A stretch of 64,000 bases of DNA from Bacteroidota bacterium (GTDB taxonomy: Bacteria > Bacteroidota > Bacteroidia > UBA4408), in contig CAUJCU010000023.1 of the NCBI GenBank assembly GCA_963169745.1, positions 1 through 64,000 on the forward strand, given 5' to 3'. The notes beneath the pieces are model-generated. The model made no database searches. It worked only from the letters and a program-made list of their open reading frames with translations, and was not told the DNA's origin. Below are positions 1-64,000 of this stretch, piece by piece (position 1 is the stretch's first letter; each line of letters begins with the position of its first letter). A program made the position numbers and the translations under genes.

Positions 1-3000
1 ATCTCTAAAATACCGTTAACAGTGCTTAAATTTGAACCAAAATCAAGCCCTGAATGTAAAACCAATTTTACATTGCTGCCCGTAATTAGACTGCCGCCTA
101 ATGAACTGCTTACGGTTTTGTTGGCATTAATTTCAACACGAGCATTAGCTAAAGTGCTCATAATACTTCTAGGGCCTGTTGCTACCAAAATATTACCTCC
201 AGCGTTGTTAAGATTTAGAGTGTTTCCATTTAGATCCAGTGAGCTATTGTTTAATAACTGTAATACGTTCCCAACACTAGCGTTAATTGTAATATTTGTA
301 AGATCCGTATTATTTAACAGAACACTTCCTGAAGGTTTATCAAGTACAAGATAATCAAAAGCCTCAGTACCACCGCCCAAAACGGTTATTATTTGAGTAC
401 CTGATCTATTAAAGAAAATAGCTTTCCCATTTGGATTAAATATTCCAGTAAGTGCATCTCGTGTCCAGTCACCATAAACGTATAAATCACCTCCGCCCAT
501 ATTCAATGTAGCTTCTATCGATATAGTTCCTGCTAATCCACGATTCGTGCCCGGCATATTTAGCACCGTGGCATTTCTAACAATAACATTATTAGGAACT
601 CCTAAGCCTGCAGTACTACTATTGCCAGTCCATTCCACATTTACATTGTAACTGCCTCCGGTGTGATATATCAATGAAGAAGAAGCTCCATAAACAGGAG
701 TTGCACTAACAGAAGCTCCTGAATTTAACTGAAGAATACCATTAACCGTTAGACCGGTACTTAGCGTTGCAGCACCATTTAGCTCTGCACTATTTAATAC
801 AATATCATTTCCACCGGCAATAGTACCAGCACCTAAAAATTGAAGCCCCCCTGCACCTGTTATAGTTGTTGTTGAACCGCTGCTGTTTGTTAATATACCA
901 CCCGATCCAAACACTAAATAGCGTGTAGCATCAATATCAATACTACCACCAGAGTTAATGGTAACAGAACTTAAATTATTGGTATTACCACTTGTTATTT
1001 GAACGGCATGAGAAATACATACCGTTGATGAAATTGGAGGAATAACACCGCCAACCCAAGTACTTGTGTTGTGCCAGTCGCCCGATGCTACCGTATTTAC
1101 ACAGCCAATAATGCCATTAATATTGCCTAATACAAACAAACGGTTACTTAAATTTCCACTATAGTTTACACTTGATGATGATAAGTATGGCCCTCCACCT
1201 GACAATGTAGAGCTTCTTACTTGCCAACTAGCTCCATTCCAATCTCCTTGGAATACGCCATTTCCTCTGATAAAGCCACCTGCCTCAGAACTTAAAGGCC
1301 ATTGGAAGTTTGTTTCTAAATTGTTGCCGCCAGCAACTGACTCATTCAAATACCATTGTAAATTAACCATTTGATTGTCGTCATTTAAAGTTTGATCAAA
1401 AGCCGGAGCTGTTTTAACACGAACAGCAATATCATCTACTGTACCACTTTGATTTAAAGTAGCCGGGGCATAAATACTCGCGTTAGGGCCCACAGGGAAA
1501 AGTGTTGCTGTATTATTAAAGTTTCTGGAAAACGCTCCTGTTCCGTTGGTTACAATATAAGCAGAAGATGACCCTCCGGATAAAGGTGTATTTAGTCCAT
1601 TTAGCTTAAGATTATAATTTCCTAAAGTAATATTACCTGATGTTAAAGTAAGCTGGTTGTTAACCCCAACATGATAGGATGTTAAAGTTACACCAGAAGC
1701 ATTATTAATTATGAGGTATGAAAACGGAATCACTGTAGTGTTTGTTCCTCCAATGGTTTGTGGTGTGCTTCCATTAAAGGTTACTGCTCTTGAGTTAGGA
1801 TAAAAGTTTGTTCCAGTACCATTATTATTCCAATTTCCGGCAATAAATATGTCTCCCCCTACAGCTCCTGACTCTGACAAACTTCCGGCAAGGTTCAAAT
1901 CTCCACCTATTGAGAGTGCTGTGGTCATATTATTACCACCATAATCCATATAGAGTGCTGCCGTATTTAAAATAGTTAAGTTTCCTCCGCAGGTAAAGGG
2001 AACAGCAGCATTGGCTCCCAATGCGGATGGGTCTAAAACTGTGGTATTATAAAGTTGTACATGATGTGGGTACCCTTTTCCGGAAGAGGTGCTCCATTCT
2101 TTTCCGCGACCGTAGTTACCTGCAATATTGTATCTTAAACTAGAACCTGTAGCATAAGCAGAAGGATTGGTGTCAACCCAACCGCCACTGTTAATCAGGA
2201 GTATTCCGGCATTTTGTATAGTAACGGTACCCGTTCCAAAATTAACACCTCCGGCAATGTTTACATTATATGGATTTGAGGTGCCACTCCAGGTTCCTGA
2301 GCCCGGGAAATTAACAGTGCCGGCAGGTGCACCTGTTTCAAAATCACCTCCAGTTGCAGCAATATTGCCTCCGGTACTAATGTTAATTGTTTGTCCTGTT
2401 CCTGCGGCAAACAAACCACTTATTAAATTTAATGTTGGTGTTGTGGTGTTATTGGTAGTTAGTGTTACTGTGTTGTTACCACTGGTTCCGGTGTTAGCAA
2501 TATTAATAACGCCTGTTGTTGTTAAAGTGTTCGGCAAGCCATTACCGGTTATTTGATTTACAGTACCGGTATAAGTATATGATGCTGTTCCTGGAAATAC
2601 ACGAGTGCTACCTCCGTTTTGAACATTTCCGCTTAAACCGCTAGCGGCAATACCATTGGCATGTCCCATTTTAATTTTAGCCGTTGCATTCATAGTAAAA
2701 TTTGTGCTTGTACCACTAAGTGTAAATGCCTGCATATCAAAAGTTGCCCCATTACCAACATAAAAATTATGTGCAGATGAACCTAAATTAATATTTGACA
2801 ATAATTTTACAGTATTCGTTGTTACGCCATCACCCATATTCCAAGTAATAGCTCCTGTCCCTTGTGTACCGCCCTGTGTCCAGGTTTGTGTACCACCGCC
2901 ACTCTTAATAAAATTAACAATATGGGTTCCTCCATTGGTTCTTTTCATAGTTCCGTTCATTACCACATCACCTTTAAAATTAACAGTGGTATTACTCGAG

Positions 3001-6000
3001 CCCCCTTCATTCATTTCAAAAGTTCCATCATTTTGAGTAAAGTTTCCGTTAAAGTTCCAGGTATGTGTTGAAGCACCCGATTTAGTAATTTTAGAAGCAC
3101 TATTGCTTATTGTAGTGTTTCCGGCAACATTTACGGTAGCAGTGCTCGAACCAGCACTATTCCCATCTAAAATACCATTATTTATAATTAAGTCTCCGGC
3201 AACGCTTAAAGTATAACTATTTCCGGCTCCTAATCTAAATCCATAGCCTGAACCTGCTCCGGTAGTAACTGTTAAATTTCCATTTACAGTTTGTAAATTT
3301 CCTGAGCAATTAACACTATTACCTAAAGTACTATTAACTGTAAAATGATGGAAGTTTTGATTCAAACCCGATGGTGCATTAAATGTTGTTCCTGTAATAA
3401 GACAAGTACTTCCGCTATTCCATGTGCATGGGGGAACTATTCCGGCATTACGAGCATGTTCATAGGTGCCTGTTGCTGCTATAGTAATTGTCCCATTATT
3501 TACAACATCAGGGCTTCCTGATCCGCTTTGCTTTAATAGGCCTTCAACACTAAGGGAGGCACCTGTATTTATAACTAATGCATTGTTTGATGATGAAGTA
3601 AACTGAAGTGTTCCACCAGAATTAACCAACACATCAGGGCTTGCTGAGCCATTTGCAATGGTAAAACTATTATTACTTGTGCTCATGACGCCACCCGACT
3701 GGATAATCAAATCATCTACAATAATTGTACTAGCAGTAGTAATGGTATGTCCGTTTCTTATCGTAATTCCCAAGCTGTTATTATTATTTGGTGGCGCTGC
3801 AGGAGTTGTGCCTGCCGGACTAATAAACAAAGGGTCTGAGGACACCTCCCAGGAAGTTAATGTTTGCCAAGTGCCACTAGCTACCGTTTGGTAATAAACC
3901 GGAACGTCTATTCGTCCTGTAATATCATAAGTACCATTTGTAGGCATAAAAGTGCCAGAAACTCCAGAGGTAATAGTTAAAACTCCAGAACTGGCAGATG
4001 AAGTGCCAATTTGCGTCCAATAAGCTCCTGTACTATTATAAGCATTCGCTTTTAAAGAAGACTCTGGGCCTACAACAATATCAGATGCAAAATAGTCGAA
4101 AGTTAAACCCGATAAAGTATAAGTACTATTAAAGCCCGTTACTGTACATGGCCAGTACCTGCTCAAATAACTAATAGCCGGAGTCATATTGGGCTGAACC
4201 CCATCAACAACTCTAAAAGCTACAGTTCCATTAATTCCAGCAGATGCAATTGATGTTACGGTAACTGGCGTATATTCAGTTGTTCCTGTGTTTTCACCTA
4301 TAGGCCATGTAAACGGCAACCCAGTTCCACCCGATAGCACTGCTCTGCTTAAACTTCCGGTACCGTTCGTTACAAACATTTTTGAAACTCCAAAGCCTGT
4401 TCCTGTTAAAGCTCCTACCGATGATGGAATAAAGATGTCAAAATTTCCTAGAAATACGAGTCCGTTATTTGTAAAGTTAAACGCATTCAAATTAATTGAT
4501 TTGTCTAAGGTAAGGCTTGTACTTCCAATCCAAGTAAGCGTATATTGATTGCTGATCGTAATTCCAGTAAAGGCACTAAATCCGGTATTAACAGCTGTTC
4601 CTGTAAATTCAAAAGTAGCCCCACTTGCAAAAGATGGAGTTGTAGTATAGCCTGAAACAGTACCGCTAACACCGCTTGCGGATGCTGTTTTTAAAGTTCC
4701 GGTTGCATTTAAAGCAAAGGTATTGTTAGCATGAGCAGCCTGAACCTGATAAGAGCCGCAGTCGAGCACTCCGGCAATATTTATAGGATTGGCATTTGCA
4801 CTGTTTGCAGCCACTAAATTACTGGCTAATTGCAAGGTACTTCCACTCGTAAGCGTAATTCCTCCTCCGGTCATAGCTGCCCCAGAATAAGAATAGGTTT
4901 GTGTTCCAGTACCATTAAAATTAATAATAGCAGTAGGACTATAAGACCCTGAGAGCGCTATTGTTCCGGCCCCAGATTTGGTTAGGTTTCCTTTAATATT
5001 TAGTGTATTATTGGCGTTAGCAGATCCGGAACCTAAATTAACAGCCCCGGCCACTGTGCTGGTTACGTTTAAGTTTCCATTAACAGTAAGATTCCCATAA
5101 GCCGAATTTCCGGCTGCATCAAAGTTTAGCGATCCCGTACCACTTAAGGTTAAATCTCCGGTAGTCATTGATGAAACGACTCCTGAACCTGTTGCAGATG
5201 CAACCATTACTAGCGAACCATTACTGATTGAGGTGTTCCCTGAAATATTGAAAGTTGCATTACCGGTACTGTTGGCTAAATGTATTATTCCTCCATTATT
5301 CACAACCATATTACCATCTATATTCCAAGTTACAGCCGACCCGCTAGCGTTACCAATTAGTTTTCCTGACCCTGTCAAATTGAGATTTCCTGTTAATCCC
5401 ATATTAAATGCAGAGGCTAATTGCCATGTTGTGCTGGCCCCACCGGTAAGTTCCAGGTTGTTATAGTTTCTTGCCGCCACATTAGTAGTAAAGTTGGTTA
5501 AATTCCAAGTGGTTGCACTCACATCTGAATACCTTACGGTACTTCCGGTAATAGTATGCGTACCTGTACCCGGTGAAAAGCCCTGAGCAATATCAATTGT
5601 TCCTGAGCTAGCCCAAGTTCTGTTTCCGTTACCTGAATTATTAAGTTGTCCGTAATAAAAAGCCGGAATAGTTTGTGAAGATGCAGAAGTAAAGTCAAAT
5701 ATACTTGATGCGTTTACAACCGGAGTAAATACACTTAATGATGAGACATCAAAAACACCTCCAACAGTTATGGCTCCGGCAGGTAAAGTAATGTTTGCAG
5801 ATGCACGAGCATTACTAATAGATAAATTATTGTATGCCGTAGTGGTAATGGTTTGTGCTCCCGAACCATTATAATTGATGGTGCTTCCGGTAATTGTTGT
5901 TGGCGAACCAGGAGTATATACGCCACAAATTCCTATTGTACCGCTATTTGCCAAAACCCGTGCACCTCCGGCTAAATTCAAATTCCCATAATTATGTGCC

Positions 6001-9000
6001 GGAATATTTTGTGAAACTGACCCAGTAATATTAAGCGTACTGGTACAATTAAAAGTAGGAGCCGAGGCACTAGTATATATATAATTTCCAGTAACACTCA
6101 AGGTAGCCGTACTATTCATAGTAAAAGCTCCCCCATTTTGCACGGTAAAGTCTGTTACTGTTCTGTTATCGGTGGCCCCCATTATTAAAGGGTTAATATA
6201 ATTAGCTGCATCAATAATTACCACATCGGTTAAGTTAGGCACTCCGGCAGGAGTCCAGTTTGCAGCGGTTCCCCATAAATTATCTCCTGCACTACCGTCC
6301 CAATTATAGGTAGTAGAAGGAACAGCAAATCCATCATCTTTTCCGATGCCTAAAGTATAATTTGCACTAGCCGGAGCAAATGCCGATGAAGGATTTACCA
6401 CATAAGGTCCTGAGCCACTACTTGTAGCATTTACAGTATTCCAAGATGTTCCATTATGAATTCCTATTTTTAATTGAACTCCTGCGGCAAAATTACTTCC
6501 TTCTTCACCGGTGTTATATTGTAATCCTGAGGCAGTAGTTAGATTCCCTCCTCCTGCTGTTCCTTCAGTTACAGACCAGTATCTTTTTATGAGTTTGGTT
6601 TCGTCATAAGCTGCCGGGGTTGGGCTGGCTACCCAGTCAAGCACTTGAATGCCGTATGTATCTGAAGTACCACTATTATTTAATGTTATTGGATTATACG
6701 AAGATTGACCAATAGGGAAAGTAACATTGGAAGCTGCTACTGTTTGAATAAGTTTTCCTGTTGAGTTCGTTTTTACATATTGTGTTGCAGATGCTCCACT
6801 GATAGTAGCTCCGGAAGATAAGGTTAAGTTGCTGGCTCCTAAAGTTAGATTTCCGCTAGTAACAAATGTTAGCGCACCGGCAACTATGTTTGTGCTGTTT
6901 GTTAAAGTAACCCCCGAAGTGTTTGCTAAAGATAAATAAACAACGGTAGAAGGCATCCAATTACCCGTAACTTGAGCAGAAGTTCCACTAAAAGCAAAAT
7001 TAGCACTGGTTGCAGAATTTCTGGTTGTTGTTTGAATTGAACCACTTGCTGTAGGAGCTGTAACAAAACCATTCGGGTTAGCACTTATTAAGGTCCCTCC
7101 ATTGTTTAAAGTTAAAACGTTGCCGCTTAAAACATAAGTTGAAAAATCAATTCCTGATCCTGAGGCATTGGTAAATGTAGCTCCTGAACCAATGTTCAAA
7201 TTAGTTGTTAAGGTTGGAAGTGAATATGTTGGGCCTGTTATTCCGGCTCTAAAAGTAAATGTACCTGTCATAGTACCTCCACTTTGCGTTATGTTTTGTA
7301 CCGCATAAGCCAAAGGAACTCCAACTTTTGAGAAATTCCAAGAAGCAGCACCAGTTCCCGTTCTTGTAAATGAACCCAATGACTGACTAAAATCACCGGT
7401 ATGATTTATGGTACTAGTACCTGCAGCCGAATTAAAGTTAAAAGAACCCCCGGTTTGTTCAAACTTTCCAGTAAGATTAAGAGTTAAATTACCGGCCCCG
7501 GTTGAGCCTACTAAATTACCCCCTGATATTTTTAAATCGCGATTGATAGTAACTGTTGCTGAAGTTCCAGCTATTAAACCTAAGTTATAGGAGTTACTAT
7601 TATTCATTAAGAAATCGCGGCAACTAAAAGAGCTTGTTAAGCTTAAATTAGCCCCACTAGATTGGGTAGCAGCGTTATATTTAAAGTCTGAAAAAGTTTG
7701 ACCTAATCCTCCCGGACCGTTTGTAGTAGTTCCGGTTATATGGCAAACAGAACCTGCGCTCCAGGTACAAGATCCTACGGTACCCCCATTCATTGCATGT
7801 TCGTATGTTCCGGTAGAGGCTATAGTCATTGTGCCTGTATTGGTAATTGTTGCCCCACTATTTTTAAATGTTCCGTTAACAGTACCTAAAGCACCGCTAA
7901 CAAGGGTAAAAGTGCCTGCAGTTTGATTGAACGTACTGCCTGAATTTACTGAAAAACTACTCATTCCGCTTGTTCCGGTATTTACGCTTACACCGCAACT
8001 CACCGCAGCACTAGTATTGGTTATATACAAGTAAGGGAAAAAATTAGTAGCTCCTGACCCGTTTAGTGTTCCTGAAATAGTTTGAGCTGCAGTTCCATTA
8101 AAAAATACGGCTCTAGAGCTATGGGTAAATGTACCGTTGTTGGTAAAATTACCGGCAACATATAAATCTCCGCCCGATGAGCTTGAAAGCGTTAAACCTG
8201 ACCCAGCAGCAGTAGTTATATCGCCACGTACTGCACGGTACTGTGAAGAGGAACCAAAGCTAAGAGTTGTGTTATTTCCATTTCCAATTAAAACATGATA
8301 AGGAACACCGTTCCCGCTCATGGCATTACTGGTCCATTCTATTCCAGCAGTGTAAGTAGAACCCGAATTATAAACGAGCGTAGATCCACTTCCGTAGTTC
8401 GGGACATTAGTATCTACATAACCATTAGGATTTATTTGCAGGTTTCCGTTAATTGTTGTTCCACTTCCTGTAAAATTAACACCTCCGGCAATGGCAACAG
8501 TACAATTAGACCCAAAAGTTCGAGTGCCTGAACCGTCAATTAAGCCTTTCCCTAAAAAGGCTAAAGTTCCCGATAAGGCACTCCCGTTAACAGGTGTGGT
8601 GGCTGTACTGTTAATAGTGAGCTGTCCGGCAGTGCCGCCAACTCCTCTTCCTCCGGTATTTAATTTATTGGTCCCTAAACTAACACTTGACGTGTTGCTC
8701 AGTATTAATGTACCCGTATATGAGGCATTAGCAACCGAAACTGTACCAACTGCAGAGCTACTCAGGGTAATATCTCCATAATCATCGGCAATATTTCCGT
8801 TGCTACTCAAAGTTAAATCACTTATAGCTGTACCTCCACCGCTTGCACTGCTTGTATTTTGAGAGCGATAGGTGGTGGGGTTTATACCTGATTTATATAC
8901 CGGAAAGCTTCCAAAATAACCTGTAATTACAGGTGTTCCTGATGAGGTTACATCAGTACCCGGGGCACTGGAAAAAATACCGCCATTATATCCCATCCAT

Positions 9001-10148
9001 ACAGAAACATAAACAGAAGCCGGATTGCCAATATCTTTTAATGCAATTTTAACTTCGCGAGCTGTAGTGCTTGTTGTTGCGCTTGGCGTAACTCCGGTAC
9101 TAGACCATCCACTATTGTATAGGTACAATGGATCGGTATAGCTTTGCTCGACATAAGAAGTATAATCGGCTCTAAAGGGTAAAGTTGGTGTTACGCTGTT
9201 ATAATTTCGGCCGGCTGTGCTCCCATTACCCGCAGTAGTTGGATTACTTCTTGGATCGGTATCAATGTAAATAGCAAAATTATCGCTTGAGCCAAAAGTA
9301 CCTGATGTTCGGAAAGCCCCGAAATACAAATAATCTTCATCAAAAGTAATATAGTAATCTGTATTATTTGCTGCTGCTGAAAATTTTTCAGATGACGCAA
9401 AATCACTTGAAGAAGCCGTAAAATTTACCGTATGAAAGCTTGCTGTTGGAGCAAAGGTAGCTGTTACACTAAAATTATCAATACCAATTCCCTGAGAATT
9501 AGAGCCGGTAGTATTGAGATTCCAGCGTAAGTAAAAATCGCTATTCGTAGTTATTGATAAACTACTAATGGTAATTCCCGTTTTATTAATTACTCCGCAG
9601 TTGCTACTTGAGGGCGTTCCGCTGGGAGAAAAGCTATAGCTGCTGCTTCCCGTTGGAAGGCTGGCTGCTGCAATATCTCCGGCAGACACAGAAACCCAAG
9701 TACTCCCATCTAATGAATAGTAAAAGGCTACAGAGGCACTAGCTGAATTTATACGATAGCGCTCCAAGTCATAATCAATAGTAAGACCTGTAAGGGTTTG
9801 AGAGTTGGTGTTTCTAAAATAGGCCATAACACTACTAGGGCTGGCAAAACTCCCGGAAGACATTACCCCCAAAGCTCTTTCAGATCCAGAGGTTCCCCAG
9901 TTGTAAAAGCCTCCAGTATTTGGAGATCCGGAAGAAGCCTGGATATTTAAAGAGGCGGTTCCTGTTCCCCATGTAGGAGATGCACTTCTCTCCATTATCC
10001 AATTTGAAGGAGTTATGAGTCCCGCTCCCATTCCGTCAAAATTTTGGGTAACAGCACTACTGTTGGGAATAGACGTTTGTGCAGCGACAATTCCTGAAAA
10101 CAGTGTTAAAAAACCGATTGTAATAGTTTTAAAGTACATTTTTTTCAT
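1..10148 (-). CDS. Giant secreted repeat protein (adhesin-like, probable T9SS cargo), 3' end outside window
   Basis: One reading frame runs from an ATG at 10148 to the window edge, giving 3,382 codons. I translated both ends and checked the frame near 1000, 3900, 5040 and 6900; no stop was seen. It opens with a signal peptide (MKKMYF...SGIVAAQ, about residues 1-24). Residues about 265-410 resemble a DOMON/CBM9-like domain (DYYITFDEDYLYFGAF). The rest is Gly/Ser/Thr/Asn-rich, with short repeats such as GNLTVNGNLNV typical of parallel beta-helix surface proteins. Modules recur: YVxTNGTG...FPIGxxxYxPVTL three times, YGxGSSLxYN...EWT three times, GTYEHxxNxG twice, and one NWDG...WxxAANWxPxGVP module near residue 1280. 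The family is common in Bacteroidota and usually ends in a T9SS sorting domain, which would lie outside the window. Function is not known; adhesion or gliding is inference. Confidence 0.93.
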   Translation of the reverse strand, partial: MKKMYFKTITIGFLTLFSGIVAAQTSIPNSSAVTQNFDGMGAGLITPSNWIMERSASPTWGTGTASLNIQASSGSPNTGGFYNWGTSGSERALGVMSSGSFASPSSVMAYFRNTNSQTLTGLTIDYDLERYRINSASASVAFYYSLDGSTWVSVSAGDIAAASLPTGSSSYSFSPSGTPSSSNCGVINKTGITISSLSITTNSDFYLRWNLNTTGSNSQGIGIDNFSVTATFAPTASFHTVNFTASSSDFASSEKFSAAANNTDYYITFDEDYLYFGAFRTSGTFGSSDNFAIYIDTDPRSNPTTAGNGSTAGRNYNSVTPTLPFRADYTSYVEQSYTDPLYLYNSGWSSTGVTPSATTSTTAREVKIALKDIGNPASVYVSVWMGYNGGIFSSAPGTDVTSSGTPVITGYFGSFPVYKSGINPTTYRSQNTSSASGGGTAISDLTLSSNGNIADDYGDITLSSSAVGTVSVANASYTGTLILSNTSSVSLGTNKLNTGGRGVGGTAGQLTINSTATTPVNGSALSGTLAFLGKGLIDGSGTRTFGSNCTVAIAGGVNFTGSGTTINGNLQINPNGYVDTNVPNYGSGSTLVYNSGSTYTAGIEWTSNAMSGNGVPYHVLIGNGNNTTLSFGSSSQYRAVRGDITTAAGSGLTLSSSSGGDLYVAGNFTNNGTFTHSSRAVFFNGTAAQTISGTLNGSGATNFFPYLYITNTSAAVSCGVSVNTGTSGMSSFSVNSGSTFNQTAGTFTLVSGALGTVNGTFKNSGATITNTGTMTIASTGTYEHAMNGGTVGSCTWSAGSVCHITGTTTNGPGGLGQTFSDFKYNAATQSSGANLSLTSSFSCRDFLMNNSNSYNLGLIAGTSATVTINRDLKISGGNLVGSTGAGNLTLNLTGKFEQTGGSFNFNSAAGTSTINHTGDFSQSLGSFTRTGTGAASWNFSKVGVPLAYAVQNITQSGGTMTGTFTFRAGITGPTYSLPTLTTNLNIGSGATFTNASGSGIDFSTYVLSGNVLTLNNGGTLISANPNGFVTAPTASGSIQTTTRNSATSANFAFSGTSAQVTGNWMPSTVVYLSLANTSGVTLTNSTNIVAGALTFVTSGNLTLGASNLTLSSGATISGASATQYVKTNSTGKLIQTVAASNVTFPIGQSSYNPITLNNSGTSDTYGIQVLDWVASPTPAAYDETKLIKRYWSVTEGTAGGGNLTTASGLQYNTGEEGSNFAAGVQLKIGIHNGTSWNTVNATSSGSGPYVVNPSSAFAPASANYTLGIGKDDGFAVPSTTYNWDGSAGDNLWGTAANWTPAGVPNLTDVVIIDAANYINPLIMGATDNRTVTDFTVQNGGAFTMNSTATLSVTGNYIYTSASAPTFNCTSTLNITGSVSQNIPAHNYGNLNLAGGARVLANSGTIGICGVYTPGSPTTITGSTINYNGSGAQTITTTAYNNLSISNARASANITLPAGAITVGGVFDVSSLSVFTPVVNASSIFDFTSASSQTIPAFYYGQLNNSGNGNRTWASSGTIDIAQGFSPGTGTHTITGSTVRYSDVSATTWNLTNFTTNVAARNYNNLELTGGASTTWQLASAFNMGLTGNLNLTGSGKLIGNASGSAVTWNIDGNMVVNNGGIIHLANSTGNATFNISGNTSISNGSLVMVASATGSGVVSSMTTGDLTLSGTGSLNFDAAGNSAYGNLTVNGNLNVTSTVAGAVNLGSGSANANNTLNIKGNLTKSGAGTIALSGSYSPTAIINFNGTGTQTYSYSGAAMTGGGITLTSGSTLQLASNLVAANSANANPINIAGVLDCGSYQVQAAHANNTFALNATGTLKTASASGVSGTVSGYTTTPSFASGATFEFTGTAVNTGFSAFTGITISNQYTLTWIGSTSLTLDKSINLNAFNFTNNGLVFLGNFDIFIPSSVGALTGTGFGVSKMFVTNGTGSLSRAVLSGGTGLPFTWPIGENTGTTEYTPVTVTSIASAGINGTVAFRVVDGVQPNMTPAISYLSRYWPCTVTGFNSTYTLSGLTFDYFASDIVVGPESSLKANAYNSTGAYWTQIGTSSASSGVLTITSGVSGTFMPTNGTYDITGRIDVPVYYQTVASGTWQTLTSWEVSSDPLFISPAGTTPAAPPNNNNSLGITIRNGHTITTASTIIVDDLIIQSGGVMSTSNNSFTIANGSASPDVLVNSGGTLQFTSSSNNALVINTGASLSVEGLLKQSGSGSPDVVNNGTITIAATGTYEHARNAGIVPPCTWNSGSTCLITGTTFNAPSGLNQNFHHFTVNSTLGNSVNCSGNLQTVNGNLTVTTGAGSGYGFRLGAGNSYTLSVAGDLIINNGILDGNSAGSSTATVNVAGNTTISNSASKITKSGASTHTWNFNGNFTQNDGTFEMNEGGSSNTTVNFKGDVVMNGTMKRTNGGTHIVNFIKSGGGTQTWTQGGTQGTGAITWNMGDGVTTNTVKLLSNINLGSSAHNFYVGNGATFDMQAFTLSGTSTNFTMNATAKIKMGHANGIAASGLSGNVQNGGSTRVFPGTASYTYTGTVNQITGNGLPNTLTTTGVINIANTGTSGNNTVTLTTNNTTTPTLNLISGLFAAGTGQTINISTGGNIAATGGDFETGAPAGTVNFPGSGTWSGTSNPYNVNIAGGVNFGTGTVTIQNAGILLINSGGWVDTNPSAYATGSSLRYNIAGNYGRGKEWSTSSGKGYPHHVQLYNTTVLDPSALGANAAVPFTCGGNLTILNTAALYMDYGGNNMTTALSIGGDLNLAGSLSESGAVGGDIFIAGNWNNNGTGTNFYPNSRAVTFNGSTPQTIGGTNTTVIPFSYLIINNASGVTLTSYHVGVNNQLTLTSGNITLGNYNLKLNGLNTPLSGGSSSAYIVTNGTGAFSRNFNNTATLFPVGPNASIYAPATLNQSGTVDDIAVRVKTAPAFDQTLNDDNQMVNLQWYLNESVAGGNNLETNFQWPLSSEAGGFIRGNGVFQGDWNGASWQVRSSTLSGGGPYLSSSSVNYSGNLSNRLFVLGNINGIIGCVNTVASGDWHNTSTWVGGVIPPISSTVCISHAVQITSGNTNNLSSVTINSGGSIDIDATRYLVFGSGGILTNSSGSTTTITGAGGLQFLGAGTIAGGNDIVLNSAELNGAATLSTGLTVNGILQLNSGASVSATPVYGASSSLIYHTGGSYNVNVEWTGNSSTAGLGVPNNVIVRNATVLNMPGTNRGLAGTISIEATLNMGGGDLYVYGDWTRDALTGIFNPNGKAIFFNRSGTQIITVLGGGTEAFDYLVLDKPSGSVLLNNTDLTNITINASVGNVLQLLNNSSLDLNGNTLNLNNAGGNILVATGPRSIMSTLANARVEINANKTVSSSLGGSLITGSNVKLVLHSGLDFGSNLSTVNGILE

Positions 10149-10271
10149 AATTAGAAAAGAAAAAATAAAATATTGCAGTTGAATAGTTAAGACAACAATT
10201 TAAAGTAAAAATACAAATAATTATCTTATAAATAACAAGATTCAAAGAAAAATTTCAACTATTTTTGAAAG

Positions 10272-10279
10272 TAAATTTG
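10272..10279 (+). promoter_or_regulatory. -7 promoter box of dgkA
   Basis: TAAATTTG matches the Bacteroidota -7 consensus TAnnTTTG exactly and lies 36 nt before the dgkA ATG. I did not find a clear TTG -33 box at the usual spacing. The divergent giant gene starts 124 nt away on the other side. Confidence 0.6.
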
Positions 10280-10315
10280 CGCCCTAAACAATAGAGGATA
10301 ACTTTTAAAATACTT

Positions 10316-10693
10316 ATGACAATAAAAAGCTTTCAACATTATGCTTATACTCGAATAAAAAGTATAAAAAATGCCATAGCCGGGCTTTTTTACTTCATAA
10401 AAAATGAGCCTCATGGAGCTATTCATTTATTATCGGCACTTATAGTTGTTTGTGCCGGATGGTATTTTGCTATTACGGGTACTGAATGGATTTTGATAAT
10501 TTTTGCTATTGCCTTAGTTTGGGTTGCTGAGGTTTTTAATACGGCACTCGAAAAATTGGCTGATTGGGCAAAGCCGGAGTATGATAAAAAGATAAAAACG
10601 GTTAAAGACTTAGCAGCCGGTTCGGTACTTGTGGCAGCTATAGCCGCTTTAATTATTGGAATAATTATATTTTTTCCGAAATTAATAGACTAA
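10316..10693 (+). CDS. dgkA: Diacylglycerol kinase family protein (probable undecaprenol/diacylglycerol kinase)
   Basis: A small integral membrane lipid kinase of 125 aa, the usual length. It would phosphorylate diacylglycerol or undecaprenol in the inner membrane, recycling lipid carriers for cell wall and glycan synthesis. The family signature is visible: NEPHGAIHLL near residue 30, then EVFNTALEKLAD near residue 78, and VKDLAAGSVLVAA before the last membrane helix. Three hydrophobic helices fit the DgkA fold. Which lipid is used cannot be told from sequence; in Gram-positive relatives undecaprenol is the substrate. It stands alone between a -7 box and a strong terminator, so it is probably monocistronic. 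Confidence 0.93.
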   Translation: MTIKSFQHYAYTRIKSIKNAIAGLFYFIKNEPHGAIHLLSALIVVCAGWYFAITGTEWILIIFAIALVWVAEVFNTALEKLADWAKPEYDKKIKTVKDLAAGSVLVAAIAALIIGIIIFFPKLID

Positions 10694-10723
10694 AAAAAGC
10701 CCTTGTGTATCAAGGGCTTTTTT
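10693..10723 (+). terminator. Rho-independent terminator after dgkA
   Basis: AAAAAAGCCCTTG, loop TGTAT, then CAAGGGCTTTTTT directly at the dgkA stop codon. The stem ends in a T tract on the plus strand and an A tract on the other, so it may also stop minus-strand transcription leaving tRNA-Leu. Confidence 0.9.
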
Positions 10724-10732
10724 CTTATTGAG

Positions 10733-10814
10733 TGCGGATGAAGGGACTCGAACCCCCACGCCTCTCGGCACCAGATCCTAAGTCTGGCGCGGCTGCCAAT
10801 TACGCCACATCCGC
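10733..10814 (-). tRNA. tRNA-Leu (anticodon UAG)
   Basis: 82-nt class II tRNA read on the minus strand. The acceptor stem is GCGGATG/CATCCGC with discriminator A. The anticodon loop CTTAGGA sits in a CCAGA/TCTGG stem, giving UAG. A variable arm (TGCCGAGAGGCG) and a T loop TTCGAGT follow. CCA is not encoded. Confidence 0.97.
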
Positions 10815-10846
10815 AGCTTCTGAATTTACTTAATTTTTCAGGACTG

Positions 10847-10854
10847 CAAATGTA
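10847..10854 (-). promoter_or_regulatory. -7 promoter box of tRNA-Leu(UAG)
   Basis: On the minus strand this reads TACATTTG, a perfect TAnnTTTG, with its last base 33 nt before tRNA position 1. Confidence 0.6.
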
Positions 10855-10955
10855 TAAAATTATTGCAAACTAAAAAAGATTATTTTTGGGAAAATTTCGA
10901 AAACAAGGCTCTCTAATTCCGTTCTTACAAGCGAATTAAACCTCATAAAAAATCG

Positions 10956-11303
10956 TTAAAATTTTTCTGTTTTATTATTTGTTTTTTCTTTTGAAACCGG
11001 ACTTTCATCAATAATAATAAAAACTTCTTCTCCGGGTTTTTTCATCAGATATTTTTCTCGAGCATAGCGTTCTAAATACTCCGGATCTTGATTTAAACGC
11101 TGTAAGTCGTTTTGATTTTTAGCAATTTCACTCAAATAGTATTCTTTTTCATCTATTAAGTGGTTAAGCTCCTGTACAGATTTGTATTGTGTTATAAAAT
11201 CATAGCGATCAAAAAACAATAACCAAACTACTAAAAATATTAAAGTAATAAGGTACTTGTTTCTTAGAAAAACAATCCATGATTTTAAATTTGCCTTATT
11301 CAT
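10956..11303 (-). CDS. FtsB/DivIC-family septum formation initiator
   Basis: A 115-aa bitopic membrane protein of the FtsB/DivIC family, which joins FtsL and FtsQ in the division complex. It has a short basic cytoplasmic start (MNKANLKSWIVFLRNKY), one membrane helix (about residues 17-34), a coiled coil (about 45-75), and the family motif DPEYLERYAREKYLMKKPGEEVFII. The open frame continues 33 codons upstream, but that part looks like untranslated sequence; the ATG at 11303 fits the family best. A near-match -7 box (CAAAAATG on the plus strand) lies just upstream. Identity with FtsB rather than DivIC is only by analogy. Confidence 0.88.
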   Translation of the reverse strand: MNKANLKSWIVFLRNKYLITLIFLVVWLLFFDRYDFITQYKSVQELNHLIDEKEYYLSEIAKNQNDLQRLNQDPEYLERYAREKYLMKKPGEEVFIIIDESPVSKEKTNNKTEKF

Positions 11304-11462
11304 AGCGACAAAAATGTTATAAAAATTAATTTCCCCTGCATGAGAATTATTTGTTTTTGAACAAAAGCCCGTTAATTTCAAAACTTTAGGGATGTGTTGC
11401 ATACCCGCTATATCCTTCTTTTTCTTAAATTTAAGTTATTGAAAAAACTGAAGTAAAAATTT

Positions 11463-11852
11463 CTATTCTGTAACGGCCAGGTTTAATTCTTGTGTTCCCG
11501 ATTTAGAAGTTATTTTAAGTGCCCCACCTCCTTTAACCGGAGCATTTATTGAGGAATCATACCCTACAGAGAAAAAATAATAATCTCCCTTTAGTAATCC
11601 TTCAAATTTTGCTTGAGCATCTGCTGATCCGGTTTTAACTGCTATTTGTGATTGATCATAATCACCAGAACTTTCTCCAGGTAATTCAGTAGCCCCATAT
11701 TTAATATATACGGTTGCATTAGGTATGGTTTTACCATGATGTTTAGGCATTGCTATAACGGTGTTTTTTCCACCAGTTCCGTTTTTTTTACAAGAGTAAA
11801 ACAAGAGAAAACACGGAATAATGAACAGTATTTTAAATTTATACGAATGCAT
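11463..11852 (-). CDS. Predicted lipoprotein, unknown function
   Basis: 129 aa with a lipoprotein signal peptide: basic start, hydrophobic core, and lipobox FYSC with Cys at residue 21. The mature part has a beta-rich pattern (TIPNATVYIKYGATELPG...GLLKGDYYFFSVGYD) like the carboxypeptidase-regulatory/transthyretin-like folds on many Bacteroidota surface lipoproteins. I do not recognise a named family. It starts 2 nt after the stop codon of the M1 peptidase and is almost certainly co-transcribed with it. It could be a partner of that exported enzyme, but this is inference from position only. Confidence 0.8.
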   Translation of the reverse strand: MHSYKFKILFIIPCFLLFYSCKKNGTGGKNTVIAMPKHHGKTIPNATVYIKYGATELPGESSGDYDQSQIAVKTGSADAQAKFEGLLKGDYYFFSVGYDSSINAPVKGGGALKITSKSGTQELNLAVTE

Positions 11853-11854
11853 AT

Positions 11855-13795
11855 TTATAACTTTACAAATTGAAAATAATAGCTACTCTGATGTGTTGAA
11901 ATAGCAAAGGTATAAAAACCTGTTGATAAGAAACTAACATCCAGTTTATATTTTCCGGGGCTGCTTTTTTCTAAAATATTTTTATTGATGGGAGTTGTTT
12001 TACCATCATTTGTGCTGTATGTAATTTTCTCAATTTCTGATTGATCGTTCTCGGGTAAATACACATTTAGAACTTTTAGTCCCGGATTCGGGAAAGCCTT
12101 TATTTGCGATCTTATCTGCACCTGGCGTGTTTCAGTAACTGCATTATCTTTACAAACCAACCAGTAATCTGGATCTATAATAACACTGTCTGCTTGAAAG
12201 GGAAGCTGTAAAGTGAAACTTTGCCCGGAGTACAAATGATCAAAAATGATGGTTGTATCGGAACTTGAATTTTTAAATTTAATGGGAACAGGCATTTCAA
12301 AAAAGGAAACTGATGGATGAGACTGCGTTTGGTTTAAGGTAAATTGCAAACTATTAGCCATGTCCTGATGGTATTGAAGCTGATAGGACGGATAGCCTTC
12401 ACCCCAATACCAGTCATTAAAAAACTCATTCAAATTTTGATTGCTTTCGCTCTCCAATTCACTTTTTAAATCACTTGTTCGGGCATAAGCATATTGAAAC
12501 AGCGGGTTAGATAAATAGTTTCTAATAGCATTAAAAAAGTGCGTATCTCCTATTTTAAATCGTATCATGTGAAGGAGCATAGCTGCTTTGCTATACCGTA
12601 ACCGGGCATCAAAAAGTAAAGAAACATCGTTGGTATCGGTAGCAAAAACGGAACCTCCGGGCGATGATGTAATAAAATCAATTTGATTGGATTTCCAAAT
12701 TTTCCAATACAATTGGGGCGAAAATCGTTCATAACAAAGGCCGGTGCAATAGCTGGCAAATCCTTCATTTAGCCAAAGCTCTTGCCATGAGCCGGTAGTA
12801 ACCATATCACCAAACCACTGATGCGCCAGTTCATGCGCCAAAAGCTCGTAAGAAAACCCTCCTACAAAGCTAATGGTTTGATGCTCCATTCCCCCACCCC
12901 AATTAAATTGTAAATGTCCATATTTTTCATTCATAAACGGGTAGGGAACAAATAAGCTATCAAAATACACAAGGTGGTTTAACATAGTATTAATCCCAAT
13001 TTGGGCTTCTGTTGAGTCTTCGTCATAGACATAATTAATTACATCTAAAATACCTGTACTTAGCTGTGCTTGTTGTGTAAATATAGTATAGTCGCTTACT
13101 CCAAAAGCCACTAAATAAGCAGCTATGGGATATCGGTGTTTCCAATGTGTAGTTTTTATTGAAGCATTTATGGTTTCACCAACAAGTACTCCGTTAGATG
13201 CTACTTTGTAAGCAACAGGGGTGTTTACAAAAATATCTAAGGAGTCTATTTTATCATTCATATCTTGTTTTACAGGCCACCAATCTCGAGCACCATAAGG
13301 TTCGGATAAAGTCCATAAAACCGGAACATTACTAGGGCCATGAACATCTGTTTCAAATGAGCCAAAACTAGAAGAATTAGGAACACCATGATAATAAACC
13401 CTTATTGAATCTAATTGACCGGCTTGCAAATAAGGCACAAATGGAATACTTAGTAAATTATTTTGATGTATAAAATTCAAATTTGAAGTTTGAAAGATAA
13501 CGCTGTCAACAGTTAAGCTATCACTTAACTCGAGCTTAAAATGGCTTAAACTGTCATCATGTAAAAAAAAGTATTGAATATTTCCGGCAATAAAACGTAC
13601 AGCAGGGTCAACAGACCAATTAATTGAACAATATTTTAGGTCGTAATTATGGGGTAAAAGTGATTTTGGTGTGTTATAATCTTTTATTGCCCTTTTTTGC
13701 TCTACTTTAGATATATGTTGAATTTCGATATTTTGAGCAATTATTAACCCTTTAGACAAAAGCAGAAAAGCCCAAATTAGAAATACTTTTTTCAT
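11855..13795 (-). CDS. M1-family metallopeptidase (aminopeptidase) with T9SS sorting domain
   Basis: 646 aa, a secreted zinc aminopeptidase of the gluzincin M1 family. Signal peptide at residues 1-20. An N-terminal beta domain follows, then the substrate-binding motif GGGMEHQT (300-307, equivalent to GAMEN), and the zinc site HELAH (321-325) with the third ligand Glu in NEGFA (E344), which is the canonical HExxH-18-E spacing. The C-terminal 80 or so residues (FPNPGLKVLNVYLP... to SSYYFQFVKL) match a type IX secretion type-A sorting domain, so the enzyme is expected to cross the outer membrane and be released or anchored there. The first gene of a two-gene unit with the lipoprotein behind it. 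Confidence 0.95.
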   Translation of the reverse strand: MKKVFLIWAFLLLSKGLIIAQNIEIQHISKVEQKRAIKDYNTPKSLLPHNYDLKYCSINWSVDPAVRFIAGNIQYFFLHDDSLSHFKLELSDSLTVDSVIFQTSNLNFIHQNNLLSIPFVPYLQAGQLDSIRVYYHGVPNSSSFGSFETDVHGPSNVPVLWTLSEPYGARDWWPVKQDMNDKIDSLDIFVNTPVAYKVASNGVLVGETINASIKTTHWKHRYPIAAYLVAFGVSDYTIFTQQAQLSTGILDVINYVYDEDSTEAQIGINTMLNHLVYFDSLFVPYPFMNEKYGHLQFNWGGGMEHQTISFVGGFSYELLAHELAHQWFGDMVTTGSWQELWLNEGFASYCTGLCYERFSPQLYWKIWKSNQIDFITSSPGGSVFATDTNDVSLLFDARLRYSKAAMLLHMIRFKIGDTHFFNAIRNYLSNPLFQYAYARTSDLKSELESESNQNLNEFFNDWYWGEGYPSYQLQYHQDMANSLQFTLNQTQSHPSVSFFEMPVPIKFKNSSSDTTIIFDHLYSGQSFTLQLPFQADSVIIDPDYWLVCKDNAVTETRQVQIRSQIKAFPNPGLKVLNVYLPENDQSEIEKITYSTNDGKTTPINKNILEKSSPGKYKLDVSFLSTGFYTFAISTHQSSYYFQFVKL

Positions 13796-14100
13796 GTTTT
13801 TTACTATTAAAAGAATTAAAGAAAAGGGAGGGTAAAATACTTAACTATTTTAATTTATTGCACTAAACTTTCTGAAAAGTTAATCAAAATTAACTTTTTA
13901 CAGAAATTATTTTTTTGAATCTGCTTTTTGGGTGTTTATGCCGCATAGCCGTTTATTTATTAAATGAAACTCATGTTAAAATTAAATGTACTATTTATTC
14001 TTCTAATGTCTATTAAACCAGGTGTTTATTCTGTATATTCTATATTTATTTAAATGAGGATACAGTTATAAATAGCGTTGTATTTTTTTAGGAGCTAGTA
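13796..14100. other. Intergenic, no gene seen
   Basis: AT-rich sequence between the M1 peptidase start and the candidate RNA. I see stop codons in all frames and no Shine-Dalgarno-linked ORF. The only feature is the tail region of the candidate minus-strand RNA near 14100. Confidence 0.5.
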
Positions 14101-14291
14101 AATAAGAGTAAAGAACCCGGATGTAAGGGTAGGAAAACTCAAAACCTACCCTTAAACTATCCACCACAGAAACATCCGGGAATATTAATTTGTAAATTTT
14201 ACCGGCCTAAAATCCGGGACAAATAAAGCATTTAGATGCTTTACAGCACTTAGCAATTATGCCTAGTTTAAATTGTGCTGTTTATTTTATT
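14101..14291 (-). ncRNA. Candidate structured RNA (about 190 nt), unassigned
   Basis: Read on the minus strand, the two ends pair: AATAA..TAAA (14291-14281) with TTTA..TTATT (14112-14101). Inside lie a CAGCAC/GTGCTG helix (14280-14275 with 14249-14244), a 7-bp AAAGCAT/ATGCTTT hairpin (14242-14225), and a long arm made of 9 bp CCCGGATGT/ACATCCGGG (14180-14172 with 14124-14116) stacked on 9 bp AAGGGTAGG/CCTACCCTT (14153-14145 with 14133-14125), separated by an 18-nt bulge on one side. A perfect -7 box ends at 14297, which places the transcription start at the paired 5' end. The 3' side continues into a U-rich stretch (TTCTTTACTCTTATTT). No open frame fits. I could not match it to RNase P, tmRNA, SRP RNA or another RNA I know. 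Confidence 0.55.
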
Positions 14292-14296
14292 CAAAG

Positions 14297-14304
14297 CAAA
14301 GTTA
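14297..14304 (-). promoter_or_regulatory. -7 promoter box of the candidate RNA
   Basis: Reads TAACTTTG on the minus strand (perfect TAnnTTTG). A TTG lies 23 nt further upstream (14330-14328), slightly wider than usual for a -33 box. Confidence 0.5.
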
Positions 14305-14715
14305 AGCATAAAATACAGGATATAAAACAATATTGCCTTTTAATTGCCCTCAAAAAAGATAAATTTATCAACAAATATAAATTATACCCTATTAATCAAC
14401 CATATACATTATGTTAAAAAAGCACGAAATGCTTTACAATAGTTCATTTTCCTCCGATTTACACATGACGTATTTTGTTATATTGTGGTTTTTAAAGTGG
14501 TTGTTTAAGCTTTTAAGTTCTTGAGTAGCTTAGGTGTTCATGTATTAAAAGTTTATTCAATAATGTACTTTATTTAAAAATGGAGTGCTCTGCTTCTGAA
14601 AATAAAATAGCGTACGGCCATAATACACAATGAATCGTTAACAACATTTTGGGGAAGAAGTCAAGTTATTTTATTATATATTAAACTTTGTAAGAGTATT
14701 TAAACCTAATTAAAC
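14305..14715. other. Intergenic upstream of murA
   Basis: No gene seen. A small AAAGCA/TGCTTT hairpin lies near 14421-14435. Just before murA, TAAACTTTG (14683-14691) is close to the -7 consensus but has three instead of two spacer bases; it may be the murA promoter. Confidence 0.4.
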
Positions 14716-16023
14716 ATGGCCAAATTTGAAGTAATTGGAGGTTCTCCTTTAAAAGGAGAGATTGTACCACAGGGAGCTAAAAACGAAGCATTACAAATTT
14801 TATGTGCCGTTTTGTTAACCCCTGAGAAAGTGACCATAAGCAATATTCCGGACATTGTAGATGTTAACAAACTAATTGACTTGCTGCGCTCACTTGGAGT
14901 AAAGGTTGAAAAAACCGGCTTTGAGGAATATACCTTTCAAGCTGATGAGGTTGATGTGGATTATCTTAACAGCCCGGAGTTTAAAAAGAAAGGAGCTTCG
15001 CTACGAGGATCTATTATGATTGTGGGGCCTTTGTTAAGTCGCTTTGGTAAGGGTTATATTCCACGTCCGGGTGGCGATAAAATAGGGCGCAGAAGATTAG
15101 ATACGCATTTTATTGGTTTTCAAAATTTAGGTGCTCAATTTGAGTATGATGAGAGTGAACATTTTTATAAAGTAGAGGCAGGGAATTTAAAAGGCTGTTA
15201 TATGCTGCTCGATGAGGCTTCGGTTACCGGAACAGCTAACATTGTTATGGCGGCTGTAATGGCTAAAGGAACAACAACCATTTACAATGCGGCTTGTGAA
15301 CCCTATATTCAGCAATTGTGTAAAATGCTAAATAGAATGGGGGCAAAAATTAGTGGAATAGGAAGTAATTTACTAACCATTGATGGGGTTTCGTATTTGG
15401 GAGGAACGAGCCATAAAATGTTGCCTGATATGATTGAAATTGGGAGTTTTATAGGTTTAGCAGCTATGACACAATCAGAATTAATCATAAAAAATGTAGC
15501 CTATAAGGAGTTGGGTATTATTCCTGATGTATTTAGAAAGTTAGGTGTAAAAATGGAACTTCGTGGAGATGATTTATATATTCCATCGCAAGATTCGTAT
15601 GAGATAGATACTTTTATTGATGGCTCTATAATGACCGTGTCTGATGCCATTTGGCCTGGTTTTACTCCAGATTTGTTGAGTATTGCTTTGGTTGTTGCAA
15701 CACAAGCCAAGGGAAGTGTTTTAATACATCAAAAAATGTTTGAGAGTCGTTTGTTTTTTGTTGATAAACTCATTGATATGGGAGCTCAGATTATTCTTTG
15801 TGACCCGCACCGAGCAACAGTAATCGGTTTAAATAAGCATCATGCTTTACGCGGTATTTCTATGTCATCGCCTGATATTAGAGCCGGAGTAGCGCTTCTA
15901 ATTGCTGCTATGAGTGCCGAAGGAAAAAGTATAATTGATAATATTGAACAAATTGACCGGGGCTATCAGCGCATAGATGAAAGATTAAATGCTTTAGGGG
16001 CGCAAATAAAACGAATTAATTAA
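14716..16023 (+). CDS. murA: UDP-N-acetylglucosamine 1-carboxyvinyltransferase
   Basis: 435 aa, cytoplasmic, first committed step of peptidoglycan synthesis: transfers enolpyruvate from PEP to UDP-GlcNAc. The two-domain inside-out alpha/beta barrel is recognisable from GAKNEALQILCAVLL (residues 20-34), the loop PRPGGDKIGRRRLD (116-129) and the C-terminal DIRAGVALLIAAM and QIDRGYQRIDERLNALGA. In the mobile loop the residue at the position of the classical catalytic Cys (E. coli Cys115, in PGGCTIG) is Asp121. That substitution keeps activity and is known in other bacteria to give intrinsic fosfomycin resistance. It faces thiL tail to tail, with 13 nt between the stops. Confidence 0.97.
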   Translation: MAKFEVIGGSPLKGEIVPQGAKNEALQILCAVLLTPEKVTISNIPDIVDVNKLIDLLRSLGVKVEKTGFEEYTFQADEVDVDYLNSPEFKKKGASLRGSIMIVGPLLSRFGKGYIPRPGGDKIGRRRLDTHFIGFQNLGAQFEYDESEHFYKVEAGNLKGCYMLLDEASVTGTANIVMAAVMAKGTTTIYNAACEPYIQQLCKMLNRMGAKISGIGSNLLTIDGVSYLGGTSHKMLPDMIEIGSFIGLAAMTQSELIIKNVAYKELGIIPDVFRKLGVKMELRGDDLYIPSQDSYEIDTFIDGSIMTVSDAIWPGFTPDLLSIALVVATQAKGSVLIHQKMFESRLFFVDKLIDMGAQIILCDPHRATVIGLNKHHALRGISMSSPDIRAGVALLIAAMSAEGKSIIDNIEQIDRGYQRIDERLNALGAQIKRIN

Positions 16024-16036
16024 GCCAATTGTAAAG

Positions 16037-17098
16037 TTATTTTTCTTCTTTCTGGAGCAAAGCATTCCATCCTTGTGCTGATAAGGGATACATGGAACCT
16101 GATGAGGTAATTAACTGACAGCCTTGTGATTTATCCGTAATGTGCCCAATTACTGTAAAATTCGGATTTCCCTTAATTTTATCGTAATCATTAAGGTCAA
16201 TAGTGAAGAGCAATTCGTAATCTTCGCCTCCGCTTAAGGCACAAACAGTAGGGTCTAAATTAAACTCACGGGCTGTATTGTATGTAGTCGGATCTATCGG
16301 AATTTTCTCTTCATATAAATGGCATCCTGTATCCGAGGCTGTACATATATGTAAAAGTTCGGACGACAAGCCATCAGAAATATCAATCATGGCATGAGGT
16401 TTTATTTCTAGCTCTCTTAACAGCTCCTTAATGTCGGTACGGGCTTCTGGTTTTAACTGCCGCTCCAAAATATAATCATACCCGGCTAAATCAGGTTGAA
16501 CTTGTTTATTGGAACTCAAAAAAACTTGTTTTTCACGTTCGAGTAATTGCAATCCTATGTATGCGGCTCCCAAATCGCCACTTACCACAATTAAATCATT
16601 CTCTTTAGCCTGATTACGGTACACAAGTTCCTGCTCTGTACCCTCACCTATAGCTGTAACACTTATTACGAGTCCTGAAACGGCACTTGTTGTATCGCCT
16701 CCTACCAAGTCAACCTGACATTTTTCGCAGGCCAAATAAATTCCTTGATATAACTCATCAATGGCTTCGAGTGAAAATCGGTTGCTGATTGCCAAGGATA
16801 CAGTTATTTGGCGCGCTTGTGCATTCATAGCAGCCAAATCTGAAATATTAACCATAACGGCCTTATAACCTAAATGTTTTAAAGGCATGTAAGCTAAGTC
16901 AAAGTGAACCCCCTCCACAAGCATATCGGTAGTTACTACACATTTCTTATCGGAGTAAAAATCAAGGACAGCAGCATCATCACCAACACCTTTAAGCGTT
17001 GATTTTTGCTTATGTACTATATTTTTAGTAATATAATTTATGAGTCCAAACTCTCCTAATTTTTCCAGTTCTGTTCTTGGTTGTGAGTTATCTTGCAT
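16037..17098 (-). CDS. thiL: Thiamine-monophosphate kinase
   Basis: 353 aa, ATP-dependent phosphorylation of thiamine monophosphate to thiamine pyrophosphate, the last step of vitamin B1 biosynthesis. PurM/ThiL-superfamily signatures appear in order: GVGDDAAVLD (about 37-46), MLVEGVHFDL, DLAAMNA, GGDTTS, VSGDLGAAY, IDISDGLSSE and LSGGEDYELLFT. The length is normal for the family. It is the last gene of a minus-strand run (nfu, biotin carrier, GT2, thiL) with short gaps, so likely co-transcribed. Its partners in that run are unrelated in function. Confidence 0.96.
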   Translation of the reverse strand: MQDNSQPRTELEKLGEFGLINYITKNIVHKQKSTLKGVGDDAAVLDFYSDKKCVVTTDMLVEGVHFDLAYMPLKHLGYKAVMVNISDLAAMNAQARQITVSLAISNRFSLEAIDELYQGIYLACEKCQVDLVGGDTTSAVSGLVISVTAIGEGTEQELVYRNQAKENDLIVVSGDLGAAYIGLQLLEREKQVFLSSNKQVQPDLAGYDYILERQLKPEARTDIKELLRELEIKPHAMIDISDGLSSELLHICTASDTGCHLYEEKIPIDPTTYNTAREFNLDPTVCALSGGEDYELLFTIDLNDYDKIKGNPNFTVIGHITDKSQGCQLITSSGSMYPLSAQGWNALLQKEEK

Positions 17099-17125
17099 AA
17101 TTGTGCATTAAAGAAATTAAGAAAA

Positions 17126-18043
17126 TTAGCTCAATAGCTCTTTTATTTTTTCGGTACTTTTAAACCCTAATAACGTAAACGTATTAATATAGCTTTGACT
17201 TGTTGTTGCAGATTTAACAGGCCTAAAAGAAGCTGGAATATTTTCTTTATAGACCTTTAGGGCTGCCTCTTTATGGTGTTTATATACTATTCTTATGGCA
17301 TCAAACAAAGCCTGATAGTATGGTTTCATTTTTTCGGAGTTATATTGTTTTTCTAAATATTTTACTATAAGAATACGAATGGATAGGTAGCGTTCCATAT
17401 TTTCGGCTCTGTTCTGTTGCGAAATAGAGCCTGTTTTGCGGTCACGAATAATTGTGTAGGGTTGTGAATCGTATATAACTTTAGCTCCTTGACACATCAT
17501 TTCAAACATTAACATATACTCCTGACTGCTTTTTAAGGTAACATCAAAGCCCCCAACTTTTTTTACTTCTTCGGTTTTAAACAGATTGGCACTAGTAATG
17601 CCTAACTGTGTGTAAAGTAAGGCCAACCAGAAATCGTGATGATTAACCTGATGTAACTTTTTTTCACCGTTCAAAGCTAATCTAAAGTAGTTAGCAGCAA
17701 TTATTGCGGGAAAAGAATGTGTGTTAATAAGATTAACCTGATGAGAAATTTTATCCGGTTCCAGCAAATCGTCAGCATCCAAAAATTGAACATATACCCC
17801 TAAAGCTTTTTCAAGACCAGTATTTCGTGCGTAGGGAGCCCCTTTTTGAGGTTCATTATAAATCTGAATAAGCTGAGGGTATTGTAAGGCAAATTTTTGA
17901 AGTATATCAGCAGTACTATCGGTAGAGTTATTATTCACACAAATTATTTGCAAGTTTTTATAGCTTTGTTGAAGCAAAGCCTGTAGGCACTCGGTAATAT
18001 ACGAGGCCACATTATAACAGGGTATAACAACCGAAACCAGCAT
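17126..18043 (-). CDS. GT2-family glycosyltransferase
   Basis: 305 aa with a GT-A fold at the N-terminus: SVVIPCYNVASYITECLQALLQQS, then VNNNSTDSTADIL, and the metal-binding DADD motif in VQFLDADDLLEPDKI (about residue 93). GAPYARNTGLEKA is typical of GT2 enzymes that use nucleotide sugars to extend envelope glycans. The C-terminal half is helical and not diagnostic, so donor and acceptor are unknown. No membrane helix; acts in the cytoplasm. Its start lies 8 nt after the stop of the biotin carrier gene. Confidence 0.9.
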   Translation of the reverse strand: MLVSVVIPCYNVASYITECLQALLQQSYKNLQIICVNNNSTDSTADILQKFALQYPQLIQIYNEPQKGAPYARNTGLEKALGVYVQFLDADDLLEPDKISHQVNLINTHSFPAIIAANYFRLALNGEKKLHQVNHHDFWLALLYTQLGITSANLFKTEEVKKVGGFDVTLKSSQEYMLMFEMMCQGAKVIYDSQPYTIIRDRKTGSISQQNRAENMERYLSIRILIVKYLEKQYNSEKMKPYYQALFDAIRIVYKHHKEAALKVYKENIPASFRPVKSATTSQSYINTFTLLGFKSTEKIKELLS

Positions 18044-18051
18044 AATTTATG

Positions 18052-18558
18052 TTACAGAAATGATATCAGTAACTGATTTTTCTCAACTGCAGTAGCTTTG
18101 CTAATATGAATTTTCTTTATTACCCCATCGGTTGGCGATTTGATAATATTTTCCATTTTCATGGCTTCTAATACCAGCAAAGTGTCGCCTTTAGCAATAG
18201 TATCTCCATCCTTTGCCGAAATGCTAATAACCAAACCAGGCATTGGGGCCTTAAGCTCTAGTACTTTTTTTGAGCTACTGTTTTCCAATCCTAAGTTCTT
18301 GAGTAATTCATCATACTTATCGCTAATTTTAACGACTGAAACCTTACCATTTACTTTTAACTCAATACTTTTATTTTCACGATCTGTTTTTAGTATTTCA
18401 ATGTTGTAGCTTTGGTTATCTTTGATGATGTGCCACGTGTTGTTGTTTACTTTACTACTGTCAATACAAAAAGGCTTATTATTTATAGTACCTTCCTGAA
18501 GATGATTGTCAGAAAAAGCAATTTCAAAAATCTGGTTATTTATATTTGCTTTAATCAT
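18052..18558 (-). CDS. Biotin/lipoyl attachment domain protein (acyl-CoA carboxylase carrier subunit type)
   Basis: 168 aa. The C-terminal 70 residues are a biotinyl domain: LKAPMPGLVISISAKDGDTIAKGDTLLVLEAMKMEN, with the biotinylated Lys134 in EAMKMEN and a following TDGVIKKIHI strand. The N-terminal half resembles the linker part of propionyl/acetyl-CoA carboxylase alpha subunits. The frame extends 13 codons upstream into nfu, but MIKANINNQIF at 18558, 16 nt after the nfu stop, is the likely start. No carboxylase or carboxyltransferase gene is nearby, so its partners must be elsewhere. A methylmalonyl-CoA mutase chaperone (meaB) later in the window fits a propionate pathway. Confidence 0.87.
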   Translation of the reverse strand: MIKANINNQIFEIAFSDNHLQEGTINNKPFCIDSSKVNNNTWHIIKDNQSYNIEILKTDRENKSIELKVNGKVSVVKISDKYDELLKNLGLENSSSKKVLELKAPMPGLVISISAKDGDTIAKGDTLLVLEAMKMENIIKSPTDGVIKKIHISKATAVEKNQLLISFL

Positions 18559-18574
18559 TTTTAAGTTCTTTCTT

Positions 18575-18820
18575 CTACGATATGTTAACCGCTTCAACAG
18601 CCGTTATTTCTTTAACAGCTCTTTTTACTGTTTCTTCTACTCCGGCTTTCATAGTCATCATACTCATATTGCAAGTGCTGCAGCTTCCATGAAGTTTTAC
18701 ACGAGCCACATAGTCGTCAGTAACGTCAACCAAAGAAACATCTCCGCCATCGGCTTCTAAAAAAGGTCTGATTTGATTTAATGCTTCTTCTATTCTTTGA
18801 TATAAATCCTCGTTCAACAT
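18575..18820 (-). CDS. NifU-like (Nfu) iron-sulfur carrier domain protein
   Basis: 81 aa, a single NifU C-terminal (Nfu) domain. It carries LRPFLEADGGDV-type sequence (RPFLEADGGDVSLVDV) and the cluster-binding CSTC pair (Cys47, Cys50) followed by MTMKAGVEETVKRAVKEI. Such proteins receive a [4Fe-4S] cluster from the SUF machinery and pass it to apo-proteins. It leads the four-gene minus-strand run ending with thiL. No clear promoter box was found in the 99 nt between it and glmS. Confidence 0.95.
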   Translation of the reverse strand: MLNEDLYQRIEEALNQIRPFLEADGGDVSLVDVTDDYVARVKLHGSCSTCNMSMMTMKAGVEETVKRAVKEITAVEAVNIS

Positions 18821-18919
18821 GATAAAAATATCTATACTGCGAAATTAATAAAGATAGGTTAAATAAAAAAATTATGCCATAAAGAGCCTGTCAACAATAC
18901 AGTCAAGTTTGACCTAGTA

Positions 18920-20758
18920 TTATTCAACTGTTACACTTTTAGCTAAATTACGAGGTTGATCCACGTTGCAACCACGCATTACAGCAATATGGTAGCTGAG
19001 GAGCTGTAAAGGAACTACCGAAACAAGGGGAATGAGTGTTTCATCAACCTCTGGAACTTCAATTACATAATCAGCCATTTCTTTAACATGCACATCGCCC
19101 TCGGTAACTACTGCAATGATAGTTCCTTTTCGTGCTTTAACTTCCTGAATGTTACTTACAACTTTTTCGTAATTTCCGCCTTTAGTAGCAATTACTACCA
19201 CCGGCATTTCCTCGTCAATAAGCGCTATAGGCCCGTGTTTCATTTCGGCTGCCGGATAACCTTCGGCATGAATATATGAAATCTCTTTAAGCTTAAGTGC
19301 CCCCTCTAAAGCCACTGGAAAACTGTACCCACGGCCTAGATATAAAAAGTTACGGGAATCTTTAAATATAGATGAAATACTTTCTATAAGCTTATTGCTG
19401 CTTAGCACCTTTTCTACAATTTCGGGAATATGGGCTAACTCATTTAATATTTGATAAAATCTGGTTTGAGCAATCGTACCCTTGTGCTGCGCTAAACTTA
19501 AAGCAATTAGTGTAAGTACTGTTACTTGGGCTGTGAAAGCTTTGGTACTAGCCACTCCAATTTCGGGCCCGGCATGGGTATAAGCACCTGCATGAGAGGC
19601 TCGGGCTATACTAGAACCGGCTACATTACATACGCCAAAAATGGTTGCTCCCTTTGATTTAGCCAGTTCAATAGCCGCCAAGGTATCTGCTGTTTCACCC
19701 GACTGAGAAATGGCAATAACAACATCTTTCTCACTAATTATAGGATTGCGGTATCTAAATTCTGAAGCATATTCTACCTCTACAGGTACACGGGCTAAAT
19801 CTTCGATAAGATATTCGGCTACCAAGCCGGCATGCCAACTGGTGCCACACCCAACAATAATAAAGCGTTCGGCATTTTTAATTTTTTCAAGATATTCTAA
19901 AATGCCTCCCATTCTAATTGTTCCTTTCTCAATATTAATTCTACCTCGCATACTATCCAAAATTGAACGGGGTTGTTCAAAAATTTCTTTTAACATAAAA
20001 TGGTCAAATCCCCCTTTTTCAATAGCTTCGAGGTGCAGCTCCAACTCCTGTATATAGGGGGTTTGCACTAAATTTTTGGTTGTAATAATGCGTAATTCCT
20101 TGTTCCGTTCTATTACAGCAATCTCTTCCTCATTAAGATATACAACATTTTTCGTGTACTCAATAATAGGTGATGCATCTGATGCAACAAAGTACTCGTT
20201 TTCGCCAATACCAATTACCATTGGGCTTCCTTTCTTTGCAGCTACCAAACGTTCGGTATGCTGTTTTTCCATAATTACAATGGCGTAGGCGCCAGCCACC
20301 TCATTTAATGCTAAGCGAACAGCTTCAACCAAATCAAGATTCTCTTTATGTTGAATATGGTCAATGAGGTAAATTAACACCTCAGTGTCCGTATCACTTT
20401 TAAATGTGTATCCTAAATTTATTAGCTGTGTTTTTAGTGTTGCGTAATTCTCAATAATTCCATTGTGAATCATAACTAAATTGCCCGACTCACTCTGGTG
20501 GGGATGTGCATTGGTATCATTAGGAATACCGTGTGTAGCCCATCGAGTATGGCCTATACCAATAGTTCCTTTTGTTTCATTATCCCCAATATGTTCTTCT
20601 AAATCTGATACCTTTCCTTTACATTTATATACTTTTATTTCTTTGTCCATTAGTGCTATTCCAGCACTGTCATACCCCCGGTACTCTAATCGTTTTAAGC
20701 CTTTTATGATAACCGGATAAGCGTCTCTATTTCCAATATAGGCAACAATTCCACACAT
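18920..20758 (-). CDS. glmS: Glutamine-fructose-6-phosphate aminotransferase (isomerizing)
   Basis: 612 aa, makes glucosamine-6-phosphate from fructose-6-phosphate and glutamine, the entry to amino-sugar synthesis for peptidoglycan and LPS. The class II glutaminase domain begins with the nucleophile Cys2 (MCGIVAYIG), followed by RLEYRGYDSAG and HTRWATHG. Two SIS domains follow (CGTSWHAG, ISQSGETADT, GRGYSFPVALEGALKLKEISY), with the conserved C-terminus PRNLAKSVTVE. Full length. It starts 1 nt after the DUF4270 stop, the last gene of a glycogen synthase-DUF4270-glmS operon found widely in Flavobacteriia. No glmS ribozyme-like leader is visible. Confidence 0.98.
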   Translation of the reverse strand: MCGIVAYIGNRDAYPVIIKGLKRLEYRGYDSAGIALMDKEIKVYKCKGKVSDLEEHIGDNETKGTIGIGHTRWATHGIPNDTNAHPHQSESGNLVMIHNGIIENYATLKTQLINLGYTFKSDTDTEVLIYLIDHIQHKENLDLVEAVRLALNEVAGAYAIVIMEKQHTERLVAAKKGSPMVIGIGENEYFVASDASPIIEYTKNVVYLNEEEIAVIERNKELRIITTKNLVQTPYIQELELHLEAIEKGGFDHFMLKEIFEQPRSILDSMRGRINIEKGTIRMGGILEYLEKIKNAERFIIVGCGTSWHAGLVAEYLIEDLARVPVEVEYASEFRYRNPIISEKDVVIAISQSGETADTLAAIELAKSKGATIFGVCNVAGSSIARASHAGAYTHAGPEIGVASTKAFTAQVTVLTLIALSLAQHKGTIAQTRFYQILNELAHIPEIVEKVLSSNKLIESISSIFKDSRNFLYLGRGYSFPVALEGALKLKEISYIHAEGYPAAEMKHGPIALIDEEMPVVVIATKGGNYEKVVSNIQEVKARKGTIIAVVTEGDVHVKEMADYVIEVPEVDETLIPLVSVVPLQLLSYHIAVMRGCNVDQPRNLAKSVTVE

Positions 20759-20759
20759 A

Positions 20760-22106
20760 TTATTTAATTTTTGTATAAGTTACGTTTAATTTAATTTTAT
20801 CACTTCCTTTCAAAATTACTCTGTTGGCTCCAATAGCCGATGCGGCAGGAACAAGATACAAACCTTTGTTGGCTCTGCTTTTATTGAGCATATCTTGAAG
20901 ATAGACTGCCAAATTAAATCGATATGTATTATCGGCTGCATTAAAGAAGCCATTATAGTAATTTTCACTGAGTCCAAAATCAGCAATCGAAGTATAATCG
21001 CCATTAGTACTTTTTTCAACTAACAGCAAACGAGAAGGTACTGCATACTGCCCAATAAGTGATGTTTCGACAGGTAAAACAAGTTCGGCCTTGGTAATTA
21101 TTACAGGTAGTGAATCTTGCCATGCTTCCAGACCAGTAAACCATAATTTTGAAGAAACTCCTGCCATAGCCTGAACATAGATATTATTTTTGCCTAATGT
21201 GGTGTCTGCAAACTGATTATTCAATTCAGGCGCTCCGTTTCTTTCGTGTTTAAAAAAGTTTATACGGGCGCAATCGCTTGTAATTAGCATATCATACTTT
21301 TGAACCACGGTACTGGTGTCGTTGTGAAAGTATAATGTAATTTTTGAAGGTTTATCAGCATTTATCAAGTTAAAAGATAAAATAGCCCCATTGCCAATGG
21401 TTTGAAAATCGTTTGCTGTTTTTAAAAACAAGCCACCAAAAACACTGGCTAAACCATAGCTGTTGATAGCATTTTGTTGTGCTAAAATGCTTTGTCCCAA
21501 TGATTGTGGCAAATGAAATTTTTGAATTGGTGTTCCGCTTTGGTATTTACCATTAGGGTCAGGCAAAAAAGTTTGCTGTGTCAATAAGTCGTTTTCGGTA
21601 GCAAAGCGTTCGGGATTGGTTGTAGAATAATAGGCACTATCTTTATAAATAATATTTGAGAGTTTGTAAATTTTTACTTTCTGCAAACCATTAAGTTTAT
21701 CAATTTTCCCATAATACCCACTGTATGTGAGACTAAGTACCATAGAATCGGCTATAGGATTAGGGCCAAAATCAAGCTGGTTTGAGCTGCTCACAAATTG
21801 TGTGATAAATGAAGATGATGATTTTCCAAAAACGGGATCAACATAACTGCCCAATAAATTAATACTTACTTCATCTGACTTCACTGAGTCTTCACGAAAA
21901 GCAAATGTAAGAAGGTTAAATTTAGAGCTTGATTTGAATTGAGATTTATCTGAATTGGGAATAAGATTTCTGCCTAAAGTGTCGCTTTCTTTACAAGAGC
22001 CTAACAATAGGGAGATCAGAAAAATTCCAAAAGCAGCATTAAAAAAAGAAACGGAAAACAAAATAGTTTTCCGTAAATACTTAGCAAACAACGGGTTCAA
22101 TATCAT
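20760..22106 (-). CDS. DUF4270 family lipoprotein
   Basis: 448 aa with a long signal sequence and lipobox LLGSC (Cys38), so probably an outer-membrane lipoprotein. The body matches the Bacteroidota DUF4270 family: GRNLIPNSDK near the start, repeated beta strands with LPVxxx segments, and NLAVYLQDMLNKSRANKGLYLVPAA near the end. The role is not established. It lies 7 nt after the glycogen synthase gene and 1 nt before glmS, an order conserved in the group, which hints at a link with cell-surface glycan metabolism (inference). Confidence 0.9.
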   Translation of the reverse strand: MILNPLFAKYLRKTILFSVSFFNAAFGIFLISLLLGSCKESDTLGRNLIPNSDKSQFKSSSKFNLLTFAFREDSVKSDEVSINLLGSYVDPVFGKSSSSFITQFVSSSNQLDFGPNPIADSMVLSLTYSGYYGKIDKLNGLQKVKIYKLSNIIYKDSAYYSTTNPERFATENDLLTQQTFLPDPNGKYQSGTPIQKFHLPQSLGQSILAQQNAINSYGLASVFGGLFLKTANDFQTIGNGAILSFNLINADKPSKITLYFHNDTSTVVQKYDMLITSDCARINFFKHERNGAPELNNQFADTTLGKNNIYVQAMAGVSSKLWFTGLEAWQDSLPVIITKAELVLPVETSLIGQYAVPSRLLLVEKSTNGDYTSIADFGLSENYYNGFFNAADNTYRFNLAVYLQDMLNKSRANKGLYLVPAASAIGANRVILKGSDKIKLNVTYTKIK

Positions 22107-22113
22107 TTATCGT

Positions 22114-22941
22114 TTATTCTGCCATCACTGACTCGGTTGCCAATACTTCATCATAAAATGCAGAAAAAGCATCAATATAGGTTTCCTGAGGATGATATCC
22201 CAATACAGGAATGTTTAAAGAATTGATATGTTTATTTATATCAGCATGAATCTTTTCTGAAGATTTAATAACAGCGTCAGAAAAATCAATAGCATGTTTG
22301 GTAATATTAACGTAGTTGGGGTCTTTCAAGCGTACTAATTCAGCTTCAGGAATACCCTCTCCAGCAACTTTTGATATATACTTTTTGTTTAATGGCTTGT
22401 CAAATTCATCGTCATAAATCGAATATATTACTTTAGTTTCAGCAAACAGAGGGTCTTCAGCATAGTTCTTTTTAATTAAAATAGGCATGGCATGAGTCAT
22501 CCAACCGTGGCAGTGTATAATATCAGGCGACCAGCCCAATTTTTTTACTGTTTCTAACACTCCTTTACAAAAAAACAAACTTCTTTCATCATTGTCATCA
22601 AAGCAAACATTATTAGCATCAGTTAAGCAATGTTTACGCTGAAAATACTCTTCATTATCAATAAAATAAACCTGCATACGGGCCGACTGAATTGAAGCCA
22701 CCTTAATGATTAATGGATGATCAGTGTCGTCAATAATAATATTAATTCCGGACAATCTGATAACCTCGTGTAATTGATTTCTTCGCTCATTAATAAGTCC
22801 GAAACGAGGCATAAAAGTTCTTATTTCTTTACCTCTGTCTTGAATACCTTGTGGTAAGTACCTACAAGCATTTGACATGGGTGTTTCTTCAAGATAAGGG
22901 AAAATGGCTTGCGACACAAATAATACTTTCGATTTTTTCAT
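22114..22941 (-). CDS. Glycogen/starch synthase, catalytic N-domain only (GT5)
   Basis: 275 aa, about half the length of bacterial GlgA. It has the GT5 N-terminal Rossmann domain: KVLFVSQAIFPYLEETPMSNACRYLPQGI, IRTFMPRFGLINERRNQLHEVIRLSG, and PDIIHCHGWMTHAMPILIKK. The second Rossmann domain holding the ADP-glucose site (E-x7-E) is absent and there is no frameshift remnant behind it. The short form is the norm in Flavobacteriia at this locus, so this is not a recent truncation. Whether it is catalytic is doubtful; a regulatory or structural role is possible. First gene of the operon with DUF4270 and glmS. Confidence 0.88.
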   Translation of the reverse strand: MKKSKVLFVSQAIFPYLEETPMSNACRYLPQGIQDRGKEIRTFMPRFGLINERRNQLHEVIRLSGINIIIDDTDHPLIIKVASIQSARMQVYFIDNEEYFQRKHCLTDANNVCFDDNDERSLFFCKGVLETVKKLGWSPDIIHCHGWMTHAMPILIKKNYAEDPLFAETKVIYSIYDDEFDKPLNKKYISKVAGEGIPEAELVRLKDPNYVNITKHAIDFSDAVIKSSEKIHADINKHINSLNIPVLGYHPQETYIDAFSAFYDEVLATESVMAE

Positions 22942-23068
22942 CTTTCTTTTATTATGGTTATTGAAAAGTGCTATTAGAGTAAATTATAGCGTTTAATTAA
23001 GAACTTGATAAACGTGTTTTGAAAATTCATTTTATTTGCATTATTCATAGAATTTTAAAAAACGAATA

Positions 23069-23116
23069 CAAAAATAATAAAAAAAATATTTATAATAAAG
23101 TAATATATTAGCTTTG
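23069..23116. promoter_or_regulatory. Divergent -7 boxes between glycogen synthase and panC
   Basis: In the 292-nt gap, CAAAAATA at 23069-23076 is a perfect minus-strand TAnnTTTG (TATTTTTG) for the glycogen synthase operon. TAGCTTTG at 23109-23116 is a perfect plus-strand box for panC. Both would give leaders of roughly 110-125 nt, longer than elsewhere in the window. Nothing else is visible in the gap. Confidence 0.45.
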
Positions 23117-23233
23117 CTCGCTAATTTTTATTCGTTTTATTAAGAAAAAAGGCTAATAAATTCGTTTTTCATATTATGAAACGACATTCTACAAGGGCTT
23201 CAGAGTGTTTAACAAAACAAGAAAGTATTTATT

Positions 23234-24076
23234 GTGAAAATATTTAAAGAAAAAGCACTACTGGCCGATTATTTAGCTTCAAGAAAAGACATAGGCTTTG
23301 TTCCCACTATGGGGGCTTTACATTCTGGTCATATTTCATTAATAACACTTTCGCAGCAATATTCACAAACTACAGTATGTAGTATTTTTGTTAATCCAGC
23401 CCAGTTTAATGATAAAAATGACTTATTGAATTATCCGCGTACACTGGATAGCGATTGTTCATTGCTCGAAGAAGCAGGCTGCGATGTTGTGTTTATTCCT
23501 GAAGTAAGCGAAATATATGCAACCGGAGAAGTACTAGAGCAATACCAATTTGGGATGGCTGAAAAGACTATGGAAGGCGAACACCGTCCCGGACATTTTA
23601 ACGGTATGGCTAATGTTGTAAGGCGTTTGTTTGATATTGTAAAGCCTCAAAATGCTTTTTTTGGGGAAAAAGATTTTCAACAATTATTTATCATTCAACT
23701 TCTAGTAAAAATGTTGAAATTACCCATTACAATTGTTCCGGGTAAAATAATTAGAGAAGAAAACGGATTAGCCATGAGTTCCAGAAACAGACTGCTAACC
23801 GAAGAGGAGCATAAGCAAGCAGCAGGAATATATGAAACACTTTGTTTACTACAAAAAGAACGCAATAAATTACCTTTTTCAGCACTCTTAAAATTAGCTG
23901 AAAATAATTATAAAAAGTACCCTTTAATTAAACCAGAATATCTGCAAATTGCCTTTGAGGACACCCTTGAAAATGCTGATTTTTTTGATACAAAAAGAGC
24001 TATTCGTTTATTTACAGCTGTTCGGTTGGGTAAAGTAAGACTTATAGACAATTTGGCGTTACCGTATGAGTACTAA
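23234..24076 (+). CDS. panC: Pantothenate synthetase
   Basis: 280 aa, condenses pantoate and beta-alanine with ATP to pantothenate, the vitamin B5 step feeding CoA (coaBC is also in this window). Nucleotidyltransferase signatures: GFVPTMGALHSGH (21-33, HxGH), VSIFVNPAQF-type SIFVNPAQFN, GEKDFQQLFII, and MSSRNRLLTEEE. The start is a GTG at 23234; the N-terminus MKIFKEKALLADYL fits the family. Its 3' end overlaps the next gene by 11 nt. Confidence 0.97.
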   Translation: MKIFKEKALLADYLASRKDIGFVPTMGALHSGHISLITLSQQYSQTTVCSIFVNPAQFNDKNDLLNYPRTLDSDCSLLEEAGCDVVFIPEVSEIYATGEVLEQYQFGMAEKTMEGEHRPGHFNGMANVVRRLFDIVKPQNAFFGEKDFQQLFIIQLLVKMLKLPITIVPGKIIREENGLAMSSRNRLLTEEEHKQAAGIYETLCLLQKERNKLPFSALLKLAENNYKKYPLIKPEYLQIAFEDTLENADFFDTKRAIRLFTAVRLGKVRLIDNLALPYEY

Positions 24077-25109
24077 GAAAATTATACTTAATTTTTTAAA
24101 AACAGGTATTTTTTTAGGTACTGGGATTCTACTTATTTGGCTGGTTGTAAAAAATTTATCGGCAAAGGATAAAGAAGAGATTCTACAGTCATTTGGACAG
24201 GCCAATTACTTTTGGGTAGCTTTGGTTATGCTATCCGGAATTTTTAGCAACATTAGTCGTACAATTAGGTGGCAAATTATGATGGAACCTTTGGGACAAA
24301 AGCCCGGTTTTACAAATACCTTTTTTGCCGTATTAGTAGGCTATTTAGCAAATTTGGCAGTTCCCCGACTAGGTGAAATTTCTCGTTGTGGCATTATTAA
24401 AAAATATGAAAACTTACCCTTCGACAGTGTATTAGGCACCGTAGTAGTTGAACGAATTATAGACACGTTATTACTGGCTATTGTATCTTTAATCACGATT
24501 ATTTGGCAATTCAGTTTTCTCTCCGAGCAATTATACAAAGCCTATCAAAACATAAAGACATCATTGGGCAATGAGACTTTCTTTTGGTTAAAGACCCTAA
24601 TTATAGGGTTTATTGTTTTGATGCTAATTTTCGTTATTTCGTTTAGAAAAAAACTGCTGCAAAATCCTTTGACAATAAAAGTGAAAGGGATTTTATCAGG
24701 ATTTTTAGCAGGTATAAAAACTATTTCAGAGTTAAAAAGCCCCTATTTATTTGTTTTTCACTCGGTACTTATTTGGATTTTATACTTAGTCGGCATTCTA
24801 TTTGGGTTTCAGGCACTTGTTGAAACTCATACTCTGGGCTTAGGACCTGCTTTGGCTATTTTATTTTTTGGCACTTTTGCATTTATCGTAGTACAGGGTG
24901 GTATTGGTGCTTATCAGATAATAGTACAAAATACCTTAATGCTGTATGGTATTTCGGCCAATATTGGTTATGCATTGGGTTGGATTATTTGGGGAAGTCA
25001 AACCATTACCGTAATTTTAAGTGGTTTAATTGCCTTAATTTTACTGCCTATAATAAACAAAAAAACTCATGAACTATCTTACAGTAATACAACAAAAAAT
25101 AATAACTGA
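24066..25109 (+). CDS. Flippase-like / lysylphosphatidylglycerol synthase TM-domain protein
   Basis: 347 aa integral membrane protein of the UPF0104/LPG-synthase TM family. Eight or so hydrophobic helices are visible, with the family pattern SNISRTIRWQIMMEPLGQ and NLAVPRLGEISRCGIIKKYENLPFDSVLGTVVVERIIDTL. There is no C-terminal aminoacyl-transfer domain, so it is not a full MprF. The family includes polyprenyl-lipid flippases. Overlaps panC by 11 nt and rfaE2 by 41 nt, so the three are translationally linked; panC followed by this family is common in Flavobacteriia. Confidence 0.88.
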   Translation: MSTKKIILNFLKTGIFLGTGILLIWLVVKNLSAKDKEEILQSFGQANYFWVALVMLSGIFSNISRTIRWQIMMEPLGQKPGFTNTFFAVLVGYLANLAVPRLGEISRCGIIKKYENLPFDSVLGTVVVERIIDTLLLAIVSLITIIWQFSFLSEQLYKAYQNIKTSLGNETFFWLKTLIIGFIVLMLIFVISFRKKLLQNPLTIKVKGILSGFLAGIKTISELKSPYLFVFHSVLIWILYLVGILFGFQALVETHTLGLGPALAILFFGTFAFIVVQGGIGAYQIIVQNTLMLYGISANIGYALGWIIWGSQTITVILSGLIALILLPIINKKTHELSYSNTTKNNN

Positions 25110-25566
25110 TGCCGTTGCTCTTTCAAAACTGGTAGCTAATTATCGTTTAAAAAACCAGCGAATTGTTTTTACCAATGGTTGTTTTGACTTGCTTCACCGG
25201 GGTCATGTAAGCTATTTGGCAGAGGCTGCCTCTTTAGGCCACCGTCTAATAGTAGGAGTTAACGCAGACGATTCGGTAAGAAAATTAAAGGGCAACACAC
25301 GGCCCATACAAGATGAACAAAGTCGTATCCTTATTGTAGCTAGTTTACATGTGGTAAGTGCTGTGATTCTTTTTTCTGAAGAAACACCTCAACACCTTAT
25401 TGAAATAATTAAGCCCGATTTTTTAGTTAAAGGAGGAGATTGGGACACTACCCAAATAGTGGGTGCTGACTTTGTAATAAGTTATGGCGGAACTGTAAAA
25501 AGTATACCATTTACTGAAGGCTTTTCAACCTCATCTATTGAGGCTAAGATAAAATTAGGAGCTTAA
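25069..25566 (+). CDS. rfaE2: D-glycero-beta-D-manno-heptose 1-phosphate adenylyltransferase
   Basis: 165 aa, single-domain cytidylyltransferase-fold enzyme equal to the C-terminal half of HldE. It has VFTNGCFDLLHRGHVSYL with the HxGH motif at 43-46, GVNADDSVRKLKG, and PDFLVKGGDW. The reaction makes ADP-heptose, a donor for LPS inner core. The kinase half (HldE domain 1) is not in this window. It overlaps the upstream flippase-like gene by 41 nt and converges with the formyltransferase gene, sharing 12 nt at the 3' ends. Confidence 0.9.
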   Translation: MNYLTVIQQKIITDAVALSKLVANYRLKNQRIVFTNGCFDLLHRGHVSYLAEAASLGHRLIVGVNADDSVRKLKGNTRPIQDEQSRILIVASLHVVSAVILFSEETPQHLIEIIKPDFLVKGGDWDTTQIVGADFVISYGGTVKSIPFTEGFSTSSIEAKIKLGA

Positions 25567-27225
25567 TCGCCTGAACTTTCTTTGCAGCTCATTTTTAAAA
25601 TTTGAGAAACTGAATTTTGACTTTTTTAAATCTAAGGCTATGCCTTCTGCATTGGAAGAGATATGATGAATACCCTTGTAGTTTCCGAAAGATTGAGGAT
25701 AGATAGTTTGAATCGGTTCTTCCTTAAACTCATAGGTGTTTAAGATGGTAACTTTATTAATGTGAACACAATGGCCATAATGTTTTGCACTATCTTGAGC
25801 AGGCCGAAATAATGTGCCATCATTTATAAACATAGCACCGGCTGGCCGTGCATTATTAATATCTACTTTAACCGGATTTTGCAGATGCGGCTTAAAGGGC
25901 TCAAACAAAGTAGTGGCATAGAAAATAAAAAGTGCCGCATTTTCAAAATAGTTTGCCCGGGTACAGAATAACCACCAAAATCCATTATAAAAAATAAGTG
26001 TACTATCGCGAGCCTGAAAATCTTTTATTAAATCATGAACAAAAGCGACAGAACCGTTTTCCTGAATTTTATATAAACTTACTTTATTGTTTTCACCTTG
26101 TTCCGGAACACAGTAAATTTCTTGATTATGCCCCATTGTAAATGGATAAGATAAATGATTGTGAGTGTTAAACCTTACCTTGGTAATAGCCCCATTTTCT
26201 AAATTTTTTAACTGTACTTCTCCCTTTTTTCTTTTATAGTCAAAGTATTCAAATAGTATTAGTTTTTTATTCATATCCGGCCACAAAAAGGGATCAGCAG
26301 CATAACTGTTAGCATCGAAAGAGATGGTAGCGCTAGGATTTAATTTTGCTATTTTATTTATGTCATGCAAATGGCCTTCAAAGTATTTTACCTCCCACCA
26401 TTCAGCCCTAAACAATTGCTCGTAATGAAAGTATAGTTTGTTCCGAAACAGAAGCATCATAAACCATACGAACTGTATATTATTCGGGTATTTGTATATG
26501 GGAGGTTTTTGGGAAGAGGGATATGCATATTGTTTTATGGTTGCGTTATGGAGTATTTGCAAACAAACTTGCAGAGGCCACACAGCTGTCATCTGCATGA
26601 GTTGGTCAATATTTTCAACATAGCTGTGATTTATGGTTTTTAAAAAGCCTTTTTTTAAAATAAATCCACGATCAAGCTCATTCGTTAAGCGTTGTAATAC
26701 AGCAGCAGAACATTTTCGTTTGAAATAGATTTCCCAAAAACCGGTAGGTCCACCTCTAATAAAATCGCTATCGGCATGATGAAAAGACCAAACACCATAG
26801 GGGCACGAATTAAGTATATCTCCCTTAATAATATTAAATCCAAAACGAAGTAAAAAGTCGAGTTTACATTCCTTGACAAAAGCAACATCATCTGGTTTGA
26901 AATAAACTGAATATTTTCCACTACTTATAGTTTCACAGGGGCGCTTGGGAACATCATGAAGCACCTCGGCCAACGATTCTTTACGATAAGACACTGGTTT
27001 TAAGAAAAATCTCTTCCAGGCTCTAAAAAAAAAGCTTGGGTAGGGGTAACGTTTTACTTTGTTCCATAATGTTGTGTAGGCATTTGAATTTTGCGTATTT
27101 ACCAGCAATAAATGCAGGTGAATTTTAGGATGACTGGTTAAATGCCGAATACAGTCTGCCTCCCATTTTTCAAACTCCAAGCTGTTACATAATATTCCAA
27201 ATTTCAAACTCTTTTCAGTCGTCAT
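25555..27225 (-). CDS. Formyltransferase domain fused to GINT1-like beta-propeller (putative glycan-modifying enzyme)
   Basis: 556 aa in two parts. Residues about 1-250 resemble a formyl-transferase: Rossmann start KFGILCNSLEFEKWEADC, DFLLRFGFNIIKGDIL, then CPYGVWSFHHADSDFIRGGPTGFW, the usual N-H-G substrate loop region. Residues about 280-540 look like the five-bladed propeller at the N-terminus of plant GINT1 (YAADPFLWPDMNKKLILFEYFDYKRKKGEV, STLIFYNGFWWLFCT). Such fusions occur in bacterial glycan clusters. An activity such as N-formylation of an amino sugar is inference. Its ATG overlaps the stop of the upstream GT4 by 4 nt (ATGA), so the two are co-translated. Confidence 0.8.
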   Translation of the reverse strand: MTTEKSLKFGILCNSLEFEKWEADCIRHLTSHPKIHLHLLLVNTQNSNAYTTLWNKVKRYPYPSFFFRAWKRFFLKPVSYRKESLAEVLHDVPKRPCETISSGKYSVYFKPDDVAFVKECKLDFLLRFGFNIIKGDILNSCPYGVWSFHHADSDFIRGGPTGFWEIYFKRKCSAAVLQRLTNELDRGFILKKGFLKTINHSYVENIDQLMQMTAVWPLQVCLQILHNATIKQYAYPSSQKPPIYKYPNNIQFVWFMMLLFRNKLYFHYEQLFRAEWWEVKYFEGHLHDINKIAKLNPSATISFDANSYAADPFLWPDMNKKLILFEYFDYKRKKGEVQLKNLENGAITKVRFNTHNHLSYPFTMGHNQEIYCVPEQGENNKVSLYKIQENGSVAFVHDLIKDFQARDSTLIFYNGFWWLFCTRANYFENAALFIFYATTLFEPFKPHLQNPVKVDINNARPAGAMFINDGTLFRPAQDSAKHYGHCVHINKVTILNTYEFKEEPIQTIYPQSFGNYKGIHHISSNAEGIALDLKKSKFSFSNFKNELQRKFRRLSS

Positions 27226-28376
27226 TTTTTCAGAACCTCGGTAAAAATATCATCAAAGTTAGCAGCTATAGCCGGATACGAAAAATTATTCTCTATTGTT
27301 TTCCGGATATTAAGTTTGTTGTAATGGGCATAGTTCTTTATCATCTGTTCCATAGCTTCGGTAAGTTGGTTCAAATTATCAGAGTCAATTAATATACCAT
27401 TATGAGCCTGTATTATTTCGCGCACAGCACCCACTTTAGTAGCTATTACCGGTATTCCACACGACATTGCTTCGAGAATTACACAAGGCAAGCCCTCATA
27501 ATGGCTATTCAATACAAAACACTGTGCTTTGCTCATAAAATGAGCTACTTGCTCCGGAGTTTTATGACCATAAAATGTAATACTCTGATTTAGTAGCCGG
27601 TATTTTTGTGCTAGTTGTTCAAAGTAAGGACGTTCGGGGCCATCGCCAATAATGTGCATTTGCAAAGCAACTCCCCTTTCAGACAATATCCGAACCGCCT
27701 CTATTATTCCACTAATGTTCTTTTCTTTATCATTCACAGTAGAAACATGAATAAAATGAAACACGTCTGTATTATTTATATAGCCCGGAACAAACAAGGA
27801 AGTATTTACCACATTCCCAATTTTGTAATATTGGTTATTTAATCCATGCGCCTTCATATTGGCCTCCAGCTTATCGGAAACTACAAGAATTCCCCTTGCT
27901 CTTGAAACACATACTTGTGTAATTAGTTTTGTAAAAAATCCTCGATAATTCCCATCTTCAGGATAATATCCTGACCATTGCTCTTGAATAAGTAAAGGAA
28001 GTTGTTTGCAATAGCTTAGCCATAAGGCAAAAATTCCGGCAGGAAATATGACATTAAGTAAAACCAAGTCGGGTTTAGGTTGGTGCTTTAGTAATTGTTT
28101 ATAAGCGTTTTTAAAACACAGCCAAGATTTCCATAATTTTTGTGCAGAACTAATAAATGGGATCGTGTGCTTAACTTTTTTATATGTTCCCAAAATGGTA
28201 AGTACCTTATGCTCTTCAAATGTTTTAATTGAATCTGTATTGCCAGAGCATATATGAATGGCTGAAACTGTACTTCTAAGAGCTACTGCTTCTGCCTGGC
28301 GCTTGAAGAAAATGCCATGACTAATTTTATGAGGCGTTGGATACCAACTGCTGATAAAAAGAATGTGTTTGTTCAT
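27222..28376 (-). CDS. GT4-family glycosyltransferase
   Basis: 384 aa with the two-Rossmann GT-B fold. SSWYPTPHKISHGIFFKRQAEAV is the usual GT4 start; the sugar-nucleotide site near the C-terminus reads FVLNSHYEGLPCVILEAMSCGIPVIATKVGAVREII (the EGLP..ILEAMA pattern). Retaining transfer to a growing surface polysaccharide is expected. Cytoplasmic or membrane-associated; donor unknown. It is third in the kynU operon and immediately precedes the formyltransferase fusion. Confidence 0.93.
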   Translation of the reverse strand: MNKHILFISSWYPTPHKISHGIFFKRQAEAVALRSTVSAIHICSGNTDSIKTFEEHKVLTILGTYKKVKHTIPFISSAQKLWKSWLCFKNAYKQLLKHQPKPDLVLLNVIFPAGIFALWLSYCKQLPLLIQEQWSGYYPEDGNYRGFFTKLITQVCVSRARGILVVSDKLEANMKAHGLNNQYYKIGNVVNTSLFVPGYINNTDVFHFIHVSTVNDKEKNISGIIEAVRILSERGVALQMHIIGDGPERPYFEQLAQKYRLLNQSITFYGHKTPEQVAHFMSKAQCFVLNSHYEGLPCVILEAMSCGIPVIATKVGAVREIIQAHNGILIDSDNLNQLTEAMEQMIKNYAHYNKLNIRKTIENNFSYPAIAANFDDIFTEVLKK

Positions 28377-28390
28377 CCGAATTTATACCC

Positions 28391-28981
28391 CTATTTTATA
28401 TAACTAGTATGTTGACCTGATATGCTTATTAGTTCAGGAATACCAGGAATAACATATAACCCCAGGGCATTATTTTTATTGTAGTGGTAATTATATTCGA
28501 TAAAACCACCATGCCAAACCCATTTATATTGCCATATATTATTATTACTTACTTTAAACAAGCCATCATTTTTATAGTCGGGTAAAGTATTCCAGTTTTT
28601 TCTGTAAAAAAGTACAGGGCCGCCCATAAGAATAAGTTCGTGAGGCGCATAACCCCAATAGGCAGAAGATAAAGAAAGACCAACCTGAGACATCCCAAAC
28701 ATTTTATTTCCACAGTCATAAGGAACAAGTGCTTGCATTAGGGTAATACCGGCATAATTATTAAAATAGTAAGTAACTCTGATACCCATACCTAAATTAT
28801 AAACTAATCTTTTGTTTTTGGTCAATATACGATGAAATAAGTGCCCGTTTACAGGTCTTTTTAAATGTATATTTAATCCGTTTAGATATACCCCTACGCT
28901 CCACATTTGTGCATTGCTTTTTAAGGGAGTCAAAAAAGCAAATAAAATAAAGCATAGCGTTGTAAAGCTAATTTTATTCAT
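28391..28981 (-). CDS. Small exported outer-membrane-type protein, unknown function
   Basis: 196 aa with a cleavable signal peptide (MNKISFTTLCFILFAFLTPLKSNAQ). The mature part has alternating, aromatic-rich strands (VYNLGMGIRVTYYFNNYAGITLM, AYWGYAPHELILMGGPVLFY, FIEYNYHYNKNNALGLYVIPG) suggesting a small beta barrel. I do not recognise a named family. It lies 7 nt after kynU and 14 nt before the GT4 gene, so it is in the same unit. Confidence 0.8.
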   Translation of the reverse strand: MNKISFTTLCFILFAFLTPLKSNAQMWSVGVYLNGLNIHLKRPVNGHLFHRILTKNKRLVYNLGMGIRVTYYFNNYAGITLMQALVPYDCGNKMFGMSQVGLSLSSAYWGYAPHELILMGGPVLFYRKNWNTLPDYKNDGLFKVSNNNIWQYKWVWHGGFIEYNYHYNKNNALGLYVIPGIPELISISGQHTSYIK

Positions 28982-28988
28982 AGCTTGT

Positions 28989-30299
28989 TTATGACATTAT
29001 TTTGAGTAAAATTTTCCCAAATTCATAAACATCCTCATAAGAATTATATAACGGAACTGCAGCTATTCGAATAACATTAGGCTCTCTCCAATCGGCTATT
29101 ACGGAGTGTTTTACTAAATCTTCAAATAACTTTTTCCCATAGCCATGAGCAACAATACTAATTTGGCATCCGCTGCCATAGTAATCCTTTTCGTCATTCG
29201 TTCTTGGAGTAATTATCTCAAGCCATCCTTTTTCTTTGCCGAGTTGCTGGTTTACCGCATCAATAATAAACTCACCATAAGCTTTTAGTTTTTTTGATTT
29301 CTGAATAAGATGCTCCATTCCGGCTTCTTCAAAAATTTCCAGAGCGGCTTTATGCGATGCCATTGAAAGCACAGGTGCATTACTCAATTGCCAGCGTTCA
29401 GCACTAGTAATAGGGTCAAAAGATTTTTCCATTTTAAAGCGTGTGCTTTTATTATGACCCCACCACCCTGCAAATTGAGGGAGATTGCTCTTATGATGTT
29501 TCTCATGCACAAAGGCTCCTGCAACTCCTCCGGGGCCGGAATTCAAGTATTTATACGAACACCAACAGGCAAAATCAACCTCCCAAGCATGTAATTTTAA
29601 GTCAATATTTCCGGCTGCATGAGCCAAATCAAAACCAACGAAAGCACCAACAGCATGGGCTTTTCGTGTGATGGTTTCCATATCAAATACTTGACCAGTA
29701 AAATAATTTACACCCCCTATAAGAACCAATGCTAATTCCTCTTTATGAAGGTTTATTGCATCATAAATATCTTGATGTGAAATACAAAATTCATTTTTAC
29801 GAGGAGCAATTTCAATAATTGCTTGTTGGGGGTCAAAACCATGAAATTTTACCTGACTCTCTATAGCATACTGATCTGATGGGAAAGCTTTGGCCTCACA
29901 GATAATTTTAAAACGCTGAGCTGTAGGGCGATAAAATGACACCATCAATAAGTGCAAATTTACACTAAGCTGATTCATAACCACCACCTCTGACGGCAGC
30001 GCTCCTACAATACGTGCCGAAGTAGCTGTAAGTAGCTCGTGGTATGAAAACCAAGGATTACGGGCATGAAAATGTCCTTCTACTCCATAGTTGGCCCAAT
30101 CTTCCATTTCATTTAAAACGGCATCTTGTGCTGTTTTGGGCTGTAATCCTAATGAATTTCCGGTAAAATAAATAGCTTCACGACCATTTAAATAGGGGAA
30201 ATAAAACATATCCCGGAAATTTTTGAGGGGGTCTTCAAAATCAGCTTTTTTTGCAAACTCTAAAGTATTCTCAAATTCTAATGTATTTATTTTAACCAT
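28989..30299 (-). CDS. kynU: Kynureninase
   Basis: 436 aa, PLP enzyme that cleaves kynurenine (or 3-hydroxykynurenine) to anthranilate (or 3-hydroxyanthranilate) and alanine in tryptophan breakdown or de novo NAD synthesis. Diagnostic parts: YFTGNSLGLQPKTA (44-57), GFDLAHAAGNIDL (222-234), and the PLP lysine in CWCSYKYLNSGPGG (Lys250). Length is standard. No other kyn-pathway gene is close; it heads a unit with envelope genes, a context that does not explain its function. Confidence 0.96.
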   Translation of the reverse strand: MVKINTLEFENTLEFAKKADFEDPLKNFRDMFYFPYLNGREAIYFTGNSLGLQPKTAQDAVLNEMEDWANYGVEGHFHARNPWFSYHELLTATSARIVGALPSEVVVMNQLSVNLHLLMVSFYRPTAQRFKIICEAKAFPSDQYAIESQVKFHGFDPQQAIIEIAPRKNEFCISHQDIYDAINLHKEELALVLIGGVNYFTGQVFDMETITRKAHAVGAFVGFDLAHAAGNIDLKLHAWEVDFACWCSYKYLNSGPGGVAGAFVHEKHHKSNLPQFAGWWGHNKSTRFKMEKSFDPITSAERWQLSNAPVLSMASHKAALEIFEEAGMEHLIQKSKKLKAYGEFIIDAVNQQLGKEKGWLEIITPRTNDEKDYYGSGCQISIVAHGYGKKLFEDLVKHSVIADWREPNVIRIAAVPLYNSYEDVYEFGKILLKIMS

Positions 30300-30349
30300 A
30301 AAATATAATGACTCTTTTGCTGATTAGTATTAATGCTGTTACGTACTTT

Positions 30350-30365
30350 TATATTTGCAAAACTA
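30350..30365. promoter_or_regulatory. Abutting divergent -7 boxes upstream of kynU
   Basis: TATATTTG (30350-30357, plus) is directly followed by CAAAACTA (30358-30365), which on the minus strand is TAGTTTTG. Both fit TAnnTTTG perfectly. The minus box would serve kynU with a leader of about 52 nt. The plus box has no gene in its direction and would transcribe antisense to rsmG. Confidence 0.5.
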
Positions 30366-30452
30366 CAAAATAGATTTTCTGTTATTCCTGATTTTTGAGT
30401 CGCTTTTATTTTCAAAACCTTTTAAAATATTATAGCCTTTAGCAAACTGTGA

Positions 30453-31079
30453 TTATTTCTTGCCTCTGATATAAACCACCGATTTTTCTTCAAAAAATGG
30501 TTCTTCAAAGTAATTGCCTATTCGATAAATTTTATACTTTCTCTTTACAGCATCTAATTCCTCTTGTAAATTTCCGCCTTTTAAAAAAAACCACCCATTA
30601 GGAATTTGATGAAAATGATGCAGACTAATAAGGGAACTAGTCCATGAAACTAACTGTTCGGAAGGAGCTACGGCCCTGCTTACTACAAAATCAAAATGTT
30701 CTTTAAGCTGCTCGGCTCTAATTTGCATCGCTGTTACATTTGTTAAACCAAGCACTTGAGCAATTGATTGAACAACCTGAATTTTCTTTCCAATGCTATC
30801 TACTAAAGTAAACTTACATTCGGGGAAAAAAATGGCAAGTGGAATACCAGGAAAGCCGCCCCCAGTGCCCACATCTAAAATTTTGGTTTGCGGTTTAAAC
30901 GAAATAACACGGGTAATGGCTAAGCTATGCAAAATATGCTTTTCATATAGAGAATCAATATCTTTTCGTGAAATGACATTAATTTTTTCATTCCACTCAC
31001 AGTAAAGAACATCGAGAGACTTAAATTGCTCTAGTTGTTTTTCATTTAATTTATTGAAATATTTTTTAATTATATCCAC
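30453..31079 (-). CDS. rsmG: 16S rRNA (guanine-N7) methyltransferase
   Basis: 208 aa, methylates G527 (E. coli numbering) of 16S rRNA with SAM. The SAM site ILDVGTGGGFPGIPLAIFFP and the family motifs EKHILHSLAI and VVSRAVAPSEQLV are clear. The start is a GTG at 31079 (MDIIKKYFNKLNEKQ), matching the family's short N-terminus. Divergent from gcvP. Loss-of-function of this family elsewhere gives low-level streptomycin resistance. Confidence 0.96.
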   Translation of the reverse strand: MDIIKKYFNKLNEKQLEQFKSLDVLYCEWNEKINVISRKDIDSLYEKHILHSLAITRVISFKPQTKILDVGTGGGFPGIPLAIFFPECKFTLVDSIGKKIQVVQSIAQVLGLTNVTAMQIRAEQLKEHFDFVVSRAVAPSEQLVSWTSSLISLHHFHQIPNGWFFLKGGNLQEELDAVKRKYKIYRIGNYFEEPFFEEKSVVYIRGKK

Positions 31080-31137
31080 AAAAAACTGAATTATATCTAT
31101 ACAATATTATACATTTATTCTATTTCTGCTTATCTCT

Positions 31138-31169
31138 TTTGAACATTCCAGTATTTCAATATACATTTG
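31138..31169 (+). promoter_or_regulatory. gcvP promoter (-33 and -7)
   Basis: TTTG (31138-31141), 20 nt spacer, then TACATTTG (31162-31169). The TTG at the end of the -7 box is in frame with gcvP and looks like a start, but transcription would begin after it, near 31176. Confidence 0.65.
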
Positions 31170-31205
31170 TTGCTAAAACATTCATTTAGATTAAAACCAT
31201 TTTTC

Positions 31206-34106
31206 ATGTACACCGATCAGTTTGTAAACCGTCACAACGGCTCAGGAAAGCAAGATATAGAAGCTATGCTAAAAACAGTTAAAGCATCTACTTTAGATGA
31301 TTTGATTAACGAAATTGTGCCCGAAGCAATTCGTTCTAAAAAGCCTTTAAACATAGCTCCTGCGCTAAGCGAGTACCAATATCTGAATAATTTAAAAACA
31401 AAAGCTGCAAAAAATAAAATATTTAAAACATATATCGGCTTAGGGTATTATAATACCATAATTCCAGCAGTTATTCAACGTAATATTTTAGAAAACCCCG
31501 GATGGTACACTGCTTATACCCCCTATCAGGCTGAGATAGCTCAAGGTCGTTTAGAGGCCCTACTCAATTTTCAGACAATGGTGATGGATTTAACCGGAAT
31601 GGAAATTGCTAATGCCTCGCTGTTGGATGAAGGAACTGCCGCAGCCGAAGCAATGTCTATGCTGTTTCATAACAGAAGCAGAGAAGCCGTAAAACGAAAT
31701 GCAAATAAGTTTTTTATTGACCAAAATACTTTCGATCAAACAATCGATGTTATTAAAACCCGAGCCTTCCCTTTAGAAATTGAACTAGTTGTTGGTCATT
31801 ATGCAAACACCACGCTTGATGATTCTTTTTTTGGTGCACTCTTACAATATCCGGCCAAAGACGGTTCGGTTACTAATTACAAAACATTTGTGGAGACGGT
31901 AAAGAAAAATGAAATTGGAGTTGTTGTAGCTGCCGATTTGTTGAGTTTGGCTTTGCTTTCCCCTCCGGGCGAATGGGGCGCTGATGTGGTTGTGGGCAAT
32001 ACACAACGTTTTGGTGTTCCGATGGGTTTTGGTGGGCCTCATGCGGCCTATTTTGCCTGTCGCGAAGAGTATAAACGTGTTATTCCGGGACGTATCATTG
32101 GAGTATCAGTTGATGCTTCAGGAAACCAAGCTTTACGTATGGCTTTACAAACCCGCGAACAACACATAAGAAGAGACAAAGCAACATCGAACATTTGTAC
32201 TGCACAAGCACTATTGGCTATTATGGCCGGTATGTATGCCGTATATCATGGTCCGCACGGAATAAAGGGGATAGCACAACATATTCATGCACATGCAGTA
32301 GCTGTATCCAAAGCTTTATCAGCTATGGGCTTTGGAATTGTTAATCCTTTATTTTTTGACACCTTATGCATTAAAATGCCTTCTGGAATAACCACTGCTC
32401 AAATTCAGGCAGAAGCCCTTAAAGCCTCTATAAACCTAAACTATATTAGTCAAGACTCTTTAAGTATTGCCTTTGATCAAACTTGTGATATCAGAGACAC
32501 ACAAGAGTTAATTCAAATATTTGCTTCGGTGGTTAAGAAGCAAGCGCCTAAAGAATTAGAAATTTCAAGCAAACACAATCTCATTGTAACTTCAGATATG
32601 GCGCGGAAATCGCCCATTCTTTCTCATCCTATTTTTAGTATGTATCATTCGGAAAGTGAAATGATGCGCTACATAAAAAGATTAGAAAATAAAGATTTAT
32701 CGTTAACACATTCTATGATTTCGTTGGGCTCATGCACTATGAAGTTGAATGCAGCTAGCGAGTTATATCCCATTACTTGGCCTGAGTTTGCTCATTTGCA
32801 TCCATTTGCCCCAAAAGACCAAACTTTAGGTTACCTAGAAATTATTCAACAATTAAATGATGATTTATGCGAAATAACCGGTTTTTCTGCTATGAGCTTT
32901 CAGCCTAACTCCGGGGCACAAGGTGAATACGCTGGCCTTATGGTAATTAGAGCTTATCATCACGCCCGAGGTGATTTTCATAGAAAAATAGCACTTATTC
33001 CTTCTTCTGCTCATGGTACAAACCCAGCTTCTGCTGCTATGTGCGGCATGTCGATAGTTGTTGTAAAGTGTGATGATAAAGGGAATATTGATGTAAATGA
33101 CTTACGTGAAAAAGCTGAAAAATATAAAAATGAGTTATCCTGTATTATGGTAACTTACCCATCAACACATGGTGTTTACGAAGAAAGCATTCGTGAAATT
33201 ACCGAAATTGTTCATAAAAACGGAGGGCAAGTGTATATGGACGGGGCAAATATGAATGCTCAAGTTGGATTAACCAGTCCGGGAATTATTGGGGCCGATG
33301 TGTGTCACTTAAATTTACATAAAACTTTTGCAATACCCCATGGAGGTGGAGGTCCGGGAGCAGGCCCAATAGGAGTAGCTGCTCATCTTGTACCGTTTTT
33401 ACCCGGCCACACATTGGTAAAAACCGGTGGTGAAAAGGCCATACCTGCCGTATCAGCTGCACCTTATGGAAGTGCTCTTATTTTACTCATATCCTATGGA
33501 TACATCAAGATGCTTGGAGCAAAGGGACTAACTGAAGCTACAAAAATGGCTATGCTAAATGCCAATTATATTAAAGAAAAATTAAAAAACTCGTTTCCTA
33601 CACTATATAGTGGAAGTAACGACCGCTGTGCCCACGAAATGATTTTAGACTGTCGTGATTTTAAACGTAGTGCACAAATTGAGGTTGGTGATATTGCTAA
33701 ACGTCTTATGGATTATGGCTTTCATGCTCCAACAGTATCTTTCCCTGTGGCCGATACAATAATGGTGGAACCTACTGAGAGTGAATCTAAAGCTGAACTT
33801 GACCGGTTTTGTGATGCAATGACTCAAATTAGAAACGAAATAAACGAAATTGCAGATGGGAAAGCAGATAAGGATGATAACGTGTTAAAAAATGCTCCAC
33901 ACACTGCTGCAACTGTGGTCAATACCGTTTGGAATCACTCCTATAGCAGAGAGCAAGCTGTGTACCCTCTAGCATGGATTAAAAGTGCTAAATTTTGGCC
34001 TAGTGTTTCACGTGTAGATAATGCTTATGGTGATCGTAATTTAATTTGTGCCTGTCCTCCTATTGAAGATTATATGCCTCAGGAAACTGCCTTAAATGAA
34101 AATTAA
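31206..34106 (+). CDS. gcvP: Glycine dehydrogenase (decarboxylating), P protein
   Basis: 966 aa, PLP-dependent P protein of the glycine cleavage system: decarboxylates glycine and passes the aminomethyl group to the H protein's lipoyl arm. Full-length fused form (N and C halves). Landmarks: [29 protein letters not shown] near the start, [16 protein letters not shown] mid-protein, and the PLP lysine in [17 protein letters not shown] (Lys706). The frame extends 13 codons upstream to a TTG, but that TTG belongs to the -7 box, so the ATG at 31206 ([12 protein letters not shown]) is chosen; it matches family N-termini. The T, H and L protein genes are not in the window. Confidence 0.97.
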
Positions 34107-34181
34107 TGCTTGTTTTTATTGGTAATAGAAGTAATTGCTCAAAGTAAATTATTACTCTATATACTGCTACTTCACTCCTTT

Positions 34182-34219
34182 CCAAAGAGGATACCTTCAT
34201 AATAGGGTATCCTCTTTGG
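34182..34219 (+). terminator. Strong hairpin after gcvP
   Basis: 14-bp perfect stem CCAAAGAGGATACC/GGTATCCTCTTTGG with a 10-nt loop, starting 75 nt after the gcvP stop. The tract after it (CGTTTATTCC) is only weakly T-rich. Apart from this hairpin, the 302-nt gap 34107-34408 shows nothing else. Confidence 0.7.
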
Positions 34220-34408
34220 CGTTTATTCCATTTCAAATATATGTCACTAGTCGAGCGTATTATTGCCTTTTTGCACTTTTTAATATCCTGATGGTATAAC
34301 TTTTGCGTAACAAGGTTAAAGAGCATACGATAAAAATTATTTTTATGGTATAGAAGCGCTCATTAAAAAAATGTTACAACCGTTTGTTTTACCAGAAAAA
34401 TATTAATT

Positions 34409-34768
34409 ATGAATACCCCCATAATGCCTTATAGCAAAAATCAGTTGTATCTGGTAGCCCAAATAAGTTGGCTCACCTGTCATCAATACCTTCCCTTTTT
34501 TAAAAGTTATAGCATTGCCTATAGCAATGAGTTAATTTTTGAATACGAGTTAGAAATAGAAGCTGCTCAAAAAGCGCAGGGCACTTTGTTAGAAAGTACA
34601 AAAGCAGGAAAACTGAATCAAGATAATGATTTTTATGATTTAGTCATTTTAAATCGTTTGCAGCAATTGCATCATGATGCCGAAATCATATTTAAGCAAA
34701 AGCCCCAAATAGCCCAGCAATTTAATTTCAATAGTATTTTAAACTTAGTACAGTCTATACCATCTTAA
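34409..34768 (+). CDS. Hypothetical protein
   Basis: 119 aa, unrecognised. No signal peptide or membrane helix; mostly helical with Gln/Leu-rich stretches (NRLQQLHHDAEIIFKQKPQIAQQFNF). An ATG at 34409 follows an A/T-rich leader. Its TAA overlaps the purQ stop on the other strand (TTAA shared), a tight convergent arrangement that argues for a real gene end. Function unknown. Confidence 0.6.
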   Translation: MNTPIMPYSKNQLYLVAQISWLTCHQYLPFFKSYSIAYSNELIFEYELEIEAAQKAQGTLLESTKAGKLNQDNDFYDLVILNRLQQLHHDAEIIFKQKPQIAQQFNFNSILNLVQSIPS

Positions 34769-35457
34769 GCTGTAACAAGCCCCAGTATTGATTTAAAAAT
34801 ATACAAACCATCCGTATTTCCTAAGTTCGTATCAGCAGCACGTTCGGGATGAGGCATCATTCCAAAAATATTTTTTGAGGCATTACATACTCCGGCAATA
34901 TGCTCAACCGAACCATTAGGGTTTGCCAAATGGCTTAATTGCCCTGCTTCGCTACAATAACGAAAAAGAATTTGATCATTCTGTTTCATTTGCTTTAGCG
35001 TATTATCATCAACATAATAACGCCCCTCACCATGAGCTATAGGAATTTTTAAAACTTGTTTTGGCAGGCAGTTTTGAGTAATAAGAGTATTCTTGTTTTC
35101 GGTGGATATATAAACATTTTTACAGTTAAATTTTTGATTGTCGTTATGCAATAAAACTCCAGGAACTAACCCAGCTTCACAAAGAATTTGAAAGCCATTG
35201 CAAATTCCTAATAAAAAGCCACCTTTTTCAGCGTAAGTTATCACATTTTCCATTATGGGTGAAAAGCGTGCAATGGCACCAGAGCGTAAATAGTCGCCAT
35301 AAGAAAATCCCCCGGGAAGTATAATAAAATCACAGCCTTGTAAATCAGTGTCTTTGTGCCAAAGTCGTACTACTTGTTGCTTCAATATAGATTCGATAAC
35401 ATATATCATATCGGCATCGCAATTAGAACCAGGGAAAACAACTACTCCAAATTTCAT
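34765..35457 (-). CDS. purQ: Phosphoribosylformylglycinamidine synthase, glutaminase subunit
   Basis: 230 aa, class I glutamine amidotransferase that gives ammonia to PurL in step 4 of purine synthesis. Motifs: VVFPGSNCD at the N-terminus, nucleophile Cys86 in LGICNGFQIL, and the His/Glu pair in MMPHPER (His203, Glu205). It is the separate small subunit used with PurS and a short PurL in many groups; the partners are not in the window. dusB ends 19 nt upstream, so the two may be co-transcribed from the dusB promoter. Confidence 0.96.
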   Translation of the reverse strand: MKFGVVVFPGSNCDADMIYVIESILKQQVVRLWHKDTDLQGCDFIILPGGFSYGDYLRSGAIARFSPIMENVITYAEKGGFLLGICNGFQILCEAGLVPGVLLHNDNQKFNCKNVYISTENKNTLITQNCLPKQVLKIPIAHGEGRYYVDDNTLKQMKQNDQILFRYCSEAGQLSHLANPNGSVEHIAGVCNASKNIFGMMPHPERAADTNLGNTDGLYIFKSILGLVTA

Positions 35458-35476
35458 ATTATCTATTTTTTTAATG

Positions 35477-36478
35477 TTATACTAAAGTTCCTAATCTTTC
35501 TTCACTATAGTTTGCTTCAATTTCATCCAGTGTTCTATAAATTTCGTCTTTATCCATACTGGTAACAAGTTTCATGCGGTAGGGTTTAAAATCATCAAAA
35601 CCCTTAAAATAATTGGCATAATGTCTGCGCATTTCCAATATTCCCAAATTATGATTTTTCCATTGCATCGAAAAATCAAGATGCTGCTTGCACACTTTTA
35701 CCCTATCGGAAACTGAGGGCTTTTTTAAATGCAAGCCGGTTTTTAAAAAATATTTTATTTCATTAAATATCCAAGGATTACCTATAGTTGCCCGCCCAAT
35801 CATTATCCCATCAATAGCATATTTTTTTTTCATTTCAAGTGCTTTCTCTGGGCTGTCCACATCGCCATTTCCAAAAATAGGAATTTGTATTCTGGGATTC
35901 TGTTTTATCTCTCCTATTAAAGTCCAGTCTGCTTCTCCTTTGTACATTTGCACACGTGTACGCCCATGTATTGTAAGGGCCTTAATCCCAATATCTTGAA
36001 GGCGCTCAGCTACTTCCGAAATATTTTTACTTTTATCATCCCAGCCTAAACGGGTTTTTACGGTTACCGGAATATTAACAGATTTAACTATTTCGGCAGT
36101 AATTGCTACCATTTTAGGAATATCTTTAAGCAAAGCAGCCCCAGCACCTCTACAAGCCACATTTTTTACAGGGCAACCATAGTTAATATCGAGTAAGTTG
36201 GGGTTAGCCTGGGCACTTATTATTGCCGATTCGCGCATATTTTCAATGTTACCTCCAAATATTTGTATGCCAATGGGGCGTTCATAGTCAAATATATCTA
36301 GTTTTTGCCTGCTTTTTGCTGCATTTCGGATTAGGCCTTCTGAGGAAATAAATTCAGTGTACATTAAATCTGCTCCGTTTTGTTTGCAAACAGCTCTAAA
36401 TGGAGGGTCGCTAACATCTTCCATAGGAGCGAGCAGTAAGGGAAAGTTTCCCAAATTAATATTTCCAATTGTAACCAA
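35477..36478 (-). CDS. dusB: tRNA-dihydrouridine synthase (DusB-type)
   Basis: 333 aa, FMN enzyme reducing uridines in tRNA D-loops. Motifs: FPLLLAPMEDVSDPPFRAVC (12-31), NYGCPVKNVACRGAGAALL with the catalytic Cys102, TVKTRLGWD, LTIHGRTRVQMYKGEADW and IFGNGDVDSPE. The frame stretches 11 codons further upstream to a TTG at 36511, but that lies before the -7 box. The TTG at 36478 gives MVTIGNINLGNFPLLLAPM, exactly the family N-terminus, and a leader of about 15 nt. Confidence 0.94.
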   Translation of the reverse strand: MVTIGNINLGNFPLLLAPMEDVSDPPFRAVCKQNGADLMYTEFISSEGLIRNAAKSRQKLDIFDYERPIGIQIFGGNIENMRESAIISAQANPNLLDINYGCPVKNVACRGAGAALLKDIPKMVAITAEIVKSVNIPVTVKTRLGWDDKSKNISEVAERLQDIGIKALTIHGRTRVQMYKGEADWTLIGEIKQNPRIQIPIFGNGDVDSPEKALEMKKKYAIDGIMIGRATIGNPWIFNEIKYFLKTGLHLKKPSVSDRVKVCKQHLDFSMQWKNHNLGILEMRRHYANYFKGFDDFKPYRMKLVTSMDKDEIYRTLDEIEANYSEERLGTLV

Positions 36479-36506
36479 ACTAAAATAATACTTTTGTGCA
36501 AAAGTA
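36469..36506. promoter_or_regulatory. Bidirectional promoter in an 18-bp palindrome (dusB / CPBP protease)
   Basis: TACTTTTG TG CAAAAGTA (36489-36506) is a perfect inverted repeat in which each arm is a full TAnnTTTG -7 box. The plus box has a TTG 17 nt upstream (36469-36471, inside the dusB start region). The minus box has CAA at 36530-36532 on the plus strand, a 23-nt gap. It would drive dusB leftwards and the CPBP gene rightwards. Confidence 0.6.
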
Positions 36507-36561
36507 ATCAATTACCCTCATTTTAAATTCAATTCAATCAATTTAATTCTTACTGCCTGTT

Positions 36562-37476
36562 ATGCCTTTAAAAAATTATATAAGCAACTCCTCAACTTTT
36601 GGAAAGATTTTTATTGTTGCCGGTTTGGCCTTATTCTTTTTAGGTATTTTTTCTCTCTTGTCGGTATGGATCGTTTCGCAAGTTTTTCATTTACCACTAA
36701 TAACCAATCCGGAAATTCTAAAGGACACCGAAAATTTGGAGGTTATTAAAGCATTAAAATGGATGCAAATAATGCAAGCCTTTGGATTGTTTATTGTTCC
36801 TTCTGTAGTTTTTGCTCGTCTCAATCAAAGTCATATTTTGTCCTTTCTTGCACTTCATAAAGCACCTCTATTTTACACCAGTTTATGCGTTATACTGCTT
36901 ATGCTGGGAGTACAACCGTTAATTAACGGGATGGCAGAATTAAATAGTTTGGTGCCTGTTCCGCAATGGATGCGCGAATCTGAAAAGGAAGCTGCAGCAA
37001 TTACTCAAGTATTTTTAAGAATGGATGGAATAGATGGTTTAGTTGTAAACTTATTTTTGATAGGATTAATTCCGGCATTGGGCGAGGAGTTACTTTTTCG
37101 TGGGGTTTTACAACCTTTGTTTCAAAAAATAACAAATAATAAGCATTGGGGCATTTGGATAGCTGCTATCCTCTTTAGCGCACTGCATGTTCAATTCCTT
37201 GGTTTTTTCCCGAGAATGTTTATGGGTGCGGCTTTTGGATATTTGTTATTTTGGAGTGGAAGTTTGTGGTTACCAATTTTAGGGCATTTTATAAATAATG
37301 CCGGGGCGGTTCTTATATCTTATCTAATACAACAGAACAGATTAAGTGAACAAGCAGAAACAATTGGAACAGGAAAGGAAGGAATTATTTTTGTTTTCAT
37401 AAGTGCAGCTTTTACTTTGGGACTTTTATTTTTGATTCATAAAGCAGAAAAATCTAAAGGGAAACTTACAAATTAA
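36562..37476 (+). CDS. CPBP-family intramembrane metalloprotease
   Basis: 304 aa, multi-pass membrane protein of the CPBP/Abi (CaaX protease and bacteriocin-processing) family. Motif 1 is [14 protein letters not shown] (EExxxR), motif 2 contains [18 protein letters not shown], and motif 3 is [12 protein letters not shown]; together these give the expected Glu/His/Asn active site inside the membrane. About eight hydrophobic helices. Substrate unknown. Transcribed divergently from dusB from a shared palindromic promoter; the next gene is tRNA-Ser. Confidence 0.92.
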
Positions 37477-37486
37477 GAAAAAACAG

Positions 37487-37494
37487 TACCTTTG
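37487..37494 (+). promoter_or_regulatory. -7 promoter box of tRNA-Ser
   Basis: TACCTTTG, perfect TAnnTTTG, 36 nt before the tRNA and just after the CPBP stop codon. Confidence 0.6.
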
Positions 37495-37530
37495 CCAACC
37501 GTTTTTAAAATTACATAATTTCTATATTCA

Positions 37531-37617
37531 GGAGACTTGTCCGAGTGGTTGAAGGAGCAAGCCTGGAAAGTTTGTATACGCGCAAGTGTATCGAGGGTTC
37601 GAATCCCTCAGTCTCCG
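37531..37617 (+). tRNA. tRNA-Ser (anticodon GGA)
   Basis: 87-nt class II tRNA: acceptor GGAGACT/AGTCTCC with discriminator G, anticodon loop CTGGAAA (GGA), long variable arm TATACGCGCAAGTGTA, T loop TTCGAAT. CCA not encoded. A run of nine T's shortly downstream (near 37627) may aid termination. Confidence 0.97.
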
Positions 37618-37714
37618 CTTTCTTATCTTTTTTTTTCAGGTATTAACTATAAATTGAAACAATACCTCTTTTAATCAAGTATAATGATTTTGTATTATAG
37701 CCTATAAGTTCCAA

Positions 37715-37743
37715 TTGTAAGGTTAGTATTTTTTGTATGTTTG
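37715..37743 (+). promoter_or_regulatory. Promoter of the hybrid sensor kinase
   Basis: TTG (37715-37717), 18 nt, then TATGTTTG (37736-37743), perfect for both elements. The box covers the TTG at 37741 that would otherwise be taken as the start codon; transcription should begin near 37750. Confidence 0.7.
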
Positions 37744-37764
37744 AAAATATATAGTTATATTCTC

Positions 37765-40700
37765 TTGAGGAAGTATTTGTTTTTGATATGGGCTACAGTA
37801 CTTGTAAACTATTCGTTTACTAAGGTTTTATCTGAACAAAATGAGCTCTTTTTTAAACAAATCAGTATTGACAAGGGGCTTTCACAAAGTTCGGTATTTA
37901 CTGTAATTCAAGATAGCAAAGGTTTTGTTTGGCTTGGCACTAGTGATGGGCTAAACAGATATGATGGTTATGAGTTTAAAATATTTAAACACGAACCCCA
38001 TAATCGTAATAGTATTTCATCAAATAATATTACCTGTTTGTTAGAAGACAAAGAAGGAAATATATGGGTAGGAACAAAAGACGGAGGGCTAAATTTATAC
38101 AATACACACACCCATAAATTTACCAACTACCTCATTGACAAGGAAAATTTTAAAGGACTCACAAGCACTTATATTACCTACTTGTTTGAAGATAAAAGCG
38201 GTAACATCTGGATTGGGAGCATTGACAATGGTATAGGAGTTTATGATTTTAAAAAGAAAATTTTTAAATCGTTTAAGAAAAAGTTCCAAGATAAAAGCTC
38301 CATTGGTGCCAATTCTATTAATTGCATTACACAAGATAAAAATGGTCATATCTGGATAGGAACTAATGGGGGCGGATTAAACAAATTTGATCCGGCAACA
38401 GAGACATTTAAAAAGACCTATTCCAGTAATTCGGGAAATGATTATTTTGAAACTGATTATATCAAATGCCTGCTTCCTCTTAAGACTGAAGAACATTTGA
38501 CTTTAGTGATTACGCAATTTGGAGAGTTTTATTATTTGAATGATGAAACTTTTCAATCAAACCTTGTATTTTCCTCATTAAGCGATTATCTTAAAAAAAA
38601 TGAAGCAACAATATCTTCAGCCACCTTTGATCATCAAAATAATCTTTGGTTAACTACAGCAGACCAAGGATTATTTGTGTTAGATATGAATACGGGTAAA
38701 TTTATACATCAGCAGCACAATGCCCGTAGAAGCAACTCGTTAAGCACTAATTTTGTTGAGTCTGTTTTTGTTGGCAACAATGGTATTGTTTTTATTGGTA
38801 CTGATGGTGGTGGCCTGCAATTATTCAATCAATACTCCATTAACTTTACAAACTATCAAAAAAACCCATATGATCCTAATACAATTAATGATAACGATAT
38901 ATGGTCGATTTACAAGAAAGAGAACACCCTGCTTATAGGAACCTCAACAGGAGGTTTAAACATATTTAATTCACAAGGCCAAAAGCTATCCGTAATAAAC
39001 GAAAAAAGCAGCCCTACTAATTTACCCAGCAATTATATTAGTTCCATTACATCTGATTTGAATGGTAACTACTGGGTGGCAACACGGGATGGGATTTGTG
39101 TATTAAATTCTGAAAATGATATCATATTTACACTAAAACATGATGCCGAAAATCCGAACTCTTTAACGAGTAATGCTGTTTATAACATGTATCAAGATAG
39201 TGAAGGGAGTTTTTGGATTGCTTTAGTAAATAAAGGGCTGAACGTATATAATCCACAAACAAAGCAATTTTCTAAATTCAAGCATCAGCCCAACAATAAA
39301 AAAAGTATTGGAAGTAATGGAGTAGTTTGCATTATAGAAGATTCAAAAAAGAATATGTGGTTCGGTCTGGAACGAAGAGGAGTAGATTTTTACGATCGGA
39401 AAAGAGATGAATTTATTCATTTTGTACACGAAAAAAACAACACCAACTCTTTGAATAACGATGATGTTATAAGTATTTTTGAGGACTCTTATCATACCAT
39501 TTGGATAGGAACGAGTTCGGGGTTAAATGCCTATGTGCCACACACTAAAAAGTTTTTCTCTATTGACGAAACGCAAGGCCTCCCCAATGGTGTTATTTAC
39601 AGCATACTCGAAGACCATAACAAGCATTTATGGATTAGCACCAATAAGGGTATTTGTCAATTTAAAATACCAGAGCCTGTTTATTTAAGTTTTCGAGCTC
39701 AGGAAGCATTAAAGTTAATTCAAAACTCACTGCGGAGTTATGATGAAAATGATGGTTTATGTACTAATGAGTTTAATAGTGGTGTTTCATTTAAAGACAA
39801 AGAAGGTAATTTCTTTTTTGGTGGTATTTCCGGATTAGTTTCTTTTCATCCGGATAGTATTCGAGATGTTACTTACACTCCGCCCTTATATCTTTCGTCA
39901 TTTAAAGTATTTGGTAATGAATTTAACTTAGATAGCACTTTAGAAAGCAAGCATGAAATAAAATTACTTTACAATCAAAATTATTTTAGTTTTGATTTTA
40001 TAGCTCCGAATTACTTAAATACACAAAAAATTAAATTCAACTATAAACTTGAAGGTTTTGATAAGGATTGGATTTATATTCCCAATCGCAGATTTGCAAG
40101 CTATACTAATTTAGAGCCGGGCACTTATACATTTAAAGTTAAGGTAAGCAACAATAATGGAATGTGGGATGATCAATACACCTCTGTTCGGATTGTAATA
40201 AAACCTCCATTTTGGAAAGAAAAATGGTTTTACGGTGCTTCTGTATTGATTGCTTTTGTTTTGATTTGGCTTATTATTTTCTTTAGAGAACGAAAGTTGA
40301 AACGCGACAAATTGGTGTTAGAAAAACAAGTTATAGAACGTACTCATGAGTTAACAGAAGCAAAAGATTTTGCAGAAAAATCGGCTAAGGCTAAAGAAAA
40401 CTTTTTAAGTACTATGAGTCACGAAATAAGAACTCCAATGAATGCTATAATAGGCATGACGCATTTGCTTTTAGAAGACAAAAATAATCAAGAACAAAAA
40501 GAAAGTTTAAACACCTTAAAATTTAGTGCTGATAACTTAATGGTTTTGATTAATGACATTTTAGATTACAGCAAGATAGATGCGGGGAAAATACAATTTG
40601 AAGAAGTTGATTTTAGTTTAAAAGAATTATTACATGGAATTCAACATTCGCTTGCTTTACAGGCAAAAGAGAAGAATTTGGCTTTTGATTTTAATATAGA

Positions 40701-41517
40701 CGATGCAATTCCAGAAATTGTAGTAGGTGACCCGATAAGAATTAACCAAATTCTTACCAATTTAATTACCAATGCTATTAAATTTACAAATATCGGAGGT
40801 ATTTCTACCCGTGTTACTCTTGTTGAACAACTTGCTAACAAAACTGTTCTTAAGTTTTCGGTAAAAGATACCGGAATAGGCATTCGGAAAGATAAGCAAG
40901 AAATTATTTTCGACAGTTTTGAACAGGCGAGTAAAGATACGACTCGCAAATATGGGGGAACAGGCTTAGGCTTGGCTATTACCAAACGCTTGCTTGACTT
41001 GCAAGGAAGTAAAATATATGTTGAAAGCGAACCGGGTGTGGGGTCATTGTTTTATTTTAATTACACATTTAAGGTAAGTAAACAAAGCAAATCGCGAAAA
41101 ATTGCTGAGAGTGCCCTGCCCAAAGAAGAGAGCTTTAAAGGCTTAAAAATTCTATTGGTAGAAGACAATGCTATTAACCAACTTATTGTTTCAAAGTTTT
41201 TATACAAATGGGGAGCCGAGCTTAATTTTGCCGAAAATGGACTGGTAGCGGTTGACAAGGTAAGGAACAAAAAATTTGATATTATTTTAATGGATCTTCA
41301 AATGCCCGAAATGGATGGTTTTGAAGCAGCTCGAGAAATACGAAAAATGGAAGATAATTATTATAAAACTGTTCCTATTTTAGCTTTAACTGCTGCTGCC
41401 ATACAAGAAATGATTACTAAGGCCAGTGAAGTAGGAATAAATGACTATATAGCCAAGCCTTTTAATCCTAATGATTTGTATAACAAAATAGCTAAATATT
41501 GTAATATAACCCACTAG
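37765..41517 (+). CDS. Hybrid two-component sensor histidine kinase (Reg_prop/Y_Y_Y type) with receiver domain
   Basis: 1,250 aa from the TTG at 37765 (the frame also has a TTG at 37741 inside the promoter; no early ATG exists). Signal peptide/TM start (RKYLFLIWATVLV), then about 12 Reg_prop repeats of type GNIWVGTKDGGLNLYN forming periplasmic propellers, a Y_Y_Y domain (YKLEGFDKDWIYIPNRRFASYTNLEPGTYTFKVKVSN), a membrane helix (SVLIAFVLIWLIIFF), HisKA with MSHEIRTPMNAIIGM (His886), an HATPase with DTGIGI and GGTGLGLAI, and a C-terminal receiver with Asp1177 in MDLQMPEMDGF. Unlike many Bacteroidota hybrids of this build it has no AraC-type DNA-binding domain, so it must pass the phosphate on. 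Confidence 0.93.
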   Translation: MRKYLFLIWATVLVNYSFTKVLSEQNELFFKQISIDKGLSQSSVFTVIQDSKGFVWLGTSDGLNRYDGYEFKIFKHEPHNRNSISSNNITCLLEDKEGNIWVGTKDGGLNLYNTHTHKFTNYLIDKENFKGLTSTYITYLFEDKSGNIWIGSIDNGIGVYDFKKKIFKSFKKKFQDKSSIGANSINCITQDKNGHIWIGTNGGGLNKFDPATETFKKTYSSNSGNDYFETDYIKCLLPLKTEEHLTLVITQFGEFYYLNDETFQSNLVFSSLSDYLKKNEATISSATFDHQNNLWLTTADQGLFVLDMNTGKFIHQQHNARRSNSLSTNFVESVFVGNNGIVFIGTDGGGLQLFNQYSINFTNYQKNPYDPNTINDNDIWSIYKKENTLLIGTSTGGLNIFNSQGQKLSVINEKSSPTNLPSNYISSITSDLNGNYWVATRDGICVLNSENDIIFTLKHDAENPNSLTSNAVYNMYQDSEGSFWIALVNKGLNVYNPQTKQFSKFKHQPNNKKSIGSNGVVCIIEDSKKNMWFGLERRGVDFYDRKRDEFIHFVHEKNNTNSLNNDDVISIFEDSYHTIWIGTSSGLNAYVPHTKKFFSIDETQGLPNGVIYSILEDHNKHLWISTNKGICQFKIPEPVYLSFRAQEALKLIQNSLRSYDENDGLCTNEFNSGVSFKDKEGNFFFGGISGLVSFHPDSIRDVTYTPPLYLSSFKVFGNEFNLDSTLESKHEIKLLYNQNYFSFDFIAPNYLNTQKIKFNYKLEGFDKDWIYIPNRRFASYTNLEPGTYTFKVKVSNNNGMWDDQYTSVRIVIKPPFWKEKWFYGASVLIAFVLIWLIIFFRERKLKRDKLVLEKQVIERTHELTEAKDFAEKSAKAKENFLSTMSHEIRTPMNAIIGMTHLLLEDKNNQEQKESLNTLKFSADNLMVLINDILDYSKIDAGKIQFEEVDFSLKELLHGIQHSLALQAKEKNLAFDFNIDDAIPEIVVGDPIRINQILTNLITNAIKFTNIGGISTRVTLVEQLANKTVLKFSVKDTGIGIRKDKQEIIFDSFEQASKDTTRKYGGTGLGLAITKRLLDLQGSKIYVESEPGVGSLFYFNYTFKVSKQSKSRKIAESALPKEESFKGLKILLVEDNAINQLIVSKFLYKWGAELNFAENGLVAVDKVRNKKFDIILMDLQMPEMDGFEAAREIRKMEDNYYKTVPILALTAAAIQEMITKASEVGINDYIAKPFNPNDLYNKIAKYCNITH

Positions 41518-41598
41518 TTTTATTAAGGGGTAGTTCTTCAAAATATTTTAAAAGTACTTAATACTCTATTTCATTAAAAATAAAAAGTATCTTCGGAT

Positions 41599-41606
41599 TA
41601 TATTTG
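41599..41606 (+). promoter_or_regulatory. -7 promoter box of the PorE-like gene
   Basis: TATATTTG, perfect consensus, 20 nt before the ATG at 41626. An in-frame GTG at 41614 would coincide with the predicted transcription start, which favours the ATG. Confidence 0.6.
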
Positions 41607-41625
41607 CTTATTTGTGTATCCTAAA

Positions 41626-43575
41626 ATGAGTGGTTATAAAAATTCATATATACTAAAAAAAATACTGCTATACCTATTACTAGTGCTTTTTGCACAAAGT
41701 GCAGAGGCCCAAAATCTAAAAAAGCTTATTGCTGATGGCAAAAGCGCCTTAGAAAATCAGGAATATTTTTTAGCTGAAAACTATTTTAAAAAAGCGATAG
41801 ATATTGACTCGGTAACTACCGAGCTGCAATACTTTTATGCACAAGCATGTCGGCTTGATTTGAATTATGGTGTAGCCGAAAGATGGTACCAAAAGGTGTA
41901 TAAAAAAGATAACGGTAAACAATATCCTGATGCCTTGTTCTATTTAGCTCTTTGTAAGAAAAGCAATGGTCATTATAAAGATGCCGGAAAAATGTTTGAT
42001 AAATATGCTAAGCGACAGGTTAAGAAAAATCCATCTATGGCTTCTAAAGCCCAACAAGAATCGAAAAATTGTGCATATGCTCTGATGCTAATCAAAAATC
42101 CGCTCCCTATCAAAATTACACATCTGGATACGAATGTAAACACTAAAGGAGGTGAATATGCTCCATTTGAAATAGACAGTAATTTATTTTTTACCGGAGT
42201 GTTTACAGACGGTCATCAATTAAGTACACGTATTTTGAAATCAAAAATAAAAGGGAAAAAATACACCCATTATGAAGTTTTAGATTCAATAGTAAATAAG
42301 CGTGATTGGAGTGTTAGTAATGTTGTATTTAATAATGAAGCTACAAACATGTATTGTACTATGTGTGAGGGCTCAAGCTCAGATAAAAGCCGTTGTGCAA
42401 TCTATGTTTTTAACGTACGTAACCAAATTTTTGATTCGGGAACCAAACTACCTCCTGAAATTAATTATGAAAATGCATTGAATACACAGCCTCATATCAG
42501 TAAAATAAATGGTCAGGAAGTACTTTTTTTTTCCAGTAATCGTACCGGTGGCTTTGGAGGTATGGATATTTGGTACAGTATAAAAGATAAAAATGGAGCA
42601 TGGCAGAAAGCCATTAATGCCGGTACTCATGTTAACTCAGTAGAAGATGAAATCAGTCCCTTTTTTTGTGCCCAATGCGGGGTTCTCTTTTTTAGTACAT
42701 CCTTTTTAAAAGGAATGGGAGGGTTTGATATTTTTAAATCGGCATTTCAAGATAATACTTTTAAAGAGCCTGAAAACATGGGCTATCCTATTAACAGCCC
42801 TATGAATGATATTTATTTTAAATATAATCATACCCGAAGTAAAGCCTATTTGGTATCGAACCGTTCGGGCTCTTATTTTGAAAAACATCAAACTTGTTGT
42901 AATGATATTTATTATTTTAATATAACTGACAGTCTTGAAAGTCCGCTTACTCAAACAAAGGTACACGATACGTTATACTTAGCTAAGGCCCGTTTGCAAA
43001 CGCTCGTTCCGCTTAGTTTATATTTTAACAACGATGAACCAGACAGTAAAACCACCAATACCACTACCACTAAAAGTTATACTGAAACTTTAAACGCTTA
43101 TTTAGCCTTAAAGGGCAGTTATTTAAAAGCTTATGCCAAAGGTTTAGATGACGAGCGCAAAGAAATAGCCTTAAATGAAATGAATGATTTTTTTGAAGAT
43201 TCGGTTCGAGCCTCCTATCAGGAATTAGAGCACTTTAGCAGCTTATTACTTTTTGTGTTAAATAAAGGTGAGAATGTTAATTTAACCATTAAGGGATATT
43301 GTAGTCCTTTAGCATCTACTACATATAATATTAATTTGGCAAAGAGACGTATTTCCTGCTTAATTAATTATTTTAAGGCTTATCAAAACGGAGTATTGTT
43401 ACCCTATCTACAAAATGAAGACAGAATAAAAATTATTATTGAAGAAATAGGAGAATTGGAAGCTTCACCTTTAGTAAGCGATAATCCAAATGATGCCACA
43501 AATGCTGTTTACAGTAGGGCAGCAGCATTAGAAAGAAAAATTCAGATTATTGCTGTTTCTACCAAAAAGGAATAA
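41626..43575 (+). CDS. TPR / PD40-propeller / OmpA-like envelope protein (PorE-like)
   Basis: 649 aa. Signal peptide (about residues 1-28, ending QSAEAQ), TPR-like helices with NQEYFLAENYFKKAIDID and YPDALFYLALCKKSNGHYKDAGKMF (about 30-150), a PD40 propeller with LFFSSNRTGGFGGMDIWYS and AYLVSNRSGS (about 160-430), and a C-terminal region with NLTIKGYCSPLASTTYNINLAKRRISCLINYF, which is the OmpA peptidoglycan-binding pattern. The order TPR-PD40-OmpA is that of PorE, a T9SS periplasmic component, and of many related Bacteroidota proteins. T9SS cargo lies elsewhere in the window, but a T9SS role is inference. The gene follows the sensor kinase by 108 nt with its own -7 box. Confidence 0.87.
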   Translation: MSGYKNSYILKKILLYLLLVLFAQSAEAQNLKKLIADGKSALENQEYFLAENYFKKAIDIDSVTTELQYFYAQACRLDLNYGVAERWYQKVYKKDNGKQYPDALFYLALCKKSNGHYKDAGKMFDKYAKRQVKKNPSMASKAQQESKNCAYALMLIKNPLPIKITHLDTNVNTKGGEYAPFEIDSNLFFTGVFTDGHQLSTRILKSKIKGKKYTHYEVLDSIVNKRDWSVSNVVFNNEATNMYCTMCEGSSSDKSRCAIYVFNVRNQIFDSGTKLPPEINYENALNTQPHISKINGQEVLFFSSNRTGGFGGMDIWYSIKDKNGAWQKAINAGTHVNSVEDEISPFFCAQCGVLFFSTSFLKGMGGFDIFKSAFQDNTFKEPENMGYPINSPMNDIYFKYNHTRSKAYLVSNRSGSYFEKHQTCCNDIYYFNITDSLESPLTQTKVHDTLYLAKARLQTLVPLSLYFNNDEPDSKTTNTTTTKSYTETLNAYLALKGSYLKAYAKGLDDERKEIALNEMNDFFEDSVRASYQELEHFSSLLLFVLNKGENVNLTIKGYCSPLASTTYNINLAKRRISCLINYFKAYQNGVLLPYLQNEDRIKIIIEEIGELEASPLVSDNPNDATNAVYSRAAALERKIQIIAVSTKKE

Positions 43576-43616
43576 AGAGGCTATTACTCAAAAGTTATAA
43601 AATAAAGGAAATCCAT

Positions 43617-45320
43617 TTAGTTTTGCAGTTTCCCATCTTTAAAAAAAGAAATACGGTAAACTTTTCCTTTTCGATCATAAGACTCCCATTTCCCATCTTT
43701 TTTTCCATCACTAAATGCTCCTTTATCCATAAGGCCACCCGTTTCGTAATATGAGGACGAGGAGCCCGAAAGTCTTCCATCTTTATATTCAGTTTCATTA
43801 AATTTACCTCCTTTTTCATAATAAAAAATCCATTTCCCTTGTCGCTTGCCTTTTTTATAATTTCCTTCTTCCTTTAAGTTTCCATTTTTAAAAAAAGTGC
43901 GGGTAAAACCATCTTCTTTCCCTTTATTATAAGTTATTTCTTTTTCTGGTTTTCCATTATCAAATGTATATGTCCAAACTTTGTCTTTTTCTCCATTAAC
44001 GTATTGGCCCTTGTATTTGATTGTTCCATTTTCATGCCAGCCTTGCCATTGCTTGTCCATCAGGCCTTTTGTGTAAGTTCCTTCATCTTTTTTATTACTA
44101 TTAATGTAATATGAAACCCACAAACCATCTTCTTTTCCTAAAACAAAATTACCCTCATAAAAAAGTTTTCCATCTTCGTAATATGATTTCCAAAATCCAT
44201 TTTTAAGATCATTCTTAAAATTGCCCTGTCGCCAAATTTGCCCGTTAGCATAATAAAAAGTCCATAAACTATCTGTTAATCCATCGGTATAAAAGCCTTG
44301 CGACTCAGGCTTTCCGTTTTCAAAATAATTTATCCAAGAGCCATGTTGTTGCCCTCGTTTAAAAAATCCTTTCATTTCTATAGTCCCATCTTTTCGATAA
44401 AAAGTCCACTTATCGCATTTTTCGCCTTCGCACAAAGCTCCTTCTTTTTGCATATTTCCATTTTCGTACCAATAAGCCGACCGACCACTTTTAACCCCTA
44501 TTGAGTACGTTATTTCATACTCTTTTTGGCCAGTAGAGTAGTAGTATTGCCACACGCTATCTTGCAAACCGTTAACATATTTACCATAAGCCTTTTTTGA
44601 CCCATCGGGGAAAGTACTTGTACAATAACCATTTCCATTTGTTACCAAAGCTTTACCTTGTTCATCATAAAAATTTAGAATACGATATTTCCCATTTTCA
44701 TATTCTCCACTTTCTTTTTCGTTGCCATTATTATAATATTTTATCCATTTACCAACTTCCTTATCGTCTTCAAAAAAGCCTTGTAGAATTAGCTTTCCGG
44801 TTTCTGCATATTCTTTAAATATTCCGGTTTGTAAATTGTTCTTAAACGTTCCTTCATGCTGTAAAAAACCGTTTTGATACCAGTATTTCCAAACGCCTGT
44901 TTTTTTATTTAAGGCATAACTGCCTTCACTTTTCTTTTTCCCATTTTCGTACCACTCTTGCCACAAACTATCGGGCCAATTTTTTTTGTAAAAGCACTCC
45001 ATGGCCGGTTTACCATTAGTGTAAAAATAGAGCCATTTACCACTTTTTAGACCGGCTGTATAATTTTCTTCTGCTTTTAGTTTTTCGTTATTATAAAATC
45101 TTTTTAGTGTTCCTTGTTCTTTTCCCTCAAAAAAATTTACTTCTTTGGCTAACGCTCCATTTTCATAGTAATAACTTTGTATTCCGTGTTGACGTCCATT
45201 TTTATCATAGTTCTCCTCAGATTTTATATTTCCGTTAGCGTATTTCTCAATACGTGGTTGTGCCTGTACCATACACGTACAAGTTAATCCAATAATAAAG
45301 AATAAAAATTTAACTCTCAT
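43617..45320 (-). CDS. Exported MORN/YwqK-type repeat protein
   Basis: 567 aa: signal peptide (MRVKFLFFIIGLTCTCMVQA) followed end to end by about two dozen repeats of roughly 23 residues with the pattern NGxxKxEGxYxxGxKxGxWxxYYxNG, the YwqK/MORN_2 type. Nothing else is in the protein. Such repeats form a long beta-meander; some relatives are annotated as antitoxins, but an exported all-repeat protein with no toxin neighbour does not fit that. Function unknown; a surface or periplasmic scaffold is plausible. Confidence 0.9.
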   Translation of the reverse strand: MRVKFLFFIIGLTCTCMVQAQPRIEKYANGNIKSEENYDKNGRQHGIQSYYYENGALAKEVNFFEGKEQGTLKRFYNNEKLKAEENYTAGLKSGKWLYFYTNGKPAMECFYKKNWPDSLWQEWYENGKKKSEGSYALNKKTGVWKYWYQNGFLQHEGTFKNNLQTGIFKEYAETGKLILQGFFEDDKEVGKWIKYYNNGNEKESGEYENGKYRILNFYDEQGKALVTNGNGYCTSTFPDGSKKAYGKYVNGLQDSVWQYYYSTGQKEYEITYSIGVKSGRSAYWYENGNMQKEGALCEGEKCDKWTFYRKDGTIEMKGFFKRGQQHGSWINYFENGKPESQGFYTDGLTDSLWTFYYANGQIWRQGNFKNDLKNGFWKSYYEDGKLFYEGNFVLGKEDGLWVSYYINSNKKDEGTYTKGLMDKQWQGWHENGTIKYKGQYVNGEKDKVWTYTFDNGKPEKEITYNKGKEDGFTRTFFKNGNLKEEGNYKKGKRQGKWIFYYEKGGKFNETEYKDGRLSGSSSSYYETGGLMDKGAFSDGKKDGKWESYDRKGKVYRISFFKDGKLQN

Positions 45321-45445
45321 TTCTAAAATATGGTATAAAAGTAAGTTTAAGAGAAGAATAAAAAAGAGTCTGAAAAATTAATTATTAATAAAACTATTCA
45401 CAAAGGCAAATTACTTACTTTGCATCTGATTAGGAAGTCTGAATT

Positions 45446-46219
45446 ATGGATAAACTTTCAGTAGTTATTATTACCTATAACGAACAACACAATATTGAAA
45501 GGTGTTTAAAAAGTGTACTTTCAGTAGCTGACGAAATTGTAATATTAGATTCCTTTTCAGAAGATAATACATGTGCCATTGCACGGCAGTATGGGGCACA
45601 AATTTATACTCAAAAATGGCTGGGATATGCTGAATCAAAAAATGTGGCTAACAGTAAAGCTCATTATGATTGGATATTATCTCTTGATGCTGATGAGGCT
45701 TTGAGTGAGCCATTGCAGGAATCTATAACAACACTGAAACAACAAAAACTCACAACTGCATCATTTAAGCGCTTAACCAATTATTGCGGCTCTTGGATAA
45801 AGCATACCGGATGGTATCCGGATATTAAACTTCGTTTATTTAATCGAGAATTTATGTACTGGAAAGGTCATATTCATGAAACATTATGTACCAAAGACCA
45901 TAAAGCAGTAAAACCCATACTGTTAAAGGGAGACTGTTATCATTACAGTTATTATACCATAGATGAGCATCGTAAACAAGCAGCCAAATTCAGTCTTTAT
46001 TCTGCACAAGATATGTTTCAGAGAAAAGTGCCCTACAATGTAGTGAAAGCGTTTTTTGCTCCTGCACTCAAGTTTTTAGAGATGTATTTTTACAAGCTGG
46101 GTTGGCTTGATGGGTACTATGGATTTATAATTAGTAAAATTTCGGCCCATGCTGCCGGTTTAAAATACACGCACCTAAAGAAGTTTTATCGTGAAGCATC
46201 CAAAGACTCATCAGTATAA
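45446..46219 (+). CDS. GT2-family glycosyltransferase, WaaE/KdtX-like
   Basis: 257 aa with the WaaE pattern: LSVVIITYNEQHNIERCLKSVLSVADEIVILDSFSEDNT, QKWLGYAESKNVA, DWILSLDADEALSE with the DxD site, then WIKHTGWYPDIKLRLFNR and YHYSYYTIDEH. Relatives add beta-linked glucose to the LPS inner core. The upstream box TTACTTTG (45415-45422) is one base off the -7 consensus. Its 3' end overlaps the O-antigen ligase gene on the other strand by 34 nt. Confidence 0.93.
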   Translation: MDKLSVVIITYNEQHNIERCLKSVLSVADEIVILDSFSEDNTCAIARQYGAQIYTQKWLGYAESKNVANSKAHYDWILSLDADEALSEPLQESITTLKQQKLTTASFKRLTNYCGSWIKHTGWYPDIKLRLFNREFMYWKGHIHETLCTKDHKAVKPILLKGDCYHYSYYTIDEHRKQAAKFSLYSAQDMFQRKVPYNVVKAFFAPALKFLEMYFYKLGWLDGYYGFIISKISAHAAGLKYTHLKKFYREASKDSSV

Positions 46220-47796
46220 TTTCCCAATAAAAATAAACTGTTAAAAAATATAGCAAAGCTAACTCCGGCCTGTGTTTCGAGTGTATCTTCGAAAAGCATA
46301 GAAAGTAGAAAAACAAATAAAAAGGCATAATACACAGGATGAATGTGTTGCTTTAATAAGATAATTGGCGCTATGAGCCAAAAAATAAAATAAAGAAATC
46401 CGAAAACGCCAAAAGCCACCAGCATGGTAAGATATTGATTGTGCGCCCGATGTCGCCAAGGTTTTTCCAAAACTGATTGTTCTTGTTTGTATTTATCTTG
46501 GAACGCTTGCTCCAAATCACCTGTCCCAACTCCTGTAAAGAAATGATCTTTACCAATGAGTAGGGCTGCTTGCCAATAATATAAACGCATTGTGAGGCTA
46601 TGACCACTGGGGTTATATCCTTGTTTAAAACTTTGGTATTCGAAATATACTTGATAGGCTCTGCTTTCTAAAGGATTCATTGAGGGTATTCTATAATTAG
46701 GGATACCTTGTTCTATAAGCTGTATATCTTTGGGACTTAGTTGCGTTAATCCCAAAGAGTCTTTAGGTAAGCCTTTAGAGGTTAAATAGCGCATTAAAGT
46801 GTATTTTATGGGTTGTTGCTTTAAATCGGTAGCGTCATAAGGAATACTGCTGTGTTGACTCCATTCTTTTTTTAATTCCGATTCACAATGGTACAATCCA
46901 TAGTAGTGTCCGTTTTCTATAATTTTTATTTCTGATAAATGCTGATATGGATTCCCGTTTATTGTGTTAGCAGGCAAATGAGTGGCATCAATTGCTATGG
47001 GTGTTATTAGTGGTTTTATATGTTTATATACTATGGCATAAGTTCCTGATAATATGACTATGATTACGAAGAAATATTTAAGTTTGTTTTTAAACAGATA
47101 TTGAGGACTTGCTATATAATAAAAGCTAATGGCTATAAAGGCACAAAAAAGAATAAATATTCCGGTTAGTGATTCAAGAATAAAAAGAAAGACAATAAGC
47201 CAGGCTGTACTAAGCACCAAGGCAACCTTAATACCTGTTATATGATTTTTTAAAATAGGTATTTGATTGGGGAAATAAAAGAAATAGACATTTGATGCCA
47301 TTACAATACACACTAAAAGAGCCAAGCGTATGTGTGAAATAAAAGGAGAAATTTGGCGGATATCATTTATTTGTCGTGGCCCAAAGCCCATGTAAATAAA
47401 CAGCGATATGAGTGTAGAAATCAGAACTCCCAACCCTAAAAACAATAAAATACGATTTATCTCAATACGGTTTAAAGCGGTGGTACTGCCCAATATAAAA
47501 GGGATAACAAATATGGGTAGCTTAATTCTTAAATCGTTAAAAGCATAATTAAAGTCAGTTGTATTTAGTAATCCTATTATATGAATCAAATAAAGCGACA
47601 TGAGAATTATTGCCGGTTTATTTTGTCCTAAGAGTTTTAGTTTCTTTTTAAATTGCCCCTCTAGTAACCAGTTTAAAACAATAATAATTTGAGCCAAACT
47701 CATCGTAAATTTGGAGAGTGGCATGGAAATTACAAAAAGTAACAACCCAGCCATATAGAAACTTCGGGAAGGAATATGTTTTAATATATTGTTCAA
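46186..47796 (-). CDS. O-antigen ligase / Wzy-family membrane protein
   Basis: 536 aa, multi-pass membrane protein of the O-antigen ligase/polymerase family. The Wzy_C part contains LTMRLYYWQAALLIGKDHFFTGVGTGD followed by RAHNQYLTMLVAFGVFGFLYF; a large periplasmic loop (about residues 250-370) precedes it. Ligases join polymer to lipid A-core in the periplasm; polymerases look alike, so ligase versus polymerase is open. The start shown is TTG (MNNILKHIPSRSFYMAG); an ATG at 47754 is an alternative. The C-terminal 11 codons overlap the convergent WaaE-like gene. Confidence 0.88.
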   Translation of the reverse strand: MNNILKHIPSRSFYMAGLLLFVISMPLSKFTMSLAQIIIVLNWLLEGQFKKKLKLLGQNKPAIILMSLYLIHIIGLLNTTDFNYAFNDLRIKLPIFVIPFILGSTTALNRIEINRILLFLGLGVLISTLISLFIYMGFGPRQINDIRQISPFISHIRLALLVCIVMASNVYFFYFPNQIPILKNHITGIKVALVLSTAWLIVFLFILESLTGIFILFCAFIAISFYYIASPQYLFKNKLKYFFVIIVILSGTYAIVYKHIKPLITPIAIDATHLPANTINGNPYQHLSEIKIIENGHYYGLYHCESELKKEWSQHSSIPYDATDLKQQPIKYTLMRYLTSKGLPKDSLGLTQLSPKDIQLIEQGIPNYRIPSMNPLESRAYQVYFEYQSFKQGYNPSGHSLTMRLYYWQAALLIGKDHFFTGVGTGDLEQAFQDKYKQEQSVLEKPWRHRAHNQYLTMLVAFGVFGFLYFIFWLIAPIILLKQHIHPVYYAFLFVFLLSMLFEDTLETQAGVSFAIFFNSLFLLGNYTDESLDASR

Positions 47797-47917
47797 AAAA
47801 ATATCATCTGCTGTTTATTAACGTACAAACAATCAAAATATTTGTTTTTCATGAATGATGTTCTCTTTTTTCAAGACAAGGATATAAATTAATCTCATTT
47901 TTATTGTATTCAATTGC

Positions 47918-47925
47918 TAAATTTG
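47918..47925 (+). promoter_or_regulatory. -7 promoter box of lhgO
   Basis: TAAATTTG, perfect consensus, 20 nt before the ATG. Confidence 0.6.
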
Positions 47926-47944
47926 TCGCTAAGTTTTATATACT

Positions 47945-49153
47945 ATGTATGATGTTATTGTTGTAGGAGGAGGATGCGTGGGGCTTGCCACAGCCTATAA
48001 ATTAAATTTACGTTATCCGAATAAAAAAGTGTTGGTGCTCGAAAAGGAAGATCGCCTTTCGGCACATCAAACCGGACGAAATTCAGGCGTTATTCATTCC
48101 GGAATTTATTATAAACCCGGTTCGTTCAAAGCTAAAAATTGTGTTGATGGGAGAAGAGAATTAGTGGCTTTTGCACGTGAAAACAAGGTGGCTCACGATA
48201 TTTGTGGAAAAATTATAGTTGCAACACAGCAATCAGAATTAGCCCATATGAACAAGGTATTTAATAATGGTCAAGCTAATGGGGTTGAAGGAATTGAACT
48301 TATTGATGCGGCTAAAATTAAAGAAATTGAACCTCATGCCCAAGGTATAGCAGGTATTTGGGTACCCTGTACAGGGATAATTGACTTTGTAGGGGTTACT
48401 AATAAACTGGCTGAGTTGCTAACCCAAAAATTTCCGCAGAGTAAAGTTTTAACAGGTGCTGCAGTAACAGCCTTTGAAAAAAAACAAGAAAGTACCACCG
48501 TAATTACTTCAAAAGGGAATTACGAAGCTCGTTATATAATTACTTGTGCCGGGCTACAAAGCGATCGGATTGCTAAAAAAGAAGGAAATCCATCAGATTC
48601 GGCTATTGTAGGATTTAGGGGTGATTATTATGAACTTTCAGAACAAGGGATGAGTAAAGTTCGTAACCTGATTTATCCTGTTCCCAACCCCCAGTTTCCC
48701 TTTTTAGGGGTACATTTTACCCGAATGATTCATGGTGGTGTGGAATGTGGTCCCAATGCTGTATTTGTGTTTAAACGCGAGGGCTATCATAAAACCGATT
48801 TTAGTTTAATTGACACTGCTGAGGCATTTCGTTTTGGAGGTACTTGGAAATTTTTTGCCAAACATTGGCGGTTTGGCTTAGATGAGTACCGAGGTGCCTT
48901 TTCAAAAGCCTATTTTTTAAGGCGTTTGCAAAAGCTTATACCACATTTAACGATGGCCGATATTGTTCCCGGGCGGGCTGGTGTTCGTGCTATGGCTTTA
49001 TCTCCGCAAGGTCAAATGATAGATGATTTTAAAATTGAAGGGAAAAACAATGCCATTCATGTATTGAACGCTCCATCGCCTGCCGCAACAGCTTGTTTGG
49101 CAATTGGAGAATCTGTAGCTGAAATGGCCCAACAACGCTTTCTGTTAGACTGA
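47945..49153 (+). CDS. lhgO: L-2-hydroxyglutarate oxidase
   Basis: 402 aa FAD-dependent oxidoreductase of the DAO/LhgO family, converting L-2-hydroxyglutarate to 2-oxoglutarate, a metabolite-repair or lysine-breakdown step. N-terminal dinucleotide site VVGGGCVGLATAY, then the family-specific LEKEDRLSAHQTGRNSGVIHSGIYYKPGSFKAKNCVDG, LGVHFTRMIHGGVECGPNAV and C-terminal NAPSPAATACLAIGE. Single gene with its own promoter, flanked by a convergent rpe. Confidence 0.95.
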   Translation: MYDVIVVGGGCVGLATAYKLNLRYPNKKVLVLEKEDRLSAHQTGRNSGVIHSGIYYKPGSFKAKNCVDGRRELVAFARENKVAHDICGKIIVATQQSELAHMNKVFNNGQANGVEGIELIDAAKIKEIEPHAQGIAGIWVPCTGIIDFVGVTNKLAELLTQKFPQSKVLTGAAVTAFEKKQESTTVITSKGNYEARYIITCAGLQSDRIAKKEGNPSDSAIVGFRGDYYELSEQGMSKVRNLIYPVPNPQFPFLGVHFTRMIHGGVECGPNAVFVFKREGYHKTDFSLIDTAEAFRFGGTWKFFAKHWRFGLDEYRGAFSKAYFLRRLQKLIPHLTMADIVPGRAGVRAMALSPQGQMIDDFKIEGKNNAIHVLNAPSPAATACLAIGESVAEMAQQRFLLD

Positions 49154-49172
49154 TTTAAAGCTTTTATTTAAA

Positions 49173-49817
49173 TTATGTTTGTTTCAATCTAGCAATAGCT
49201 TGTTCCGGATTTGAATGAGAAAATACAGTATTACCGGCTACCAAAACATCAGCTCCGCATTCTTTAAGTGCAACAGCATTTTCAAAATCAACCCCCCCAT
49301 CAATCTCTATTAGGGCTTTTGAGCCGCTTTGTGCAATAAGTGTTTTTAATTCTTGTATTTTTTTATACGTATTGCTTATAAATTTTTGACCTCCAAACCC
49401 TGGGTTAACAGACATTAAACAAACCACATCAATTTCACTTATTATATCTTGCAAGTGGCTGGCTGGAGTATGTGGGTTTAGTGCTACTCCGGCCTTAATA
49501 TTTAATGATTTTATTTGTTGAACAACCCGATGCAAATGTGTACAAGCCTCAATATGTACTGAAATAATATCGGCCCCCTGAACGCAAAAATCATCAATGT
49601 AGCGTTGGGGTTCCACAATCATCAAGTGTACATCAATAGGCTTTTGGGCATATTTTTTAATTTGTTTTAATATAGGAAACCCAAATGATATATTAGGCAC
49701 AAAGACACCGTCCATAACATCAACATGGAACCAATCGGCCTCCGAACGGTTTATCATTTCTAAATCCCGTTGAAGGTTTCCAAAATCGGCCGATAATATA
49801 GAAGGTGCAATAATCAT
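49173..49817 (-). CDS. rpe: Ribulose-phosphate 3-epimerase
   Basis: 214 aa TIM barrel interconverting ribulose-5-phosphate and xylulose-5-phosphate in the pentose phosphate path. Signatures: IIAPSILSADFGNLQRDLEMI, DWFHVDVMDGVFVPNISFG, DVHLMIVEP, VNPGFGGQKFI and EIDGGVDFENA. Full length. A perfect -7 box lies 23 nt upstream. Confidence 0.97.
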   Translation of the reverse strand: MIIAPSILSADFGNLQRDLEMINRSEADWFHVDVMDGVFVPNISFGFPILKQIKKYAQKPIDVHLMIVEPQRYIDDFCVQGADIISVHIEACTHLHRVVQQIKSLNIKAGVALNPHTPASHLQDIISEIDVVCLMSVNPGFGGQKFISNTYKKIQELKTLIAQSGSKALIEIDGGVDFENAVALKECGADVLVAGNTVFSHSNPEQAIARLKQT

Positions 49818-49839
49818 TAGAGAAGTATAATTAAGTGAA

Positions 49840-49847
49840 CAAAATTA
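49840..49847 (-). promoter_or_regulatory. -7 promoter box of rpe
   Basis: Reads TAATTTTG on the minus strand, perfect TAnnTTTG, giving a leader of roughly 15 nt. It sits in the 79-nt gap after arfB. Confidence 0.55.
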
Positions 49848-49896
49848 GCAAAAACAGGGTAAAAATAAAGAAGTACCTATTAAAGAAATACTATTT

Positions 49897-50325
49897 TTAG
49901 AGTTCATCCGTTGATTTATTTATTTTTCGAAGGGCTATTTTTTGAGCCTTTATTTTTTTGTTGAGCAAGCGTTGAACTTTTGACCATTCAGGAACTTGAG
50001 TTTCCTTTCTTGTTTTTTCAACTTTAAGCGCAGTAGTTATAAGCTGTATAAACTTATCTTGCACCCTCTTTTTGTTTTGTGCTTGTGAACGCTCATTTTG
50101 AGCTTTAATTATCAGTACAAAATCTCCGCTTAGTTTGTTTTTCAGTTTAAGCTGCAATATTTTTTTTTGCTCTTCGGTAAGGCATTGAGAGCGGACAATA
50201 CTCCAGTAAAGTTCTACTTTACTTTCAGTTTTATTCACATGTTGCCCTCCTTTACCGCTACTACGTGCAGTTTGGTAAACTGCTTCCTGAAGCAAAAGCG
50301 GAACTAAATGTTCTATCGTTTTCAA
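49897..50325 (-). CDS. arfB: Alternative ribosome-rescue factor (ArfB/YaeJ peptidyl-tRNA hydrolase)
   Basis: 142 aa, a small release-factor-like protein that enters the empty mRNA channel of ribosomes stalled on non-stop mRNA and hydrolyses the peptidyl-tRNA. The catalytic GGQ (26-28) is in ARSSGKGGQHVNKTESKVEL, and the C-terminus is the basic tail typical of the family (KVQRLLNKKIKAQKIALRKI). The likely start is a TTG at 50325, only 16 nt after the 3' end of tRNA-Arg; there is no promoter between them, so it is probably transcribed with the tRNA. Confidence 0.93.
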   Translation of the reverse strand: MKTIEHLVPLLLQEAVYQTARSSGKGGQHVNKTESKVELYWSIVRSQCLTEEQKKILQLKLKNKLSGDFVLIIKAQNERSQAQNKKRVQDKFIQLITTALKVEKTRKETQVPEWSKVQRLLNKKIKAQKIALRKINKSTDEL

Positions 50326-50341
50326 AGTTTAAGGAAATTGG

Positions 50342-50415
50342 TGCACCCGAAGGGAATCGAACCCCCAACCACCAGAATCGGAATCTGGCATTCTATCCAG
50401 TTGAACTACGGGTGC
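50342..50415 (-). tRNA. tRNA-Arg (anticodon CCG)
   Basis: 74 nt on the minus strand: acceptor GCACCCG/CGGGTGC with discriminator A, anticodon loop TTCCGAT in a CCAGA/TCTGG stem, T loop TTCGATT with two G-U pairs in the T stem. CCA not encoded. Its first ten bases overlap the end of lpxH (same strand), including the lpxH stop codon. Confidence 0.96.
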
Positions 50416-51191
50416 TCTTGTTTAAGTTTTTCGAATTGCAAATGTACACCATTAAATACAGCAAAATGTGGTTTTTTAAACCAATCACCCAAATTTATGT
50501 AAAAAGAGTTGTCAGACAAGGCTATATGTAAAGGCAAATGCCGATGTCCAAAAATAAAATAATCGTAATGCTTTTGTTGTAAAATTTCTTTACAATATAT
50601 AACCAGCCACTCTTTGTCTTCTCCTAAAAACACTTCATCAACCGGGCCGTTGGCGGCACGACTTTTCCCCGACCAATAATTTGCCAAACCTATTCCAAAA
50701 TTAGGATGCAAGCGAGCAAAAAGCCATTGCGAAACTTTCCACGAAAATACCTTCTTTATAAATTTATAACCTCGGTCACCAGGGCCTAAACCATCACCAT
50801 GACCAATATAAAAATTTTTACCCTCTATTTTAACCTCAACCGGATTACGATAAAGTTTTACACCCAGTTCCATTTCCAAGTAGCCAAAAGTCCACATGTC
50901 ATGGTTTCCGGTAAAATAGTGTATTTCTATACCCCTATCAACAAGCGTAGCAATTTTTCCGAGCATACGTGTATAGCCTTTAGGAACAACCGTTTTATAT
51001 TCAAACCAAAAATCAAAAACATCACCTAAAAGAAATATATGAGCTGCATCATGACTAATATTTTCGAGCCAATTAACTAATAGTTTTTCACGCATCAGGC
51101 TTTTTTCACGGTCAGGAACTCCCAAATGAAAATCGCTGGCAAAATATATTTTCTTACCATTTAGTCCATGAATATCGTTGAGCCTTTGCAT
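50406..51191 (-). CDS. lpxH: UDP-2,3-diacylglucosamine diphosphatase
   Basis: 261 aa, calcineurin-like phosphoesterase that makes lipid X from UDP-diacylglucosamine in lipid A synthesis at the inner membrane. Metal-site motifs: ASDFHLGVPDREK (18-30), LLGDVFDFWFEY, FTGNHDMWTFGYL, IGHGDGLGPGD and IFGHRHLPLH. Length is normal. The last two sense codons (His, Pro) and the TAG stop lie inside the tRNA-Arg gene, so RNase P cutting of a read-through transcript would leave an lpxH mRNA without a stop. It starts 7 nt after the GT4 stop (operon). Confidence 0.96.
   Translation of the reverse strand: MQRLNDIHGLNGKKIYFASDFHLGVPDREKSLMREKLLVNWLENISHDAAHIFLLGDVFDFWFEYKTVVPKGYTRMLGKIATLVDRGIEIHYFTGNHDMWTFGYLEMELGVKLYRNPVEVKIEGKNFYIGHGDGLGPGDRGYKFIKKVFSWKVSQWLFARLHPNFGIGLANYWSGKSRAANGPVDEVFLGEDKEWLVIYCKEILQQKHYDYFIFGHRHLPLHIALSDNSFYINLGDWFKKPHFAVFNGVHLQFEKLKQEHP
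50439..50446 (-). promoter_or_regulatory. -7 promoter box of tRNA-Arg inside lpxH
   Basis: TACATTTG on the minus strand, within the codons for the last residues of LpxH and 24 nt before the tRNA. The same octamer precedes tRNA-Leu(UAG). Confidence 0.55.
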
Positions 51192-51198
51192 AAAATTT

Positions 51199-52470
51199 TT
51201 AATACTTTTTGCTAAATTGTGACATATTGTAGATCAGCTCAGAGTAATTATGATCGGCATTAAATTTATTATCCCAAGTTTGGTAAGCATTTTTTCTCAT
51301 GTCTATGTATGCCTCGGGAGATAAATGATATAAACGAGTTAATGCAGCAATTATTTCCTGCGGATTGGGATTGGCAGAGAGTAAATATCCATTTTTTTCA
51401 TGATGTATAATTTCGGAAACCCCACCCACATTGGTGCCAATTACGGGTATTGAAAATGACATAGCCTCCATCATGCTTACCGGAACCCCTTCGTGACTAC
51501 TGGTATTGAGAAGCACATCAAACCTTTCGTCATGAAGGTAGTTATACACCTTACTCTTGGGAAAATCTCCATGAATAACATACTTAATATTTTCTTTATT
51601 AAAAAGTCGGTTAAAGGTATATTTTTTAATGTCTAGGTAGTCGTCACCTTCGCCAATATGATGCCATTCTACTTGAAAATCTTTGAGCTGTTCTAATGCG
51701 GCCACCAGTAAATCAATACGTTTAATTTTATTTAAAAAAGTTAACGTTAGTATTTTCAGTGTTTTTCCTTTAGGGCTGTAATCCGGGTCTCGTGCTTTCT
51801 CTACCCCCAAATAATTAACCATCAACTTTTCGCAATTAACTTTAGGGAGTTTCATGGATACAAAGTTACTGACATACTCAGATACAGGAAAAACGGTATC
51901 TAAATTACGTATCATCTTACTGCGAAGTGGAAGGTAATGATTAGGGGCATTTTCGAAATAAAAATCCCAGCTTTGCAGACGGCTGAATGCTCCTGCAATC
52001 TTATTGTGCTTTCGTAGCATTCCAACACCTAATGAGAACTCATTACAACAATAGGTATAAAAGGTAGATCGATTAAAAGGGATACGATTTGATTTTAAGA
52101 ATTTTTTAAGTAATTGATTAAAGTTATCAGCCTGAATATAGGTAATCAATATTGATCGTACCATATTCCGAGTTAATTTCAATTTATAGTTATACTTTAT
52201 TATTTTTAGCTCCTCCCAAAAAGAATAAGAAAACAAAAAACGCAATCCTTTAATCTTACTCAACAAGTAAGTAGTATTATCAAACTGAGCAATAACAACG
52301 CCAGGCGGTATTTCAAATTTAATTTTTGGGGAAACTTGGGACTGTTTAGGAACAAATAAAAATATCTTATCAAAATGCTGGGCATGATGCTTTAATTCTG
52401 TTTCCAGAAAGGGTTCCTTAATTCTGTACGGAAAGGTGGAACTTATGAGTATGAGGTATTTCTTATTCAA
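51199..52470 (-). CDS. GT4-family glycosyltransferase
   Basis: 423 aa, GT-B fold. The N-terminal half is atypical and basic (KLTRNMVRSILITYIQADNF). The C-terminal donor site is clear: HGDFPKSKVYNYLHDERFDVLLNTSSHEGVPVSMMEAMSFSIPVIGTNVGGVSEII (read as the EGxPxxxMEAMxxxxPVIxT pattern). The start is TTG at 52470 (MNKKYLILISSTFPYR); no ATG is near, and the -7 box ends 14 nt upstream. Sugar and acceptor unknown. Heads a unit with lpxH, suggesting envelope glycan work. Confidence 0.9.
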   Translation of the reverse strand: MNKKYLILISSTFPYRIKEPFLETELKHHAQHFDKIFLFVPKQSQVSPKIKFEIPPGVVIAQFDNTTYLLSKIKGLRFLFSYSFWEELKIIKYNYKLKLTRNMVRSILITYIQADNFNQLLKKFLKSNRIPFNRSTFYTYCCNEFSLGVGMLRKHNKIAGAFSRLQSWDFYFENAPNHYLPLRSKMIRNLDTVFPVSEYVSNFVSMKLPKVNCEKLMVNYLGVEKARDPDYSPKGKTLKILTLTFLNKIKRIDLLVAALEQLKDFQVEWHHIGEGDDYLDIKKYTFNRLFNKENIKYVIHGDFPKSKVYNYLHDERFDVLLNTSSHEGVPVSMMEAMSFSIPVIGTNVGGVSEIIHHEKNGYLLSANPNPQEIIAALTRLYHLSPEAYIDMRKNAYQTWDNKFNADHNYSELIYNMSQFSKKY

Positions 52471-52483
52471 AATATTATACGTG

Positions 52484-52491
52484 CAAAAATA
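52484..52491 (-). promoter_or_regulatory. -7 promoter box of the GT4-lpxH unit
   Basis: TATTTTTG on the minus strand, perfect TAnnTTTG, leaving a leader under 10 nt before the TTG start. Confidence 0.55.
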
Positions 52492-52673
52492 ATAGAATTG
52501 TTAAATTTATTATTAAAGTACTGTTTTGTTTTTCATGATCTTATTAGCTGTTTAAAAAAATTCTAAATGATAAGTAATATCAATTCTATGTATTTGACCA
52601 TTCTGTGTTGGGTTACCACTATACTCATTTTAAAAATTACTTTTGCCCCAATATAAAGCCTTTAAAACAAGGT

Positions 52674-52703
52674 TTTGCAGACCATCGATTTTATGTATAT
52701 TTG
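52674..52703 (+). promoter_or_regulatory. Promoter of the PIG-L/GNAT/WbqC unit
   Basis: TTTG (52674-52677), 18 nt, then TATATTTG (52696-52703): both elements perfect. The ATG follows 23 nt later. Confidence 0.7.
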
Positions 52704-52726
52704 ACCTTTTTTAAAGCCCAAATACT

Positions 52727-53359
52727 ATGTTACTCGAAGGAACTGTACTTGTGTTAGCTCCACATACCGATGATGGCGAGTTAGGCTGTGGTGGCACTAT
52801 TTCGCGTCTTTTAGAAGAGGGAAACGAGGTGTATTATATGGCATTCTCAATTTGTGAAGAATCTGTTCCGGAAGGATTCCCCAAAAATGCACTTGAAACA
52901 GAAGTTAAGAAAGCTACAGCTTGTTTAGGAATTACTGAAAAAAATTTAATCTTAAAGAAATACCCTGTTCGTAAGTTTCAAAGTTTTAGACAAGAAATAC
53001 TTGAAGATTTGGTAAAGATTCGATCGGAATTAAATCCCAACACTATTTTTATGCCTTCTAGCCGTTCATTGCATCAAGATCATCAAACAATTTACGAAGA
53101 AGGCATGAGAGCCTTTAAGCACTTTACTTGCTATGGATATGATTTACCTTGGGATACCATCAACTTTAGCACAACTGCTTTTTATCAATTAGAGGAAAGA
53201 CACATTCAAAAAAAATGGGAAGCTCTTGCCTTTTATGAAACACAAAATTTTAGAACTTACTGCGATGCTGACTTTGTAAAAGGACTTGCACGGGTAAGAG
53301 GGGCACAAATTGCCGTAAAGTATGCCGAAGCTTTTGAGCAACTTAGAAGTGTAAAATAA
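52727..53359 (+). CDS. PIG-L family N-acetylglucosaminyl deacetylase-like protein
   Basis: 210 aa zinc-dependent LmbE/PIG-L deacetylase. The zinc motif APHTDDGELGCGG (11-23; His13, Asp16) is at the N-terminus and the second part is SSRSLHQDHQTIYEEG near residue 105. Relatives remove N-acetyl groups from sugar derivatives (bacillithiol BshB, GlcNAc lipids). Followed at 11 nt by a GNAT acyltransferase and then WbqC, a set seen in surface polysaccharide loci, so a sugar deacetylation-reacylation role is more likely than thiol synthesis; this is inference. Confidence 0.9.
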   Translation: MLLEGTVLVLAPHTDDGELGCGGTISRLLEEGNEVYYMAFSICEESVPEGFPKNALETEVKKATACLGITEKNLILKKYPVRKFQSFRQEILEDLVKIRSELNPNTIFMPSSRSLHQDHQTIYEEGMRAFKHFTCYGYDLPWDTINFSTTAFYQLEERHIQKKWEALAFYETQNFRTYCDADFVKGLARVRGAQIAVKYAEAFEQLRSVK

Positions 53360-53370
53360 ACTGATGCATT

Positions 53371-53883
53371 ATGGTGGAATTGGTTCCTCTTGAAAAAAAA
53401 TACTTGAGTTATGTCAGTAAATGGAACTATGACCCCGAAATAAATGTGTACTTTAGCACAAGACCCCCTTATAGTGAAGCCCGACAAATACAGTGGCTTG
53501 AACAAACACTAAAAGACAGTAGTAAAAAGAAATTTATTATTTTACATCAAATTAGCCATACGCCCATAGGTTTAATAGGTTTGATGAAAATAGACCCAAT
53601 TAATCAGAATGCAGAGCTTGGGATAACTATTGGTGAAAAAAGTTATTGGGGAACCGGAGCTGCTCAAATGGCCACGCAAACCCTTTTACAATATGCTTTT
53701 CTTATGTTGCATTTGAATGAAGTATATGCTCAGGTATTTAAAAAGAACAAAAGGAGCATTGCGTTTTTTAGCCGTTTAGGCTTTTCTGAGAAAGGGGAAA
53801 AATTGGCGTATGATGAAGGAATTGAAGTGCTTGAAATGAGCCTTTCAAAAGCGTGTTTTATGAATCAGAAACAAACATGGTAA
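53371..53883 (+). CDS. GNAT family N-acetyltransferase
   Basis: 170 aa, RimJ/RimL-like acetyltransferase. The acetyl-CoA pattern is spread over GLIGLMKIDPINQNAELGITIGEKSYWGTGAAQMATQTLLQYAF and the C-terminal NKRSIAFFSRLGFSEKGEKL. Such enzymes acetylate protein N-termini, amino sugars or antibiotics. Between a PIG-L deacetylase and WbqC, an amino-sugar substrate is the best guess. Overlaps the next ORF start by 7 nt. Confidence 0.92.
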   Translation: MVELVPLEKKYLSYVSKWNYDPEINVYFSTRPPYSEARQIQWLEQTLKDSSKKKFIILHQISHTPIGLIGLMKIDPINQNAELGITIGEKSYWGTGAAQMATQTLLQYAFLMLHLNEVYAQVFKKNKRSIAFFSRLGFSEKGEKLAYDEGIEVLEMSLSKACFMNQKQTW

Positions 53884-54566
53884 TTGTAGGCATACATCAA
53901 CCAAACTATGCTCCATGGCTGGGATACTTTCATAAAATAATGAGTGTTAATACTTTTATATTGCTTGATGATGTTCAGATTCCAGGAGGAAGTTTGGCTA
54001 ATAGAAACTATATTAAAGGAAAAGACGGCTTTAAAGTACGGTTGAGTGTTCCAATTAGAAAAACACAAGGTGTTAAATCAAGTTACATAGAAGCCACTCC
54101 GGATTACAGCCAAAACTGGGGGCGTGAGCACCTCAACAAAATTACAGATGCCTATCGTAAAGCTCCATATTTTGATTCTATTTTTACCACTCTAGAAGTT
54201 ATTTTACTTAAAAAATATGATACCTTAAGCAACCTAAATACGAGCTTGATAAAGTGGGTTTGTGCAAGCCTTGAAATTAACACCAACATTGTTATGGCTT
54301 CTGACTTAAATCTTCTGCCAACTTCAAAAAACGAACGAAATATAGCCTTGTGTAAGCATTTTGATGCTACTATTTACTTATCCGGAACAGGTGCTCGAAA
54401 ATATAATAATGAGTCGTTATTTAGAACGAACAACATTGTTTTGCAATATCAAAATTTTGTTGAAAAGCCACACTTGCAAGGAGGAACAGAATTCGTTTCG
54501 GGATTATCGGTTCTTGATGCTTTGTTTTATTTAGCCCCAAGTTCAATACGTGGGCTAATGCACTAA
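53877..54566 (+). CDS. WbqC-like family protein
   Basis: 229 aa, WbqC family (named from O-antigen clusters). Family landmarks: VGIHQPNYAPWLGYFHKIMSVNTFILLDDVQIPGGSLANRNYIKG-type start (read in pieces), LSVPIRKTQG, and YLSGTGARKYNNESLFRTNNI followed by SGLSVLDALFYL. Catalytic role not firmly established; associated with glycan amino-sugar modification. The ATG at 53877 is chosen over a frame extension into the GNAT gene. The 3' end overlaps hemN by 4 nt tail to tail. Confidence 0.92.
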   Translation: MVIVGIHQPNYAPWLGYFHKIMSVNTFILLDDVQIPGGSLANRNYIKGKDGFKVRLSVPIRKTQGVKSSYIEATPDYSQNWGREHLNKITDAYRKAPYFDSIFTTLEVILLKKYDTLSNLNTSLIKWVCASLEINTNIVMASDLNLLPTSKNERNIALCKHFDATIYLSGTGARKYNNESLFRTNNIVLQYQNFVEKPHLQGGTEFVSGLSVLDALFYLAPSSIRGLMH

Positions 54567-55930
54567 ACAGTACTGCTAAAAAGTTGTGTTTGTGGAGTAT
54601 TCAGCATTAAGCGTGCATCAAAGGCCATACATATATTGCGTACAAAAGGAATTCCTTGCACGGTAAGTTTTATTCCATGTGGAGTTATGATTAGTAGTTT
54701 ATCATTTTGAGCTTCTTTTAATTTTTCAATAGCCAAGGGTATTTGTGTGCAAAAATCTTGAGGCTCGTTCCAATTGGTTTCAAAACGACACATTAAATTT
54801 AAAATATGCTTTCTTAAAATTAAATCTTCAGAAGTAAGCAGATGTCCCTTTAAAAAAGGGAACTCATTTTTACAGACAATACTTTCGTACTCTTTAACGG
54901 TCTTCACATTTTGTGCAAAGGCACTCCACGAGTCAGATATAGATGATACTCCAAGCCCAATCATTATGGGTGTATGTGTAGGGGTGTAGCCCATAAAGTT
55001 TCGGTGTAGTTTTTGGCTCAGCATTGCCTCACATAAAGCATCTTTAGGTAACGCAAAATGATCCATTCCAATTTCAATATAACCGGCTTCCAAAAACATA
55101 TTTTTTCCGGTTTCATAAAGCTGTCTTTTTATTGCTGTTTGAGGCAAATCATCTTCACTATATCCCCGTTGGCTTGGCTTTAACCAAGGTACATGAGCAT
55201 AACTGTAAAAAGCAATACGTTCCGGTTTAAGGGCTATGGCTTTAGTAATGGTATCCTGCATTGTTTCTACCGTTTGAAAAGGTAATCCATAAATCAAGTC
55301 GAAATTTACCGAAGTATAACCACACTTACGTGCGTTTTCTGTAGCGTTTTTAACCTGTTTAAAGCTTTGAACTCGGTTTATGGCTTTTTGTACTTTTTCG
55401 TTAAAGTCTTGAACACCTAAACTTATCCTTTTAAAGCCCACACTGTTTAATGCTTCCAAATGATTTAAGGTGGTACTATTGGGGTGTCCTTCAAAACTAA
55501 ACTCGGTATATTCAGAAATACGTCCCATAGAAAGTATTTGATGCATTAAATATTTCAAATTTTCAGGGCTAAAGAATGTAGGTGTACCGCCTCCTAGATG
55601 AATTTCTTTTATTAGTGGTTTGCCTTTTAAAAAATCGGTATATAGCTTCCATTCTTTTATAATACAGTTTATATGGGGCAGCTCTAAGGTGTGGTTTTTA
55701 GTAATGTGTTTGTTACAGCCACAATAGGTACAAAGTTTTTCACAAAAAGGCAGGTGTATATAAAGACTTATTCCTTCGTTTTCTTGTAGATTATCATACG
55801 TCTTTTTTAATTGTAACAACCAAGTTTGAGCCTCTATATTTTGTTCCCAATACGGAACCGTAGGATAACTTGTATAACGCGGGCCGGCAACATTGTATTT
55901 TTGAAGTAACTTTGAATCGGACAGGCTCAC
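54563..55930 (-). CDS. hemN: Oxygen-independent coproporphyrinogen III oxidase
   Basis: 455 aa radical-SAM enzyme converting coproporphyrinogen III to protoporphyrinogen IX without O2. The cluster motif CEKLCTYCGC holds Cys63, Cys67 and Cys70 in a HemN-type CxxxCxxC; YNVAGPRYTSYPTVPYW precedes it, and GGGTPTFFSPENL, FEGHPNSTT, RISLGVQDFN and FDLIYGLPFQT follow. The length and the HemN C-terminal domain distinguish it from shorter HemW proteins. Start is GTG at 55930. Confidence 0.96.
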   Translation of the reverse strand: MSLSDSKLLQKYNVAGPRYTSYPTVPYWEQNIEAQTWLLQLKKTYDNLQENEGISLYIHLPFCEKLCTYCGCNKHITKNHTLELPHINCIIKEWKLYTDFLKGKPLIKEIHLGGGTPTFFSPENLKYLMHQILSMGRISEYTEFSFEGHPNSTTLNHLEALNSVGFKRISLGVQDFNEKVQKAINRVQSFKQVKNATENARKCGYTSVNFDLIYGLPFQTVETMQDTITKAIALKPERIAFYSYAHVPWLKPSQRGYSEDDLPQTAIKRQLYETGKNMFLEAGYIEIGMDHFALPKDALCEAMLSQKLHRNFMGYTPTHTPIMIGLGVSSISDSWSAFAQNVKTVKEYESIVCKNEFPFLKGHLLTSEDLILRKHILNLMCRFETNWNEPQDFCTQIPLAIEKLKEAQNDKLLIITPHGIKLTVQGIPFVRNICMAFDARLMLNTPQTQLFSSTV

Positions 55931-55974
55931 AATTTTAAATTATATTACTCCTTTTTAATAGAGTTGGTTTTGCT

Positions 55975-57171
55975 TTATAAAGTTAAAGAAATAATTTCTT
56001 GAACCAATTCATAAGCTACTTTTTCTTTACTCATTAAGGGGAGTACTCTCATTTTTTTATTGTTAAAAACAAAACTTACTTTATTGGTATCTGTTCCAAA
56101 GCCGGCTCCAATGTCGTTAAGGGAATTCAGAACTATCATATCAAGATTCTTTTTTTTAAGTTTTTCTTGGGCAAAATTTTCTTCATTATGAGTTTCCAAT
56201 GCAAAACCAATTAGCAATTGCCGCTTATTTTTTTTTGTCCCTAAATTCAATAGGATATCCGGATTTTTTACTAGAGAAAGTGAAATTTGTTCGGTTGTTT
56301 TTTTTATTTTTTGTTCCACAGAATGTTCTGGTCGGTAATCTGCTACGGCAGCCGCCATTACAGTAATATCAGATTCTTTAAAATGTTCTATACAAGCGAG
56401 GTACATTTCCTGGGCTGTACTTATATTTATAAGGTGCAGTAAATTGTTTGAAGGTAAAGCTGGAACACCGGGGCCGCAAATTAAAGTAACATGTGCTCCT
56501 TGTGCTATAAATGCTTTTGCAATTGCAAGCCCCATTTTTCCTGATGAATGATTGCCTATAAAACGTACCGGATCAATTTTCTCATAGGTTGGCCCGGCAG
56601 TAACCAAAACCTTTTTACCAATAAGTTTTGTTGTAGGTTTAAAGAAGTGTTCCAGTTGAAGCATTATGTTTTCGGGCTCAGCCATTCGTCCTTGACCATA
56701 TAAACCACTAGCTAACTCCCCTTCTTCGGCAGGAATTATAATAGTTCCTAATTTTTGTAATTTATTGATATTTTCTGAAATAGTATGATGTTGGTACATA
56801 TCCAAATCCATAGCAGGAGCAAGCATTATAGGACATTTGGAGCTAAAATAGGTAGTCAGCAGTAAATTATCACAAATACCCTGAGCCATTTTTCCTATAG
56901 TGTTGGCTGTAGCCGGAGCAATTAAAAACAAATCAGCCTCAAGAGCTAATTTTACATGGTTGTTCCACTCTAAATCCTGATTGGTAAAAGTACTATATAC
57001 TTTATTTTTGGATAATACCGATAATGTTAAAGGACTCACAAATTGCGTGGCATCTGGAGTCATAATTACTTGCACATGTGCTCCGGAGGTAACAAGCAAA
57101 CGAACAAGTGTGCAGCATTTATAGGCAGCAATGCCGCCACTTATACCCAACAAAATACGTTTACCGTTCAT
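55975..57171 (-). CDS. coaBC: Bifunctional phosphopantothenoylcysteine decarboxylase / phosphopantothenate-cysteine ligase
   Basis: 398 aa, second and third steps of CoA synthesis from pantothenate. CoaC part: KRILLGISGGIAAYKCCTLVRLL, then PATANTIGKMAQGICDNLL and APAMDLDMY with the flavin-site residues. CoaB part from about residue 185: KVLVTAGPTYEKIDPVRFIGNHSSGKMG, AAAVADYRP, KNPDILLNLG and LIGFALET. Last gene of a bamD-rpoZ-coaBC run conserved in the group; 70 nt after rpoZ. Confidence 0.97.
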   Translation of the reverse strand: MNGKRILLGISGGIAAYKCCTLVRLLVTSGAHVQVIMTPDATQFVSPLTLSVLSKNKVYSTFTNQDLEWNNHVKLALEADLFLIAPATANTIGKMAQGICDNLLLTTYFSSKCPIMLAPAMDLDMYQHHTISENINKLQKLGTIIIPAEEGELASGLYGQGRMAEPENIMLQLEHFFKPTTKLIGKKVLVTAGPTYEKIDPVRFIGNHSSGKMGLAIAKAFIAQGAHVTLICGPGVPALPSNNLLHLINISTAQEMYLACIEHFKESDITVMAAAVADYRPEHSVEQKIKKTTEQISLSLVKNPDILLNLGTKKNKRQLLIGFALETHNEENFAQEKLKKKNLDMIVLNSLNDIGAGFGTDTNKVSFVFNNKKMRVLPLMSKEKVAYELVQEIISLTL

Positions 57172-57241
57172 TTTACTGAGATTGTCAGTTTCACTTTATA
57201 CCAAAATCTTCTTAATGAAGAGTCTGTTATTTGCTCCTAAA

Positions 57242-57565
57242 TTATTCGGAAATTTCGGGCTTACGCACATAAATTTTATCTTCCAAAAACTCTTGAACAG
57301 CAATAAGAACAGGCTTTGGAAGCTTTTCATAATGCCTTGAAATTTCAATTTGCTCGCGGTTTTCAAAAATCTCTTCCAAATTATCAGAAGTAGAGGCAAA
57401 CTCACTTAGCTTGGATGAAAGCTCTTCCTTCATTTCAACAGCAATTTGATTGGAACGCTTGGCAATAACGGTTAATGACTCATATAAATTACCTGTTTTT
57501 GCATCAATATCACGTAAGTCGCGGGTAATTGTAGTGTTTTCAGCGTTAATTTTTTTGTAGCTCAT
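57242..57565 (-). CDS. rpoZ: RNA polymerase omega subunit family protein
   Basis: 107 aa, Bacteroidota-type omega. It has NLYESLTVIAKRSNQIAVEMKEELSSKL, the omega pattern where helices clamp the beta-prime tail, followed by an acidic segment. It is 4 nt after bamD. The N-terminal extension (NTTITRDLRDIDAKTG) is typical for the phylum. Identification relies on both the motif and the conserved neighbours. Confidence 0.87.
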   Translation of the reverse strand: MSYKKINAENTTITRDLRDIDAKTGNLYESLTVIAKRSNQIAVEMKEELSSKLSEFASTSDNLEEIFENREQIEISRHYEKLPKPVLIAVQEFLEDKIYVRKPEISE

Positions 57566-57569
57566 GGAT

Positions 57570-58394
57570 TTAATTTATTGGTGATTTAATTTTATTGTTT
57601 TTCATCATACGTATAGAGGCCTCCATTATTCCGGAGGCAGCGCTATAATGCTTTCCTGTTGGGAATGTATCTAAATATTTCTGACACAGCTCTTGTGTGG
57701 TTATTAAGCGTTCGGCCATTTTTGATTCAATACTATTAATTGCCAGTAAATGAGCTGATTTTAGTTGTAAATAAGCCACCTCTTCTCGATATTTACTATC
57801 CGGAAAATCTTTCTGAAAGTTTTGGAAAGATACAATAGCAGCCTTGTAGCTCCCAATATTGTAGTATAATTTGCAAACATCAAATGCCTTATTCTCTAAC
57901 TTAAAACGCAGCTTATCAATAATCTGATTGCACTCTTGCAGGTGTTTGCTTTGTGGGTATAGGTTAATAAAAATCTGCATTTCCTGAATGGCGCTAAGCG
58001 TGTTTGCCTGATCTAAAGTATAAGGTGGAGAGGTTAAATAAAAGCAATAGGCACTTAAAAAGGTTGCCTCCTCAGTATATTGGCTATGAGGATAGGTGCG
58101 TGCAAAATCTTTAAAGTAATAGCTGGCTAGTAAATAATCTTCTAACTGGTAATTGGTTTGGGCAAAGTAATAATGTATTCTTTCGGCTCTAACGGTGCCT
58201 CTCATTACTGTTACTAACTCTTCTAGCAAAGGTAGGGCTCGTGAATAATCCTTTTTATCGTAATACTCAATAGCCTTTTTATACTTAAGTTCATAATCTG
58301 AGCTTTTAAGGAGCTTCTGGTAACTTCCTTTGCAGGAATACAAGACTATACTGCCTAATACCAGTAAACTAAATAAAAGCCTCTTTTTTAACAT
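57570..58394 (-). CDS. bamD: Outer membrane assembly lipoprotein BamD-like
   Basis: 274 aa. Lipoprotein signal with lipobox LYSC (Cys21), then TPR repeats (KKAIEYYDKKDYSRALPLLEELV, AERIHYYFAQTNYQLEDYLLASYYFKDFARTYPHSQYTEEATFLSAYC, AIVSFQNFQKDFPDSKYREEVAYLQL; read in pieces) as in BamD, the essential partner of BamA in beta-barrel insertion. The frame begins 3 codons earlier at a TTG (58403) that is part of a -7 box; the ATG at 58394 is the start. With transcription expected near 58394-58397 the message may be leaderless. Confidence 0.92.
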   Translation of the reverse strand: MLKKRLLFSLLVLGSIVLYSCKGSYQKLLKSSDYELKYKKAIEYYDKKDYSRALPLLEELVTVMRGTVRAERIHYYFAQTNYQLEDYLLASYYFKDFARTYPHSQYTEEATFLSAYCFYLTSPPYTLDQANTLSAIQEMQIFINLYPQSKHLQECNQIIDKLRFKLENKAFDVCKLYYNIGSYKAAIVSFQNFQKDFPDSKYREEVAYLQLKSAHLLAINSIESKMAERLITTQELCQKYLDTFPTGKHYSAASGIMEASIRMMKNNKIKSPIN

Positions 58395-58400
58395 AGCCTG

Positions 58401-58408
58401 CAAAGGTA
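58401..58408 (-). promoter_or_regulatory. -7 promoter box of bamD-rpoZ-coaBC
   Basis: TACCTTTG on the minus strand, perfect, ending 6 nt before the bamD ATG. The remainder of the 233-nt gap up to the MFS gene shows nothing recognisable. Confidence 0.65.
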
Positions 58409-58627
58409 CAAAAAAACTCGTAATTAAATCTTAAAAAGGTGTAACAATTTATTTTTCAGCAAGTTGTTGTAACTATTTTGTTATTAAAGTAAAGTACATG
58501 GCAGTCTTTATCAAGTATGTTTAGCGTGTATTTCGGGCTAAGGGGTTTATATTTACTATATGTTAAACAAATAGTATCTTTTCTTTGAGAAAGGCTTTAT
58601 GTTCCTGAATAAAAATTAAAGGCCATT

Positions 58628-59842
58628 TCAAAATTCACTTACACTTTTTAGTTTTCGGGCTAAAAATAAACTGATGAAGGTGGCAATTAATGCAAAGTAC
58701 CCTATCCAATTATAATGTAACAAACTTCCATTTTCTGTTTTTACCAAAATAAAACCTCCCAATACAGAAGCTAAACTACTTGAAAATTGCTGTACACAGC
58801 TATTTATACTCATAAAGCTGCCTCTTTTTTTGGGCTCTAAAGCTGTTGTAATCATAGTTGTGGCAGGTATCATACGGCCTCCAATCATAACCATAAATAG
58901 TGTAGTCACTAGCAGTGCTACCCAAAGTGGAGCAGAACCCAAATCGGTAATGCTCAAAATAGGGAAAGCGGAGAGTAAAACAGCCCAAACAAAAACCTTC
59001 AGGTGTCCGTGTTTATCAGCCCATCGGCCAATTAACGGGAGGGTAAAAATAGTGCTTGCCCCCCCACATAAGTAAATGAGTGGTAACTGATCTTCACTAA
59101 AACCTACATTGTAAACCATATAAGGGCTAATAAAGGGGATAATACTGAATTGCCCAAAAACAAGTAAACTCATCATTACTAAAGCCTTTACAGCATTTTT
59201 ATCGGTAATTATACTGCGTATATTGCTGATTGCCGAGGGGCGTGTTTGTTTATCTTGAATATGAGCTCGAATTGAAGGCACTGTTTTAATGATTAACAGC
59301 GTAACTATGCTGGTAATGGCCGACAGGAATAGAAAAGGAGCGTTCCAATTTAATTGATTAGCAATCCAAAGGCCTATGGGAACGCCTAAAACTGATGCTA
59401 TTGAAAAGGCTGTCATTACCATACCCATTGCTGATGCCCTTCGTTCAATTGGGATAATATCACTTACGATAGACAATACCAATGCGCTCAGTATTCCACC
59501 AAAAGCCCCTGCAAAAATTCGGGCAGCCATGAGTGAATGATAATTAGGAGATAATCCACAAGCCAAAGTGCCTATGGTAAGTCCTATATAAGCAACTAGA
59601 AGTACATTTTTACGGTCAAAACGATCTATAATAAAAGCCCCTACCAAGCCACTTATTCCGGCACTAAAAGTATAACTAGCTACCAGCAAACTAAATTGCT
59701 GTGGACTGATTCCAAAAATCCGTATAAGTTGAGGCCCTAAGGGCATCATGATCATGAAATCAACAATATGGGTAAACTGTGTGGCCGTTAAAACCAGCAG
59801 AATCAACTTTTCTCTGTCAAACAAATTACGTACTAATTTCAT
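58628..59842 (-). CDS. MFS transporter (drug-efflux-like)
   Basis: 404 aa, 12 predicted membrane helices, major facilitator superfamily. FIIDRFDRKNVLLVAY between helices 2 and 3 is the MFS motif A (GxxxDrxgrr); the start THIVDFMIMMPLGPQLIRIFGISPQQFSLLVASYTFSAGI is typical of DHA1-type antiporters. Substrate unknown. Single gene with no clear promoter box, divergent from the tRNA pair. Confidence 0.93.
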   Translation of the reverse strand: MKLVRNLFDREKLILLVLTATQFTHIVDFMIMMPLGPQLIRIFGISPQQFSLLVASYTFSAGISGLVGAFIIDRFDRKNVLLVAYIGLTIGTLACGLSPNYHSLMAARIFAGAFGGILSALVLSIVSDIIPIERRASAMGMVMTAFSIASVLGVPIGLWIANQLNWNAPFLFLSAITSIVTLLIIKTVPSIRAHIQDKQTRPSAISNIRSIITDKNAVKALVMMSLLVFGQFSIIPFISPYMVYNVGFSEDQLPLIYLCGGASTIFTLPLIGRWADKHGHLKVFVWAVLLSAFPILSITDLGSAPLWVALLVTTLFMVMIGGRMIPATTMITTALEPKKRGSFMSINSCVQQFSSSLASVLGGFILVKTENGSLLHYNWIGYFALIATFISLFLARKLKSVSEF

Positions 59843-59949
59843 TCCGGTTGAAGTGTACTTGTATAAAACTCCACATGAGGCAAAATGGGGCGCAAATGAA
59901 CAAAAAAGATAAGCTCACTACTCCTAAAAATAATTAAATCATAAAATAT

Positions 59950-59979
59950 TTTGCTGGAATAAAAAAAGATGTACTTTTG
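59950..59979 (+). promoter_or_regulatory. Promoter of the tRNA-Gly/tRNA-Leu pair
   Basis: TTTG (59950-59953), 18 nt, then TACTTTTG (59972-59979), both perfect; the tRNA-Gly begins 15 nt after the -7 box. Confidence 0.75.
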
Positions 59980-59993
59980 TCGTCCCAAAACAA

Positions 59994-60066
<73 letters not shown>

Positions 60067-60135
60067 CATTTCAAATCGCCCTCATAAAGGAGGGGTTTGA
60101 TTATCCACAAGCCGGAATTTCCGGTTAACCTGTTT

Positions 60136-60220
60136 GCCCGGGTGGTGGAATTGGTAGACACGCAGGACTTAAAATCCTGTGGCCATTGCGGCTGTACGAG
60201 TTCGATTCTCGTCCCGGGTA
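60136..60220 (+). tRNA. tRNA-Leu (anticodon UAA)
   Basis: 85-nt class II tRNA: acceptor GCCCGGG with CCCGGGT (one G-U end pair) and discriminator A, anticodon loop CTTAAAA (UAA) in CAGGA/TCCTG, variable arm near GGCCATTGCGGCT. It follows tRNA-Gly by 69 nt and probably shares its promoter. The 128 nt downstream show no gene. Confidence 0.97.
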
Positions 60221-60348
60221 CAACAAAAATTAATTTCAGCTCCTACTTTTGTATTTCTGAGTGCTCAAATTCATTTTTTGCTATCAAATTAAATTATCTT
60301 GAACCTTAATTAAATTAAGGAAGTAGAAATACATTGTTGCAGTCTAAA

Positions 60349-61263
60349 TTATATCTTTTTCAAGAAGTGTGATATAAAGCGGTATAAATTAAAGTCAGTA
60401 TCTTCAGAAGCATCTAATAATGCTGCTTTCAAAGTACTTTTATCAATTTTTTTCATCACCTCATTTTGAATAAGCTTATATGCTTTTTCGAGTAATAGAT
60501 AGTCTTTTAGGGTGTTTTGTTTCAGCTTTAGCTGGTCGTTGCAGGCGGTAAGTAATTCAGTAATTCCCTCCTTACGGGTAGCAATTGTTTTTACAACATG
60601 GGGGGTTCTCCCATTTTTTATAGGATGTCGTAATAAAGTTGAAAGGTTTCTTAAGTAGGTATCTGCCCCTGGGCGGTCCGCTTTATTTACAACAAAAATA
60701 TCGGCAATTTCCATTACTCCTGACTTGAGTTGCTGAATTTCGTCACCCGCTTCAGGTACAAGCACAAGCACCGTAACATCGGCCAATCCTACAATTTCTA
60801 TTTCTGATTGCCCCACCCCTACTGTTTCAATAATAATATAATCAAAACAAGAGGCTCTTAAAATATCAGTAACTTCAATAATTTTTGCAGAAAGCCCTCC
60901 TAAAGAGCCCCTACTGGCAAGGCTTCTAATAAAAATATGGGGGTTTCCAAAGTGCTCACTCATTCGTATTCTATCTCCCAAAATAGCTCCCAAATTAAAA
61001 GGAGAAGTTGGGTCAACGGCTAATACCCCAATTTTTTTATTTTGAATTGCTAGATCATGCAATAAAGCATTAACCAAGCTGCTTTTACCCGCACCCGGTG
61101 GGCCTGTAATTCCAATTACCGGAATTTGCTTATTAATTTTAAGTGAAGTTAATAGTGTGTTGCTTCCTTCAAGATCATTTTCAACCAAGGTAATTCCCCG
61201 ACTTATGGCTTTAAAGCTGCCTTCATGTAACTCGTAAAGTAATGAGGTTATTTTGTTATTCAT
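60349..61263 (-). CDS. meaB: Methylmalonyl-CoA mutase-associated GTPase MeaB
   Basis: 304 aa, SIMIBI-class GTPase (ArgK/MeaB) that guards and loads adenosylcobalamin into methylmalonyl-CoA mutase. Walker A GITGPPGAGKSSLVNALL, then VLAVDPTSPFNLGAILGDRIRM, FIRSLASRGSLGGLSA, IIIETVGVGQSEIEI and FVVNKADRPGAD. The frame extends 6 codons to a TTG at 61281 that belongs to the -7 box; ATG 61263 is used. The mutase genes are not nearby. Together with the biotin carrier it suggests a propionate/methylmalonyl route. Confidence 0.95.
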   Translation of the reverse strand: MNNKITSLLYELHEGSFKAISRGITLVENDLEGSNTLLTSLKINKQIPVIGITGPPGAGKSSLVNALLHDLAIQNKKIGVLAVDPTSPFNLGAILGDRIRMSEHFGNPHIFIRSLASRGSLGGLSAKIIEVTDILRASCFDYIIIETVGVGQSEIEIVGLADVTVLVLVPEAGDEIQQLKSGVMEIADIFVVNKADRPGADTYLRNLSTLLRHPIKNGRTPHVVKTIATRKEGITELLTACNDQLKLKQNTLKDYLLLEKAYKLIQNEVMKKIDKSTLKAALLDASEDTDFNLYRFISHFLKKI

Positions 61264-61278
61264 TTTTACACTTCTGTG

Positions 61279-61286
61279 CAAAGATA
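61279..61286 (-). promoter_or_regulatory. -7 promoter box of meaB
   Basis: TATCTTTG on the minus strand, perfect consensus; the leader to ATG 61263 would be about 10 nt. No -33 TTG at normal spacing was found. Confidence 0.55.
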
Positions 61287-61403
61287 TTATTTGAATTGGG
61301 TATTATGAGTACATCAAAGTACTTAAAAAAATGCAAATTAGCTTAATTACAAAAAAGAAGGCATCAAAATTGTTTATCTTAGGGGCAAAATTAAGTTCTG
61401 CCT

Positions 61404-63458
61404 ATGCGCTTTTTATTTCCGGGTTTTCTTGCTGCATTAGGCTTTTTGGCTATTCCTATTATTGTACACCTTTTTAATTTTGTTCGATACAAGAAAATTC
61501 ATTTCTCTAATGTACACTTTCTTAAAGAAGTAAAAGAGCAAACCCAAAGTCGGTCGCGTCTTAAGCATTTATTAATTTTAGCCGCCCGATTATTAGCCGT
61601 TTTGTTTTTAGTATTTGCTTTTGCCCAACCATACATTCCTATAAAAAACAGTATAGTAAAAGAAGGAAGTAAAGCTGTTAGTATATACATTGACAACTCT
61701 TTTAGTATGGAATCGATAGGTAAAAATGGAACCTTGTTGGATGAAGCAAAAAAAGATGCTCTTGATGTTCTTAAATCGTTTAGTTCAACAGATAAATTTC
61801 AATTGCTTACCAATGATTTTTCGGGGAAACACCAACATTGGGTAAATAAAAAGATTTTTTCCGAAATGTTAGATGAGGTAAAAATAAGCCCTGCAGTTCG
61901 AAGTTTTCAAGAAATTATTGATCGCCAAAAAGACATGTTTGAAAGTACACCTGATCCAACACAACTATCATACATTTTTAGTGATTTTCAAAAAGGTGAT
62001 TTTAATTTGGTGGGCTTAAAACCCGATACCAATGTAAGCTATCAGCTTGTGCCATTAAGCGGAAATAAAGTTCCCAACGTGTATATTGATTCCTGTTGGT
62101 TTAACACACCTGCTCGGCAATTCAACCAGCCTGAAGTATTGGAAGTGCGCCTCATTAACACAGGCGATCAAGATGCTGAAAACATTCCCATTAAACTCCA
62201 ATTGAATGGTGAGCAAAGAGCGGTTTCCAGCACTTCCATCAAAGCTCGTGGAAATGTGACTATTCCCTTGTCATTTACCCATAAAGAAAGTGGACTGGTA
62301 AACGGGCAGGTACAAATTACCGATTATCCAATAAGCTATGACAATACCTATTATTTTTCATATGAAGTGAAGAAAAAAATTAAGTTACTTATTATAAATC
62401 AGGAAGATGAAAATTCTTATTTGAACAAGTTATTTTTAACAGATAATTTATTTGAAGTTACACAAGCTACAACAAAAAATATTGATTATGGAAGTTTTAA
62501 CCATTACGACTTACTCATAGCAAGCAATCTTGATGAGTTAAGCAGTGGGCTTTCTGACCAATTAAAACAAGCTATTGAAAATGGTTTAAATGTTTTGGTT
62601 TTTCCGGGAACTAAAATTCAAATGGAAGAATACAATGCCTTTTTGCGTACATTCTCTGTGTCTTTGATGCCTTTGGATACAGCAATGGTTAGTGTAAGTA
62701 AAATAGATTACAAGCACCCCTTATATAAAGACGTTTTTGATGTTTCAAAGATGAAAAATGCTGTAATAAACTTACCTCAAGTTAATAAACATTATCCGTT
62801 AAGCACTCATAATCAAGGGAATCAGGAAATACTCATAAATTTGAGTAATAATGATGATTTTTTGGTTCAGTTTTCGTACGGCAAAGGCAATCTGTTTTTT
62901 TGTGCAAGTCCTTTAACCGATGGTTATAGTAATTTTCAACGTCATGCTATTTTTGTTCCTACGCTATATCGTATAGCTCTTTCGGGAAATACAGGAGACC
63001 CCATTTTTTACACTATAGGACACTCTCGGGCAATAGTTCTCAACTCTTCTAGGCTACCGGAAGATCCGGTTTTTCATATCCAATCATTGGATGGGAAAAG
63101 CGACTTTATTGCTCAAACCAGCTCAAGTGGTTTTGGCTTTATGATTAATGCTGATAAACAAATTAAAGAAGCGGGAAATTATTTTATTAAAGGAAATGCC
63201 GGTGATACCTTAAAAGGAGTTAGTTTTAACTATAATCGTACAGAATCAAGGAGTGATTTTTATACTTCAAATGAGCTTGAAAGTGGAGCAACAGAATTAC
63301 ATCTTAACAACCTTAAGATAATTGATAAAGGAGTAAAAAATATGGCAGCCGCTTTACTTCAAATTAGCAAAGGCACACAATTATGGAAATGGTGTGTAAT
63401 TTTTGCTTTACTTTGTTTAACAGCAGAGATAGCTATTATTAGATGGATGAAAGGATAG
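61404..63458 (+). CDS. BatA-domain (aerotolerance-type) membrane protein
   Basis: 684 aa. It starts with the BatA N-terminal double-helix domain (MRFLFPGFLAALGFLAIPIIVHLFNFVRYKKIHFSN and LLILAARLLAVLFLVFAFAQPY, residues about 1-75, read in pieces), followed by a VWA-like region beginning VSIYIDNSFSMES (a partial MIDAS DxSxS), a beta-rich periplasmic section and a final membrane helix (WCVIFALLCLTAEIAIIRW). Function of the family is unclear; related Bat proteins aid aerotolerance. 17 nt before the dihydroorotase-like gene, so likely one operon, as in many Flavobacteriia. Confidence 0.9.
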   Translation: MRFLFPGFLAALGFLAIPIIVHLFNFVRYKKIHFSNVHFLKEVKEQTQSRSRLKHLLILAARLLAVLFLVFAFAQPYIPIKNSIVKEGSKAVSIYIDNSFSMESIGKNGTLLDEAKKDALDVLKSFSSTDKFQLLTNDFSGKHQHWVNKKIFSEMLDEVKISPAVRSFQEIIDRQKDMFESTPDPTQLSYIFSDFQKGDFNLVGLKPDTNVSYQLVPLSGNKVPNVYIDSCWFNTPARQFNQPEVLEVRLINTGDQDAENIPIKLQLNGEQRAVSSTSIKARGNVTIPLSFTHKESGLVNGQVQITDYPISYDNTYYFSYEVKKKIKLLIINQEDENSYLNKLFLTDNLFEVTQATTKNIDYGSFNHYDLLIASNLDELSSGLSDQLKQAIENGLNVLVFPGTKIQMEEYNAFLRTFSVSLMPLDTAMVSVSKIDYKHPLYKDVFDVSKMKNAVINLPQVNKHYPLSTHNQGNQEILINLSNNDDFLVQFSYGKGNLFFCASPLTDGYSNFQRHAIFVPTLYRIALSGNTGDPIFYTIGHSRAIVLNSSRLPEDPVFHIQSLDGKSDFIAQTSSSGFGFMINADKQIKEAGNYFIKGNAGDTLKGVSFNYNRTESRSDFYTSNELESGATELHLNNLKIIDKGVKNMAAALLQISKGTQLWKWCVIFALLCLTAEIAIIRWMKG

Positions 63459-63475
63459 CCTAAATACATACCACC

Positions 63476-64000
63476 ATGAATAATTTTATTATTAAACAAG
63501 CAATTATTATTGACCCCAATAGTAAGTATCATCTACAAAGAAAAGACATACAAATACACCAAGGTGTTATTGAGATAATTGCAGATACTATTGCTCCTGA
63601 TTCATTACAAGCTGAAATTATTGAGGGAAAAGACCTGCACGTATCTCCGGGTTGGATGGATTTAAGAGTTAACCTTTCTGACCCCGGATTTGAATATAAA
63701 GAAACCTTAGAAAGTGGAGCTCAAGCGGCCATTCATGGTGGTTTTACTGCTGTTGCCTGCATGGGGACAACCGCTCCGGCATTACATAGTAAATCACAAA
63801 TTGAATATATAATAAATAAAAGCAAGCACTTACCTATTCACATTTTTCCCGTTGGGACAGTTACTGTAAATGCCCAAGGGAATGACTTAGCCGAGCTTTA
63901 TGATATGGCATTAAGCGGAGCCATTGCTTTTTCAGATTATAGAAATGCACTTGCTAACCCTGATCTTTTACAGCGTGCATTACAATATAGCAGTGGTTTT
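63476..64000 (+). CDS. Dihydroorotase-like protein (partial, 3' end outside window)
   Basis: 175 codons to the window edge. It matches the Bacteroidota dihydroorotase/amidohydrolase-like family: FIIKQAIIIDPNSKYHLQRKDI, HVSPGWMDLRVNLSDPGFEYKETLESGAQAAIHGGFTAVACM (read in pieces), ALSGAIAFSDYRN. Active dihydroorotases have PGxIDxHxH; here the metal-binding His-x-His is replaced by Arg64-x-Asn66 (DLRVN). It may be a non-catalytic PyrC paralogue or a structural partner of aspartate carbamoyltransferase, as known for pseudo-DHOases. The gene follows the BatA-domain gene by 17 nt. Confidence 0.88.
   Translation, partial: MNNFIIKQAIIIDPNSKYHLQRKDIQIHQGVIEIIADTIAPDSLQAEIIEGKDLHVSPGWMDLRVNLSDPGFEYKETLESGAQAAIHGGFTAVACMGTTAPALHSKSQIEYIINKSKHLPIHIFPVGTVTVNAQGNDLAELYDMALSGAIAFSDYRNALANPDLLQRALQYSSGF

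Follow-up and report, generated by a model that had tools for sequence, protein, structure and literature searches.

A conserved 65-nt nested hairpin element between an M1-family peptidase gene and murA in one genus of Bacteroidota

The murA/M1 intergenic region

The window, that is, the whole analysed stretch of 64,000 nucleotides, contains a gap of 920 bp (13796-14715) between an M1-family peptidase gene and a divergent murA. No ORF lying wholly within it exceeds 52 aa, in agreement with the earlier note, in which the gap was called gene-free. The M1 peptidase of the window species is 61% identical to that of each of two relatives, G001 and G003. An AT-rich inverted repeat at 13867-13908, ACTTTCTGAAAAGTTAAT ... 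ATTAACTTTTTACAGAAATT, forms a long near-perfect hairpin about 75-115 bp before the start of the M1 peptidase gene.

In this gap, a structured RNA of about 190 nt had been proposed on the minus strand, with its own promoter and with its two ends paired. All the letters behind this proposal are present, namely the box TAACTTTG (14304-14297), two hairpins (ACAGCAC/GTGCTGT and AAAGCAT/ATGCTTT) and the two-stem arm, correctly described as two perfect 9-bp stems with an 18-nt bulge, which lies on one side. The features of the region are as follows.

13795, minus strand: start of the M1-family peptidase gene (Pfam PF01433)
14716, plus strand: start of the EPSP-synthase family gene (PF00275) referred to here as murA
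14372-14379, minus strand: second TAnnTTTG box, TATATTTG, preceding the core
14297-14304, minus strand: TAACTTTG, possible -7 box, an exact TAnnTTTG of chance frequency, from which a minus-strand transcript could begin about 110 nt before the core
14186-14291, minus strand: 5' half of the proposed 190-nt RNA with two 7-bp hairpins, z = -2.2, not conserved, outside the core
14116-14180, minus strand: conserved core, a 65-nt nested hairpin element with syntenic homologues, sharp edges and a fold z of -4.1
14173-14180, minus strand: outer stem, 5' strand, CCCGGATG, partner 14116-14123, with a compensatory C-G to U-A change in G001
14158-14172, minus strand: single-stranded 15-mer, TTTCTGTGGTGGATA, on the 5' side of the internal loop and unchanged (15/15) across the three species
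14154-14157, minus strand: A/T-rich linker of variable length (by alignment, 4 nt in the window species, 5 in G003 and 1 in G001)
14145-14153, minus strand: inner stem, 5' strand, AAGGGTAGG, partner 14125-14133, with a compensatory pair that is U-A here and C-G in the relatives
14134-14144, minus strand: apical loop of 11 nt, TTTTGAGTTTT, 11/11 identical in three species
14125-14133, minus strand: inner stem, 3' strand, CCTACCCTT, pairing with 14145-14153
14124, minus strand: single-base bulge between the stems, variable (A/T/G) among the species
14116-14123, minus strand: outer stem, 3' strand, CATCCGGG, pairing with 14173-14180

The predicted fold of the core comprises, in this order, an 8-bp stem, a one-sided internal loop of 16-20 nt, a 9-bp stem and the 11-nt apical loop; in the window genome only, the outer stem has a ninth pair (U-A). 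Compared with shuffled sequences, the two-stem arm has a z of -4.1 on the minus strand and -5.9 on the plus strand. Nowhere else in the 64-kb window are perfect stems of 8 bp or more nested within such a span, and this arrangement occurred in only 28 of 200 shuffled windows of the same length. Ordinary hairpins resembling the inner stem-loop were met in other Bacteroidia, AAAGGGTAGG-TTTGGGTTT-CCTACCCTTT (L076 1501-1537) and AAAGGCAGG...CCTGCCTTTTTTT (L132 near 1501), so the inner half of the core may have been derived from a common terminator-type hairpin.

The outer part of the proposed RNA did not hold up. About 125 nt of it is not conserved, the conserved part being 62-66 nt long rather than about 190, and the 5' 106 nt has no match in the relatives. 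The supposed closure of the ends corresponds to an outer 25-nt duplex of -2.4 kcal/mol, which was equalled or surpassed in 87% of shuffles (p = 0.87) and at 210 of the 242 alternative positions tried in the gap. The promoter box, whose placement together with the end closure was regarded earlier as unlikely by chance, is of chance frequency: the window has 116 copies of TAnnTTTG versus 106 +/- 10 in shuffles, and one or two per 920 bp are expected. As to conservation of the stems in related genomes, the two-stem arm is kept in G001 and G003, while the 5' hairpins have no counterpart there. Thus, the idea of a structured RNA of no known class survives for the 65-nt core, which has no Rfam match, is conserved in the genus and contains two compensatory pairs, and not for the remainder.

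Conservation and distribution of the 65-nt core

BLAST against 60 relatives matched the arm, and the arm alone, in two other species of the same little-studied genus of Bacteroidia, with E values of 7.7e-22 and 4.9e-18 for the two syntenic homologues.

C262:2585-2654: core homologue in G003, between the murA and M1 orthologues
C4:54584-54649: core homologue in G001, between the murA and M1 orthologues

Contigs JALRAS010000008.1 and CAMBZU010000004.1 are apparently the public copies of the G003/G001 pair. The record of CAMBZU010000004.1 is titled Chitinophaga pinensis; the species sits in the genus of the window genome, and the record name looks doubtful.

Using a covariance model (CM R1) built from the three core copies, exactly one copy was found per carrier genome in the three species, with scores of 94-100 bits, and no core was detected in the fourth member of the genus, G002, or in four other members of the family. 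The order containing this genus is represented by only 8 genomes in the sample. Over 395 genomes of the class and 396 of the phylum, in partly overlapping samples and under strict filters that could miss weak relatives, the model gave no convincing homologue; its matches there were weak (23-28 bits) and looked like coding sequences or ordinary short hairpins. A 21-base split pattern run over the GTDB contig collection returned the same two relatives and chance matches without stems, and no core was matched in the searched viral contigs, phages and plasmids. The best reading of these data is that the core is genus-restricted, with no convincing homologue outside the genus among the genomes searched.

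At four-fold degenerate sites of murA, pairs of the three species agree at only 30-41% of positions and all three at 16%, which means that silent sites are saturated at this divergence. Of the 66 alignment columns of the core, 56 are identical across the three copies, and not one of the 26 unpaired bases in the 15-mer and apical loop differs. If each of these 26 positions agreed at the three-way rate of the silent sites, the chance of finding them all unchanged would be about 2e-21; the sites are treated as independent here, and the value serves for illustration only. Directly outside the stem edges, identity drops to 15-55% per 20-nt bin. Since the loops are letter-identical in three distant species while the surrounding DNA has drifted to randomness, the core is, as judged from this comparison, almost certainly functional. 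It is not coding, because the change in linker length (4/5/1 nt) shifts the frame and a stop appears in G003. The possibility of a decayed protein gene, raised together with the proposal, finds no footing either: the core frame is not kept, and a small ORF of the relatives, described below, is without a match in the window genome.

Pairing is preserved as well. All 17 base pairs are kept in the three species (0 broken of 51 pair cells), and in each of the two variable pairs (columns 5-66 and 36-54) both partners are exchanged, C-G in one species corresponding to U-A in another. When the partner strand was slid, 29-57% of positions were paired and no double-sided change was seen; the observed covariation, which comes from three sequences only, was matched in 52 of 500 shuffles. 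These compensatory changes are suggestive and count as evidence for a structure, not as proof of it.

Neither Rfam 15 at the gathering threshold nor a search at E up to 5 gave a credible family at the locus, which is consistent with the earlier statement that the RNA belongs to no known class. SRP and other Rfam families were considered and set aside, as none matches here and the SRP RNA gene was found elsewhere in all four genomes of the genus (G000-G003; L129 for the window genome). A 6S-type RNA is expected in Bacteroidota. The 6S (RF00013) and 6S-Flavo (RF01685) models matched neither the locus nor any other place in the four genomes. The 6S RNA of this genus is thus unrecognised or missing, and the models may fail on it; with SRP RNA found and 6S RNA nowhere in the four genomes, a miss at this locus would not by itself exclude a divergent 6S RNA.

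Possible role of the core

A minus-strand transcript carrying the core close to its 3' end is weakly favoured by the sequence context, because TAnnTTTG boxes of the gap lie on the strand of the core in all three species and on the opposite strand in none (the gap of the window species has three boxes on the minus strand), and because the minus-strand 3' flanks are T-richer. This is clearest in G003 (CTTTTTGTTTG; CTTTTTG), the U-tracts being weak in the other two species. In G001 and G003, a small ORF of 113-114 aa lies about 80 nt upstream of the core.

L104:1501-1842 and L105:1501-1839: small ORFs in the two relatives

Their products are 39% identical to each other, fast-evolving, hydrophobic at the N-terminus and share the C-terminus GFYFSLIQPPD. 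Pfam gave no match for the G001 copy, and neither copy matched NCBIfam; the ORF is absent from the window species. Downstream of the core in G001 and G003, a TATCTTTG box about 25 nt before the M1 start codon is an apparent M1 promoter.

Partners of the core were sought by complementarity. The complement of the 15-mer segment (14 bases used), taken perfectly or with one mismatch, revealed no trans target shared between the species, and no pairing of the loops with the M1 or murA start regions exceeded chance in all three. By inspection, a loop-bulge pseudoknot could have only about 2 bp. The 15-mer region reads PDVSVVD, matching a stretch of a GAPDH gene in G046. An antisense relation to GAPDH was rejected: the genus's own GAPDH genes have no such stretch, and the resemblance is due to chance.

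In our opinion, with a probability of about one half, the core is a small RNA peculiar to the genus, or one derived from a 3' end, that offers two single-stranded sites for recognition. The functional unit would be the 65-nt core and not the 190-nt object; it would probably form the 3' part of a short minus-strand transcript. This transcript would be the small-protein mRNA in the relatives and, in the window species, an ORF-less RNA starting at one of the two listed TAnnTTTG boxes. The two stacked stems would fix the relation of the single-stranded sites UUUCUGUGGUGGAUA and UUUUGAGUUUU, the loose A/U linker serving as a spacer. A conserved partner would most likely be bound at these sites, be it an RNA-binding protein or, through short pairing, an mRNA in trans. 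The core may thus act as a genus-specific sRNA, perhaps derived from a 3'-UTR, whose stable helix would also protect or form the 3' end. Against this reading stand the absence of the element from G002, a plus-strand fold that is, relative to shuffles, as stable or more so, a total of three sequences, the negative results of the target searches and of the terminator scan, and the weak U-tracts of two species. A related and rather unlikely variant is a new, compact, lineage-restricted ligand- or protein-binding RNA class, riboswitch-, ribozyme- or platform-like, in which the two invariant sites would form one recognition or active centre.

The alternatives concern the same evidence. The core could be mainly a 3'-end element, an intrinsic terminator or a 3'-UTR stabilising hairpin of the upstream small transcript that insulates the M1 promoter. 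Its place in G001 and G003, past the small-ORF stop codon and ahead of the TATCTTTG box of M1, as well as the T-rich run that follows it in G003, fit such a role, which we regard as possible and yet unlikely. Terminators conserve pairing, not loop letters, whereas in the core 26 loop letters have stayed the same despite saturated divergence, and the element is unchanged in the window species despite the missing small ORF. A terminator scan also found no site at the core, although it allows loops of 3-8 nt only and so would miss it. Because the loop letters are constrained as well as the pairing, a role in which a protein or another RNA recognises the loops is favoured over that of a bare terminator. 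A cis-regulatory or riboswitch-like leader of the downstream M1 peptidase gene appears improbable. The core does lie upstream of this gene in all three species, G002 lacks the element and has its closest M1 homologue elsewhere (C25), and invariant loops are like those in ligand-binding RNAs; however, the M1 start codon lies at very different distances (about 42, 140 and 320 nt), the TATCTTTG box of G001 and G003 would leave the core outside the leader, and for neither loop did pairing with the M1 start region exceed chance in every one of the three species.

A DNA-level element, either a protein-binding site or an extruded hairpin, would agree with the intergenic position between divergent genes, the similar distance to the murA start in three species (0.54-0.61 kb), the plus-strand z value and the lack of G-U pairs among the changes, which might have marked the strand. 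A 17-bp helix with a one-sided loop of 16-20 nt and compensatory changes would nevertheless be unusual for a double-stranded DNA site, and there is one copy per genome; we consider this explanation improbable. As for a chance hairpin or a decayed gene, the small number of genomes (three) and the AT-rich gap may speak for it, but we consider it extremely improbable and already refuted by the conservation data: the E values of the syntenic homologues stand against saturated neutral divergence, the small ORF of the relatives is unmatched in the window genome, and the G046 GAPDH match is not common to the genus's own genes.

To our knowledge, few small RNAs of this phylum have known roles. Letter-perfect loops beside randomised silent sites make the core a strong and cheaply testable RNA candidate, and a vague 190-nt prediction has been narrowed to 65 nt with 26 bases to mutate. 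Genus-restricted RNAs with few sequenced carriers escape covariation surveys, and the core illustrates this.

Comparison with known systems

6S RNA is about 110-190 nt long and consists of a closing stem, a central bubble and a long terminal stem. The core resembles 6S and 6S-Flavo RNAs as a long imperfect hairpin with an internal loop, but is only 65 nt long, and the outer 190-nt architecture is not conserved here. An identity with 6S RNA was rejected on the grounds of this size and architecture, an outer pairing at the level of chance and the lack of a model match. With intrinsic terminators the core shares a GC-rich stem and a T-rich 3' flank on one strand, and differs from them in its nested stems and invariant loop letters, together with the negative terminator scan.

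Like Bacteroidales-1, Bacteroides-1, Flavo-1 and other orphan motifs, it would be a structured RNA limited to a part of Bacteroidota (PMC2864571), although none of these families was matched by it in the Rfam search. In Bacteroides, which has no obvious Hfq or ProQ (PMC7366714), many sRNAs are lineage-restricted, and an RRM-1 protein, RbpB, binds single-stranded RNA regions (PMC7366714, PMC11697453). The conserved stretches of the core lie within a closed hairpin and not at a free 5' end as in the GibS/FopS type of these sRNAs, and no Rfam family matches it; with such intergenic or UTR-derived sRNAs it would have in common a short transcript and conserved single-stranded stretches combined with a 3' hairpin (PMC7366714, PMC11697453).
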